Assembly (NCBI GenBank): GCA_031290475.1
Contig: JAITNM010000046.1
Span: 1 to 45,757, forward strand
Origin: Treponema sp.
GTDB taxonomy: Bacteria > Spirochaetota > Spirochaetia > Treponematales > Breznakiellaceae
Length of the DNA: 45,757 bases
Reading direction: 5' to 3'
Below the pieces are notes generated by a model. The model worked only from the letters and a program-made list of their open reading frames with translations. It ran no database searches and was not told where the DNA came from. A program made the position numbers and the translations under genes. Position 1 is the first letter of the stretch. Each line of letters begins with the position of its first letter. Shown piece by piece: positions 1 through 45,757 of this stretch.

Positions 1-4
1 TTTT

Positions 5-352
5 TTATCCAATTCGTTCGTAACGCACCGGTTTATGCGCCTTCCAGAAATCTATCCCCGTTAGCAGCATTTCCAGCTGTTCCCGGCTCAGTTCTTCTAC
101 TTCCTCAGTGCTTTCGGGCCACGGAAACTTTTCCTTCTCAAGCCGTTTCTGGCTCAGCCAAAAACCGGTCTTGTCCCACCATACCGCCTTCAGCACTTTC
201 CGGTTCTGTCCGCAAAACAAATAGACGCTCCCGCTGAACGGGTCGAGCCGCATCGCGTCCTGCACCAATGCTGTGAGCCCGTTTGCCGCTTTCCTCATGT
301 CCGTATGCCCGGGACGGATAAAGATCCGGGTCGCGCTTAAATCTACCGTCAT
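5..352 (-). CDS. tnpB: IS66 family accessory protein TnpB (Orf2)
   Basis: Small basic protein of about 115 residues needed for IS66 transposition; its biochemical role is not settled. It shows the family signature: an N-terminal segment with RPGHTDMRKAANGL, then FSGSVYLFCGQNRKVLKAV and WWDKTGFWLSQKRLEKEKF, ending in a region with LLTGIDFW. Length fits the family. The ATG at 352 overlaps the tnpA stop (ATGA), indicating translational coupling; an in-frame GTG at 361 is a less likely start. The gene appears intact. Confidence 0.9.
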   Translation of the reverse strand: MTVDLSATRIFIRPGHTDMRKAANGLTALVQDAMRLDPFSGSVYLFCGQNRKVLKAVWWDKTGFWLSQKRLEKEKFPWPESTEEVEELSREQLEMLLTGIDFWKAHKPVRYERIG

Positions 353-645
353 AGCTCGCACCCCAGGCTTTGGATGACCGCTCTCAAGTCATTCCGGGTT
401 ATGGCCAGGGGCAGGTGGATTTTGATGTCTCCCTTCTCTATAAGTATTTCGGGTATAAACTCGGGCTTTTCCTGAATCGGGGAACTGATTTCTACAAAGT
501 CCCGCTCCGCCTCCAGTGCTTCCGTCCATTTCTTCAATGTCTGGAAATTGAGGCCGCTGGCCTTTGCGTAGGCGCTCAGGCTCTTTCCGCTCCCATGCCA
601 GTCCTCCACCCACATCTCTTTTTCTTCTTCGCTGTACCGTTTCAT
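349..645 (-). CDS. tnpA: IS66 family accessory protein TnpA (HTH)
   Basis: Protein of 98 residues with an N-terminal helix-turn-helix of the IS66 Orf1/IS3-like type: MKRYSEEEKEMWVEDW, then SGKSLSAYAKASGLNFQTLKKW, where the second helix would contact DNA. The C-terminal half (EILIEKGDIKIHLPLAI, then LRAVIQSLG) is the usual TnpA tail. A GGAGG ribosome binding site lies 6-7 bases upstream of the ATG at 645. It heads the minus-strand tnpA-tnpB-(tnpC) unit and shares an ATGA overlap with tnpB. Confidence 0.85.
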   Translation of the reverse strand: MKRYSEEEKEMWVEDWHGSGKSLSAYAKASGLNFQTLKKWTEALEAERDFVEISSPIQEKPEFIPEILIEKGDIKIHLPLAITRNDLRAVIQSLGCEL

Positions 646-687
646 CTTTGCCTCCGAAAAATTATATTTCCCGAAAGTTTAGCTTAC

Positions 688-950
688 ACGCTACGGCCTG
701 GTAAGGTGGGGGAGTATTGACGGTTACGATAAACCGTTCCCCAAAAAGCTGATTGTAATTTTTGGTAGACTCGTGGCAAATCATGCGCCGCATTATATAC
801 GATTCCAGATATGCCAAAATAGTGTTGAGTTTTTCAGGGCTTTTTGCGTTTTTAAGGAGGTAAAGAATATAGGAGATAAGGGTTGTACTCTCAGTCCAAA
901 GATTATAACATTGATACGCTGCATTCCGGCTTCTGCGGGGATTTCACTAT
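688..950. other. Intergenic stretch with no recognisable gene
   Basis: Between the IS66 end and the DUF262 remnant. Short open frames exist on both strands but none has recognisable protein character or a convincing ribosome binding site. It may hold further decayed pieces of the DUF262 gene, whose reading frame dies at 951, but I cannot identify them. Confidence 0.5.
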
Positions 951-1558
951 CTATCGCATCAGGATAGAAATTATTGCGAAAGACCCCGGCCTCCAATCAA
1001 AAAGTCCTTCTACCCTGCCGTACCGTTTTTTGTCATCAGCCTTGACTGAAAACGCAGGTTCCTGTATTTTAATCTGCAAAAACGAATAGAAAAACAGGTC
1101 AAGGAGGCTGCGGGTAATACGTCCGGCGTTTATTTCGGTATCCCAATAATCCCGATCATTATCATTTTCAAAAACGGCAAACCAGTGTTGGTTATACTGT
1201 TCAATATCTTTCCGGCTGAAAAATAATTTTTTAGAAGCTCGGCGGTGGTAAGCTTAACCCCCAAAGAGTTAATTGTATCAAAAATTTTCTGTTCATCGTC
1301 CTCTATGCCAAGGTCTACGACCACAAACATGAGGTTAGACTGAAGCCGTTTGGGATCAATTTTATCCGGGCTAAGATTTTCCTTGAAATGTATATAGGCC
1401 TTAAAGTATGGGTTATTTTCAACGGATACACTCTCCATATCCTCGACAAACCGCTCCCATTGGGGAGTATCCCAGACATAAGTACGCTGAAAAAAAGGTA
1501 TTTCCAGTATTTTGAAGCCGTTAAAAATATCGTTTATCAAGCTTTTCTTTGCTTCCAT
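951..1558 (-). pseudogene. Decayed DUF262/GmrSD-type gene (internal deletion plus frameshift)
   Basis: The N-terminus shows the DUF262 signature IPFFQRTYVWDTPQWERF, and further on FDTINSLGVKLTTAELLKNY, a conserved block of this family. DUF262 proteins form the N-terminal (GmrS-type) half of modification-dependent restriction enzymes. Two lesions are visible. The central DGQQRLTT block expected between these motifs is absent: the protein jumps from NNPYF straight to KAYIHFKENL, as after an in-frame deletion. Then a lost base in the A-run at 1219-1223 shifts the frame. The other frame continues the family sequence (SRKDIEQYNQHWFAVF, then LLDLFFYSFLQIKIQ, then VEGLF) before a stop at 951. Everything after VEGLF is missing, so it cannot encode a working enzyme. 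Confidence 0.8.
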
Positions 1559-1627
1559 AAACTATAACCTGCCTTTTTTACCAAATATTCTACAATTTTT
1601 GAAAGAATACCACTATTAGGAAGCTAA

Positions 1628-1745
1628 AACAAGGGATTATTCTTGCCAGAATTCAAGTTAATGCAAGGATATGTATGAATAAGCACGCATCTCTATGCTT
1701 TTTTAGTTGACTAGCAGGTTAATTGACCCCTGCTTATCCCTTGTT
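1628..1745. repeat. Inverted repeat upstream of tRNA-Pro
   Basis: AACAAGGGAT at 1628-1637 is exactly complementary to ATCCCTTGTT at 1736-1745. A second pair, AGCAGG at 1713-1718 and CCTGCT at 1729-1734, sits inside it. The right arms overlap the proposed tRNA promoter spacer, so it could be a remnant repeat or a regulatory structure. Confidence 0.4.
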
Positions 1746-1752
1746 GTATAGT
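1723..1752 (+). promoter_or_regulatory. Probable promoter of tRNA-Pro
   Basis: TTGACC at 1723-1728, an 18-base spacer and TATAGT at 1747-1752. The predicted start near 1759 lies about 9 bases before the mature tRNA, as expected for a short 5' trailer. Confidence 0.55.
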
Positions 1753-1767
1753 AAAAGTCTGTATTAA

Positions 1768-1840
1768 CGGAGGGTAGGCCAGTGGTTAAGCCGCCAGTGT
1801 TGGGAACTGGCTGTCGGGGGTTCGAATCCCCCCTCTCCGA
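1768..1840 (+). tRNA. tRNA-Pro (anticodon UGG)
   Basis: A full cloverleaf can be drawn. Acceptor stem CGGAGGG (1768-1774) pairs with CTCTCCG (1833-1839) with one G-U. D-arm GGC/GCC (1777-1779, 1790-1792). Anticodon stem CCAGT/ACTGG with loop GTTGGGA, anticodon TGG at 1801-1803 followed by G37, as in tRNA-Pro. T-arm GGGGG, TTCGAAT, CCCCC (1816-1832), and discriminator A at 1840. The C1-G72 pair is typical of bacterial tRNA-Pro. CCA is not encoded. G at position 32 of the loop is unusual. Confidence 0.88.
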
Positions 1841-2080
1841 AAAAGAACAAGATCGGCAGTATACTATATAATAGACGATTAAAGCTTTGACTGGCCGTTA
1901 AACCCAGGGATTCGAAACGAAGCGCTCCCGCAGTAACGGCCAAGGCGCACGCCTTAACGGAAAAAGCGGCGCAGGAGGCGCCGGGAGCGCGAAGGCGGGC
2001 CGGAGGGAGCAAACAGGATGTTTGCGATCCGGAGGCCGAATCCCCCCTCTCCGAAAAAAAGAACAAGATCGGCAGTATAC
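1823..2080. repeat. Duplicated tRNA 3' end flanking a structured GC-rich insert
   Basis: The last 18 bases of tRNA-Pro plus 24 bases downstream (1823-1864) recur at 2037-2080, identical except for two extra A residues. Such a copy of a tRNA 3' end resembles an attachment-site duplication. The 172 bases between carry GCGCTCCC (1922-1929) paired with GGGAGCGC (1983-1990), enclosing the perfect hairpin AAGGCG-CA-CGCCTT (1942-1955). No integrase or other gene is present. Apparent open frames across it are translations of tRNA and repeat sequence. Confidence 0.65.
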
Positions 2081-2125
2081 CATTACACTATGGGCTCTAC
2101 CGGGGGGTAGCGGAGGCCACCGGAC

Positions 2126-2217
2126 CCGGCTGGACAGCCGGGGAGGAGGCCGGAGCGCAGGGGGGCCGGACGGTTGATGTTACCCTTACGGAGTGGAGGT
2201 CCGGTACCAGGCCCCCC
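2126..2217. terminator. Hairpins downstream of the ComFB-type gene
   Basis: CCGGCTG-GA-CAGCCGG (2126-2141) is a perfect 7-bp hairpin. GGGGGGCC (2160-2167) pairs with GGCCCCCC (2210-2217), with CCGGA/TCCGG inside. No T-run follows on the minus strand, so termination is only a suggestion; the sequence may be part of the repeat region. Confidence 0.35.
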
Positions 2218-2224
2218 CTCAGAA

Positions 2225-2953
2225 TCATGCAAGCCCTATGTTCTCGTCCCCTCCGGGGGGGAACATGTAGAGATCCGGCAGTTTAAAGGTCCGCGCCATG
2301 GAGTAGGATTTAGCCGCCGATGCTTCGCTGAGTACGGGGATCTTGAAATAGTGATTCAGAGTTTCAAAACCCGGCATTTGGACCCGAATAGAGTATTCAA
2401 AAGTATTACGCTGCCCCTCTTTATCCGCCGGGATGGGCTGGGGCCAGAAGGTAAAAGTCCCTCCGGTATTAACCACCAGGTTATAGGGGTTTTGCCAGTT
2501 ACGGTCCTTCATGAGGGAAAGGTTCCCCTCACGGTGCAGTTCCACCTTAACCCCTGCAAAGGGCTCAAAGTTAATGCCGTTGAAGAGCCGGCCTACGATT
2601 GTGGGGATGTTATAGACCGGCGTCATCGGATCTGCCGCGTTCTCGTCTTTTTTAGCGTGGTCGGTAGCCTCCCGCCGGTTATGGGCAACCCGCTTGAGGG
2701 CTTCGTAAACTAAAACGGCAATATCCGCGGCTTTTTGCTGTTTTTCAAGGGTTTCCTGTTCAGCCCGGGCTACTCCGCGGTTCGAGACAATATAGTGAGC
2801 AGGCGTCCGGTTCAGTACGTAACAGGCCGCATCCCGGCGGCACTGGGGACAGGTACAGATACCGCCGGATTCTTCTTTCTTTATGGAATCACAGATTTGA
2901 TCAACCTGGGAAAATACCAAATCTTCCGTGATATTATGGATTTCCGAATACAT
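2225..2953 (-). CDS. ComFB-domain protein with extra C-terminal domain
   Basis: 242 residues. Residues 1-95 match late-competence protein ComFB: an N-terminal helix (EIHNITEDLVFSQVDQI), the Cys pair of ICTCPQCRRDAACYVLN, then TPAHYIVSNRGVARAE. ComFB proteins (CdgR in cyanobacteria) are reported cyclic-dinucleotide receptors linked to competence and motility, so this may be a second-messenger sensor. Stand-alone ComFB is about 90-150 residues. Here a further ~130 residues follow, predicted mainly beta (VGRLFNGINFEPFAGVKVEL, then NTGGTFTFWP, then RVQMPGFETLNHYFKIPV), resembling a carboxypeptidase-regulatory or PEGA-like beta-sandwich. No signal peptide, so it is cytoplasmic. GAGGGG lies very close to the ATG at 2953. 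It appears monocistronic. Confidence 0.75.
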   Translation of the reverse strand: MYSEIHNITEDLVFSQVDQICDSIKKEESGGICTCPQCRRDAACYVLNRTPAHYIVSNRGVARAEQETLEKQQKAADIAVLVYEALKRVAHNRREATDHAKKDENAADPMTPVYNIPTIVGRLFNGINFEPFAGVKVELHREGNLSLMKDRNWQNPYNLVVNTGGTFTFWPQPIPADKEGQRNTFEYSIRVQMPGFETLNHYFKIPVLSEASAAKSYSMARTFKLPDLYMFPPGGDENIGLA

Positions 2954-3062
2954 AGCCCCTCGCTTAATTAGTGTCTGTCCATAAAGCCGGTTACTTTACG
3001 GACAGGAAATAGACAACATAGTTATCTATCGCAGTTCATGCACGCCGCTTTTTGACGCCGTG

Positions 3063-4370
3063 TTAATCTGTCAATTTATTATATCGGATATTCAAGATAT
3101 CCACCAGTCTATTCGACAATTTTAACTTATTTTCATGAATTGGGTCCACAAAAATCCGTACAATTCTAAGAATTTTAGCAAAATCCCGTACTGTTTCCGC
3201 CTTGAAGACGCTGGAACATTCCGGGGCCGCACCGCCGAAATAAGCTTCTTCATCTGTCACGTAAAGTCCGGTCTCGAATGTCACCGGCTCCGGAACATCA
3301 ATGATGATTTCCCCGGGCTGAACCGGCCCGCCAAGTTTTACCGACAATTCCGCCGCTAAATCCGCTTCGTACCGCCGCCGTTCCCCGATAGGCTCAAAAC
3401 CGCCATGGGCCGCCTCGTCAAAGGGAAATTCCGCCACCGCGGCGTACAGTTGGCCGTTCCGTACCCGGTCCACCAAGCTGAAGAGGGGGTAATTCCGGCT
3501 TGCTACCAGGGAGAAAAGCCCCTGATCGTCCAATCCGTAGAGTTCCTCAGCCTTGATGATCCCGTCAGCAAGCCCGCCCAGGAGGGCTTTTTTTATCATC
3601 GCCGTGGCTGAACGGACTTCCCGGTGCCAATACACGGAACGGTACATCAAATATTTAGAAAAAAGGATCGATTCCACGCTGGGAATTCCCTTGGAATCAA
3701 TGTCGATCCCCCGTTCCAAGTGGGGATAAATCCGGCTGAAGATGAAATCTACGTCCTGGGCGCCGTAGGGTACCCCGCAGTACCGCGCATCCCGGTTAAG
3801 GTAATCCAGTTTATCCGGGTCCAGGCATCCTGAAAGGAGTTTCTGGTAAAATGAGAGTTCCCCTCCGGAAAAACCGCTTCTTGAGCCGCCCCCTCCCGCA
3901 TCGTCCACGATGGCGGCGGTGAGACAGGGGTCCGCCCCTGCCCTTCCTATCATGGTTTTAAGGGGCTCGGTGAGGATGAGAGAAGCGGTGAGTGATTCGT
4001 GGGAGCGCAGGGGCAGCTCCTTTAGTGAGTGGGTATAGGGAAAGTGCCCCAGATCGTGGAGCAGACAGGCGCAGAGAAAGGACTTGACCCCCTCCGCGCT
4101 GAGCCACGCATCGGCGCCCCGTTCCGCCAGGTTGGTAAGGAGCCGCCGGGCCAACTGGTATACCCCGATGGAGTGGGATGCCCGGGTATGGGTCGCTCCG
4201 GGGTAGACCGTATAGGCCGGTCCAAGCTGAAAAATCCGTGTAAGCCGGGTGAATGGGACAGACTTGGTGAGCGCCGCCAGGGCAGGGGTTAGGTAGATAT
4301 GGCCCCAAAGCACGTCCCGGACCGGCTCGGTATAGCCCTCCCGCAGACTAGTCCAGGCATTGTTGTTCAT
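3063..4370 (-). CDS. HD-domain phosphohydrolase (SAMHD1/dGTPase-like)
   Basis: 435-residue cytoplasmic protein of the HD superfamily, whose members hydrolyse dNTPs or other phosphate esters with a bound metal. Metal-ligand motifs are visible in order: H in THTRASHSIGVYQLARR (about residue 63-80), the HD pair in LLHDLGHFPYTHSLKELPL, HES just after, and the distal Asp in CLDPDKLDYLNRDARYCGV. The long form with this DKLDYL...RDA motif is the YdhJ/SAMHD1-like group, where dNTP triphosphohydrolase activity is the best guess but substrate is unproven. There is no Shine-Dalgarno before ATG 4370. A TATACT box (minus strand, 4380-4385) ends 9 bases upstream of it, with a poor -35, suggesting a very short leader. 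Confidence 0.85.
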   Translation of the reverse strand: MNNNAWTSLREGYTEPVRDVLWGHIYLTPALAALTKSVPFTRLTRIFQLGPAYTVYPGATHTRASHSIGVYQLARRLLTNLAERGADAWLSAEGVKSFLCACLLHDLGHFPYTHSLKELPLRSHESLTASLILTEPLKTMIGRAGADPCLTAAIVDDAGGGGSRSGFSGGELSFYQKLLSGCLDPDKLDYLNRDARYCGVPYGAQDVDFIFSRIYPHLERGIDIDSKGIPSVESILFSKYLMYRSVYWHREVRSATAMIKKALLGGLADGIIKAEELYGLDDQGLFSLVASRNYPLFSLVDRVRNGQLYAAVAEFPFDEAAHGGFEPIGERRRYEADLAAELSVKLGGPVQPGEIIIDVPEPVTFETGLYVTDEEAYFGGAAPECSSVFKAETVRDFAKILRIVRIFVDPIHENKLKLSNRLVDILNIRYNKLTD

Positions 4371-4414
4371 GGAAAAGATAGTATAACGGCCTCAAGCTCC
4401 TGTCTATAGATTAA

Positions 4415-4458
4415 CAGCAATTCAAAGTTTCAACAAAAACATGCAAATGCGCCTTAAA
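4415..4458. repeat. Dispersed repeat R1, copy A
   Basis: The 44 bases from CAGCAATTCAAAGTTT to GCGCCTTAAA recur with about 88 percent identity at 7383-7426. Both copies lie just upstream of a minus-strand gene (HD protein; ettA) and next to a large inverted repeat. Confidence 0.65.
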
Positions 4459-4579
4459 AAATCCACTTGGGGTCCTGGCGGCCGAAAAAAACACGGGTCC
4501 TCCCGGTGGTCCCGCCCGTGTTTTTTTCGCCGCCACCCCTCAAGTACGTTTCAGTGCTACTTTAATGTGGCATTTGCAC
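4441..4579. repeat. Nested long inverted repeat (MITE-like or bidirectional terminator)
   Basis: Outer arms ATGCAAATGCGCCTTAAA (4441-4458) and its near-complement at 4561-4579. Inside, ACTTGGGGT / ACCCCTCAAGT, then a 20-bp core in which GGCGGC, a G(A)7 run and CACGGG (4477-4497) pair with 4515-4534. The whole 139 bases folds into one long arm on either strand, and the T7 run would also suit bidirectional termination. No coding sequence. Confidence 0.65.
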
Positions 4580-4603
4580 AATGAAATGAGCAAATGCATA
4601 GGA

Positions 4604-4636
4604 CAACGCTGATTAGCGTCAAGTTAATCAGCGTTG
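4604..4636. repeat. Dispersed repeat R2, copy A (perfect 12-bp hairpin)
   Basis: CAACGCTGATTA (4604-4615) and TAATCAGCGTTG (4625-4636) are perfectly complementary around a 9-base loop. The core GCGTCAAGTTAATC is shared with the element at 43944-43990, and its GTTAATCAG part with 5637-5663. Confidence 0.6.
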
Positions 4637-4659
4637 CCCTAAGGTTGGTGTTCTAAAAT

Positions 4660-4689
4660 TTGACATTTTGGAACAGTCTCACGTATAAC
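4660..4689 (+). promoter_or_regulatory. Promoter of the exported protein gene (leaderless)
   Basis: Perfect -35 TTGACA at 4660-4665, 18-base spacer and -10 TATAAC at 4684-4689. Six bases then separate the -10 from ATG 4696, so transcription should start on or beside the start codon. The -35 overlaps a small inverted repeat (GTTCTAAAA...TTTTGGAAC) that could bind a regulator; a related inverted repeat lies near 44063-44091. Confidence 0.65.
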
Positions 4690-4695
4690 TTAATT

Positions 4696-5250
4696 ATGTT
4701 CCGGTTTTTTCCGTTACTAATTTGTTTCTTCTTGACTGCTTCCCCGGCCTTTTCCCAGGAGGATACTCCCTGGGGGGATTCCTTGCCGGATCAGATACGC
4801 CGGCCTCAGCGGGGGAATGAGACGCCCCGGTACCCTGAGGATGTAGTGATAGGTATCTTGGGGAAGGGGGAGGCCGGTGAAGAAGCCTATCGCTTTGCCA
4901 GGCGTGTTTTAGACGCCCTGTTGCGGGGAAACCGGGAGTCCGCGGCCCTTTCCAATGTGGGGCCCGCCTGGATGGGGGAAATCACCGCTACCCTGGAACA
5001 GGTAAGTCCGGTTAAATACCGTATTGCCAACGGCAGGGAAGAGGCGGACGGCAGCACATCCTTTCTATTCCGTTTCCTGGGCCGGGAACAGGGCATAGCA
5101 GGAGAATTGTACGTACGTCCCGAAAAAAATGGAGAGGGTGAAATAACGGCTTGGCGCTTTGATGATATACTTCTGGAAGATCCCCATGACACTACCCAGC
5201 GGATAGATCCCTATTCTTACGATTTTACACCCTACGAGCGTTTCTTCTGA
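4696..5250 (+). CDS. Small exported protein of unknown function
   Basis: 184 residues from ATG 4696. The N-terminus MFRFFPLLICFFLTASPAFS is a clear Sec signal peptide with a likely signal peptidase I site after AFS; there is no lipobox Cys, so it is probably periplasmic. The mature part is hydrophilic, with a helix around GEEAYRFARRVLDALLRGN and a C-terminal beta-rich half ending RIDPYSYDFTPYERFF. I recognise no family. An upstream in-frame TTG at 4660 was rejected because it is the promoter -35 box. No Shine-Dalgarno is present. Stands alone, converging on the STAS gene. Confidence 0.7.
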   Translation: MFRFFPLLICFFLTASPAFSQEDTPWGDSLPDQIRRPQRGNETPRYPEDVVIGILGKGEAGEEAYRFARRVLDALLRGNRESAALSNVGPAWMGEITATLEQVSPVKYRIANGREEADGSTSFLFRFLGREQGIAGELYVRPEKNGEGEITAWRFDDILLEDPHDTTQRIDPYSYDFTPYERFF

Positions 5251-5275
5251 TATGCCTTGCCTGATACAAGGAAAC

Positions 5276-5632
5276 TCAGAGTTCCTGGAGTAAATCCTGG
5301 CCCAGCTGCTCCGCCGCCTTTTCCAGGGTATCCGTAAAGGGAAGATAACTTTTTAACCGTATTTTTTCGATTAGCCACATCACTCTTTCGGGCGTCTCGG
5401 TAAAGGTAAACTGCAGCTCCAGTTTCCGCACCGTGGAGGCGATAAAGATGAGGGCTCCGACGCCGCTAGAATCAATCAGGGTCACCTCCCGGAGGCTGAT
5501 GATAAAACGGTCTTTCTGTTCAAGAACCAGTTTCATAAAGAATTTTTTGAGCTGCCTGGAACCTGACAGATCGAGTTCCCCGCTGCATTCGATAAGGGTA
5601 ATTCCGTCCTGTTCAAGTATCGAAAGTTCCAT
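5276..5632 (-). CDS. STAS-domain protein (anti-sigma factor antagonist-like)
   Basis: 118 residues, a single STAS domain. The pattern MELSILEQDGITLIECSGELDLSGS, then FIISLREVTLIDSSGVGALIFI, matches SpoIIAA/RsbV-type proteins; the first Ser of DSSGVG is the position phosphorylated by anti-sigma kinases. No partner kinase or sigma factor is nearby. ATG 5632 was chosen because TTAGGAGG lies 5-7 bases upstream; the longer reading frame overlaps ettA and lacks family character. It lies 22 bases after ettA on the same strand and is probably co-transcribed. Its Shine-Dalgarno sits in a dispersed repeat copy (5637-5663). Confidence 0.85.
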   Translation of the reverse strand: MELSILEQDGITLIECSGELDLSGSRQLKKFFMKLVLEQKDRFIISLREVTLIDSSGVGALIFIASTVRKLELQFTFTETPERVMWLIEKIRLKSYLPFTDTLEKAAEQLGQDLLQEL

Positions 5633-5636
5633 AACC

Positions 5637-5663
5637 CTCCTAAGGAAGCACTGATTAACGCTC
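5637..5663 (-). repeat. Dispersed repeat R2, copy B, at the ettA-STAS junction
   Basis: On the minus strand GCGTTAATCAGTGCTTCC is followed by TTAGGAG. It matches the core at 43936-43960 and part of 4616-4640. This copy supplies the TAA stop of ettA and the AGGAG ribosome binding site of the STAS gene. Confidence 0.55.
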
Positions 5664-7337
5664 CAGTTTCCGGTAGACGTACCGGTGGGGACTATCCGCC
5701 TGGGCGCCGAGTTTCTGTCTTCTCCACTCGGCATACTCCGACCAGTTCCCGTCATACCAGATCACTTCCCCATCCTCAAAGGCCAGGATATGGGTAGCGA
5801 TTCTATCCAGGAACCACCGATCATGGCTTATCACCAGGGCGGCCCCGGCGAAGGTGTCCACCGCGTCCTCCAAAGCCCGCAGGGTGTTCACGTCCAGGTC
5901 GTTCGTGGGCTCGTCCAGGAGGAGCACGTTGGCCCCCTCCTTGAGCATCATGGCCAGGTTGAGCCGGTTCCGCTCTCCCCCGGACAGCACGCCCACCTTT
6001 TTCTGCTGATCCACCCCGGAAAAGTTGTACCAAGCGCAGTAAGCCCGGGAATTGACCTCTTTTACACCCCCAAGCTTGATAATATCAAGCCCGCCGGAAA
6101 GCTGTTCCCACACGGTCTTATCATTATCAAGTTTTGAGCGCATCTGATCCCCATAGGCGAGTTTTACGCTTTCCCCGAGGCGGACGGCGCCTTTATCGGC
6201 CTTTTCCTCCCCAGTGATGATTCTAAACAGCGTTGTCTTCCCCGCGCCGTTAGGACCGATAATGCCTACGCAGGCCCCGGGGGGCACGGTAAAGGAAAGG
6301 TCCTGGAACAACATCTTTTCGCCAAAGGCCTTGGACAGTTCCTGCCCTTCAACAACAAGCTGGCCCAGCCGGGGCCCTGCGGGAATAGTGATTCTGTTTT
6401 CCTTCACTTTCTCCCGTGCGTCATCCTGGAACAGTTTTTCATACTGGGTGATCCGGGCCTTGCTCTTGGCGTGTCTGCCCTTGGGGCTCATGCGTATCCA
6501 CTCAAGTTCCCGCTGCAAGGTCTTGCGCCGCTCGCTTTCGCCCTTTTCTTCCTGGGCCAGGCGGGCCTCTTTCTGTTCAAGCCAGCCGGAGTAGTTCCCC
6601 TTCCAGGGAATACCTTCCCCCCGGTCCATCTCCAGAATCCAGCCCGCCACATTATCCAGAAAGTAGCGATCATGCGTCACCGCGATCACCGTCCCCTCGT
6701 AGTCCCGCAAATGCCGTTCCAGCCAGGCCACGGTTTCCGCGTCCAGGTGGTTCGTGGGCTCATCAAGCAGTAAAATGTCCGGCTTTTGCAAAAGAAGCCG
6801 GCAAAGCGCCACCCTCCGTTTTTCACCGCCCGAAAGGTGATCGACCACTTCATCGCAGGGAGGGCAACGGAGGACGTCCATAGCCAGTTCCAGCCGGCTG
6901 TCCAGGTTCCAGCCGTCGGCGGCCTCTATCTTTTCCTGCAACGCCGCCTGCCGCGTGCCGAGCTTGTCGTAATCCGCGTCCGGCTCTCCGAAGGCTTCGC
7001 TCACATCCTCAAACTCTTTGAGCAGCGCTACTAATTCCGCCGCCCCCTCGGACACCACCTCTTTTACCGTTTTTCCTGGTTCAAGATAGGGTTCCTGTTC
7101 AAGATAACCGATGGTATACCCCGGACTTACCGAGGTTTCGCCGGAAAATTCCGTGTCCACCCCCGCGAGTATTTTGAGCAGGCTCGATTTCCCTGACCCG
7201 TTAAGGCCGATCACCCCGATCTTTGCCCCGTAAAAATAGGACAAACTGATATCTTTGAGTACCTGCTTAGGCCCGTGCTTTCTGGAGACCCGGTACATGG
7301 AATAAATGACTTTCTTATCGTCAACGGTAACTGCCAT
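5655..7337 (-). CDS. ettA: ABC-F translation factor EttA (energy-dependent translational throttle)
   Basis: 560 residues, the usual EttA length. Two cytoplasmic ABC domains without membrane segments: Walker A GLNGSGKSSLLK and GPNGAGKTTLFR, signatures LSGGEKRRVALCRLL and LSGGERNRLNLAMML, Walker B LLLDEPTNHLDAETV and LLLDEPTNDLDVNT. The N-terminus (IYSMYRVSRKHGPKQVLKDISLSYF) and the charged linker with RMSPKGRHAKSKARI are specific to EttA, which binds the ribosomal E site and gates the first elongation step by energy state. ATG 7337 is chosen on family alignment; it lies 6 bases after a TATAAT box with no Shine-Dalgarno, so the message should be leaderless. The stop codon lies in a dispersed repeat. 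Confidence 0.92.
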   Translation of the reverse strand: MAVTVDDKKVIYSMYRVSRKHGPKQVLKDISLSYFYGAKIGVIGLNGSGKSSLLKILAGVDTEFSGETSVSPGYTIGYLEQEPYLEPGKTVKEVVSEGAAELVALLKEFEDVSEAFGEPDADYDKLGTRQAALQEKIEAADGWNLDSRLELAMDVLRCPPCDEVVDHLSGGEKRRVALCRLLLQKPDILLLDEPTNHLDAETVAWLERHLRDYEGTVIAVTHDRYFLDNVAGWILEMDRGEGIPWKGNYSGWLEQKEARLAQEEKGESERRKTLQRELEWIRMSPKGRHAKSKARITQYEKLFQDDAREKVKENRITIPAGPRLGQLVVEGQELSKAFGEKMLFQDLSFTVPPGACVGIIGPNGAGKTTLFRIITGEEKADKGAVRLGESVKLAYGDQMRSKLDNDKTVWEQLSGGLDIIKLGGVKEVNSRAYCAWYNFSGVDQQKKVGVLSGGERNRLNLAMMLKEGANVLLLDEPTNDLDVNTLRALEDAVDTFAGAALVISHDRWFLDRIATHILAFEDGEVIWYDGNWSEYAEWRRQKLGAQADSPHRYVYRKLER

Positions 7338-7343
7338 AACGGT

Positions 7344-7372
7344 ATTATAGTAGATACAAAAAATATAGACAA
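7344..7372 (-). promoter_or_regulatory. ettA promoter (leaderless)
   Basis: On the minus strand: TTGTCT (7367-7372), 17-base spacer, consensus TATAAT (7344-7349), then six bases to the ettA ATG. The predicted +1 coincides with the start codon. Confidence 0.75.
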
Positions 7373-7382
7373 GTTGACGGTT

Positions 7383-7426
7383 CAGCAATTCAAAGTTTAA
7401 ATAAAAACATTCAAAAGGCGCCTTAA
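7383..7426. repeat. Dispersed repeat R1, copy B
   Basis: Second copy of the 44-base sequence at 4415-4458, again between a minus-strand gene start and a complex inverted repeat. Confidence 0.65.
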
Positions 7427-7834
7427 ATGTGTTACTGGAGGGCTAGCGGAAGAACCTCAAAGAGCCCACTTACGTGGGGGAGAGCCGAAAGCACTCGGCT
7501 CAGGGGCGCCGTGATCGTCTGTCATGAGGACCTTCCGCCAGCCCTTGCAAGGAAGGTCTACGGACCTCTTTCCAACACCGCTTCGTACAATCCGGGTATT
7601 GGGGAACGTATCGTGGATTTGTTTAAATCCTTCGGCGATTTTCTGTCTACCGGTTTGGTCGTCCTGGCCGGGATCGTCATTTACGGAATACCGGTTTTAT
7701 TTGTTTTGCTCGTCATGTTCTGGCTGTTTTTTGGAAAAATTGGATTATTAAAAAAAATTTGGCGCCTTGCGGCGGGTAAGAAAAAGGATACCCCCGCGAA
7801 TAACCAGGATAAAAACACGGCTGACGCTCCTTAG
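7427..7834 (+). pseudogene. Broken DUF4349-type membrane protein, C-terminal fragment
   Basis: Only the last ~75 residues look like protein: NPGIGERIVDLFKSFGDF, then a strong membrane helix (LVVLAGIVIYGIPVLFVLL), a second hydrophobic stretch with FWLFFGKIGLLKKIW, and a Lys-rich cytoplasmic tail. This is the C-terminal end of DUF4349 membrane proteins, which normally carry 200 or more residues before it. The preceding frame (7427 to about 7590) translates the branched inverted repeat and has no family character, so the gene appears cut by repeat insertion or deletion. A short membrane peptide could still be made, but there is no clear start. Confidence 0.5.
7440..7544. repeat. Branched inverted repeat, possible structured RNA
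   Basis: Arms GGGCTAGCGGAAGAACCTC (7440-7458) and 7526-7544 pair at 16 of 19 positions. Between them lie two perfect hairpins, CCCAC-TTAC-GTGGG (7465-7478) and GAGCCGA-AAGCAC-TCGGCTC (7482-7501), giving a branched fold. It resembles no riboswitch or known RNA I can name. It sits directly before the DUF4349 fragment. Confidence 0.5.
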
Positions 7835-7854
7835 ATTTAATTTTACCACTGTAA

Positions 7855-7888
7855 TTCTGTGTAGTATTTCCGCAGCCTGGCAGGAAAT
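7855..7888 (-). other. Relic of a tyrosine-phosphatase gene 3' end
   Basis: Read on the minus strand this segment encodes FPARLRKYYTE, nearly the same as the last residues of the intact phosphatase (DPARLREYYTE, ending at 8441). About 25 of 29 bases match at DNA level. Similarity stops abruptly on both sides. Confidence 0.55.
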
Positions 7889-7911
7889 CGCTGAAAAAAC
7901 CCGGACGATGG

Positions 7912-7940
7912 TTGTAATAAATGCTTTTTATGGAGATACT
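7912..7940 (+). promoter_or_regulatory. Probable promoter of the Nif11-type peptide gene
   Basis: TTGTAA (7912-7917), 17-base spacer, GATACT (7935-7940); predicted start near 7947, giving a leader of about 60 bases. Confidence 0.45.
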
Positions 7941-8007
7941 ATATGATATATTCTCTGTTCCTAATGGGGAAGGGGAATAAATTCTTGATTCAAAAAGGAA
8001 CAATAAT

Positions 8008-8385
8008 ATGGGTAAATTAGTTGATTTCTACAAGAAAGCGGAAAGTGATGAGAAACTGAAGGCGGATCTGAAAGCGGCAAATAAGCGATTTGAGGGGAGG
8101 GGAGATATTGACCGGGAAACCGTTATTGCCGAAGTTATCAGGATCGCTAAAGATCACGGCTATACCCTGGCGCCGGCCGACTTTGGTATCGGGGAAAAGC
8201 TGGATGAAAAAGAACTGGAAGCCGTAGCCGGAGGGAGAATCTCTGTATGCGTTATGCCCGGGGATGATCCTCTTTCCCATAAAAGAAATGACGATCCCTG
8301 GAATAACAACCAGCCCCAAACCTACTGTACCGCATACGGAAGCGATCCGCATCCTGTTTTTGGCATTTCTATTAAAATCAACTAA
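8008..8385 (+). CDS. Nif11-type leader RiPP precursor peptide
   Basis: 125 residues. Residues 1-76 form a Nif11-like leader: MGKLVDFYKKAESDEKLKAD, then IDRETVIAEVIRIAKDHGYTL, ending LDEKELEAVAGG. The Gly-Gly (75-76) is the expected cut site for a C39-peptidase transporter. The 49-residue core (RISVCVMPGDDPLSHKRNDD onward to FGISIKIN) has two Cys and is rich in Asp, Asn, Pro and Ser. Nif11 peptides are substrates of lanthipeptide, nitrile-hydratase-type or other maturases, but none, and no transporter, is seen in the window. AAGGA lies 8 bases before ATG 8008. A strong terminator follows, so it is a single-gene transcript. Confidence 0.85.
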   Translation: MGKLVDFYKKAESDEKLKADLKAANKRFEGRGDIDRETVIAEVIRIAKDHGYTLAPADFGIGEKLDEKELEAVAGGRISVCVMPGDDPLSHKRNDDPWNNNQPQTYCTAYGSDPHPVFGISIKIN

Positions 8386-8391
8386 AATACT

Positions 8392-8426
8392 CCGCCGGTG
8401 AACCCGGCGGTTTGACGGCCTTTTTT
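8392..8426 (+). terminator. Intrinsic terminator after the Nif11-type gene
   Basis: Perfect 7-bp stem CCGCCGG (8392-8398) / CCGGCGG (8404-8410) with a 5-base loop, followed by TTT and, ten bases on, T6. It also lies just past the end of the convergent phosphatase gene. Confidence 0.65.
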
Positions 8427-8440
8427 GAGGCGTTACAAAA

Positions 8441-9205
8441 CTATTCAGTGTAATATTCGCGCAGCCTGGCAGGGTCTGCCAGGAGAATTTTCCGGAGGTA
8501 TGTCTCCATGCCGCCGAATTCCCGTTCAATGCAGCCGAACGCCGCATCAATGTACCGGCGGCGTACTGTCAGGAATGGTTCCACCCGGGGATCCGCGTTT
8601 ATGTATTTGGCGTATTTATCCTTCAGGTACTCTGCGGAAAGGAGATAATCCCGGTAAACAGTTTCCCTTTCAACACCCAGGGCGGTCAGCAGCAGCGCTG
8701 CCCCTATACCGGTACGATCCTTGCCGGCGGAACAATGAAACAGCAAAGGAACCCTGGTTTTTTCCGAAAGAAGCCTGAAAAATTCCCGGTACTGAGGAAT
8801 AGCGCCCCTGACTATTAAACGGTAGAATTCATCCATCATCGCTTCCGCCGGATCCGGGTCAGGTCCGGCTTTGGACAGATCCAGTATATTTCCCGCATCA
8901 ATAGACAGGGTATAGATCCCTTCCACGGTACTAATTTCTCCGTCCGGAGCCTGGGACCGTTCCGTTTTGTTCCGGAAATCTACGATGGTCCTTATATTCA
9001 GTCTTTCCAGAATTTCCCGATCCCCCGGACAAAGGGGGAAAAGATCCCCGGTACGGTACAAAACTCCCCATTTTACCCGGCCTGTGTCCGTCCGGTAGCC
9101 CCCCAAATCCCGGGCGTTGAATAAATCATTCATGGGAAGGAGCCGCTCTCTTTCACGGCAACACCGCCCGGCGGGGGACCCTTGTGTACTTTTTTCAGTC
9201 TCCAT
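8441..9205 (-). CDS. Tyrosine-protein phosphatase (Y_phosphatase3 family)
   Basis: 254 residues. The cysteine-phosphatase P-loop HCSAGKDRTGIGAALLL is intact: Cys nucleophile and Arg. Upstream are the family blocks NARDLGGYRTDTGRVKWGVLYRTGDL and IRTIVDFRNKTERSQ, with the general-acid region between. Such cytoplasmic enzymes dephosphorylate protein tyrosine or phosphoinositides; substrate here is unknown. ATG 9205 has a weak AGG 12 bases upstream; an internal ATG at 9133 (MNDLFNARDLGGY) starts nearer the conserved domain and is a real alternative. It converges on the Nif11-type gene and a relic of its 3' end lies at 7855-7888. Confidence 0.85.
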   Translation of the reverse strand: METEKSTQGSPAGRCCRERERLLPMNDLFNARDLGGYRTDTGRVKWGVLYRTGDLFPLCPGDREILERLNIRTIVDFRNKTERSQAPDGEISTVEGIYTLSIDAGNILDLSKAGPDPDPAEAMMDEFYRLIVRGAIPQYREFFRLLSEKTRVPLLFHCSAGKDRTGIGAALLLTALGVERETVYRDYLLSAEYLKDKYAKYINADPRVEPFLTVRRRYIDAAFGCIEREFGGMETYLRKILLADPARLREYYTE

Positions 9206-9239
9206 ACTATTTAAAACCTCGTGGTACGAATAGAAATAA

Positions 9240-9269
9240 TTGGACTTTCTTATAAAATCCGGTTATTAT
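9240..9269 (+). promoter_or_regulatory. Probable promoter of the NDK-like gene
   Basis: TTGGAC (9240-9245) and TATTAT (9264-9269) with an 18-base spacer; predicted start near 9276, then CAGGAG before ATG 9299. Confidence 0.5.
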
Positions 9270-9298
9270 AGTCTTTAAAGTATTATACAGGAGTTTAT

Positions 9299-10468
9299 AT
9301 GAGTAAATCCATCTCTTATGTGATGGTAACCCCTTACACAATTGCAAAAAGCCGTACCGGCGGCGTTATTTCCCGGCTTTTATCCCAGGCGGATTTGGAA
9401 CTTGTGGGCGCCCAGATGATCACTCCGGATCAGGCAATTTGTGATGAATACGCCGCCATCCTTCGGCGTCAGAATTATCCTAATGATATTACCCTGCTGG
9501 CGGACTATGTGGAACAGAAAATGGGACCTTCAGGGGGCAGAAAGCACCGTTCACTGCTGCTGCTCTTCCGCGGGGAAGATGCCTTTACTAAACTGGGGAA
9601 TATCTGCGGCCATCTCCATCCTCAAAATGCCAATGTTGATACTTTGTCGGGAGAAACAATCAGGGACACCTATGCGGATCTTATCACCACTCCCGAAGAT
9701 CCCTCCATAGTAACTTATTTTGAACCTGCGGTACTGACCCCCCGGAGTCAAAAGGATGCGGACGAGGATTTCAGGCTTTTTTCCAAGTTTCTCAAAGGAC
9801 AGGAAAACATTATCAGAAATGTTGTATACCCCGATCCTTCTCAAATTGAACAGACTTTAGTAATCATTAAGCCCGACAACTGGACGCACCCTTCGTCAAA
9901 ACCGGGTACTATAATTGATATGTTCTCCCGTACCGGACTGCGTATTATTGGACTTAAGGTACACCGGTTTTCTCTTTCCCAGGCGATGGAATTCTACGGC
10001 CCTGTGGAAGACGCCCTAAAGGAAAAATTAGCCCCGGTTTACGGAAAAAAGGCAAAGACGCTTCTGGAACAGGAATTCGACATTCAGTTGGATGAGACTG
10101 CGGAAAAAGCCCTGACAGAAATTGTGGGGTCCACCTATGCCCGGGATCAGTTCCGCCGTATAGTAAAATATATGTCCGGTTCAAGGCCTGAAAACTGTCC
10201 TCGGGATGAAATCAACAGTCCCGGGCATGTAATGTGCTTAATTCTGTTCTACGAAGGGGTAAATGCTATTAAAAAAATCCGGGATGTACTCGGTCCTACG
10301 GATCCCTTAAAGGCCCCCAGCGGTACAGTGCGCCGGGAATTCGGCAGTAATGTGATGGAAAACACCGCTCATGCTTCGGATTCCCGGGAAAGCGTGGAAC
10401 GGGAACAGAGAATTGTCAAAATTCACGAAAATTCCCTGCAGGACATTATTAACGGCCATTTAAAGTGA
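9299..10468 (+). CDS. Tandem-domain nucleoside diphosphate kinase-like protein
   Basis: 389 residues, over twice the 140-150 of ordinary Ndk. The C-terminal domain starts at TLVIIKPDNWTHPSSKPGTI (about residue 186) and contains the active-site block NVMENTAHASDSRESVEREQ with the phosphate-carrying His358; an insertion of roughly 50 residues lies before it. The N-terminal half repeats the fold in diverged form (SYVMVTPYTIAKSRTGGVIS, later TYADLITTPEDPSIVTYFEP) but at the active-site position has TYFEPAVLTPRS, with no His. It therefore appears to be one active and one inactive NDK domain. Ndk balances NTP pools using ATP. CAGGAG lies 6-7 bases upstream of the ATG. Single gene with its own terminator. 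Confidence 0.8.
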   Translation: MSKSISYVMVTPYTIAKSRTGGVISRLLSQADLELVGAQMITPDQAICDEYAAILRRQNYPNDITLLADYVEQKMGPSGGRKHRSLLLLFRGEDAFTKLGNICGHLHPQNANVDTLSGETIRDTYADLITTPEDPSIVTYFEPAVLTPRSQKDADEDFRLFSKFLKGQENIIRNVVYPDPSQIEQTLVIIKPDNWTHPSSKPGTIIDMFSRTGLRIIGLKVHRFSLSQAMEFYGPVEDALKEKLAPVYGKKAKTLLEQEFDIQLDETAEKALTEIVGSTYARDQFRRIVKYMSGSRPENCPRDEINSPGHVMCLILFYEGVNAIKKIRDVLGPTDPLKAPSGTVRREFGSNVMENTAHASDSRESVEREQRIVKIHENSLQDIINGHLK

Positions 10469-10472
10469 TAAA

Positions 10473-10548
10473 AAAGGGCGTATCTTCCTAAGGGCACGCT
10501 GAAAAACTCGATGCTTCCCTAGAGACACGCCCTTTGCCCTCTTTTTTT
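10473..10548 (+). terminator. Terminator with long interrupted loop
   Basis: AAAGGGCGT (10473-10481) pairs perfectly with ACGCCCTTT (10527-10535), and a T7 run follows at 10542-10548. The 45-base loop contains two CTTCCTAAG / CTTCCCTAG motifs like those in repeat R2, so an inserted repeat may have been captured in the loop. Confidence 0.5.
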
Positions 10549-10554
10549 CCGCGC

Positions 10555-11256
10555 CTATTCCGGGGTTTCAATAGATAGAAGTTCTACTTTAAATATCAGA
10601 GTTGAATTCGGCGGGATTACGCCTCCTGCGCCTTGCTCACCGTATCCTAAATTGGAAGGAATATACAGCGTATAGGTACTGCCTACGGGCATTAAGGTGA
10701 GTCCTTCGGTCCAACCGGGAATAACCGCGTCCAGCGGAAATTCCGCCGGTTCTCCCCGGGTGTAGGAACTGTCAAAAACAGTGCCGTCCAGCAGGGAACC
10801 CTCATAATGAACACGTACCACGTCGGTTGTGGCAGGCGTTGAGCCTGTACCTTTGGTAATAATCTCATACTGCAGACCGCTTGGGGTAGTAGTAATACCG
10901 CTTTTCTGCTTGTTTTCCGCAAAAAATTGCTCTTCTTTTTGCCTGTTTTCTTCCACCATTCTTATTTGGGCTTCTTTAAAAGCGGTTTGGACGATACTTT
11001 GGGCCTCAGCTTCGTCTAAGCGGCGTTCCTGGTTTTCCATGGTATCTTTGACGCCTTTCAAAAACTCATCGTAATCAAGAACGATGCCGGTAGATTTAAT
11101 CTGGCCGGACATGAGCATTCCAATGGCATAACTTGCATCAGCATTGGCGCCCGCTTCGGAGGCTTTAGCAGCGGCGGTATCAGCTTTATCGCCCGCGGTA
11201 CATGCGAGCAATACGGTAGTAAACAATAAAACGGTGATTGTAGTTTTCTTTGTCAT
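10555..11256 (-). CDS. FKBP-type peptidyl-prolyl isomerase, lipoprotein (Mip/FkpA-like)
   Basis: 233 residues from ATG 11256 (GGAAC upstream; an in-frame TTG at 11268 is less likely). The N-terminus TTITVLLFTTVLLAC is a lipoprotein signal with lipobox LLAC (Cys19), so the protein should be anchored facing the periplasm. Residues ~35-115 are the helical FKBP_N dimerisation region (ASYAIGMLMSGQIKSTGI, then a charged helix). The C-terminal FKBP domain has VRVHYEGSLLDGTVFDSSY, VIPGWTEGLTLMPVGSTYTLYIP, LGYGEQGAGGVIPPNSTLIF, with the usual active-site Asp, Phe and Trp. It assists folding of exported proteins. Confidence 0.93.
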   Translation of the reverse strand: MTKKTTITVLLFTTVLLACTAGDKADTAAAKASEAGANADASYAIGMLMSGQIKSTGIVLDYDEFLKGVKDTMENQERRLDEAEAQSIVQTAFKEAQIRMVEENRQKEEQFFAENKQKSGITTTPSGLQYEIITKGTGSTPATTDVVRVHYEGSLLDGTVFDSSYTRGEPAEFPLDAVIPGWTEGLTLMPVGSTYTLYIPSNLGYGEQGAGGVIPPNSTLIFKVELLSIETPE

Positions 11257-11302
11257 TTTTTGTTCCAATCGGTACAGGATTTCAGGATATACAACCCGAA
11301 AA

Positions 11303-11334
11303 ATTTACCTTAACCGCTATTTAGTAAGGTAAAT
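11303..11334. promoter_or_regulatory. Perfect 10-bp inverted repeat in intergenic region
   Basis: ATTTACCTTA (11303-11312) and TAAGGTAAAT (11325-11334) are exactly complementary with a 12-base spacer, 47 bases upstream of the FKBP start. It could be an operator or an mRNA hairpin. The rest of 11257-11503 is AT-rich and holds nothing else I recognise. Confidence 0.35.
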
Positions 11335-11503
11335 CCACAACCAGCATACCCGGAAATTAAATAACAGGCAATAAGGCTGCGCTATTATTTCAGCGTGGTA
11401 ATAAAAAAATTGCTATTATTTGCTATTTTTTCTCAATAAGACTGGATTTTTATTTTTTAATACTATATTATTTTAGGTATCATATACTAATAGGAGTTTT
11501 GAT

Positions 11504-11974
11504 ATGGCAAAAACAGCAGTTCTCGTACCTGGTTCCGTCCTCAAAGGGCTTCTCGACTCGTACCACATTCCTGTCGCGAAAATCTCTGAGGATATTGGTC
11601 TCAGCCCTTCTGCCATCCGGCAGCTCATCAATAATAAGCTGAAAATCAGCATTATTATTGCCCTCCGGTTGGCCAAGTATTTCGATAAGAAAGCCGAATA
11701 CTGGATCGATTTACAGACTAATCATGAACTTTCCCAGCTTCAGAAGGATTCCAAAGTGGCCGCCTCTTTGAAGGCGATTCCCAAGGCTAAGAAGTTGCCC
11801 GCTCCGGCGCCGAAGAAGGCTGCGAAAGCCCCTGTCGCGAAAAGAGGCCCCAAGGGGAGCGCCAAGAAGCCGGGCAGAAAACCTGTGGCCAAGAAAGCTG
11901 CGGACAAAAAACCCCGGAAACCCCGGACTCCCAAAGCTAAACCGGCTGCGTCTTCTTCAACACCATCTGTATAA
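11504..11974 (+). CDS. HigA-like HTH protein with histone-H1-like basic tail
   Basis: 156 residues in two parts. Residues 5-80 are an XRE helix-turn-helix of the HigA antitoxin family: VPGSVLKGLLDSYHIPVAKI, GLSPSAIRQLINNKLKISII, ALRLAKYFDKKAEYWIDLQ. Residues ~85-156 are a low-complexity tail of Lys, Ala and Pro (PAPAPKKAAKAPVAKRGPKG, then KPGRKPVAKKAADKKPRKPR) like bacterial histone H1 mimics. No HigB toxin is adjacent, so an addiction role is unlikely. A DNA-binding or nucleoid-associated role is a better inference. TAGGAG lies 8 bases before ATG 11504. It is 24 bases upstream of the MFS gene on the same strand. Confidence 0.85.
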   Translation: MAKTAVLVPGSVLKGLLDSYHIPVAKISEDIGLSPSAIRQLINNKLKISIIIALRLAKYFDKKAEYWIDLQTNHELSQLQKDSKVAASLKAIPKAKKLPAPAPKKAAKAPVAKRGPKGSAKKPGRKPVAKKAADKKPRKPRTPKAKPAASSSTPSV

Positions 11975-11998
11975 AGAAAATCACTGTTAACTGGGGCT

Positions 11999-13267
11999 AT
12001 GAAATACACTGCTAAGCCTATTAAAAAGCCCCAAAATGAACAGCGCCGGGGAATTATAGCTTCCGTTCGGGAGATATATCGCCCCGGCGCAAAGATAGCG
12101 CGTTTTTTAAGTGTTCTGATCCTCTCCGGCGTCGCATACGGGTTTTACAAGGGGATTCAGGACAATTACCTTGCGGAAATTGTACGGATCACTGCTTTTG
12201 AGCGGGGTATCGTTGAATTTTTCCGCGAAATTCCCGGTCTTTTGGTTATTCTTATCCTGGCTGTACTGTATCGGTTCTCGGACAGTAAAATCTTTAAAAT
12301 AGGCATCTGGTTTATGGCAGCAGGCCTTGTTGGCTTTTTGGGAAGCGGTTCCGGCAAATTCATTGTGGTTCTGTTTATGGTGCTTTTCAGTATTGGGGAG
12401 CATATCATTATGCCCGTAAAGAGCACCATAAGCCTGGATTTAGCCAAAAAAAACCAGGGAGGAGCGTCCCTGGGGATTACCACCGCCATCGGAAATCTGG
12501 GAAATATTGCAGGCTACGCAATCGTAACTATCCTGTTTTTTATATTAACCCGTATGGGAGTAGCGCGGCTCAACATAATCCGGTTTAAATTGGTATTTTT
12601 GCTGGCCGTGATCCTCATGATAGGCGCCGCAATTACCGCGCTTTCGTTAAAAGAAACCACACTGAAAAGCCCAAGACGGCGTTTCTATTTTGCAAAAAAG
12701 TTTTCCAAGTTCTACATGCTGGAAGTTTTTTACGGCGCCAGGAAGCAGATTTTTATCACCTTTGCTCCCTATGTGCTTATTCTTCATTACGGCTCGGATA
12801 CTTCCATTATTGCCATGCTTCTGGGTATTTGCGCCATATGCGGATTCCTGTTAGGCCCTGTTATGGGCCGGCTCATCGATAGATTGGGGTATAAAGTGAT
12901 CATGGTGGGGGATACGATTATCCTCGTTGTAGTCTGTCTGCTCTATGGATTTGCCCATCGTATTTTTCCGGTGCATATTGCCTTTGTGGTAGTCTGTGTA
13001 AACTTCATTCTGGATTCGATTATTTCCCTGGCAAGCATGGCCAGCAATGTCTATGTACAGGATATTGCCGCGAATCAGGAAGAAATAACCGCTACCCTGT
13101 CTACCGGGGTGTCGGTGAACCATGTGATAAGCATCCTTATCGCCCTAATGGGAGGCTGGCTTTGGAAAACCGTGGGGATTGAGGCGCTTTTTTCCATGTC
13201 CGCGTTTCTGGGGATTATCAACTCTATCTATGCCGCTACCATTAAGGGAAAAACTCATCATGGCTGA
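11999..13267 (+). CDS. MFS transporter
   Basis: 422 residues with about 12 hydrophobic segments, starting at FLSVLILSGVAYGFYKGIQD and including VILILAVLYRFS, WFMAAGLVGFLGSG, IAGYAIVTILFFIL, LVFLLAVILMIGAAITAL, a basic cytoplasmic loop near residue 230, and four more pairs after it. GRLIDRLGYKVIMVGDTI fits the conserved MFS loop in the C-terminal half. Substrate cannot be told from sequence. Only a weak GGGG precedes ATG 11999. The 3' end overlaps the next gene by 8 bases, so the two are translationally coupled. Confidence 0.8.
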   Translation: MKYTAKPIKKPQNEQRRGIIASVREIYRPGAKIARFLSVLILSGVAYGFYKGIQDNYLAEIVRITAFERGIVEFFREIPGLLVILILAVLYRFSDSKIFKIGIWFMAAGLVGFLGSGSGKFIVVLFMVLFSIGEHIIMPVKSTISLDLAKKNQGGASLGITTAIGNLGNIAGYAIVTILFFILTRMGVARLNIIRFKLVFLLAVILMIGAAITALSLKETTLKSPRRRFYFAKKFSKFYMLEVFYGARKQIFITFAPYVLILHYGSDTSIIAMLLGICAICGFLLGPVMGRLIDRLGYKVIMVGDTIILVVVCLLYGFAHRIFPVHIAFVVVCVNFILDSIISLASMASNVYVQDIAANQEEITATLSTGVSVNHVISILIALMGGWLWKTVGIEALFSMSAFLGIINSIYAATIKGKTHHG

Positions 13268-14144
13268 AAAAGCAGGGACGCAAATAGCGGCGCAGTCTGT
13301 AGGAGGCGCCGTTTTCCGGATTCTGTCCAATTCCGTCCTGAGAAAAGCCGGAATAAAATGCTTTACAACTATTTGTCATCGTTTCTTTCTTTTTCAGTAC
13401 AAGGCGGCTTTCTTCCCCGGACGTATTCCTGTAACAGCGGTGGATCATCCCTTGGACAGGGAGATTCCCTTTTCTTCCCGGTGGGTAACGGTGTACCTGG
13501 ATTTTGTCGCCTTTTGGGTGCGGACAGTGGGTTTTTTTCTTACCCGGTATGGCCGGAAAGCAATTGAACCGGCAGCGGATTTTCTCAGCTCTATGGGCAG
13601 ACTTTACTGTTTTGCTTCGGAGATATACCGGAAGAACCTTTCTACCACGAACCGGCCTTTCTGCCCCAAACCCCGGTTCGTCATGATATATGCCGCGGAT
13701 CCCCATCTGCTGTGCATACCTTCGCTCCATGTGATGATCGTTATCCGTACCTACACTAAATTCCGGGACATGATCCGTAAAATGGGAAAGGAAGATGAGA
13801 ATGCCGGTCCTATTGAGGAACTTTACCGGGGGGCCCTGGATATAACCGAAGCGATTCTCTACGTTAAACAGCATAGCGTAAACTGTATTCCTGCGGCCAT
13901 GTATACCATGACCTGCTTTGAACCAACGCTGTTCGGAGAAGAAGAAGCGGTTCTGTTCGCTTCTCATCTCTTCCTGCGGAACGGCTCACCGGAAAAAAGC
14001 GGAGACATTCGGGAATATATTATCGCCCGTTACCGCCGCTTTCTGGAAGAAAGCCGTTCCGGCGGAGACTGGGGCGAGCCTTTACTGCGTTTTCTCAAAG
14101 ATCCCTCCGAAATTACCCGCATTGCTTGCCGGCGCCGGTTTTAA
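13260..14144 (+). CDS. PAP2-like phosphatase/transferase-type protein
   Basis: 294 residues from ATG 13260, which overlaps the end of the MFS gene. A PAP2-superfamily pattern is visible: KNLSTTNRP at 125-133 fits the KX6RP motif, PSLH at 154-157 replaces PSGH as in inositol-phosphotransferase-type members, and His205 in VKQHSVNC could be the catalytic His. The spacing is compact and only weak hydrophobic stretches (TVYLDFVAFWVRTVGFFL, ADPHLLCIPSLHVMIVI) are seen, so the match is by motif only. Context (transporter before, hydrolase after) would fit lipid or sugar-phosphate handling. It could be an unrelated treponemal family. Confidence 0.5.
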   Translation: MAEKAGTQIAAQSVGGAVFRILSNSVLRKAGIKCFTTICHRFFLFQYKAAFFPGRIPVTAVDHPLDREIPFSSRWVTVYLDFVAFWVRTVGFFLTRYGRKAIEPAADFLSSMGRLYCFASEIYRKNLSTTNRPFCPKPRFVMIYAADPHLLCIPSLHVMIVIRTYTKFRDMIRKMGKEDENAGPIEELYRGALDITEAILYVKQHSVNCIPAAMYTMTCFEPTLFGEEEAVLFASHLFLRNGSPEKSGDIREYIIARYRRFLEESRSGGDWGEPLLRFLKDPSEITRIACRRRF

Positions 14145-14182
14145 TCTTGTGCTGTTCAGGCGGAAACCGCTACAATTTCCCC

Positions 14183-15103
14183 ATGTGTACTATAAGCCCC
14201 TGGCCGGCCCTGGCGCCTTTGGGGAAGCTGCTTCGTCTTAACGGTGAAAAAGAAACCCTCTTTTTCTATGATACTCTTGGATCCCATTCCACTGATAAGC
14301 CCCTCCTGGTCCTGATCCACGGGCTGGGGGATGAAGCCGATTCCTGGCGTCATCTTATCCCCCTCCTGGAGGAAAAGTTCCGGGTTCTGGCGCCGGACCT
14401 GCCGGGTTTTGGGCGTTCCGCGGCGCCGGGCAGGATCAACGTGAAACGGCATATACGGGCGGTGATCCGGCTTTTGGAAGCCGCCGGAGCGGATACCGCC
14501 GGTCCGGCGCTGCTCGCGGGGAATTCCATGGGGGCCCTTATCGCGGAAGGGGTTGCCGTGTTCCGGCCCGGCCTGGTAAAAGGGCTCATCCTGATAGACG
14601 GCGCCTTTCCCTCTCCCGTAAAACTTGGCGGGGGGTTTCTGTTTCTGTGCCTCCCCTTTTTGGGAAAGATGTGGTACCGGGGTTTCAGAAAGAATCACCA
14701 GGGGGCCTACGAGTCGTTATTCCCTTACTATGCCGGCTTTGCAGGCCTGGATGAAAAGGACAAAAACTTTTTGCGGGAACGGGTGATTGCCCGGGTCGAA
14801 AGCCCTTCCCAGGAACGGGCCTATTTTGCATCTCTGCGCAGTTTAGTGTGGGCCTACTGGAAAGGGGGAGCAGGTTTTGTGAGGAGCATAAAAACTTTCC
14901 TGGGCGCAGAAAACAGGGCAAAAAAACTGCTCTTTATCTGGGGGGAAAGGGATGTGATCATGCCCCAAAAATCGGCGGATATTATCCGCCGGCTCTGCCC
15001 GGAGGCAAGCTTCACCGTAATACCCGGGGCAGGCCACCTCCCCCAACAGGAAAAGCCTGCCGAGACTGCGGCAGTGATATTGGGAATCGCCGGAACGGAA
15101 TAA
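14183..15103 (+). CDS. Alpha/beta hydrolase
   Basis: 306 residues. Alpha/beta-hydrolase hallmarks in order: oxyanion-hole loop LVLIHGLGDEADSW, FRVLAPDLPGFGRSA, nucleophile elbow LLAGNSMGALIAEG (Ser of GNSMG), a lid-like hydrophobic segment near LGGGFLFLCLPFLGKM, acid region LLFIWGERDVIMP, and catalytic His in VIPGAGHLPQQEKP. Closest in look to the esterase/haloperoxidase-type C-C bond hydrolases; substrate unknown. ATG 14183 is preferred; an upstream in-frame TTG (14126) inside the previous gene is possible since no good ribosome binding site precedes the ATG. Last gene of the plus-strand cluster that starts at 11504. Confidence 0.85.
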   Translation: MCTISPWPALAPLGKLLRLNGEKETLFFYDTLGSHSTDKPLLVLIHGLGDEADSWRHLIPLLEEKFRVLAPDLPGFGRSAAPGRINVKRHIRAVIRLLEAAGADTAGPALLAGNSMGALIAEGVAVFRPGLVKGLILIDGAFPSPVKLGGGFLFLCLPFLGKMWYRGFRKNHQGAYESLFPYYAGFAGLDEKDKNFLRERVIARVESPSQERAYFASLRSLVWAYWKGGAGFVRSIKTFLGAENRAKKLLFIWGERDVIMPQKSADIIRRLCPEASFTVIPGAGHLPQQEKPAETAAVILGIAGTE

Positions 15104-15109
15104 CTCATC

Positions 15110-16156
15110 TCAGCTTATCTTAATTACCGACTTGACGATATCAATTTTGTTATGGACGCTCTTATCCATGGCGTTTTGGATATCGTTAAATTCAAAGGTA
15201 TTGGTAACAATATCCTTGATGTTCACAGCGCCCCGGGACACCGCATCTATCGCCAGGGGGTATATATGCCGGTAGCGGAAGATGGTCTTAAGGGTAAGTT
15301 CCTTGTTCAGCGCGGTACTCATGGGGAGGTTCATATACCCGGACGCGCTGTAACCCACAAAAACCATGGCGGCCCCTTTCTTGGCCGACTCGATTCCCGC
15401 TTCCGCGGACTTTTCGTTCCCGGAAGTTTCAATCACAATATCCACGCCCTTTCCGCCGGTGAGATCGTTAATCTCCTGGGGCACGTTCTTTTCCGCCGCG
15501 TTGATAACCGCCGCCGCGCCCAAAGACTTGGCCTTCTCCAGCCGTTTGGGCACCACATCGGTCATGAAAACCTTGGAAACCCCCAGGGCTTTCAGGGCAA
15601 GCATGGACACGAGACCGATGCAGCCCGCGCCGGTGACCAGGGCAACCTGACCGATCTTGGCGTCCGCGGTCTGGGCCGCGTGGAAGCCTACTGCCAATGG
15701 CTCAATCAGCGCCCCTTCCATGGTACTCACATTACCGGGCAGCTTAAAACAAAGGTCCCCTTCATGGGCCACATATTCCTGGAACACCCCGTCTACCGGC
15801 GGGGTGGCAAAGAAGATCACCTCAGGGCAAAGATTATACTTTCCCGAACGGCAAAATTCGCAGTGTCCGCAGGTCTTGCCCGGTTCCAGGGCTACCCGGT
15901 CGCCGGGCTTGAGATGCGTTACCTTAGACCCAACCTCAACCACAACCCCGCCTGACTCGTGACCTAACACAAAAGGAGGCTTTACCACAAAATCACCGAT
16001 CCTGCCTGATTCATAATAATGCAAATCGGAGCCGCAGACCCCTACATACTCCAGTTTAACCAGAACCTCGTTAGGCGCAGGCTGAGGAATGTCCCGTTCC
16101 ACAAAAGACAATTTACCAATACCGGTCATCACCGCAACTTTCATTTTTCCCTGCAT
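15110..16156 (-). CDS. Zinc-dependent polyol dehydrogenase (sorbitol/xylitol dehydrogenase type)
   Basis: 348-residue medium-chain dehydrogenase. Catalytic zinc ligands in GVCGSDLHYYESGRIGDF and the GHES motif (LGHESGGVVVEVGSKV); structural zinc Cys cluster CGHCEFCRSGKYNLC; Rossmann segment VALVTGAGCIGLVSMLALK followed by MTDVVPKRLEKAKSLGA, whose Asp indicates NAD preference. This matches sorbitol dehydrogenase/xylitol dehydrogenase (L-iditol 2-dehydrogenase), oxidising a polyol to a ketose. GGAGG lies 6-7 bases upstream of ATG 16156. It diverges from a fructokinase gene, consistent with sorbitol to fructose to fructose 6-phosphate, an inference from context. Confidence 0.88.
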   Translation of the reverse strand: MQGKMKVAVMTGIGKLSFVERDIPQPAPNEVLVKLEYVGVCGSDLHYYESGRIGDFVVKPPFVLGHESGGVVVEVGSKVTHLKPGDRVALEPGKTCGHCEFCRSGKYNLCPEVIFFATPPVDGVFQEYVAHEGDLCFKLPGNVSTMEGALIEPLAVGFHAAQTADAKIGQVALVTGAGCIGLVSMLALKALGVSKVFMTDVVPKRLEKAKSLGAAAVINAAEKNVPQEINDLTGGKGVDIVIETSGNEKSAEAGIESAKKGAAMVFVGYSASGYMNLPMSTALNKELTLKTIFRYRHIYPLAIDAVSRGAVNIKDIVTNTFEFNDIQNAMDKSVHNKIDIVKSVIKIS

Positions 16157-16246
16157 AATATCCTCCTATTGCGATTATATCCCGGTTACGATAAAATACA
16201 CAAGTTGGAAACAGAAAACCTATAGTCTTAAGCGGCAAGAGGGTAA

Positions 16247-17233
16247 ATGATGATTGTAGTCTGCGGAGAAGCATTAATTGATATGGTTCCCAAGGAAATG
16301 AAGGAAACTTCTGAAACGGTTTACCTGCCTTGTTTGGGGGGCAGTCCGTTCAACACTGCTGTTGCCGCGGCCAGGCAGGATGTTCCCGTGGGTTTCTTGG
16401 GTAGACTTTCTACGGATTTCTTTGGAGAAAGCCTGGTGAACCACCTGGTGCAAAACGGAGTAATGGACAGGTTCATCGTGCGATCCGGAGAAACGACAAC
16501 CCTGGCGTTTGTTAAATTAGAGGCGGGCAAAGAACCCCGGTATGTTTTCTATACTGAAGGCGCCGCAGACCGTTCCCTGCAGCCGGGAGATCTTCCCCCG
16601 TCCCTCCCGGCGGAAGTGAGGTGTATAGCCTTCGGTTCTATCGCCATGACTATGGAACCTGTAGCTTCCACTATAGAGCATTTTATCAAACGTGAATCCG
16701 GCAGGGATAACGAGGCTTTGGTCATTTCCCTGGATCCGAATGTGCGGCCCTTTATGATCGGCGACCGGGAAAAATTCGTGAAACGCTTTGAGAGCTGGCT
16801 CTCCTGGACAAATATCGCTAAAATTTCGGATGCCGATTTTGATTTTATCTACCCGGGGTTGGGCCGTGAAAAATCGCTCCGCAAAATTCTGGAGCATCCC
16901 GGTGTTCAAATAGCGGTTACCACGCTGGGGCCCAAAGGCGCGCTGGCGCTGCTAAAAAAAGACGACGCCTCAATACTCCGGGCGGAAGCGCCGGTAGTGG
17001 ATTTGCCGGTGGCAGATACCATTGGCGCGGGGGATACCTTCCATGGGGCCTTTCTCGCATGGCTGGAACGGCACAACAAAATGAGCCGCGCCGGGCTTGC
17101 GTCCCTTACGGAAACTGAACTCTACGACGCCCTCTTCTTTGCCAATAAGGCGGCTTCCCTGGTCTGTTCCAGGCAGGGGGCCAATCCCCCAACCTTTGCC
17201 GAAACAGAGGCCCTAAAGGGAAGCGTGAAGTAA
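16247..17233 (+). CDS. Fructokinase (PfkB family)
   Basis: 328 residues. PfkB motif 1 is CLGGSPFNTAVAAARQDVPVGFLG (residues ~30-53) and motif 2 VADTIGAGDTFHGAFLAW, where the Asp of GAGD is the catalytic base. The N-terminus MIVVCGEALIDMVP and the LSTDFFGESL stretch are typical of bacterial fructokinases rather than of IolC or ribokinase. AGAGGG lies just upstream of ATG 16247; ATG 16250 is an equal alternative. The stop overlaps the aroC start by one base (TAATG), so the two are coupled. Confidence 0.85.
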   Translation: MMIVVCGEALIDMVPKEMKETSETVYLPCLGGSPFNTAVAAARQDVPVGFLGRLSTDFFGESLVNHLVQNGVMDRFIVRSGETTTLAFVKLEAGKEPRYVFYTEGAADRSLQPGDLPPSLPAEVRCIAFGSIAMTMEPVASTIEHFIKRESGRDNEALVISLDPNVRPFMIGDREKFVKRFESWLSWTNIAKISDADFDFIYPGLGREKSLRKILEHPGVQIAVTTLGPKGALALLKKDDASILRAEAPVVDLPVADTIGAGDTFHGAFLAWLERHNKMSRAGLASLTETELYDALFFANKAASLVCSRQGANPPTFAETEALKGSVK

Positions 17234-18459
17234 TGGCCGGAAACAGCATTGGCGTCCTTTTCACGGTTACTACCTTCGGTGAATCCCATGGTCCCGGGGT
17301 GGGCTGTGTGGTGGACGGCTGTCCCGCCGGGGTTCAGCTCAGCGCCGCCTTTATTGGGCAGGAACTTGCCCGCCGCCGCCCCGGAGGGGGAGGACCTGCC
17401 ACCGCCAGGGTGGAGGCGGACGAACCGGAAATACTTTCGGGGGTGTTTGAAGGCAAAACCCTGGGTACTCCAATCGCCATCCTTATCCGTAACACGTCCC
17501 AGCGTTCCGCCGATTATGATACCCTGAAGGACATCTACCGGCCGGGCCACGCGGACTGGACCTGGGAAGCCAAGTACGGCAACCGGGACCACCGGGGCGG
17601 CGGCCGTTCCTCGGGCAGGGAAACCGCCGGCAGGGTTGCCGCAGGGGCGGTGGCAAAGGCCTTTCTCACCCAATACGGCATCATTATCCGGGCCTGGACC
17701 TCCGCCGCGGCGGGCATTAAAGCTCCCACCCCGGACGAAACGGGCTTCGATTTGGAAGAGATTGAAAAAAACAGCCTGCGTATGCCCCACGCCGAAAGCG
17801 CCGCAAGGGCCTTGGCGGAGATAGAGAGACTACACGCTGCGGGAGACAGCGCGGGCGGGACCGTATCGTGCCTTGTGTGGAATGTTCCCCCAGGGCTCGG
17901 CGAACCGGTATTCGCCAAACTCGACGCCCTCCTCGCCCAGGCCATGCTCTCCCTGGGCGCCGCCAAGGGGGTGGAGTTCGGCGCCGGTTTCGCCGCCGCT
18001 TCTTCCCGCGGCTCAGCCATGAACGATCGGCCCATGCCCGCCGCCGACAATGCCGCCAGCGGCGGTTTTGCTGCCGGAACGGACGGCGGCAGTGCTGCCG
18101 CGGCTGACAGCACTGCCGGGACGGACGGCGGCAGCCCCGGCGGGCTTAGGGCCCTGCCGGCGGCCTTGCCGGCGGCGTTACCCGGCGGAGCGCCGGCCCT
18201 GACTTGGGAAACCAATCACGCGGGGGGGGTGTTGGGCGGCATTTCCACCGGTATGCCGCTGGAATTTACCGTGGCCTTTAAACCTGTCCCATCAATCTCA
18301 AAACGGCAAAAAACGGTAAGCCGGGACGGTACTGAACGGGACATCCTGATCCCAGGCCGCCACGATGTATGCGTCTGCCCCCGGGCGGTTCCGGTGGTGG
18401 AAGCCATGACCGCCCTGGTCCTGGCGGACCTCCTGCTGCAAAACCGGAGCGCCCGGTGA
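17233..18459 (+). CDS. aroC: Chorismate synthase with a low-complexity insertion
   Basis: 408 residues. Converts 5-enolpyruvylshikimate 3-phosphate to chorismate with reduced FMN. Conserved blocks: FTVTTFGESHGPGVGCVVDG, DWTWEAKYGNRDHRGGGRSS GRET region with the FMN-binding basic residues, then ETNHAGGVLGGISTGMPL and SRDGTERDILIPGRHDVCVC. Between GSAMND (262-265) and the TWETNHAGG block (from 324) is an insertion of nearly 60 residues made of Ala, Gly, Pro, Ser, with two GTDGGS units, where the family has under ten. Reading frame and downstream motifs are intact, so it is likely a surface loop in a working enzyme. Confidence 0.95.
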   Translation: MAGNSIGVLFTVTTFGESHGPGVGCVVDGCPAGVQLSAAFIGQELARRRPGGGGPATARVEADEPEILSGVFEGKTLGTPIAILIRNTSQRSADYDTLKDIYRPGHADWTWEAKYGNRDHRGGGRSSGRETAGRVAAGAVAKAFLTQYGIIIRAWTSAAAGIKAPTPDETGFDLEEIEKNSLRMPHAESAARALAEIERLHAAGDSAGGTVSCLVWNVPPGLGEPVFAKLDALLAQAMLSLGAAKGVEFGAGFAAASSRGSAMNDRPMPAADNAASGGFAAGTDGGSAAAADSTAGTDGGSPGGLRALPAALPAALPGGAPALTWETNHAGGVLGGISTGMPLEFTVAFKPVPSISKRQKTVSRDGTERDILIPGRHDVCVCPRAVPVVEAMTALVLADLLLQNRSAR

Positions 18460-19007
18460 CAGCCCCGGCGCACGCAGGCAAATTATCGAAAGCCTTATTT
18501 CTGTCGCTTTTGTTAGCGGGAAGCGGGGCGTATTGTTTTGGCCAGAGCCCGGAGGAACTTTACTATGAGGCGGCAAGTTTTGATGGCATTGAATTCGGCT
18601 CTACCCTGGAGCGCCTGTACTACCGGAAGCCCCATATCCAACAGATGTCCCAAAACCTCTACGCGGTAAGGGGCTATGTCTTCCTGGATACAGGAGAGTA
18701 TGTCACCGCCCAGGCGGATTACTACATCGACGCGTTCCTGGGGCTCTATGCCGTAGTAATCGTGTTTGAGTCACAAAATTCCCAGGCGTTGAATTCCATT
18801 TATGAAAACAACACGGCTTCCATCAGCAAGACCTATGGCAACGGGTACACGGTTATCGATATGGATGTAAAGGGGGTTTCCTGGACAACCCCCTATGGCG
18901 AAGAAACGGGCATGGCCTATTTTCAAAACAGCTACGATAACCGTTCGGTGCAGTTCCGCCTCTACAGCCAGCTCCCCATGCACCGCCGGCTCCTGGGAAG
19001 GGAATAG
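18456..19007 (+). CDS. Small exported protein of unknown function
   Basis: 183 residues if translation starts at GTG 18456, which overlaps the aroC TGA (GTGA). The N-terminus has a basic patch (HAGKLSKA) and a hydrophobic core LFLSLLLAGSGAYCFGQ, a Sec signal peptide; the single Cys is not in a lipobox. The mature part is a mix of short strands (YAVRGYVFLDTGEYVTAQ, GLYAVVIVFESQ, VQFRLYSQL). I recognise no family. Translationally coupled to aroC, but no functional link is evident. Confidence 0.65.
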   Translation: MTAPAHAGKLSKALFLSLLLAGSGAYCFGQSPEELYYEAASFDGIEFGSTLERLYYRKPHIQQMSQNLYAVRGYVFLDTGEYVTAQADYYIDAFLGLYAVVIVFESQNSQALNSIYENNTASISKTYGNGYTVIDMDVKGVSWTTPYGEETGMAYFQNSYDNRSVQFRLYSQLPMHRRLLGRE

Positions 19008-19014
19008 ACTTGTT

Positions 19015-19058
19015 CGGACGATAGTCCGCGAGAACCAACAGCGAACCGAAGGTTCTCG
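19015..19058. terminator. Tandem hairpins between convergent genes
   Basis: CGGAC-GATA-GTCCG (19015-19028) and CGAGAACC (19029-19036) / GGTTCTCG (19051-19058), both perfect, separate the exported protein gene from the convergent inositol operon end. No T-run is present, so this may act as a transcript-end stabiliser or a repeat rather than a classic terminator. Confidence 0.4.
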
Positions 19059-19065
19059 AACAGAT

Positions 19066-20160
19066 CTATTCTCCTTTTATGTCGGGATCGCTAATCATGA
19101 TCCCCCGCACAACCGCTACTAAATCGGCGTAGCTGTCGATGAAGGCAAGCAGAGTTCTGCGGGTAGAACCGAAGTTGTCAAACTCCTCCGGCTTCATGCC
19201 GTGCTCGTCGTAAGCCCGGCGGAAATCGGGGAACTTCTTTTCCAGTTCCGCAATGGTTTTGGGATCCACCGGATCGTTGATGCGGTTTTTCACTTCCACA
19301 TCGGAACCGTTTATTTTCTGCTGCCATTCATAGGTAATAGTCATGGACATATCGCCGCCGATAAATTCCGACCAGTGAAAATGATTGCGGTACGCGGCGT
19401 TCAAAAGCCGGGTTCTGTATCCCCGTTCCTTGTAGAGACGGTACGCCTTCTTTGCCGCCGCAACCCCGCCCCATTCCAGGTATCCCGGATCGGTAACGAT
19501 GCTTTTTTTGGCGGCAATCACTTTGAGCCAGTCGTCCAGGCGGCCAACCATAATCGTACACACGGGGCTCATGGTGGAAATATCCTTCCCTTCTTTTTGG
19601 CGGCGCACGATTCCCCGTTCCACCGCTTCGGCAACGGCGATGCATTGCGGCACGGTAAAGGATATGGTGGCGTTTACGCTGATCCCCCGGTAGGACAGTT
19701 CCTCAACGGCTTCAATCCCCGCCTTGGTGACCGGCAGCTTGATGTTGTTGTTGGGATACAGGGAATCGAAATATACCGCCTGTTCCACAATGGCCTTGGC
19801 GTCCCGGTAGTATTTCGGGTTGGTTTGAATGGAAAGGCGTCCGTTACGGCCGTTATTTTTGTCGTAGACCGGTTTCAGCAGTTTTGCCGCGTTTACCGTA
19901 ATTGCTTCAATGATCTTCCAGGCAATAACATCTTCCGTTGCCGTTGGATTATCCCTGATGAGTTCCATAATCTTCGGTCTCCAGGTTTCCAGTTCCTTTT
20001 TTAAAACCTGCCCAACAATGGTAGGATTACTGGTTCCCCCGGTCGCGCCGTATTCAATCGCGGACGACAGCTCTGCTGTTGAGCATGAATCATTCCAGAA
20101 CTCCGTAGGACTTGTCAGCGTCATCGTATGCAGGGGATTCTTCCCTTTCATATCACCCAT
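19066..20160 (-). CDS. Transaldolase-family enzyme at the end of the inositol operon
   Basis: 364-residue class I (Schiff-base) aldolase/transaldolase fold. EYGATGGTSNPTIVG (36-50) is the strand-1 motif, NIKLPVTKAGIEAVEEL (139-155) carries the Schiff-base Lys141, and SVNATISFTVPQCIAVAEAV the following substrate-binding strand. Classical transaldolase moves dihydroxyacetone between sugar phosphates. Ribosome binding site AGGAGG lies 6-7 bases upstream of ATG 20160. It sits 27 bases after iolE on the same strand, last in the iolG-B-D-E operon. Because no IolJ aldolase gene is present, it might cleave an inositol-derived keto-deoxy sugar phosphate; this is inference, and an ordinary pentose-phosphate role is possible. 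Confidence 0.85.
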   Translation of the reverse strand: MGDMKGKNPLHTMTLTSPTEFWNDSCSTAELSSAIEYGATGGTSNPTIVGQVLKKELETWRPKIMELIRDNPTATEDVIAWKIIEAITVNAAKLLKPVYDKNNGRNGRLSIQTNPKYYRDAKAIVEQAVYFDSLYPNNNIKLPVTKAGIEAVEELSYRGISVNATISFTVPQCIAVAEAVERGIVRRQKEGKDISTMSPVCTIMVGRLDDWLKVIAAKKSIVTDPGYLEWGGVAAAKKAYRLYKERGYRTRLLNAAYRNHFHWSEFIGGDMSMTITYEWQQKINGSDVEVKNRINDPVDPKTIAELEKKFPDFRRAYDEHGMKPEEFDNFGSTRRTLLAFIDSYADLVAVVRGIMISDPDIKGE

Positions 20161-20187
20161 ATTTACCTCCTGAAATAAAATATTGTT

Positions 20188-21081
20188 TTACAAACCGGCC
20201 TTATCTCTGATATAGTTCCGGGCTTTAATGGCGTATTCCAGCGGATTAGCCCTGGCGGGGTCCTGTTCGGCCTCAACGACCCACCAGCCGGAATAACCGG
20301 CTTCTTTGAGGGCGTTAAAAACCGGGACAAAATCAATGCCCCCGTCGCCGGGCACCGTAAACACTCCCTCTTTAACCGACTTGAGGAATGACCATTTTTC
20401 CGCAACCGCCTTCTGGTGAATACCGGGCCGCATATCCTTTAGGTGTACGTGCCTGATCCGGCCTATCCATTTTTTTAACACCCCAAGATAATCCTCCCCG
20501 GAAAAAACCAGATGTCCCGTATCGTAGAGCAGCCCCAGCAGCGCAGGATCGGTGTTTTCCATGAGCCTGTCGATTTCCCCGGCTGTTTGCACCCCGGTTC
20601 CCATGTGGTGGTGATAGACGAGTTTCATGTCCTTTTCGGCGGCCAGCTTCCCCAGCTTGTTAAGGCCGGCGTAAAGCCCGGCCCATTCCTCATCGCTAAA
20701 AGCGGGCTTTGCGTCAAAAACAGGAAGATCCTGCCTCCCCTGGATTGAGTGTCCCTGTTCCGCCGCGCCGATAACCCCGGCGCCTGCGGCGTGGAGAAAA
20801 TCCCGGTGTTTGATGAATTCCGCTTCCACCTCCTCATAGGGTTTTGTGGTAAGAAAAGAACTGAACCACCCATTGCAGATGGTGAGTCCCCGCAGTTTCA
20901 GCGCTTTATTCAGAACCACCGTATCCCTGGGATACTTGTTCCCCACTTCGCTGCCAATAAAACCCGCCAGGGCCATTTCGCTGACACATTGCTCAAAGGG
21001 TATTGCCCCGCCGAGTTCGGGCAGATCGTCATTGGTCCAGCCGATGGGGGCAATAGCTAAACGAATTGATCTTTCACTCAT
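20188..21081 (-). CDS. iolE: Myo-inosose-2 dehydratase IolE
   Basis: 297-residue TIM-barrel enzyme of the xylose-isomerase-like family that dehydrates 2-keto-myo-inositol (second step of inositol catabolism). Diagnostic segments: LAIAPIGWTNDDLPELGG at the N-terminus, GFIGSEVGNKYPRD, GWFSSFLTTKP, then KLVYHHHMGTGVQTAGEIDR, LLYDTGHLVFSG and HLKDMRP with metal-binding Glu, Asp and His, ending GWWVVEAEQDPARANPLEYA. Length matches the family. It starts 11 bases after iolD and is followed by the transaldolase gene. Confidence 0.95.
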   Translation of the reverse strand: MSERSIRLAIAPIGWTNDDLPELGGAIPFEQCVSEMALAGFIGSEVGNKYPRDTVVLNKALKLRGLTICNGWFSSFLTTKPYEEVEAEFIKHRDFLHAAGAGVIGAAEQGHSIQGRQDLPVFDAKPAFSDEEWAGLYAGLNKLGKLAAEKDMKLVYHHHMGTGVQTAGEIDRLMENTDPALLGLLYDTGHLVFSGEDYLGVLKKWIGRIRHVHLKDMRPGIHQKAVAEKWSFLKSVKEGVFTVPGDGGIDFVPVFNALKEAGYSGWWVVEAEQDPARANPLEYAIKARNYIRDKAGL

Positions 21082-21092
21082 AAATCACCCCA

Positions 21093-22967
21093 TTAAAATT
21101 TTCTTGTCTTGGTAACTTCCGCCGCCATTTCCCGGGCCGCCTTTTGAACCTCGGGATTGGAGGATACCTGGGCTGTACCGACCCGCCACCAGGATTCATA
21201 CCCGTGGGTCATGGTTTTCGCCCCCACCTTGATATCGATGACCACGGGCCCCTTGGCGGCCAGCGCCTCTTTTACCGCCCCGGCCAGTTCTTCCGCCGTC
21301 CGCGCCCGCAGGCCCAGGGCGCCCCAGCTTTCACCGTTTTTCGCGTAATCTACCGCCACCGGCGGCCCTTCCAGGAGCCCGCTCGCCTCGTTCCGGGTTT
21401 TCCACTCGTTGCCAAAATGGCCGATACCCTGGCTGTGCTGAAGGTTATCAATGCAGTGAAAACCCGCGTTGTCCAGGACCAGGACAATGATCTTTTTACC
21501 TTCCTGAACCGCGGTGAGTAATTCCGTATGCAGCATAGTGTATGCCCCGTCGCCGATAATGGCAACCACTTCCTTTTCGGGACAGGCGATCTTGACTCCC
21601 AGGGCGGCGGCTACCTCATAGCCCATGCAGGAGAAGGCGTATTCCAGGTGATAGGTTCCCATGACCCGGGTCCGCCAGACCCGCTGCATGTCGCTGGGAA
21701 TGGAACCGGAACCGGATACCACGATGGTTTCCGGGGGAAGGAGCCGGTCGTTGAGTTCTCCCAGAACCCTGGCCTGGGAGAGCAGGGGCCCGTTGGGGCC
21801 CGGGGGGATTTCCTCGCAATAAAGCCGGTCCACCTCGGCCTTCCATTCGTCCCGGACTTCCTGTATTCGGCCGCCCCAGGACGCGGTATAGCCGGAGAGG
21901 GCCGGGACAAGGGCTTCCAGGGTGAGTTTCGCGTCGGCGATGATGGGCTCCCCGTTCATCTTGTAGGCGTCAAAGGAAGCCACATTGATCCCCAGGATAC
22001 GGCATTCAGGATTCTGGAAAAGCCACTTAGAACAGGTGGTAAAATCCCCCAGCCGGGTCCCCGCGGCGATAATGAGGTCCGCCTCCTTGGCGATCCGGTT
22101 GGCCGCCAAAGCCCCGGTAGCGCCGATCCCCGAAAGGTTATAGGGATTATCCCAAAGTACCGTCCCCTTACCGCCCTGGGTTTCGGCAAAGGGGATTTTG
22201 CCGGCGGCGCAGAACTTTTCCAGGGCCTCCCCCGCGCCGGAATACCGCACGCCGCCGCCGCATATAACCAGGGGCTTCTTCGCCCCCCGGATCATCGCCG
22301 CCGCCCGGTCGATCCGGCCTTTGCCGGGGATCCGCCGTTCAAGGTGATGGACCCTCCTGGCGAGGAATTCTTCAGGGTAGTCGTAGACTTCCCCCTGTAC
22401 GTCTTGTGGAAGGGATACGGTTACCGCCCCGGTTTCCCCGGGGTCCGTAAGCACCCGGAAGGCGCTGATCATGGCGGTCATGATCTGTTCCGGCCGCTGG
22501 ACCCGGTCCCAGTAGCGGCTCACCGCCCGGAAAGCGTCGCTGGCGGTGTTGGTATAATCCGTGGGTATTTCTACCTGCTGGAGTACCGGGTCGGGCTGCC
22601 TACAGGCAAAGGCGTCCGAGGGAAGGAAGAGCACCGGTATATGGTTAGCCGTGGCGGTTCCCGCAGCGGTGACCATGTTGAGCGCCCCGGGCCCGATGGA
22701 ACTGCACACCGCCATCATCCGGTGGCGGTTGTTCTGTTTGGCAAATCCCATGGCGGCGTGTCCCGCCCCCTGTTCGTTCTTGGCCTGATAAAACCGCAGG
22801 GAGGTATTGCCCGCCGCCAGGGCTTCACCGAGACCTACCACCACCCCATGGCCGAAGATGCCGAAAACCCCATGGACGAATTTAATTTCCTCTCCGTCTA
22901 CTTCGATATATTGATTATCCAGGAATTTCAATAACGCCTGCCCCATGGTAAGCCGTACTGTCTTCAT
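21093..22967 (-). CDS. iolD: 3D-(3,5/4)-trihydroxycyclohexane-1,2-dione hydrolase IolD
   Basis: 624-residue thiamine-diphosphate enzyme that opens the ring of the dehydration product to 5-deoxyglucuronate (third step). N-terminal ThDP domain with GVFGIFGHGVVVGLGEAL and the catalytic Glu region QAKNEQGAGHAAMGFAKQ; central domain; C-terminal ThDP-binding motif around GDGAYTMLHTELLTAVQEGK ending in the NAGFHCIDNLQ region. The HGYESWWRVGTAQVS segment near the C-terminus is typical of IolD and absent from acetolactate synthases. AAGGAG precedes ATG 22967. It lies 9 bases after iolB. Confidence 0.95.
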   Translation of the reverse strand: MKTVRLTMGQALLKFLDNQYIEVDGEEIKFVHGVFGIFGHGVVVGLGEALAAGNTSLRFYQAKNEQGAGHAAMGFAKQNNRHRMMAVCSSIGPGALNMVTAAGTATANHIPVLFLPSDAFACRQPDPVLQQVEIPTDYTNTASDAFRAVSRYWDRVQRPEQIMTAMISAFRVLTDPGETGAVTVSLPQDVQGEVYDYPEEFLARRVHHLERRIPGKGRIDRAAAMIRGAKKPLVICGGGVRYSGAGEALEKFCAAGKIPFAETQGGKGTVLWDNPYNLSGIGATGALAANRIAKEADLIIAAGTRLGDFTTCSKWLFQNPECRILGINVASFDAYKMNGEPIIADAKLTLEALVPALSGYTASWGGRIQEVRDEWKAEVDRLYCEEIPPGPNGPLLSQARVLGELNDRLLPPETIVVSGSGSIPSDMQRVWRTRVMGTYHLEYAFSCMGYEVAAALGVKIACPEKEVVAIIGDGAYTMLHTELLTAVQEGKKIIVLVLDNAGFHCIDNLQHSQGIGHFGNEWKTRNEASGLLEGPPVAVDYAKNGESWGALGLRARTAEELAGAVKEALAAKGPVVIDIKVGAKTMTHGYESWWRVGTAQVSSNPEVQKAAREMAAEVTKTRKF

Positions 22968-22976
22968 ATATACTCC

Positions 22977-23816
22977 TTATTTTTTAGGCTGCCAGATTTT
23001 ATCTTCCGGTCCCATCACCCACTTATGCCCCTCAATGAAGACCGGAGTATTCGTGGCAGGTCCGTAATGGGCGCCGTCGATGTGGCGGATTATCCAAAGG
23101 TACCACATGGCATAACCGGGAGCGGTAACCTGGGGATGGACCTCGCCCTCCCGTATCAAAATAGTATCCTTATCTTTGATAATATAAGGAGTATCCCCGA
23201 TAGCGGTAAGCCCGAAGCCTTGTTCCGGAAGGAAGCGATAGTGATAAATTTCAGGCTGGGGATGATGATGGGGGGGATAGCTCGACCACTTTCCCGGCGC
23301 CCCGATCACTTCCCCGATAACCAGGTTGGATTCGCTCCGGTTGGTATCGTCAAAACAGGTACGCACGATCCGGGTAGAGGTTTCCCGCATGGTCCCTTCC
23401 CCCCGGAATTCACTCCGGCATTCTTCGGGGGTATAGAGTTTTGCGGCGAATGATTTGGGATTATCCGTGGCGGCGTAGTAGAATTCCGCCCCTTCCTTCC
23501 CCGCTTTGATGGTTACCCGGCATTTGGCGGGCGCCGAAAGACACCAGGGAGAATAGTCGAACAGGTTTGGCCGGTAAATCTCAAGGCTTTTAGTCGCACC
23601 GGCTTTTGAAAGCGCTTTCTCGTCGTCCCAGGCAATGTCCGCCTTCCCCCGGGAGAGGAGCCAGACCCGCTCATCCGTATCCGATTCGCTTTCGTAGATG
23701 TCGCCGGGGGCGAGCACGATTACCCCGAAATCCATGAGCATGTCCGCCGTCGAACCGCTTCGGGGGGAAAGGGGGGTATAACCCCGGATAAAGGGGGGCT
23801 TATGGGGTATCCGCAT
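22977..23816 (-). CDS. iolB: 5-deoxy-glucuronate isomerase IolB
   Basis: 279-residue double-cupin metal enzyme converting 5-deoxy-D-glucuronate to 2-deoxy-5-keto-gluconate (fourth step). The C-terminal cupin carries the metal ligands in PPHHHPQPEIYHYRFLPEQGF and the later His of IREGEVHPQVTAPGYAMWYL. Upstream NLVIGEVIGAPGKWSSYPPHH is characteristic of IolB. Length is normal (about 270). GGAG lies before ATG 23816, 8 bases after the iolG stop. Confidence 0.95.
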   Translation of the reverse strand: MRIPHKPPFIRGYTPLSPRSGSTADMLMDFGVIVLAPGDIYESESDTDERVWLLSRGKADIAWDDEKALSKAGATKSLEIYRPNLFDYSPWCLSAPAKCRVTIKAGKEGAEFYYAATDNPKSFAAKLYTPEECRSEFRGEGTMRETSTRIVRTCFDDTNRSESNLVIGEVIGAPGKWSSYPPHHHPQPEIYHYRFLPEQGFGLTAIGDTPYIIKDKDTILIREGEVHPQVTAPGYAMWYLWIIRHIDGAHYGPATNTPVFIEGHKWVMGPEDKIWQPKK

Positions 23817-23824
23817 GGCTGCTC

Positions 23825-24853
23825 CTAATATTGGGCCCGTATTTCGTCAATAGGGACGGGCCGTTTTTCTTTTAATGATTTGGCGGCCGCCAGGGCGGCG
23901 TACATATCCTCCAAACCGTCTTCCCCGGTTACCGCCGCAGGCTTTTTATTCAGCGCCGCGCTGGTAAAGGAGATCATCTCGTTAATAAAGGCGTCTTTAT
24001 ACCGTTCCAGGAAAAAATAGAGGGGTTTTTCCCCAATAACCCCCGAGGCGTTGGAAAGCTTTACCGTGCTGGGGAGATCGTTTTCCGCGGCGGCGGCCCC
24101 CTTGGAGCCGAAGACCTCTACCCGCTGATCGTAGCCATACACGGCCTTCCGGGAATTGTCGATGACCCCGATGGCGCCGTTGGCGAACTTCAGGGTAACC
24201 AGGGCGGTATCCACGTCCCCGGCCTTCCCGATCTCGGGGTCCACCAGTACCGCCCCGGCGGCATACACCTCGGTGATCCCGCTTCCCGCCTGGAAACGGG
24301 CCATGTCAAAGTCGTGGATCATCATGTCGATGAAGATGCCCCCGGAAACCGCCACGTATGCCGGAGGCGGCGGGGCGGGGTCCCGGGAGCTGATCTTCAC
24401 AATCTGCACATCCCCGATTTCCCCCGCCAGGGTCAGTTCCCGTATCCGGGCGAAGTTATGGTCGAACCGGCGGTTGAAGCCGATTTGAAGGGTAAGCCCT
24501 GCGGTCTTGACCGCCTCCAGAGCGCTCTTCACCTTGGGTATACTCAGGTCTATAGGTTTTTCGCAGAAAATCTGCTTCCCCGCTTTGGCGGCGGCAATGG
24601 TAAGGTCCGCGTGGGTGTCGGTGGAGCTGCAGATGACGACCGCCTGTATGGCGGGGTCCTTGAACAGATCCTGGGGATCCCTTGAGACAATCCGGGCGCC
24701 CAGGGCCTTTGCCCAAGCCTCCTGCTCCCCGGTTAGCCTGATATCCGCAATTCCCTCAAGCTTGGCCTGTGGGATAAAACGGGCGATATTTTCCCCGTGG
24801 ATCTTGCCGATCCGCCCGGCGCCGATGACTCCAATCCGCAGTATCTCCGACAT
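23825..24853 (-). CDS. iolG: Inositol 2-dehydrogenase IolG
   Basis: 342-residue Gfo/Idh/MocA oxidoreductase, first enzyme of the pathway (myo-inositol to 2-keto-myo-inositol with NAD). Rossmann motif GVIGAGRIGKIHGENIAR at the N-terminus, catalytic Lys in FCEKPIDLSIP, GFNRRFDHNFARIREL, and the conserved FIDMMIHDFDMARF motif with the active-site Asp and His. It heads the minus-strand inositol operon: AGGAGG 5-6 bases before ATG 24853, with promoter, operator and a terminator-like hairpin upstream. Confidence 0.93.
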   Translation of the reverse strand: MSEILRIGVIGAGRIGKIHGENIARFIPQAKLEGIADIRLTGEQEAWAKALGARIVSRDPQDLFKDPAIQAVVICSSTDTHADLTIAAAKAGKQIFCEKPIDLSIPKVKSALEAVKTAGLTLQIGFNRRFDHNFARIRELTLAGEIGDVQIVKISSRDPAPPPPAYVAVSGGIFIDMMIHDFDMARFQAGSGITEVYAAGAVLVDPEIGKAGDVDTALVTLKFANGAIGVIDNSRKAVYGYDQRVEVFGSKGAAAAENDLPSTVKLSNASGVIGEKPLYFFLERYKDAFINEMISFTSAALNKKPAAVTGEDGLEDMYAALAAAKSLKEKRPVPIDEIRAQY

Positions 24854-24879
24854 TGCATCCTCCTGGTATGAGCACTATA

Positions 24880-24902
24880 TAAAAAAACACCGGTTTTCCG
24901 GT
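24880..24902 (-). terminator. Terminator-like hairpin in the iolG leader (possible attenuator)
   Basis: On the minus strand ACCGG-AAAA-CCGGT is followed by G and a run of seven T. It lies between the predicted transcription start (about 24927) and the iolG ribosome binding site. The 5-bp stem is short, so termination would be partial. Confidence 0.5.
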
Positions 24903-24908
24903 CTGTCA

Positions 24909-24922
24909 TGCAAACGTTTTCA
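24909..24922. promoter_or_regulatory. LacI-type operator upstream of iolG
   Basis: TGCAAACGTTTTCA, a near-palindrome centred on CG as bound by LacI/CcpA-type regulators. It lies 5-18 bases downstream of the predicted iolG start. It is the exact reverse complement of 25096-25109. The LacI-family gene at 29858 is the obvious candidate regulator. Confidence 0.75.
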
Positions 24923-24933
24923 ATATTATTAGT

Positions 24934-24962
24934 ATAATAGTTCCTCCACAGAATTTTGTAAA
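24934..24962 (-). promoter_or_regulatory. Promoter of the iolG-B-D-E-transaldolase operon
   Basis: On the minus strand TTTACA (24957-24962), 17-base spacer, TATTAT (24934-24939); predicted start near 24927, just before the operator. Confidence 0.65.
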
Positions 24963-25061
24963 GGACTTTTTTGATTATTTAAAAAACCCTATTTTCCGTA
25001 AAATCATATAATTCTATGCATAACAAAGAAATAAAAAAAATTGTACTTTTTGAAAATTTTG
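24963..25061. other. AT-rich core of the divergent inositol control region
   Basis: Roughly 100 bases of very AT-rich sequence with runs of A and T, between the two divergent promoters. No gene or second operator copy is seen here. Intrinsic curvature or a second protein site is possible but not shown. Confidence 0.4.
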
Positions 25062-25090
25062 TTGACAAATTTGATAATAAGGGTGATAAT
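25062..25090 (+). promoter_or_regulatory. Promoter of the inositol ABC transporter operon
   Basis: Consensus TTGACA (25062-25067), 17-base spacer, GATAAT (25085-25090). Predicted start near 25097, inside the operator at 25096-25109, so repressor binding would block initiation. Confidence 0.8.
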
Positions 25091-25095
25091 CCTAT

Positions 25096-25109
25096 TGAAA
25101 ACGTTTGCA
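25096..25109. promoter_or_regulatory. LacI-type operator at the transporter promoter
   Basis: TGAAAACGTTTGCA, the same 14-mer as at 24909-24922 in opposite orientation. It covers the predicted +1 of the transporter operon. The two sites are 187 bases apart centre to centre, which would permit looping by a tetramer. Confidence 0.75.
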
Positions 25110-25173
25110 GTCAATATAGCCAATCCGGTATGGAAGTTGAGCTATATTGGGAAAAGTTTTAGGAGGAAATTCT

Positions 25174-26115
25174 ATGAAGAAAGCGTTAGTTCTTATTGCG
25201 GTGCTCCTGATGGCGGGAGGAATGGTATTTGGCGGCGGCGGTCAGCAAAAGGGGGGTAAGACCCTGGTTGGGTATGTCTGCACCAATTTCAACGATACCT
25301 TCCAGGGTTATATCATGGAAGAATTCAAAGGATATTTTACCGATAAGCCCGAGTTCACCCTGGAATTCCAGGATGCCCAGGAGGATGTGGTCAAACAGCA
25401 GGATCAGGTGAACAACCTGATCTCCAAGGGCGCTAAAGCCCTGGTGGTGGTCCCGGTAAATACCAGCGCCATGGCGCCGATTACCAAGGCCGCCCAGGAC
25501 GCCAAGATCCCCCTGGTATACGTTAACCGGAACCCCTTTGGCGAGAGCGCCCTTCCCGCCAACGTGTTCTACGTGGGTTCCCAGGAAATCGTAGCCGGCC
25601 AGCTCCAGATGGAAGCCATGGGCAAGGCATTAAACGGTCAGGGCGGCGTATGCATCCTTATCGGTAAGCTGGACAACGAGGGGGCGATCCTCAGGACCCA
25701 GGGGAACGAGGATACCATTAAGGCTAAATTCCCCAATATCAAAGTACTGGCCAAGGAAGCCGGTGACTGGCAGCGGGATCAAGGCCAGCGCCTTACCGAA
25801 AACTGGATCACCGCATACGGTAACAACCTGAAGGGCATCTTAGGGAATAATGACGAGATGGCCCTGGGAGCAGCCGCGGCCCTCCGTGCGGCGGGCCGCA
25901 CCGATGTGGTGGTTATGGGCGTGGACGCCATCCCCGACGCGAGGGCCGCAGTGGGCAGCGGCGTCATGACCGCGACAGTCCTCCAGGATTCGGCCGGACA
26001 AGGCCGGGGCGCCGGCGCGGCCGTTTACAAAGCGCTGAATAAGCAGAGCCAGGATTCCATTACCTGGGTTCCCTTTGTACTTATCGATAAAAGCAATCTG
26101 TCTCAGTATCAGTAA
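25174..26115 (+). CDS. Periplasmic sugar/inositol-binding protein of an ABC importer
   Basis: 313 residues, type I periplasmic-binding fold of the ribose/inositol (RbsB/IbpA) group. Signal peptide MKKALVLIAVLLMAGGMVFG, then TLVGYVCTNFNDTFQGYIMEE, a first-domain strand with KALVVVPVNTSAMAPITKAAQ, hinge and ligand region VYVNRNPF, and GILGNNDEMALGAAAALRAAGR typical of the family. There is no lipobox Cys, so it is predicted soluble rather than lipid-anchored. Start chosen by AGGAGG at 25161-25166. First gene of the LacI-controlled operon; inositol as ligand is inferred from the divergent iol operon. Confidence 0.88.
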   Translation: MKKALVLIAVLLMAGGMVFGGGGQQKGGKTLVGYVCTNFNDTFQGYIMEEFKGYFTDKPEFTLEFQDAQEDVVKQQDQVNNLISKGAKALVVVPVNTSAMAPITKAAQDAKIPLVYVNRNPFGESALPANVFYVGSQEIVAGQLQMEAMGKALNGQGGVCILIGKLDNEGAILRTQGNEDTIKAKFPNIKVLAKEAGDWQRDQGQRLTENWITAYGNNLKGILGNNDEMALGAAAALRAAGRTDVVVMGVDAIPDARAAVGSGVMTATVLQDSAGQGRGAGAAVYKALNKQSQDSITWVPFVLIDKSNLSQYQ

Positions 26116-26123
26116 AACCTAAA

Positions 26124-26155
26124 GCCGGGGGCTGTTTTGGCAGCCCCTGTTTTTT
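26124..26155 (+). terminator. Partial terminator between binding-protein and ATPase genes
   Basis: GGGGCTG (26128-26134) / CAGCCCC (26141-26147) with a 6-base loop, then TGT and T5. In sugar importer operons such hairpins let the binding protein be made in excess over membrane components. Confidence 0.65.
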
Positions 26156-26190
26156 GTATGCCATGGCGCAAGATACGCGCCATGGCATAC
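26156..26190. repeat. Perfect 14-bp palindrome after the attenuator
   Basis: GTATGCCATGGCGC (26156-26169) and GCGCCATGGCATAC (26177-26190) are exactly complementary around a 7-base loop. It starts directly after the T-run of the preceding hairpin and ends 39 bases before the ATPase start codon. It could be an mRNA stabiliser or protein site. Confidence 0.65.
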
Positions 26191-26229
26191 CGGGAAAGCC
26201 CCAGGGTTTTCCGGATCAAGGGGGCCAGG

Positions 26230-27780
26230 GTGAGTGATGAATTTCTTCTTGAAATGAAAAACATTGTAAAAACATTTCCCGGGGTAAAAGCCCTGCGGGG
26301 AGTCGCGCTGCAGGTTCGCCCCGGGGAGATTCACGCGCTGTTGGGAGAAAACGGCGCGGGGAAGTCGACGCTGATGAAGTGCATCGCCGGTATCTACCGG
26401 CCGACCAGCGGTGAAATACTATTTGACGGAAAAGTTCAGGGGCCCTACAATCCTTCGGAGGCCCTGAAAATGGGGATCTCCATGATCCACCAGGAATTGA
26501 GCCCCGTCTTGCACCGGCCTATTATGGAAAATATCTGGCTGGGCAGGGAACCGCTTACCAAGCTGGGATTTGTGGATCACAAAAAAATGTACGATAAGTC
26601 CAAGAATCTGCTGAAGGAAATTGACCTGGAAGAGGATCCCCGGACTTTAATGGCCTCCCTTACGGTGGCGAAGATGCAGATGATCGAGATCGCCAAGGCT
26701 GTTTCCCATAATTCAAAATTGATAATCATGGATGAGCCCACTTCCGCCCTTACGGAGAGGGAGATCAAACAGCTCTTTACCATCATGCGGAAGCTGAAGG
26801 ATCAGGGGAAGAGTATCATCTTTATTTCCCATAAATTGGATGAGGTCTACGAAATCGCGGATAGGATTACGGTATACCGCGACGGCGCCTTTATCGGCGC
26901 CGAAAATGCCAAAGATCTGAGGGTGGATCAGCTCATCAACATGATGGTAGGCCGGGATGTGAACGAACTTTTCCCCAAGGTTTCCTGCCCCATCGGGGAT
27001 GTTAAGCTGGAAATCAGGGGGTTTTCCAACCGCAAATACTTTAAGGATGTTTCCTTTACCGTGCGGGAAGGGGAAATCCTCGGGATCGCCGGCCTTGTGG
27101 GAGCAGGCCGCACCGAAGTGGTGGAAACCCTGTTCGGCATGAGGCCGAAAACCTCCGGGGAGGTATTTATAGACGGGAAAAAGGTTACCATAAAAAATCC
27201 TGCGGAAGCGATCCGTCACGGGATGGCATGGCTCACCGAAGATCGCCGGGGATCGGGGATCTTCCCCATGCTCAGCGTCCAACTCAACATCGTCATCGCC
27301 ACAATTCCTAAATTTTTAAATAAATTCGGCCTGATAAAAAACGCCGCGTTAAATAAGCACTGCGAAGAATATGTGCAAAAAATTCAGGTAAAGACCCCCA
27401 GTATTTACCAGCATGTGGAAAATTTGAGCGGCGGAAATCAGCAGAAGGTACTGGTGGCCCGTTGGCTCATGACCACGCCGGAGATCCTCTTTCTGGACGA
27501 GCCCACCCGGGGTATTGACGTGGGGACCAAATCGGAAATCCACCGGCTTATTACCAAGCTTGCCGGGGAAGGAAAATCCATTGTGATGATCTCCTCGGAA
27601 CTGCCCGAAGTGATGGGGATGAGCGACCGGATCATGGTAATGCACCAGGGAAAGGTGACGGGGATCGTGGAAAACACCAAGGATCTGACCCAGGAAGAAC
27701 TTATGGCCTATGCCACCGATACGGTTGACGAATATAAAAACATGATTAAACGCGACAGGGAGGCAACTAATGACCGTTAA
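26230..27780 (+). CDS. Sugar ABC transporter ATP-binding protein (RbsA/MglA type)
   Basis: 516 residues from GTG 26230, preceded by AAGGGGG; the upstream open frame crosses the palindrome and lacks family character. Two fused ABC domains as in RbsA/XylG: domain 1 with Walker A LLGENGAGKSTLMKCIAG and Walker B KLIIMDEPTSALTEREI; domain 2 with the degenerate Walker A GIAGLVGAGRTEVVETLFG, signature NLSGGNQQKVLVARWL and Walker B LFLDEPTRGIDVGTKSEIH. Powers import by the permease encoded next, whose start overlaps this gene by 11 bases. Confidence 0.93.
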   Translation: MSDEFLLEMKNIVKTFPGVKALRGVALQVRPGEIHALLGENGAGKSTLMKCIAGIYRPTSGEILFDGKVQGPYNPSEALKMGISMIHQELSPVLHRPIMENIWLGREPLTKLGFVDHKKMYDKSKNLLKEIDLEEDPRTLMASLTVAKMQMIEIAKAVSHNSKLIIMDEPTSALTEREIKQLFTIMRKLKDQGKSIIFISHKLDEVYEIADRITVYRDGAFIGAENAKDLRVDQLINMMVGRDVNELFPKVSCPIGDVKLEIRGFSNRKYFKDVSFTVREGEILGIAGLVGAGRTEVVETLFGMRPKTSGEVFIDGKKVTIKNPAEAIRHGMAWLTEDRRGSGIFPMLSVQLNIVIATIPKFLNKFGLIKNAALNKHCEEYVQKIQVKTPSIYQHVENLSGGNQQKVLVARWLMTTPEILFLDEPTRGIDVGTKSEIHRLITKLAGEGKSIVMISSELPEVMGMSDRIMVMHQGKVTGIVENTKDLTQEELMAYATDTVDEYKNMIKRDREATNDR

Positions 27781-28756
27781 CACTCAATATATCAGCCAGT
27801 CTATGAGAAAATACGGGATAGTGATCGTACTTATTCTGATGATCATCTTTCTCAGTATCGTCCAGCCGGCATTCTTAAGCGCCAACAATATTTTCAACGT
27901 CTTAACCCAAAGTTCCATTTTCGGCATCATGGCCCTGGGCATGACTTTTGTCATTATTTCCAAGGGCATTGATCTTTCCGTAGGGTCGGTACTGGCCTTT
28001 GCCGGGGTGGTGGCCGCCAGCATGGGACAGGTTGTGGGGGCCACGGAAAAGTATTTTCCCAATATGCCGGTTCTGCCGGTGATTGTACCTATCGCAACGG
28101 GCCTCTTGATCGGCGCGCTCTGCGGTTTTATAAACGGATTTCTCATCGCCAAGACCAGGATTCCCGCGTTCATCGCCACCCTGGGTATGCTGACCATAGC
28201 CCGGGGCTTTGCCCTGATCTACACCAGCGGGAGGCCCGTCAGTAACCTCATCCCGGCCCTTAACAACTTGGGGGGAAAGGTATTCAACATTATCCCCGTA
28301 CCGGTGATTATCTATTTCATCATGATTGTGGTAAGTTCGGTTTTATTGAATAAAACCCGGTTCGGCAAGAATACCTACGCTATCGGGGGGAATATCACCG
28401 CCGCGGAAGTTTCCGGGGTAAACGTGTCGAAGAACCTGATTTTGATTTATAGCTACTGCGGTCTTCTGGCGGGGATTGCCGCTATTGTCTTCGCCGGGCG
28501 GGTGGGCAGCGTGCACCCCGGCGCCGCCGACGGCTATGAATTGACCGCCATTGCCTCCACCACCATCGGCGGTACCTCCCATTCCGGGGGGATCGGCACC
28601 ATCGGCGGGGCCTTTGTCGGCGCCCTGGTCCTGGCGGTTCTGCGGAACGGCTTTACCCTCCTGGGGGTGAACGCGTACTGGCAAAAGGTTGCCGAAGGCC
28701 TTATCATTGTGGGCGCGGTTATCGTGGATATGCGGAAGAACGCGAAAAAGGACTAA
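27770..28756 (+). CDS. Sugar ABC transporter permease (RbsC type)
   Basis: 328 residues, 8-10 hydrophobic segments. Family landmarks: ALGMTFVIISKGIDLSVGSVLAFAGVVAA, ICGFINGFLIAK-like segment (LCGFINGFLIAKTRIPAFIATLGM region), ARGFALIYTSGRPVS, TYAIGGNITAAEVSGVNV, YELTAIASTTIGGTSHSGG IGT region and a final helix. Inner-membrane channel of the putative inositol importer. ATG 27770 overlaps the ATPase gene; the dehydrogenase gene follows after 4 bases. Confidence 0.93.
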   Translation: MTVNTQYISQSMRKYGIVIVLILMIIFLSIVQPAFLSANNIFNVLTQSSIFGIMALGMTFVIISKGIDLSVGSVLAFAGVVAASMGQVVGATEKYFPNMPVLPVIVPIATGLLIGALCGFINGFLIAKTRIPAFIATLGMLTIARGFALIYTSGRPVSNLIPALNNLGGKVFNIIPVPVIIYFIMIVVSSVLLNKTRFGKNTYAIGGNITAAEVSGVNVSKNLILIYSYCGLLAGIAAIVFAGRVGSVHPGAADGYELTAIASTTIGGTSHSGGIGTIGGAFVGALVLAVLRNGFTLLGVNAYWQKVAEGLIIVGAVIVDMRKNAKKD

Positions 28757-28760
28757 GTGT

Positions 28761-29774
28761 ATGAACAAGGTGCGAATCGGCTCCGTCGGCCTGGGCCGTT
28801 TGGGGCTCAGACATGCGGAAAACATTGCCTCAAGAATGCAGAACGCCGAACTGGCCGCCCTCTGCGATGTGGATAAATCCAAGCTGGAGGAGACGGCGGA
28901 CCGGCTGGAGGTTCGGCGCCGCTTTACCTCCTTTGAAGAACTAATCGCCTGCAAGGATATTGACGCGGTAGTTTTAGTGTCGCCCTCGGCATTGCACACT
29001 AAACAAATCGCCGCCGCCCTGGCTGCGGGGAAGCATGTCTTTTCCGAGAAACCCCTGGGGGTCACGGTGGAAGAATGCAGGCAGGCTGAAAAGGCGGTGG
29101 AGGCCCATCCGGACCTAGTGTTCATGCTGGGGTTCATGCGGCGTTTCGACGAATCCTACCAATACGCCCATGACAAGGTGGCCGCAGGGGAAATAGGGAG
29201 ACCCGTGCTTTTCCGTTCCTACAGCCAGGACCCGGAAAAATTCATCCAGGGCGCCATCGCTTTTGCCCCCCACTCCGGGGGGCAGTTTCTGGACATGGCG
29301 GTCCACGATATTGATTTGGCCCGGTGGTTTACCGGTTCGGAGCCGGAGACGGTCTACGCCATCGGCGGCTGCTACGCCCATCCCGAATTCGCCCAATACC
29401 AGGACGGGGACAACGTATCCTGTCTGATGAAATTCAAAAATGACTGCATGGTGTTCCTCTTCGCCGGCCGTACCGCCCCCCACGGGTACAATGTGGAAAC
29501 CGAGATCATCGGCGCCAAGGGGATACTCCGGATCGCCTCGGTGCCCCAGAAAAACCTGGTGGAAGTTCTGGACGAACACGGGGTCAGAAAAGAATGCAGC
29601 GAAAATTTTCTGGAACGCTTTGATACCGCCTATGTCAACGAGGTTCAGGAATTTGTCAACTGCATTACTACCGGGCGCAAACCGGCGGTAACGGTTTACG
29701 ATGGAAAGCGGGTGTCGGAGATCGCCTATGTCTGTAAATCCGCCTTTGAACAGGGAGTTCTGCTAAAATTCTAA
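28761..29774 (+). CDS. Gfo/Idh/MocA dehydrogenase (inositol 2-dehydrogenase-like, second copy)
   Basis: 337 residues. Rossmann motif IGSVGLGRLGLRHAENIASR, catalytic Lys in VFSEKPLGVTVEECRQ, GFMRRFDESYQYAHDKV, and active-site FLDMAVHDIDLARWF. It differs clearly from the IolG at 23825, so it may act on scyllo-, D-chiro-inositol or a related compound, as IolW/IolX/IolU paralogues do elsewhere. ATG 28761 is four bases after the permease stop and in the transporter operon, which argues it processes the imported substrate. Confidence 0.85.
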   Translation: MNKVRIGSVGLGRLGLRHAENIASRMQNAELAALCDVDKSKLEETADRLEVRRRFTSFEELIACKDIDAVVLVSPSALHTKQIAAALAAGKHVFSEKPLGVTVEECRQAEKAVEAHPDLVFMLGFMRRFDESYQYAHDKVAAGEIGRPVLFRSYSQDPEKFIQGAIAFAPHSGGQFLDMAVHDIDLARWFTGSEPETVYAIGGCYAHPEFAQYQDGDNVSCLMKFKNDCMVFLFAGRTAPHGYNVETEIIGAKGILRIASVPQKNLVEVLDEHGVRKECSENFLERFDTAYVNEVQEFVNCITTGRKPAVTVYDGKRVSEIAYVCKSAFEQGVLLKF

Positions 29775-29857
29775 CAAGGCTTCACTTTTTTCGACAGCCT
29801 GTTTTTATGGGGTTAATTTTTTTATAGAATTACAGAAATGGCATCAAGGATGGCGGA

Positions 29858-30856
29858 ATGATCAGCATCAAGGATATAGCAAAACAGGCAGGCATGTCTG
29901 CGGCAACAGTTTCCCGGGTTGTAAATGGAAAAAATAACGTAAACGCCGAAAAACGTAAACAGATTCTGGAAATTATTGAAGAAACAGGCTATGTACCGAA
30001 CAAAGCGGCGCGGAGCATGGTTTTGCAGCGGAGTTTTACGGTAGGAATTGTGATTCCCGATACCTTCAATATGTTTCAGCGGCAGCTCTTTTCCATTATT
30101 GAGCGGTATCTGGAGACCTTCGGCTACCATACCATTTTTTTCTTCGTGCAATTTGAGACTTCCAGCGAGGAAACCTGTCTTAACCGCCTTAAGGCGGAAA
30201 CGCTGGATGGGATTATCCTGATCCATGAAATAAAAATTCCGGCGTTTTATGACTATCTGCTTAGAACAGGGCTTCCCGCGGTTACCGCCACGTTTTCGTA
30301 TCCCGGCATAGCTTCCATTCATGTGAACGAAGAACAGGCCTCCACGGATGCGGTAAATCACCTTATTGGTCTGGGACACCGGAAAATAAAAATGATAAGC
30401 GGCGACGGCTTTACGTTTGGCAGACAACGGGCGGAGGGGTTTTTTCAGGCCCTGACGGCGGCGGACATTCCCTGGGAAGAACGCAGCGTGGTATTTGTCC
30501 CGCACTACACTTCGGAATTCGGCATGTACGGCATGAGGGAGCTGCTCCTCCGGGACCGGGATTTTTCCGCCGTCTTCGCCGCCACCGACGAGCTTGCCAT
30601 TGGGGCTATCCGGGTGCTTAAGGACGAGGGGATCCGGGCGCCCGAGGATGTGTCGGTAATCGGGTTTGACGACATTGATATTTCAAGTTATATCGTCCCC
30701 CGGCTTACAACCATACGGCAGCCCCTGGGAGAAATGGGGGAACAGATCGCCCTGACCCTGCACCGGCATATCAGCGGCATGAACAGCGACACCCGGCAAC
30801 AGGTATTCTCCTATCGGCTCATCGTCAGGGAATCTACCTGCGCGGCAGCCCGGTAG
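29858..30856 (+). CDS. LacI-family transcriptional regulator
   Basis: 332 residues. N-terminal LacI helix-turn-helix (ISIKDIAKQAGMSAATVSRV, VNGKNNVNAEKRKQILEII) and hinge helix region YVPNKAARSMVLQRS, followed by a periplasmic-binding-type effector domain (TVGIVIPDTFNMFQRQLF ... SVIGFDDIDISSYIVPRLTT). It lies 83 bases after the second dehydrogenase, probably with its own transcript since no operator copy is seen before it. Expected to bind the two TGAAAACGTTTGCA sites controlling the inositol genes, released by inositol or a catabolite. Confidence 0.9.
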   Translation: MISIKDIAKQAGMSAATVSRVVNGKNNVNAEKRKQILEIIEETGYVPNKAARSMVLQRSFTVGIVIPDTFNMFQRQLFSIIERYLETFGYHTIFFFVQFETSSEETCLNRLKAETLDGIILIHEIKIPAFYDYLLRTGLPAVTATFSYPGIASIHVNEEQASTDAVNHLIGLGHRKIKMISGDGFTFGRQRAEGFFQALTAADIPWEERSVVFVPHYTSEFGMYGMRELLLRDRDFSAVFAATDELAIGAIRVLKDEGIRAPEDVSVIGFDDIDISSYIVPRLTTIRQPLGEMGEQIALTLHRHISGMNSDTRQQVFSYRLIVRESTCAAAR

Positions 30857-30875
30857 TGTCATTGGCGTATAACGT

Positions 30876-31262
30876 TCATCCCTTTCGAATATACAGCGGT
30901 ATGGAAGTGAGTTCCTTTTCATCAATGTATAACACAAATTTTACTACTCCGTTGCTCCGGAACTGGAGATTGGAAATGGTGAACACCAGGTGGGACACGG
31001 CGGTGGCATTTCCCACACCCTTCACTTCAATGTTGCCGCCTATAGACTCCATGTTCATTTCACCGTCCAGGTCCCTGGTCTCGATACGAAAACTGTGGTT
31101 CGAAAATTCAAAAAGGTCAAACCGCAGACGAATCACTACCGAAAGCTGGGGATGAACGCAGGGAAAGTTCCGCGCAATAATGGTATCGAAAGTACCAACA
31201 ATAGTAAGCTTGCCGCCGTTCTCCTGGGCAAAATCGCAGAAAGTAAAAATTTCGGTTCTCAT
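30876..31262 (-). CDS. DUF6941-type protein of unknown function
   Basis: 128 residues, cytoplasmic, predicted all-beta. The layout TFCDFAQENGGKLTIVGTFD, IIARNFPCVHPQLSVVIRLR, then IETRDLDG and a closing DEKELTSIPLYIR fits the small uncharacterised family I know as DUF6941. ATG 31262 overlaps the stop of the preceding hydrolase gene (ATGA), so they are coupled. No function is known. Confidence 0.7.
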   Translation of the reverse strand: MRTEIFTFCDFAQENGGKLTIVGTFDTIIARNFPCVHPQLSVVIRLRFDLFEFSNHSFRIETRDLDGEMNMESIGGNIEVKGVGNATAVSHLVFTISNLQFRSNGVVKFVLYIDEKELTSIPLYIRKG

Positions 31263-32293
31263 GGTTGTTTACCCGGAACGGCTCCGGCCGTGATCCGGTC
31301 TCCCCGGGCAATGGCTTTTTGGACAAATTGAATTACCCGTTTTTGATATTCTTCGGGATTAACCCCGAAGGCTTCCGCATGTCTTGCCCCGGAAACCACA
31401 AAGAGTTCCTTAGAAGCGGGACAAGCTTCGTACAGGGTATGTACCATAGAAAAAGGAACAAACCTGTCCGCGTCGCCATGGATGAACAGCACGGGGATCT
31501 TTACCCTGCGGATCCGTTCAAGGGGGGAAACTTCTTCAAAGGCATAAGCGGCCTTGGATTTTGAGATACGGCTTGTAGCCTTCATGAGGCGGGAACTCCG
31601 TATATGGTAGCGGGTCTGCATTTGCGCGTAAAGTTCATCTTCCAGTGAAGAGTACCCGCAATCTTCCACCACCGCCAGAACTTCATCCGGCAGGGCCGCT
31701 TCCCCGGCGGTTATCATCACCGTAGCGGCGCCCATGGAAACCCCGTGGAGCACAATCCCTGCGCCGCCGCCTGAGGCGCCGGTTTTAGTTCGGGACAGGG
31801 CCCAATCGATCCAGCGGAGGTAATCCAGCCGGTCAAGCCAGCCGAACCCGATATAGGCCCCCTCGGAAGCGCCATGGGCGCGGGCATGGGGCATAAGGAT
31901 ATTGAACCCCAGGTCACGGTAGTAAAATTCAGCAAAAGAACTGAGCTGCTTCCCGTTCCCGGTATACCCGTGGGCAAGGATAACCGTATAGGGGCTCCCC
32001 CTCCCCGCGGCGTCCCGGCAAGCCAGGTAATAACCCCGCAATAACAGGCCGTCATGGGAGGAGATCTCCACAAGCTGCCGTTCAACCCGGTCAATCCAGG
32101 GAGGAAGGGCTGGGGTAAGGCCGCCTTTCTTCCCCGGGAGCCTGTCGGGCTTATCGCCGCGCAAGAACGCCTCTGCCGGAATATCTTTCCGCTTTATAAT
32201 ATAATAGAAAAAAAAGACCGGGGACAACGAAATTCCCAGAACCGCAAAAAGAAGCGCCGCCGCCGCAATACAAAGTCCAATTTTTATTATCAA
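31259..32293 (-). CDS. Membrane-anchored alpha/beta hydrolase (YqkD-like)
   Basis: 344 residues starting at TTG 32293, with GGAGGG 8 bases upstream. N-terminal membrane helix IGLCIAAAALLFAVLGISLS anchors it. The hydrolase domain has the oxyanion loop TVILAHGYTGNGKQL, nucleophile elbow GIVLHGVSMGAATVM (Ser of GVSMG), acid region VLFIHGDADRFVP and His in SGARHAEAFGVNPEEY. Resembles YqkD/BEM46-type serine hydrolases of unknown substrate. Divergent from dnaE; its stop overlaps the DUF6941 start. Confidence 0.85.
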   Translation of the reverse strand: MIIKIGLCIAAAALLFAVLGISLSPVFFFYYIIKRKDIPAEAFLRGDKPDRLPGKKGGLTPALPPWIDRVERQLVEISSHDGLLLRGYYLACRDAAGRGSPYTVILAHGYTGNGKQLSSFAEFYYRDLGFNILMPHARAHGASEGAYIGFGWLDRLDYLRWIDWALSRTKTGASGGGAGIVLHGVSMGAATVMITAGEAALPDEVLAVVEDCGYSSLEDELYAQMQTRYHIRSSRLMKATSRISKSKAAYAFEEVSPLERIRRVKIPVLFIHGDADRFVPFSMVHTLYEACPASKELFVVSGARHAEAFGVNPEEYQKRVIQFVQKAIARGDRITAGAVPGKQP

Positions 32294-32347
32294 AAAACGC
32301 CCTCCGCCCCTTATAGTATATTACTTTTCAGAAGTCCTGCCAGGGTA

Positions 32348-32376
32348 TGGACCGGATAATCCAAACCGGGTAAAAT
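32348..32376 (+). promoter_or_regulatory. Possible dnaE promoter, near-leaderless
   Basis: TGGACC (32348-32353), 17-base spacer, TAAAAT (32371-32376), eight bases before ATG 32385. No Shine-Dalgarno is seen. The predicted leader is zero to two bases. Confidence 0.45.
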
Positions 32377-32384
32377 AGTATGCC

Positions 32385-35300
32385 ATGACCGATTTTGTCC
32401 ACCTCCATGTCCATTCGGATTTTTCCCTCCAGGATGCCGCCGTTTCGGTGACGAGCCTCTGCGACCGGGCGGAAGAGCTGGGGATGAAGTATCTGGCCTT
32501 GACCGACCACGGGAATATGTTTGGCGCCATGGAATTTCTGGCTGCCTGCAAGGAAAATGGCAAACATGAAAAGCGGGCAAACCCCATTAAGCCCATTATC
32601 GGCTGTGAGGTCTACACGGCCCCCGGCTCGCGTTTCGAGAAGAAAGGCTCCGAAAGCGATAATAAATACTACCATTTGATTCTGCTCGCGGAAAACCGGG
32701 AAGGTTACTTCAACCTGGTAAAGCTCTGTTCCTCCGCCTATACCGAGGGTTTTTATTACCGCCCCCGGGTCGATGACGAACTCCTCACCCAATACCACGA
32801 GGGGCTTATCGCCCTTTCGGCCTGTGTTTCCGGGGAGATCCCCAAGCTCATCCAGGGGGGAGACCTTGCGGGGGCGGAGGCCAAAGCCCTGCATTACCGG
32901 GATCTTTTTGGGGAAGGGAATTTCTACCTGGAAATCCAGGATCACGGCATTCCCCGGGGTGTACTCCGGAACGCCGATCTGTCTCAAAAGGACATCAACA
33001 AAGCCGTTGTGGAAATTTCCCGAAAGACCGGTATCCCCCTGGTGGCGACCAATGACGTTCACTACCTCGACCGGGAAGATTCGGTAGCCCACGATGTGCT
33101 GCTCTGTGTCGGCACCGGGAAACTCAGAACCGAGGTAAAACGCAAAAAATACTATGGGGATCAGTTCTACTTCAAAACCGGCGATGAGATGGCGGCCCTG
33201 TTCCCTGAATATCCTGAAGCCATCGCCAATACGGTGAAGATAGCCGGGCGCTGCAATCCGGATGTGCCGAAGATTACGCAAAAGGAGCTGCCTAAATATC
33301 TGCCGGATTTCGAGATACCTTTGGGCTTTGCCGATGCCGGCGCGTACCTGCGGCGCCTGACGATGGAAGGGCTTCCCAAACGTTATCACGATATGAGTGA
33401 ACAGGTGAAGAAGCAGGCCGAATACGAGCTTGACGTGATTATCAAGATGAACTTTGCGGGCTACTTCCTTATCGTGGCGGACTTTATCAACTGGGCTAAG
33501 GACCGGGGTATTTCCGTGGGGCCGGGCCGGGGGTCCGGGGCGGGTTCCATTGTGGCCTACGCGCTCAGGATCACCGACATTGATCCGCTCAAGTACGGAT
33601 TGCTGTTCGAGCGTTTCCTCAACCCGGAACGGATTTCCATGCCGGACTTTGACGTGGACTTCTGTAATGAACGCCGGGAAGAAGTGATGCAATATGTGAC
33701 AAAAAAGTACGGCAAGGAACGGGTAGGGCAGATCATCACTTTTGGCACCCTGGGCGCCAAACAGGTGATCAAGGATGTGGCGCGGGTTTTGGACATCACT
33801 ATTGGTGAGTCCGAATCGATCACGAAGCTCATTCCCAAGGATCCCAAGATCACCCTGGCCAGGGCTTTTGAAGATGAGCCGCAGTTGGGCGAATTGGAAC
33901 AAGATCCCCGGTATACCGAACTTTTCAGCCTGGCCCGGAAACTTGAAGGGCTGCACCGCCATTCAAGCCTTCACGCCGCCGGGGTGGTGATTGGCAAATC
34001 GGAACTGGATAACTACGTGCCCCTCTACCGGGATTCCAAGACCGGGGGCATAGCTACCCAGTACACCATGAACTATCTGGAAAACTGCGGCCTGGTAAAG
34101 ATGGACTTTCTGGGTCTCAAGACCCTGGACCTAATCAAAAATACGGTTGATATTATTCATGGCAAAGGCGGACAATACGCGAACTTCGACATTGATACTG
34201 TTGATGAACATGATCCCGCCACCTACGCCATGCTTGGGGAAGAACAGAACGAAGGGATATTCCAGTTTGAAAGAAACTGGTGGAAGGAAATACTGCGCAA
34301 GGCAAAGCCCGCGAGCATTGATGAACTTACCGCCCTCACCAGTTTGGGCCGGCCCGGCCCCATGCAGTTTATCCCCCAGTTTATTGAATCAAAGTGGAAC
34401 CCCCAGGTTATCCGCTACCCGGACCCCTCCCTGGAAGATGTGCTTAAGGAAACCTACGGCGTTATCGTGTACCAGGAACAGGTTATGCAGGTGGCCCGGA
34501 TCATCGCGGGGTACAGCATGGGACAGGCGGATCTGCTCCGCCGGGCCATGGGGAAAAAGAAAAAGGAAATCATCGACGCGGAAAAGGAACCCTTCCTTGC
34601 CGGCGCGGAAAAGCAGGGATATTCCCGGGAAAAGGCAGGGGAAATATACGACATTCTCGTCCCCTTCGCGGGCTACGGTTTTAACAAGAGCCATGCGGCG
34701 GCGTATTCGGTGCTTTCGTTCCGCACCGCCTACTTAAAGGCGAACTTCCCCGCGGAATTTATGGCCGCGAACCTCTCCAACGAAATCGGCGCGGCGGACA
34801 AGGAAAAACTGCCCGAGTACATTGCGGTTACCCGGAGACTGGACATTCCCCTCGACCCGCCGGATGTAAACCGCTCGGACAGGCTTTTTACCGTGGTAGA
34901 AGGCCGCATTGTCTACGGCCTCAAGGCTATCAAGGGCATCGGCGACAGCCCGGCGGAAGAGATCATCCGCGGCCGGAAGGAAGGCGGACCGTACAGGAGT
35001 TTTATGGATTTTCTTGACCGGGTGAACCTGAAATCCACCGGTAAGATCGAAGGCGATCCTGATAGGCGGGAAAACGCGGTGGGCAAGAAGGTAGTAGAAC
35101 TGCTCGTTAAGACCGGCGCCTTTGACAAATTTGGCGTTGACCGGGCAGTGCTGCTGGGGAATCTGGAAACGGCGGTGGATTACGCCCAGAGCAAAAAAGA
35201 TGACAAGAAGTTCGGCCAGGTGAGCCTTTTTGAAAATACGGGAGAACAGGACTACCTGGAATTTGAATTCAAAGAATTCCCGGTTATGGATCGGATGGAA

Positions 35301-36542
35301 AAGCTCAACATCGAAAAAGAGCTTATCGGTTTTTATATCTCGGGGCACCCCCTGGACGATTATAAGGCAGCCTGGGAAAAGTTTGTAGCGCTGAATCTGT
35401 CAAAGGCCGAAGAAGCGCCCGAGACGGTTTATATGCTGATTGGCATTTTGAAATCCATAAAAACGCACTCGGACAAGACCGGGAAAGCCATGGCTTTCGC
35501 TTCCCTCCAGGATTATAACGGCGAAATAGATTTAGTGTTTTTCGGGAAAGTTTGGGAAAGCTGTCAGAATAAGATAAAAGAGGGGGACCGTATTGCGGTT
35601 AAGGGCAGGCTGGACCTGAAACGGGGCAGGCCTACCCTGCAGGTTTCTTCCGCCCTGGAACAGGAAAACCTCGGGGTTGATGAAGAATTAAACCGCTTCG
35701 CCGCTTCGAGCCACCCCCTGGATCAGTTCAAAGAAGCCTGGAAACAGTTTGTCACCCTGGATCTTGCCAATCCCAAAAATTCCCCTGAAGGCTCATACAC
35801 CCTTATCGGAATTCTGACCAGGCTGAGTTCCCACAAGGATAAAAATGACAATGACATGGCTTTTGGCTCCCTCCAGGATTATAATGGTGAAATAGATTTA
35901 GTGTTCTTTGCGAAAGCCTGGAAGGAGTGCCAGGGACTCATTTTTGAGGAAGACAAGATCGCGGTCAAGGGCAGGCTGGATCTGAAACGGGACAAACCGG
36001 GTTTCCAGGTGAGCTCCCTCCTGGACATTGAACAGCTCAGGCGGCGGGCGGTAAAGGCCGCTGCCAATTCCGCGTCTTCCGGCGCTGCAACCGCGGCCGG
36101 CGGGGAACCCCTCCCGGCTCGGGAAGAAAGCGGCGGCCGGCCGGCGGCGGACGCCCCCCTCCCCCCGCCGGCCGCCGCTCCCGCGGGGGCCCTTGGCCCG
36201 CCAGACCCGGTTTTCCCCGGAGCGGCGGACGGCAGGGAAAGCCCGGCTGCGGCGGAATTTCCGGCCGGGCCGGAAATTCCTGCAAGGGACGAAAAGGCGC
36301 CTTCGGACCGGGAAGGACATATCCGGCTCAGGCAGGAGGCGGCGGAAAGGGAGGACGCCCTTTTTATGCTGCGGGACTACCTCTTGGAAACCCCGGGGCC
36401 CTGTATGGTGTTCATCCATGTTCCGGTGGGAGCCAGGGAAATGGTGATCCGCACCGATTCCCAGATCCGTACTGCCGCAGACAGCGCGTGTCTTAACGCC
36501 CTTAAAAACCAGGGAGCGGTTGCCGCAGTATGGGCCGCATAA
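32385..36542 (+). CDS. dnaE: DNA polymerase III alpha subunit with duplicated OB-fold region
   Basis: 1385 residues against about 1160 in E. coli. N-terminal PHP domain (FVHLHVHSDFSLQDA, LALTDHGNMFGAMEF); palm with GPGRGSGAGSIVAYALRITD and the catalytic aspartates of MPDFDVDFCNE; fingers with YQEQVMQVARIIAGYSMGQA; beta-binding and tandem HhH region (YGLKAIKGIGDSPAEEII). The SGHPLD plus OB-fold module occurs twice, residues 988-1109 and 1110-1231, an in-frame 366-bp tandem duplication. Residues ~1245-1320 are an Ala/Pro/Gly linker leading to a C-terminal domain (MLRDYLLETPGPCMVFIHVP). Main replicative polymerase. Near-leaderless start. Confidence 0.96.
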   Translation: MTDFVHLHVHSDFSLQDAAVSVTSLCDRAEELGMKYLALTDHGNMFGAMEFLAACKENGKHEKRANPIKPIIGCEVYTAPGSRFEKKGSESDNKYYHLILLAENREGYFNLVKLCSSAYTEGFYYRPRVDDELLTQYHEGLIALSACVSGEIPKLIQGGDLAGAEAKALHYRDLFGEGNFYLEIQDHGIPRGVLRNADLSQKDINKAVVEISRKTGIPLVATNDVHYLDREDSVAHDVLLCVGTGKLRTEVKRKKYYGDQFYFKTGDEMAALFPEYPEAIANTVKIAGRCNPDVPKITQKELPKYLPDFEIPLGFADAGAYLRRLTMEGLPKRYHDMSEQVKKQAEYELDVIIKMNFAGYFLIVADFINWAKDRGISVGPGRGSGAGSIVAYALRITDIDPLKYGLLFERFLNPERISMPDFDVDFCNERREEVMQYVTKKYGKERVGQIITFGTLGAKQVIKDVARVLDITIGESESITKLIPKDPKITLARAFEDEPQLGELEQDPRYTELFSLARKLEGLHRHSSLHAAGVVIGKSELDNYVPLYRDSKTGGIATQYTMNYLENCGLVKMDFLGLKTLDLIKNTVDIIHGKGGQYANFDIDTVDEHDPATYAMLGEEQNEGIFQFERNWWKEILRKAKPASIDELTALTSLGRPGPMQFIPQFIESKWNPQVIRYPDPSLEDVLKETYGVIVYQEQVMQVARIIAGYSMGQADLLRRAMGKKKKEIIDAEKEPFLAGAEKQGYSREKAGEIYDILVPFAGYGFNKSHAAAYSVLSFRTAYLKANFPAEFMAANLSNEIGAADKEKLPEYIAVTRRLDIPLDPPDVNRSDRLFTVVEGRIVYGLKAIKGIGDSPAEEIIRGRKEGGPYRSFMDFLDRVNLKSTGKIEGDPDRRENAVGKKVVELLVKTGAFDKFGVDRAVLLGNLETAVDYAQSKKDDKKFGQVSLFENTGEQDYLEFEFKEFPVMDRMEKLNIEKELIGFYISGHPLDDYKAAWEKFVALNLSKAEEAPETVYMLIGILKSIKTHSDKTGKAMAFASLQDYNGEIDLVFFGKVWESCQNKIKEGDRIAVKGRLDLKRGRPTLQVSSALEQENLGVDEELNRFAASSHPLDQFKEAWKQFVTLDLANPKNSPEGSYTLIGILTRLSSHKDKNDNDMAFGSLQDYNGEIDLVFFAKAWKECQGLIFEEDKIAVKGRLDLKRDKPGFQVSSLLDIEQLRRRAVKAAANSASSGAATAAGGEPLPAREESGGRPAADAPLPPPAAAPAGALGPPDPVFPGAADGRESPAAAEFPAGPEIPARDEKAPSDREGHIRLRQEAAEREDALFMLRDYLLETPGPCMVFIHVPVGAREMVIRTDSQIRTAADSACLNALKNQGAVAAVWAA
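35346..36050 (+). repeat. Tandem 366-bp duplication inside dnaE
   Basis: Unit boundaries are set by CACCCCCTGGA at 35346 and 35712, and by CATGGCTTT at 35489 and 35855: both spaced exactly 366 bases (122 codons). The best-conserved stretch (35489-35556 versus 35855-35922) encodes SLQDYNGEIDLVFF in both copies. Divergence elsewhere shows the event is not recent. Confidence 0.9.
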
Positions 36543-36582
36543 AAAAAACACGGCCGTTAGGCCGCACAGGAAAGAGGTAATC

Positions 36583-37170
36583 ATGCGGGTTTTGATGAAT
36601 ATTTTAAGCGGCCTCACGAATCTATACATGATTCTCATTTTTATCCGGGTCATGCTGACATGGTTCGGCAGAATTGCATACTCAAGGCCGGTAGATATAC
36701 TGTGCCGGTTTACCGATCCCTACCTTAACTGGTTCCGCCGTTTCCCCATACTGAGGGTAGTTAACCTGGACCTCTCGCCTATTGCCGCCCTGGCGGTCCT
36801 CTCGGTGGTAAATAGCATCTTTCTTACCCTGGGCCGCTATGGTTCCATTACCCTGGGCTTCATTCTGGGAATGATCCTCTCCGCCATTTGGTCCATTCTG
36901 TCCTTTGTGCTGGGCTTCTTCCTCATCATTCTGGTCTTGCGGTTCATCGCGTATATAACTAACCGTAACGTGTATCGATCGTTCTGGCGGATCATCGATA
37001 CTCTCTCTCAACCCATCCTCTTCCGGATTAACCGGATCATCTTTCGGAATAGAATAGTGCGCTACCATACCGGACTCCTGGTTTCAATAACGGTACTCTT
37101 GGCGCTTTGGACGGGCTTGGGTTTCCTGGTGCGCCAGGGAATAAACCTGCTCATAAGGCTGCCGCTTTAA
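36583..37170 (+). CDS. YggT-family membrane protein
   Basis: 195 residues with two YGGT modules: an N-terminal pair of helices around LTNLYMILIFIRVMLTWFGR then CRFTDPYLNWFRRF, and a second FLIILVLRFIAYITNRNVYRSFWRIIDTLSQPILFRI. This helix-amphipathic-helix pattern is the family mark; YggT proteins are linked to osmotic or cell-division functions in other bacteria and CCB3/SepF-type neighbourhoods, but the role is unresolved. ATG 36583 has GAGG upstream; it follows dnaE by 40 bases and precedes recG. Confidence 0.85.
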   Translation: MRVLMNILSGLTNLYMILIFIRVMLTWFGRIAYSRPVDILCRFTDPYLNWFRRFPILRVVNLDLSPIAALAVLSVVNSIFLTLGRYGSITLGFILGMILSAIWSILSFVLGFFLIILVLRFIAYITNRNVYRSFWRIIDTLSQPILFRINRIIFRNRIVRYHTGLLVSITVLLALWTGLGFLVRQGINLLIRLPL

Positions 37171-37206
37171 GCGCCGCCCGTCCGGCTGAAGTGGGGGACT
37201 TTATTC

Positions 37207-39429
37207 ATGTACCTGCGGGAACTCTTAAATTCAGCGGAAAATGTACGAGGCGTTGGAGAACGGGCGGCGCGGCTTCTGGCGAAGGTTGGCATCACCAGTG
37301 TAGCGTCCCTGCTCTGTTATTACCCCAGAGACTGGGAAGATCGCAGCGTTGTTGTTCCCCTCAGGGATTTTCAAAAACGACAGCGGATCTGCACCGTGGT
37401 ACGGGTCCTGGCCCACGACTGGTTTGGCTTTGGCGCCATGAAGACCCTCAAGATCCATGTGGAAGATGATACCGCCAGGGCTGTCCTGGTCTGCTTTAAC
37501 CGTCCCTTTTTGGCAAAACAACTTGAGGTGGGAAAGAGCTTCTGGGTTTGGGGACATTTTTACTACAAATACGGAGAAATTCAGTCTACAGCCTTTGAGG
37601 TTGAACCCTGGGAAGAAAACGAAAATAGCGCTCAAACAAGGACGGGCAAAGTTCCGCAAGGCAGTACCGCGGCGGCAGGCAGAGGGCCGCAGGACAGGAG
37701 CTTCGGCAGCATCCAGCCGGTCTACCCCCTTACGGCGGGACTTACCCAGGGGATGCTCAGAAAGTACGTAAAAAATGCCCTTGCCGAATACGTAAAACCC
37801 CTAAATAATGAACTTCCGGAGGCCGTCATTGAGCGGGACGGGCTCCTTTCAAAAGCGGAAGCTATACGGGCCATACACTTTCCCTCCTCCGTGGGGGAAC
37901 TCACCCTGGCCCGCAAGACCCTGATCTACGAGGAACTTTTCTACCTGGAAGTGGTCGTGGGCAAACGTTCCCTGGAACGGCGCAGTATTTCTGTTGAGGA
38001 AAAGGCGATTCCGTCCCCTGATCCTTTGCAGGGCAAATTCACCCCCCTCCAGGAGCAGCTTCTGGAGCGGCTCCCCTTCCCCCTCACGGCGGGCCAGATC
38101 CGGGCCGTGGAAGACATCAACCGGGATATGTCCGGCCCCTACCCCATGGCCCGCCTCCTCCAGGGGGACGTGGGTTCCGGAAAAACCCTGGTCTCCTTTC
38201 TCGCCGCCCTCAGGGCTGTTGACGGGGCTGCGCGGGGACAGGCGGCGATTATGGCGCCCACGGAACTCCTCGCCCGGCAGCACGCGGAAAACGCAGCAAA
38301 ACTGCTGGAGCCCCTGGGTTTACGGCCGGCGTTTCTCCCCGGGAACATCAAGGCAGGCGGAAGGGGGCTTTTACTCAAGGCCCTGGCCTCGGGGGAGGTG
38401 GATGTTGTGGTGGGAACCCACGCCCTTTTTTCACGGGATGTGGAGTATAAAAATCTCCATCTCGTGGTGGTGGACGAACAGCACCGTTTTGGCGTAACCC
38501 AGCGCCAGGCCATAATGGTTAAGGGAGATCACCCGAATCTCCTTATGATGAGCGCTACCCCCATACCCCGGACCCTGGCGCTCACGGTCTTCGGCGACCT
38601 GGATGTCTCGGTGATCCCCGATCTTCCGCCGGGCAGGAAGCCGGTAAAGACCCACCTGACAAAAGAATCGAATGAACAGAAAGTCTACGATTTTGTCGCC
38701 GTGGAACTGGCCGCCGGGAGGCAGGCTTATTTTGTCTACCCCTTGATTGAAGCGAATGATAACAATTCCCTCAAAGACGCGGAGTCCATGGCGGAAAGGC
38801 TCGCGAAAAGGATATTCCCCAGGTACTCCGTGGCCCTGATTCACTCCCGGCTTGATGAGGAAGAGAAGCGGCAAAAAATGGAAGCCTTTCGCCAGGGGGA
38901 GATCAGGATCCTGGCCGCTACCAGCGTAGTGGAAGTAGGGGTGGATGTGCCTAACGCCAACTGCATGGTAATCGAACACGCCGAACGTTTCGGCCTTTCC
39001 GCCCTTCACCAGCTCCGAGGCCGGGTCGGCCGGGGCGCGGACCAGGCGTACTGTTTCCTCATATATTCCGATCATGCTGAAAGCGAAAAGTCCGGGGCGC
39101 CCCATGCTTCGTTCCCCGGGGAAGGCGCCGGGGTTTCCCTCACCGAGGCAGGCAAGACCCGGCTCAAGGTCATGCTGGAAACCACCGACGGCTTTATCAT
39201 CGCCGAGGAGGATCTGAAACTCCGGGGCCCCGGGGAGATCGCGGGAACCGTCCAGGCGGGATACCTCTCCCTGGGCTTAGCCGATCCTGTCCGGGACGCG
39301 GAAGAGCTTGCCCGGGCCCGTACCGATGCCTTCGCGCTCCTGGAGGCCGACCCCGGGCTGGAAAGAACCGAAAACCGCCGTATAGCGGAAGTTCTGGAAC
39401 GGGCCTCGCCGTTTTCTCAATTGATTTAG
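37207..39429 (+). CDS. recG: ATP-dependent DNA helicase RecG
   Basis: 740 residues, superfamily 2 helicase that reverses stalled forks and moves Holliday junctions. The N-terminal wedge domain ([33 protein letters not shown]) binds the junction. Helicase motifs: [16 protein letters not shown] (I), [11 protein letters not shown] (Ia), [13 protein letters not shown] (II), [17 protein letters not shown] (III), [20 protein letters not shown] (V) and [11 protein letters not shown] (VI). Slightly longer than usual because of a Gln/Gly/Arg-rich loop near residues 138-160 and a short insert after the QAYCFLIYS strand. Last gene of the dnaE-yggT-recG run. Confidence 0.96.
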
Positions 39430-39478
39430 AAAGATTGATCTTCTCACAAATAATAATCATAATAAAAAAGAGAATATC

Positions 39479-41383
39479 ATGAAAAAAGACAAAAATTTGA
39501 CCGTAAAAGCCGGAGAATCCTTACAAACAACAGAGCCGGTGGAAAAAAAGCCCTCAAATGACCGGCGGAAAAAAAAGGCCTCCATTAAAATCCGGTTTAT
39601 GGTTTTTTTTACTGCTTTTATTGTAATCCTCTGCATGATCACCACCGCAACCAATCTCAAAGAAACCTTCGACGCGGCAATGAAGATCTTCAGCCAGCAG
39701 GGGATTCCCATTGTTGAACAGGCGGGGCGGCTCATCGACGGCGACCGCTTTGAAGCCCTGGCAAAAAACGGTGATGAAAACGACCCCTATTACGAATCAA
39801 CCCGGCTCGCCCTATTCACCCTTAAAGTGAATTCCGGTTGTTTGTACCTCTACACTATGTCGCAGGTGAAGGAAAATTTATACCAGTATGTCATTGACGG
39901 CAGCGCTGAACCTTGGGATGAAGACTTCTCCGCCTTTGGAGACACCGAAGATGTGAGTGATTGGGATGAGGCCCTGACGCAGTCAATAGAAACCGCCGGT
40001 ATCGGGATTACCCGCATGGAAAATCAGGGGGATTGGGGCAGGGTTATTTCGATCTATAATCCCATTTTAAATTCCGCAAACAAAGTGGTAGGGTTTATCG
40101 GCTGTGATTTTAGCGCGGAGTCGCTGTACGAGGTAGTTGTTACGCAGGTAAAGCGCCAGGTTCTTACGTCCTTGATTTTTATCGTTATCGGTTTGATTCT
40201 GGAATTCGTTTTTATCAGGATGATATTCAATCCCCTGCAAAAAATAAACGAACCCTTGGGAAAAATTGCGGAAGGAGAAGGGGATCTCAGAGTGGTTATC
40301 CCGGTAAGCAGAAGAGACGAAGTAGGAACCCTGGCGGCCAGCTTTAACCGCTTTGTGGAAAAACTCAAAAACATCATCATTACTATTAACGCCTCTTTGT
40401 TGGAACTTAATGATAACTCCGCCCAGTTAAAGAACCATGCAGGCGTCATGATCGAAGCCATTGACAGCCTTTTTGCCGGCGCCGGGGAAACCCGGGAAAA
40501 GGCCCAGCACCAGGAGGCCAAGGCCCGTGCGGCGCGGGACGGGGTAAAGCTCCTTGAAAAACATATCGACAGCCTGGAAGCAATGCTGTCAAGCCAGGTG
40601 TCGGCAGTGGAGGAATCATCTACGGCCATCCAACAGATGACCGCCAATGTCCAGTCGGTAACGAACAGCATGGGCAGGATCAAAGAGAATTACACTAAAC
40701 TGGTGGAAGATTCCCAGAAGGGTAAAGACAACCAGCGGAAAACCGGCGAGAATATCACAACGATTGTTTCTCAGATAGAAAACCTGATCAAGGCCAACAG
40801 CGCTATTACCAAAATTGCCGCACGGACAAACCTTCTGGCCATGAACGCCGCTATTGAAGCAGCTCATGCCGGAGAAGCCGGCCGCGGATTTGCAGTGGTG
40901 TCGGAAGAAATCAGAAATCTCTCTGTGACGGCCACAGAACAGTCCGGAACTATCAAGCAGTTCATCAATGAAATTCAAGAGACGATCCACTCGGTAGTGG
41001 GTGCATCAACTCTTTCTATGGAATCCTTTGGAAGTATCAATACCGACATTAGTTCCCTAAGCAATATGATCTCCCAGATTTCCAATGCCATGGAAGAACA
41101 GAATGTGGGGCTCCAGGAAATATTAAAGGCAGTGGAGTTGGTAAAGAATAGTACCGGATCTATCCATAATGCTTCAGGGGAAATGAAACAGGAAAGCATC
41201 CCCATCTTTGCCCAGATAGACGAACTGGTAAGCGATGCGGATATCATCCTGAACCAGGCGGAAGAGTCTATGAAACGCACTGAAGAACTCAACAAAGCTT
41301 CCAATGAGGTGCTGGATATTGCCCAGAAAAACGGCGTCAGCGCCGATCAGGTAACCTTCGCCGTCCGGAAATTTAAGATATAA
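39479..41383 (+). CDS. Methyl-accepting chemotaxis protein
   Basis: 634 residues. A Lys-rich cytoplasmic N-terminus (~36 residues) precedes TM1 ([20 protein letters not shown]). The periplasmic sensor (about 58-225; [40 protein letters not shown]) resembles a single Cache domain. TM2 ([20 protein letters not shown]) leads to HAMP (about 249-300) and a coiled-coil signalling domain whose tip is intact: [20 protein letters not shown] then [15 protein letters not shown]. Clusters in arrays with CheA/CheW; ligand unknown. Only a weak AAGAG precedes ATG 39479, and the gene stands alone. Confidence 0.93.
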
Positions 41384-41451
41384 GAATTGCGGCGGCGGTA
41401 ATTCCCCTTGTCCCCCCGGTATGCTATACTGCCCCTGGAGGGCGGCTGGCA

Positions 41452-42171
41452 ATGATTACCCTGCGGGGGATTTCAAAACAGTACGGAAATGTACATGCGC
41501 TCAGAGATGTGGAGCTTACCGTGCCTTCCGGGAGTATTTTTGGCATCATAGGGAGGAGCGGGGCGGGCAAGTCCACGCTGCTTCGGATTATGGGTCTTTT
41601 GGAGCAGGCCGAAGGGGGGGAAGTGTACTTTGGGGATGAACGGGTGGATTTCCTTGAGGGGAAGGAACTCCTGGAACGGCGCCGGAAAATGGGAATGATC
41701 TTCCAGAATTTTAACCTCTTTTCATCCCGGAATGTGATGTCAAATATCGCCTATCCCCTGGAAATTGCGGGGCTTCCTAAAAAGCAGATACACGAACGGG
41801 TGGATAACCTTCTGGAACTGGTACATATCATGGACAAACGCAAGGCCCGGCTTCGGGAACTTTCCGGAGGGCAGAAACAGCGGGTGGCCATTGCCCGGGC
41901 GCTGGCGGTAAACCCGGAGGTACTCTTCTGTGACGAGGCGACGAGCGCCCTTGACCCCCAGACCACCCGCTCCATCCTGTCCCTGATCCGTGAACTCCAC
42001 GACCGGTTTAAGCTGACCGTAGTGCTCATTACCCATGAGATGATGGTGATCCGGGAGGTATGCGAAGAAGTGGCGGTTATGGAAGAGGGCAGGATCGTCG
42101 AACAGGGGACAATCGAAGCGGTGTTCAATAACCCCCAGTCTCAGGCAGCCAGGGAGCTCATCCATGGGTAA
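41452..42171 (+). CDS. metN: Methionine-type ABC importer ATPase, lacking the regulatory domain
   Basis: 239 residues. ABC ATPase with Walker A GRSGAGKSTLLRIMGLL, Q-loop IFQNFNLFSSRNVMSN, signature ELSGGQKQRVAIARALAV, Walker B VLFCDEATSALDPQTT and H-loop VVLITHEM. The FNLFSSR..NIAYPLEIAG stretch is typical of MetN. Full-length MetN is about 340 residues; the C-terminal NIL/ACT-like domain that lets internal methionine inhibit transport is missing and the protein ends just after AARELIHG. Overlaps metI by 8 bases. GGAGGG lies about 12 bases upstream of the ATG. Confidence 0.88.
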   Translation: MITLRGISKQYGNVHALRDVELTVPSGSIFGIIGRSGAGKSTLLRIMGLLEQAEGGEVYFGDERVDFLEGKELLERRRKMGMIFQNFNLFSSRNVMSNIAYPLEIAGLPKKQIHERVDNLLELVHIMDKRKARLRELSGGQKQRVAIARALAVNPEVLFCDEATSALDPQTTRSILSLIRELHDRFKLTVVLITHEMMVIREVCEEVAVMEEGRIVEQGTIEAVFNNPQSQAARELIHG

Positions 42172-42832
42172 AATCGACATTCTGGGCATCCTGCCCCTCT
42201 TGCCCAAGGCAACGCTGGAAACCATTCACATGACCTTTTTTTCCGCCATTTTTGCGAGCATCCTGGGTTTCCCTTTGGGGACCCTGCTCTACGTTACTTC
42301 CCCCTCGGGCCTCATTCCCCGGAGCTTCCTCTACAATACGCTTTCCCGGCTGGTGAATATTTTCCGTTCCCTGCCCTTCATCATCCTGATGATCCTGCTC
42401 ATCCCCTTCTCCCGGTTCATTATTGGAACCAGCATAGGCCCCACGGCGGTGATAATCCCCCTGTCCATAGCCGCCGCGCCCTTTGTAGCCCGGATCGTGG
42501 AAACCGCCCTCTCTGAAGTTGACGGCGGGGTTCTCCTCGCGGCCCGGGCCATGGGCTCTACAAATATGCAGATTATCCGGAAGGTACTCATCCCCGAAAC
42601 CCTGCCCTCCCTCATCTCAGGCCTCGCCTTAACCATTATCAACCTGATTGGCTACTCCGCCATGGCTGGGGCAATCGGCGGCGGCGGTTTGGGCGATCTG
42701 GCGATCCGGTACGGGTATTACCGCTTCAGAATCGACGTGACCATTGCCGCGGTAATCATCATTCTCATCCTGGTTGAGGCGGTACAGCTTGCGGGTACGG
42801 CGATTAGCCGAAGCCTGCTGGCAAAACGATGA
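42164..42832 (+). CDS. metI: Methionine-type ABC importer permease
   Basis: 222 residues, five membrane helices, the MetI size. Contains the coupling-helix EAA-type loop (ETALSEVDGGVLLAARAMGSTNMQIIRKV region) and the family stretch SLPFIILMILLIPFSRFIIG. Forms the inner-membrane channel with MetN. Starts inside metN, so translation is coupled. A terminator-like hairpin follows immediately. Confidence 0.92.
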   Translation: MGKIDILGILPLLPKATLETIHMTFFSAIFASILGFPLGTLLYVTSPSGLIPRSFLYNTLSRLVNIFRSLPFIILMILLIPFSRFIIGTSIGPTAVIIPLSIAAAPFVARIVETALSEVDGGVLLAARAMGSTNMQIIRKVLIPETLPSLISGLALTIINLIGYSAMAGAIGGGGLGDLAIRYGYYRFRIDVTIAAVIIILILVEAVQLAGTAISRSLLAKR

Positions 42833-42835
42833 GAA

Positions 42836-42878
42836 AGGTTGTTCCAAGGCTTTAATTTCCGGAACGGCCTTTTTAAAT
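42836..42878 (+). terminator. Terminator after metI
   Basis: AGGTTGTTCC (42836-42845) pairs with GGAACGGCCT (42861-42870) using two G-U pairs, 15-base loop, followed by T5. It separates metNI from metQ, which has its own promoter. Confidence 0.6.
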
Positions 42879-42913
42879 TTACGAGAAAAATCTGAATTTA
42901 TATCAATTTCCTC

Positions 42914-42942
42914 TTGATTTTTTTGATAGATTTTTTTATGCT
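42914..42942 (+). promoter_or_regulatory. Probable metQ promoter
   Basis: TTGATT (42914-42919), 17-base spacer of mostly T, TATGCT (42937-42942). An alternating TA run follows, then AGGAGG before ATG 42984. No S-box or other methionine riboswitch fits in the leader. Confidence 0.5.
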
Positions 42943-42983
42943 ACTAAACATATATATATACTAGTAATTCTATAGGAGGAATT

Positions 42984-43799
42984 ATGAAAAAATCGATTGT
43001 CGTTAGTTTGTTGATTATGAGCGCCCTGATCCTGGGCCTCAACCAGCCGGTAAACGCCGGGGGGAAAAAAGAAGCCTCCGGTTCCACCCTCACCGTAGGC
43101 GCTACCCCGGTTCCCCATGCGGAACTGCTCAACCTGGTCAAGGATGATTTAGCTGCCCAGGGGATCACCCTTAAGGTGGTGGAATTCACCGATTACGTAA
43201 CCCCCAATACGGCCCTCATCGCAGGGGATCTGGACGCCAATTTCTTCCAGCATATCCCCTACCTGGGATCCAATGATGAATGGAAGAACGCCCTTATCAG
43301 CGCCTTTGGGGTCCACGTCGAACCCTTCGGACTCTACTCCACCAAAATCAAGAATGTCAACGACCTCCCCAACGGAGCCACCATTGCCATTCCCAACGAC
43401 CCCTCCAACGGCGGCCGGGCGTTGCTGCTCCTGGCTTCCAAGGGGATTATCACCCTTAAGGCCGGCGCGGGAATCACCGCCACCGTTCAGGATATTGCCT
43501 CCAACCCCAAGAACCTGGCATTCCGGGAGCTTGAGGCCGCCCAGCTCCCCCGCTCCCTGGCGGATGTGGACGCCGCGACCATTAACGGCAACTACGCCCT
43601 GGAAGCGGGTTTCAACCCCGTCAAAGACTCCCTCATCATCGAAGGCGCCGATTCTCCCTATGTGAATATCGTCGTGGTTAAAAAGGGCGCTGAAAATGAT
43701 TCCCGGATCAAGGCCCTTTCCAGCGCCCTCCGTTCCCAGAAAGTCAAGGATTACATCAACAAGACCTGGAATGACGGCAGCGTCGTTGCGGTGTTCTAG
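42984..43799 (+). CDS. metQ: Methionine-type ABC importer substrate-binding protein
   Basis: 271 residues, NlpA/MetQ family. Signal peptide KSIVVSLLIMSALILGLN with a likely cut after PVNA; there is no lipobox Cys, unlike most MetQ lipoproteins. Family blocks: LTVGATPVPHAELLNLVKDD, VEFTDYVTPNTALIAGDLDANFFQH, VEPFGLYSTKIKNVNDLPNG, AIPNDPSNGGRALLLLASKG, VNIVVVKKGAENDSRIKALS. Probable ligand methionine. AGGAGG lies 6 bases before the ATG. Its TAG stop lies within the left terminal repeat of the element at 43796. Confidence 0.9.
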   Translation: MKKSIVVSLLIMSALILGLNQPVNAGGKKEASGSTLTVGATPVPHAELLNLVKDDLAAQGITLKVVEFTDYVTPNTALIAGDLDANFFQHIPYLGSNDEWKNALISAFGVHVEPFGLYSTKIKNVNDLPNGATIAIPNDPSNGGRALLLLASKGIITLKAGAGITATVQDIASNPKNLAFRELEAAQLPRSLADVDAATINGNYALEAGFNPVKDSLIIEGADSPYVNIVVVKKGAENDSRIKALSSALRSQKVKDYINKTWNDGSVVAVF

Positions 43800-43943
43800 G
43801 AGCCTGTCGGACTTGTGAATTTTTGCTCCATAAAGGAGCAAAAATTCCCGATAAACTGGCTCCTTTGGGAGTTTGCAAGGTAGAATTTTGCGATAAATCG
43901 CAAAATTCTCTATTGGAAGGGCTAAAGCCCGACAAACTCCTAG
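43796..43943. repeat. MITE-like element with 19-bp terminal inverted repeats and two internal hairpins
   Basis: Left end CTAGGAGCCTGTCGGACTT (43796-43814) matches the complement of the right end (43925-43943) at 16 of 19 positions. Inside are two perfect hairpins: 13 bp (43817-43829 with 43835-43847, arm GAATTTTTGCTCC) and 12 bp (43882-43893 with 43898-43909, arm AGAATTTTGCGA). 148 bases, no coding capacity. The left end supplies the metQ stop codon. Confidence 0.75.
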
Positions 43944-43992
43944 GAAGCGCCGATTAACTTGACGCGATGCAATAAGGTTGCGTCACGTTAAT
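43944..43992. repeat. Dispersed repeat R2, copy C
   Basis: ATTAACTTGACGC and GCGTCACGTTAAT form a 13-bp stem with one mismatch around a 14-base loop. The core matches 4616-4636 (complement) and 5637-5663. It abuts the right end of the MITE-like element. Confidence 0.6.
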
Positions 43993-44015
43993 CCACCCTA
44001 CCGTGATACCAAAAG

Positions 44016-44046
44016 AAAAACCCCGCTGGAGGATGCGGGGTTTTTT
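44016..44046. terminator. Bidirectional intrinsic terminator
   Basis: CCCCGC (44021-44026) / GCGGGG (44035-44040) with an 8-base loop, T6 on the plus side and A5 before it, so it can stop both metQ transcripts and the convergent kinase-like gene. Confidence 0.8.
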
Positions 44047-44087
44047 AAGGAACAAGTTTGTTCTAAAACGCAGCTTTTGGAACAAAC

Positions 44088-44729
44088 CTAAAGAAGCAAT
44101 CGGACTATCAGTCCCACCGAAACCGGCATAGCAATATTATCGTAATCTTCCAGAGGAAGGGCCTCTACAATCGTAGCAATCAGGGCGGCAATCAGGGCAA
44201 TTTCAATATTATGGTGGGAAACCAGGAAGGCGCTCGCAAACACGGCAATAAAACAGGCGGTGGAACCCTCAATACTTTTCCCCATCATGAAGGGGGGGCG
44301 TATGTAACCGTATAGCTTACCCACCAGACTCGCAAAACCGTCCCCAAAGGCCAAGGCGTAAATTGCAATGGTTGAGGCAGGGGGAGGAAAGAAAAGCAGG
44401 GCCAATAAGGCGCCAAAACCCAAGGTAACAGGACCCAGCACAAAACGGCCATCGTCCCGTTTGCGGGCGGCCATCTGGGTAGCTTTGGTAATGACAGGAA
44501 CCCGTATCCCCGAAAGCCTGGCGTATTCCATGCACGCATAGAATAAAGTTCCTGCCATAAGAAGCGCCAGAGTCAACTTATAATGAAAAGCCGCCATACT
44601 GGGACTTAAGGCTATTAGAAAATGGATTGCTTTACGTATCGCTTCAGTTTTAACTTCACCGAAGCTGATTGTCGCAGGACTCCGGGGTTCAAGGACTTCC
44701 GTAAACGCCGGAACCGTAACTCTATTCAT
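44088..44729 (-). CDS. Dolichol/phytol kinase-like membrane protein (CTP-dependent lipid kinase fold)
   Basis: 213 residues, about five or six membrane segments. The pattern VKTEAIRKAIHFLIALSP, GPVTLGFGALLALLFFP, IYALAFGDGFASLVGKLYG and GKSIEGSTACFIAVFASAF matches the phosphatidate-cytidylyltransferase/dolichol-kinase superfamily, in particular the small bacterial SEC59/VTE5-like members. Expected in the inner membrane, acting with CTP on a polyprenol or lipid; substrate unknown. No Shine-Dalgarno is visible before ATG 44729 and no strong promoter is evident. A 35-residue hydrophilic N-terminus precedes the domain. Confidence 0.8.
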   Translation of the reverse strand: MNRVTVPAFTEVLEPRSPATISFGEVKTEAIRKAIHFLIALSPSMAAFHYKLTLALLMAGTLFYACMEYARLSGIRVPVITKATQMAARKRDDGRFVLGPVTLGFGALLALLFFPPPASTIAIYALAFGDGFASLVGKLYGYIRPPFMMGKSIEGSTACFIAVFASAFLVSHHNIEIALIAALIATIVEALPLEDYDNIAMPVSVGLIVRLLL

Positions 44730-44976
44730 TGTACTTAAATTGCTGCAATATCCATGCCAAGACAGGCACTGCCGGAAAAAATAATATCAATCATAATTCT
44801 TTATATAACAATGAATTATGTATTTAAGTTTTAAGTTGAAAAATGCCCATCGTTTATTGTAGACTATTTCATACATCATTGATTCATAAATTAATAATAT
44901 ATTGGACGATATAGGTACAGGATTCTCCGTTACGGCGGGGGCAACAAAAAGCCCCGGGATTGTCCGGAGCCGTGTC
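44730..44976. other. Intergenic region, AT-rich, with hairpin before brnA end
   Basis: Mostly AT-rich sequence with no gene. Near the brnA stop a GC-rich hairpin (CGGGG-C ... GCCCCG, about 44937-44960) could end the minus-strand brnTA transcript, though no T-run follows it on that strand. Confidence 0.35.
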
Positions 44977-45309
44977 TTAATGAACCTTTGAGAGTATTTC
45001 CGGATTATCCGCTACATAATTCAGCACATCGGCCATGATGCCGGTGTAGCCCTTCCCCAGAGCTTTATATTTTGCCAGCACATCCGGCATAAGGCGGATA
45101 GCCACTACCGGGGCGGGATTGCGCCGATTCTTCCGCAGCTCCCGCGCCATGGCGGCGAACTCCGCCAGGGCTTCCGGGGTGGAGGGCGGACATTCGGGAT
45201 CGTAGACCTTCGGTGCTTTCCGCGCTTCTTTGACCTGCTCTTTTGCCAGCTTCAAAATTTCTTTAGGTATCTTTTGTCCAACCCTTACCGTCGATCTGAT
45301 AGTACCCAT
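44977..45309 (-). CDS. brnA: BrnA-family antitoxin
   Basis: 110 residues from ATG 45309 (an in-frame start at 45327 is possible). N-terminal TIRSTVRVGQKIPKEILKLA, a charged middle (VKEARKAPKVYDPECPP), and a C-terminal segment NPAPVVAIRLMPDVLAKYKALGKGYTGIMADVL, which is the BrnA/CopG-like ribbon-helix-helix region. It would neutralise the toxin encoded just upstream and repress the operon. Overlaps brnT by 47 bases, typical of tight coupling. Confidence 0.8.
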   Translation of the reverse strand: MGTIRSTVRVGQKIPKEILKLAKEQVKEARKAPKVYDPECPPSTPEALAEFAAMARELRKNRRNPAPVVAIRLMPDVLAKYKALGKGYTGIMADVLNYVADNPEILSKVH

Positions 45310-45592
45310 TGTAACTTCTCCTCTCATGCTTCTCTGCTTCCCGCGCTGATATAAGACGCGCTATATTTACATTCCCTTCTTCCTGCTCCGTATACACCAC
45401 AAAGAAGGTTTTTCCGACTTTGCCGATAGTCTGCCATCGTTCCTCCCCGGACGTGTTATGTTCGCTTCTATCAGGCCTCCATATCCGTAACGGATCGGAA
45501 AATACATATTGCGCCACCTCAAAGCCGATTTTATGTTTCTGTTTGTTTTCGGCGTTTTTGGTTTCATCCCAGATGATCCGGCGCTCTTCCAT
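45263..45592 (-). CDS. brnT: BrnT-family ribonuclease toxin
   Basis: 109 residues from ATG 45592. BrnT pattern: IIWDETKNAENKQKHKIGFE (WD..K...N..KH..F), then VFSDPLRIWRPDRSEHN, EERWQTIGKVGKTFFVVYT and NVNIARLISAREAEKHERR. The family is a RelE-like RNase; the conserved His, Arg and C-terminal ISAR-type residues are present, so it looks active. Start chosen because the TTG further up (45628) is part of the -35 box. No Shine-Dalgarno; the -10 ends six bases before the ATG. The last ~15 residues run over brnA. Confidence 0.88.
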   Translation of the reverse strand: MEERRIIWDETKNAENKQKHKIGFEVAQYVFSDPLRIWRPDRSEHNTSGEERWQTIGKVGKTFFVVYTEQEEGNVNIARLISAREAEKHERRSYNGYYQIDGKGWTKDT

Positions 45593-45598
45593 GATTTT

Positions 45599-45628
45599 AT
45601 TGTAATACGATATAGTATGACTTGTCAA
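45599..45628 (-). promoter_or_regulatory. brnTA promoter (leaderless)
   Basis: On the minus strand TTGACA (45623-45628), 18-base spacer, TACAAT (45599-45604), six bases, then the brnT ATG. Same geometry as at 4660-4696. Confidence 0.7.
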
Positions 45629-45757
45629 ACGGAGATTGAATCAACAACCCCGCCGCAAGCGGCCGGGGTATGTTGTTCTCATAAGGTATTGGTCTCGGGT
45701 CCATACCCCTTATAACGCCCCAAGGCTCTCCCGCGAACCGGTGAGCGGGTTCTTGGG
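45629..45757. repeat. Palindrome-rich right end of the window
   Basis: CCCCGCCGC (45648-45656) / GCGGCCGGGG (45659-45668) forms a bulged hairpin; GGGGTATG (45665-45672) is complementary to CATACCCC downstream (about 45702-45709); CCCAAG (45719-45724) / CTTGGG (45752-45757) encloses CCCGC/GCGGG. No gene is seen. The last structure is cut by the window edge. Confidence 0.5.

Follow-up and report, generated by a model that had tools for sequence, protein, structure and literature searches.

The window analysed here, a stretch of 45,757 nucleotides from a Treponema of the termite-gut type, contains a complete dnaE gene (Table 1). The encoded polymerase is a full-length DnaE1: its open reading frame matched the NCBIfam equivalog PRK05673 (DNA polymerase III alpha) at 1368 bits, above the cut-off of 1002, the Pfam domains PHP, DNA_pol3_alpha, finger and HHH_6 and two OB stretches were identified in it, and PHP, Pol3 core, (HhH)2, clamp motif and OB follow one another in the order of DnaE1. 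No other DnaE1 match was present in the genome, a draft of 306 contigs. Downstream of dnaE, a small YggT-like membrane protein (assigned by eye, with no NCBIfam match) and recG were found as ordinary neighbours (36520-39429), followed by a chemotaxis-receptor-like protein (below the family cut-off) and genes for a MetI-/MetQ-like methionine transporter (39479-43799).

Table 1. Features of the dnaE gene in the window.
Feature	Residues	Window position	Strand	Basis and remarks
dnaE, DNA polymerase III alpha subunit (DnaE1)	1385 aa	32385..36542	+	Pfam, NCBIfam
PHP and polymerase core	1-830	32385..34874	+	PF02811, PF07733, PF17657; in relatives, history differs from that of the tail
Helix-hairpin-helix region	821-921	34845..35147	+	PF14579; left recombination breakpoint of relatives falls here
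QVSLF clamp-binding motif, one copy	945-949	35217..35231	+	Sequence, aligned to the E. coli region
OB module A	988-1109	35346..35711	+	Pfam, self-alignment, AlphaFold2
OB module B	1110-1231	35712..36077	+	Pfam, self-alignment, AlphaFold2
Disordered Ala/Pro-rich linker	~1239-1304	36099..36296	+	pLDDT below 50
Canonical DnaE1 C-terminal domain (tau-binding type)	~1310-1384	36312..36536	+	Model; seen in single-OB relatives

Modules A and B were aligned without gaps over 122 residues, of which 66 were identical (54%), with 61% nucleotide identity and a period of 366 nt. PF01336 (OB) matched each module alone (E = 1.3e-13 and 6.2e-09), in agreement with the in-frame 366-bp tandem duplication described in the first-pass annotation of this DNA. 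Tandem Repeats Finder gave no match to the duplication because the copies are too diverged; the duplication is therefore old, neither recent nor generated by assembly. An AlphaFold2 model covering aa 820-1385, for which the window's sequence and those of 65 relatives served as input (66 sequences), had a mean pLDDT of 87, with values above 90 for both OB copies, below 50 for the linker and of ~97 for the C-terminal domain. The OB topology was predicted for both copies, the second included, and a five-stranded OB barrel was recognised in each from the Pfam matches, the strand pattern of the model and the structural matches to OB proteins, which were SSB, RPA, AspRS and PolC for copy A and RPA/PolD chains for copy B.

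The Ala/Pro stretch behind the OB modules, previously described as a disordered linker, was indeed predicted to be disordered. The small domain following it is likewise real, but it is not the extra domain that it had been taken for, since this C-terminal domain of ~80 aa is conserved in all relatives and also terminates the single-OB polymerases of sister families. In the structural alignment of the model, the DnaE proteins of Taq and E. coli ranked on top with alignments reaching into their C-terminal domains (CTDs), and the superposition extended up to residue 1199 of Taq DnaE. Because single-OB relatives possess the domain and the model superposes on these two structures, it is the standard DnaE1 CTD, presumably tau-binding by its likeness to that of E. 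coli. The C-terminal tau-binding domain is absent in DnaE2. Neither the clamp-binding motif QVSLF nor the CTD was duplicated in the window's DnaE1, so that the contact with tau through the CTD need not change, contrary to what had been suggested.

Module A, together with the preceding ISG, retains the (F/I)SGHPLD entry and the basic loop. In module B the OB core is kept, the SGHP entry has become SSHP and the loop is less basic: at the positions of E. coli R1004, K1009 and R1010, copy A has K, K and T and copy B has S, K and N. Among the relatives, FSGHP(L/M)D is conserved in A copies and single copies, and SGHP has been lost in most B copies, which retain the OB core MAFgtLqDYrGEIDLVFF. Nearly all A and B copies have K/R at the position of E. 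coli R1004. In 26 of 32 genus groups B exceeded A in basicity, the reverse being found in the window's own. Between copies A and B of the window, dS was about 1.3 and dN 0.35. Over 20 close species pairs, dN/dS had a median of 0.149 in the A copies and 0.135 in the B copies, and both OB copies are therefore maintained under purifying selection. In some genera with very diverged B copies, the identity between A and B falls to 21%.

We consider it likely that the protein is an ordinary DnaE1 with an old and functional OB duplication, in which copy A is canonical and copy B an extra surface, and that the catalytic cores of several of its relatives have been replaced by recombination. Copy A would occupy the canonical OB place after the clamp motif; as it keeps the OB features and follows this motif, it most likely takes the position of the E. 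coli OB, which touches the clamp and forms a bridge among fingers, thumb and exonuclease. Copy B would follow copy A as an additional OB, ahead of the long flexible linker that leads to the tau-binding CTD, and there most likely provides a second, weaker surface (for the clamp or exposed DNA) and a longer reach for tau, leaving the catalytic mechanism unaltered. The replisome positions of both copies and the binding partner of copy B are inferred here. The lower basicity of the window's copy B relative to copy A, against the family trend, counts against this explanation.

The first-pass annotation had placed the OB on the single-stranded template, and the doubled OB would accordingly give the polymerase an extra template contact. 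The greater basicity of B in most genus groups speaks for such a contact, as does the ability of isolated OB domains to bind ssDNA (Georgescu 2009, as cited in PMC4703070). In the cryo-EM structure of the E. coli alpha-clamp-epsilon-tau complex, however, the OB makes no contact with DNA and lies ~40 A from ssDNA, touching the clamp via loop 1003-1013 and helix 1035-1043, and the CTD is the tau-binding domain (PMC4703070). The single-strand rationale is weak because the E. coli OB makes its contact with the clamp rather than the template; in addition, copy B of the window has lost the basic residue at two of the three loop positions and is less basic than copy A. We therefore regard a template-binding role of the doubled OB as improbable.

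To describe the distribution of the second OB, DnaE1 tails were compared among relatives, most of which are metagenome-assembled genomes (MAGs). Two OBs were found in 21 of 43 genera of the family (hereafter f1; one genome per genus, tail readable) and in 90 of ~122 genomes of a larger f1 set, which was selected and not random. In families f3-f5 of the same order, none of the 26 sampled genomes had a two-OB DnaE1, all being single-OB. In a phylum-wide search of 296 genomes, the six longest DnaE open frames that were retrieved had one OB each, with no extra OB. The second OB is old and, within the sampled order, restricted to the family. This outcome of the alignment across relatives, which had been proposed for dating the duplication, also means that re-sequencing cannot explain it away, as it is family-wide. 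The two-OB set includes two single-contig genomes, of 4,059,867 and 3,855,671 bases, and the duplication is therefore not an assembly artefact. A recent or assembly-made origin was ruled out on the nucleotide divergence of the copies, the family-wide occurrence and these two genomes.

Module trees separated two main types of two-OB tail, type 1 (T1; 29 genomes, including the window) and type 2 (T2; 51 genomes), spread over many genera, and the smaller two-OB groups g24, g68 and g12, which may be separate duplications. One shared origin gave AU p values of 0.25 for the A copies and 0.04 for the B copies, in module trees built from only ~115 columns. In type-1 tails, 855 codon pairs with identical residues used the same codon, against an expectation of 695 given the codon usage (mean z of 1.65 per genome), a weak sign of gene conversion between the copies or of a younger duplication. 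Single copies were nested with the T2 A copies (L021, L105) and with the T2 B copies (L018, L026, L149), which suggests losses, and the OB copy number changed at least eight times on the core tree. Given this recurrent loss and gain, lineages can dispense with the second OB on an evolutionary time scale.

Such turnover would also be expected of a neutral tandem duplication, in which the second OB would have no specific role and would persist as a tolerated spacer, doing no harm within a flexible tail; the nested single copies and the B copies with as little as 21% identity to A point the same way. Against neutrality, B copies retain the OB core residues with a dN/dS of ~0.14, like that of A, and the two main tail types have been kept by 29 and 51 genomes of many genera. 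On balance, a neutral spacer is possible but unlikely, and we favour a functional second OB.

In several of the relatives, the history of the DnaE1 core (from aa 1 to ~850) differs from that of the tail, which comprises HhH, clamp motif, OBs and CTD. The tail type conflicted with the core phylogeny (AU p = 0.0008 and 1e-11). Switch points in triplet scans, far above the permutation maxima, fell mostly at aa ~816-917, with a second one, where present, at ~1205-1229; in one of eight triplets the switch lay further upstream, at aa 669. The breakpoints tested by permutation fell at aa ~834-917 and ~1219-1229. The core rejected as clades the GTDB genus g40 (AU p = 8.6e-08) and the group T1b (3e-42), the latter having been named after a tree had been seen, and the tail recovered both at 98-99. 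RpoB and DnaN of the same genomes recovered T1b at 100, siding with the tail. Pairwise distances of the core correlated with those of everything else at 0.02-0.34, and those of the HhH/clamp-motif region with DnaN at 0.66. For two members of g40, G039 and G183, identity reached 92% in RpoB, 85% in the HhH/clamp-motif region and 84% in DnaN, and only 66% in the core. G039 and G029 shared 85% identity in the core versus 42-45% in the OBs, and their DNA similarity begins at the dnaE start codon and ends around aa 980. The window's own polymerase gave no clear mosaic signal when compared with its nearest kin.

From these patterns we infer that recombination between species replaced catalytic cores and that the tail was resident, a direction taken from RpoB, DnaN and the genus labels only, GyrB contributing little. 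A tail that had itself moved was considered and dropped once RpoB and DnaN proved to agree with the tail. G007 is an exception, with its RpoB among the T2 genomes and both core and tail with the G039 group; the whole dnaE of this genome may therefore be foreign. The DnaE cores of two members of the family, L071 (G030) and L062 (G045), grouped with family f3, L071 having a type-2 two-OB tail, but these placements involve long branches and are uncertain. A further proposal is put forward tentatively and would at present be a minority reading: the HhH/clamp-motif/tandem-OB/CTD tail would be a resident cassette for docking that is passed on together with the clamp, and cores from other species would have been swapped onto it repeatedly, with the duplicated OB helping the swaps to work.

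Two dnaN and two gyrB genes were detected in the window's genome, an adjacent pair on each of the contigs G000:C78 and G000:C183 (L155, L156, L237); together with an estimated contamination of 5%, this makes it probably a mixed MAG. Two or three dnaN matches each were also found in G020, G024, G112, G133, G195, G197 and G219, which are either mixed MAGs or have real extra clamps. The rpoB gene of a single-contig 4.65-Mb relative (G034:C1:2326062-2329352, L221) contained many stops and frame changes, probably from sequencing error.

Chimerism of MAGs or hidden paralogy could in principle produce a discordance of core and tail as an artefact, the more so as many genomes are fragmented MAGs and that of the window has two dnaN-gyrB loci. 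The discordance was, however, seen in two complete single-contig genomes (G029 and G039), MAG pairs of one genus concurred (G181, G183), and the breakpoints lay within one open reading frame on one contig. As to paralogy, most genomes had one DnaE1, their remaining DnaE matches being ~33% identical and DnaE2-like. An artefact of this kind thus appears very unlikely, and recombination between species is preferred as the source of the mosaic.

The DnaE1 proteins of E. coli and Thermus aquaticus (PDB 5fku, 2hpi, 3e0d, 4iqj) resemble that of the window in the order of PHP, palm/thumb/fingers, HhH, clamp motif, OB and CTD, whereas the second OB module and the 86-residue linker between OB and CTD are peculiar to the latter. 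A minor DnaE1 variant with a duplicated OB has been reported (Timinskas et al., 2013; PMC3919608); as far as the passage concerned describes it, this is the same architecture, a DnaE1 that is canonical apart from its two OBs, and the architecture is therefore not new. That passage names no organism, and the distribution, phylogeny and selection are added here. The same source mentions two Lactococcus PolCs with tandem OBs (PMC3919608), which likewise represent a tandem OB in a C-family replicase, but in a PolC with the OB on the N-terminal side and thus as an independent case. A literature search returned no account of family-wide distribution, selection or core/tail discordance for two-OB DnaE1 and, at the level of titles and abstract openings, no paper on mosaic dnaE.

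The DnaE1 of these treponemes indicates that a clamp-touching part of an essential replicase can double and remain functional for long. The recurrent gain and loss of the OB in close relatives offers natural pairs for testing its disputed function, as a template sensor or a clamp contact. Further, the discordance between core and tail suggests that replicative polymerases can undergo interspecies recombination where the catalytic part meets the clamp-docking part.
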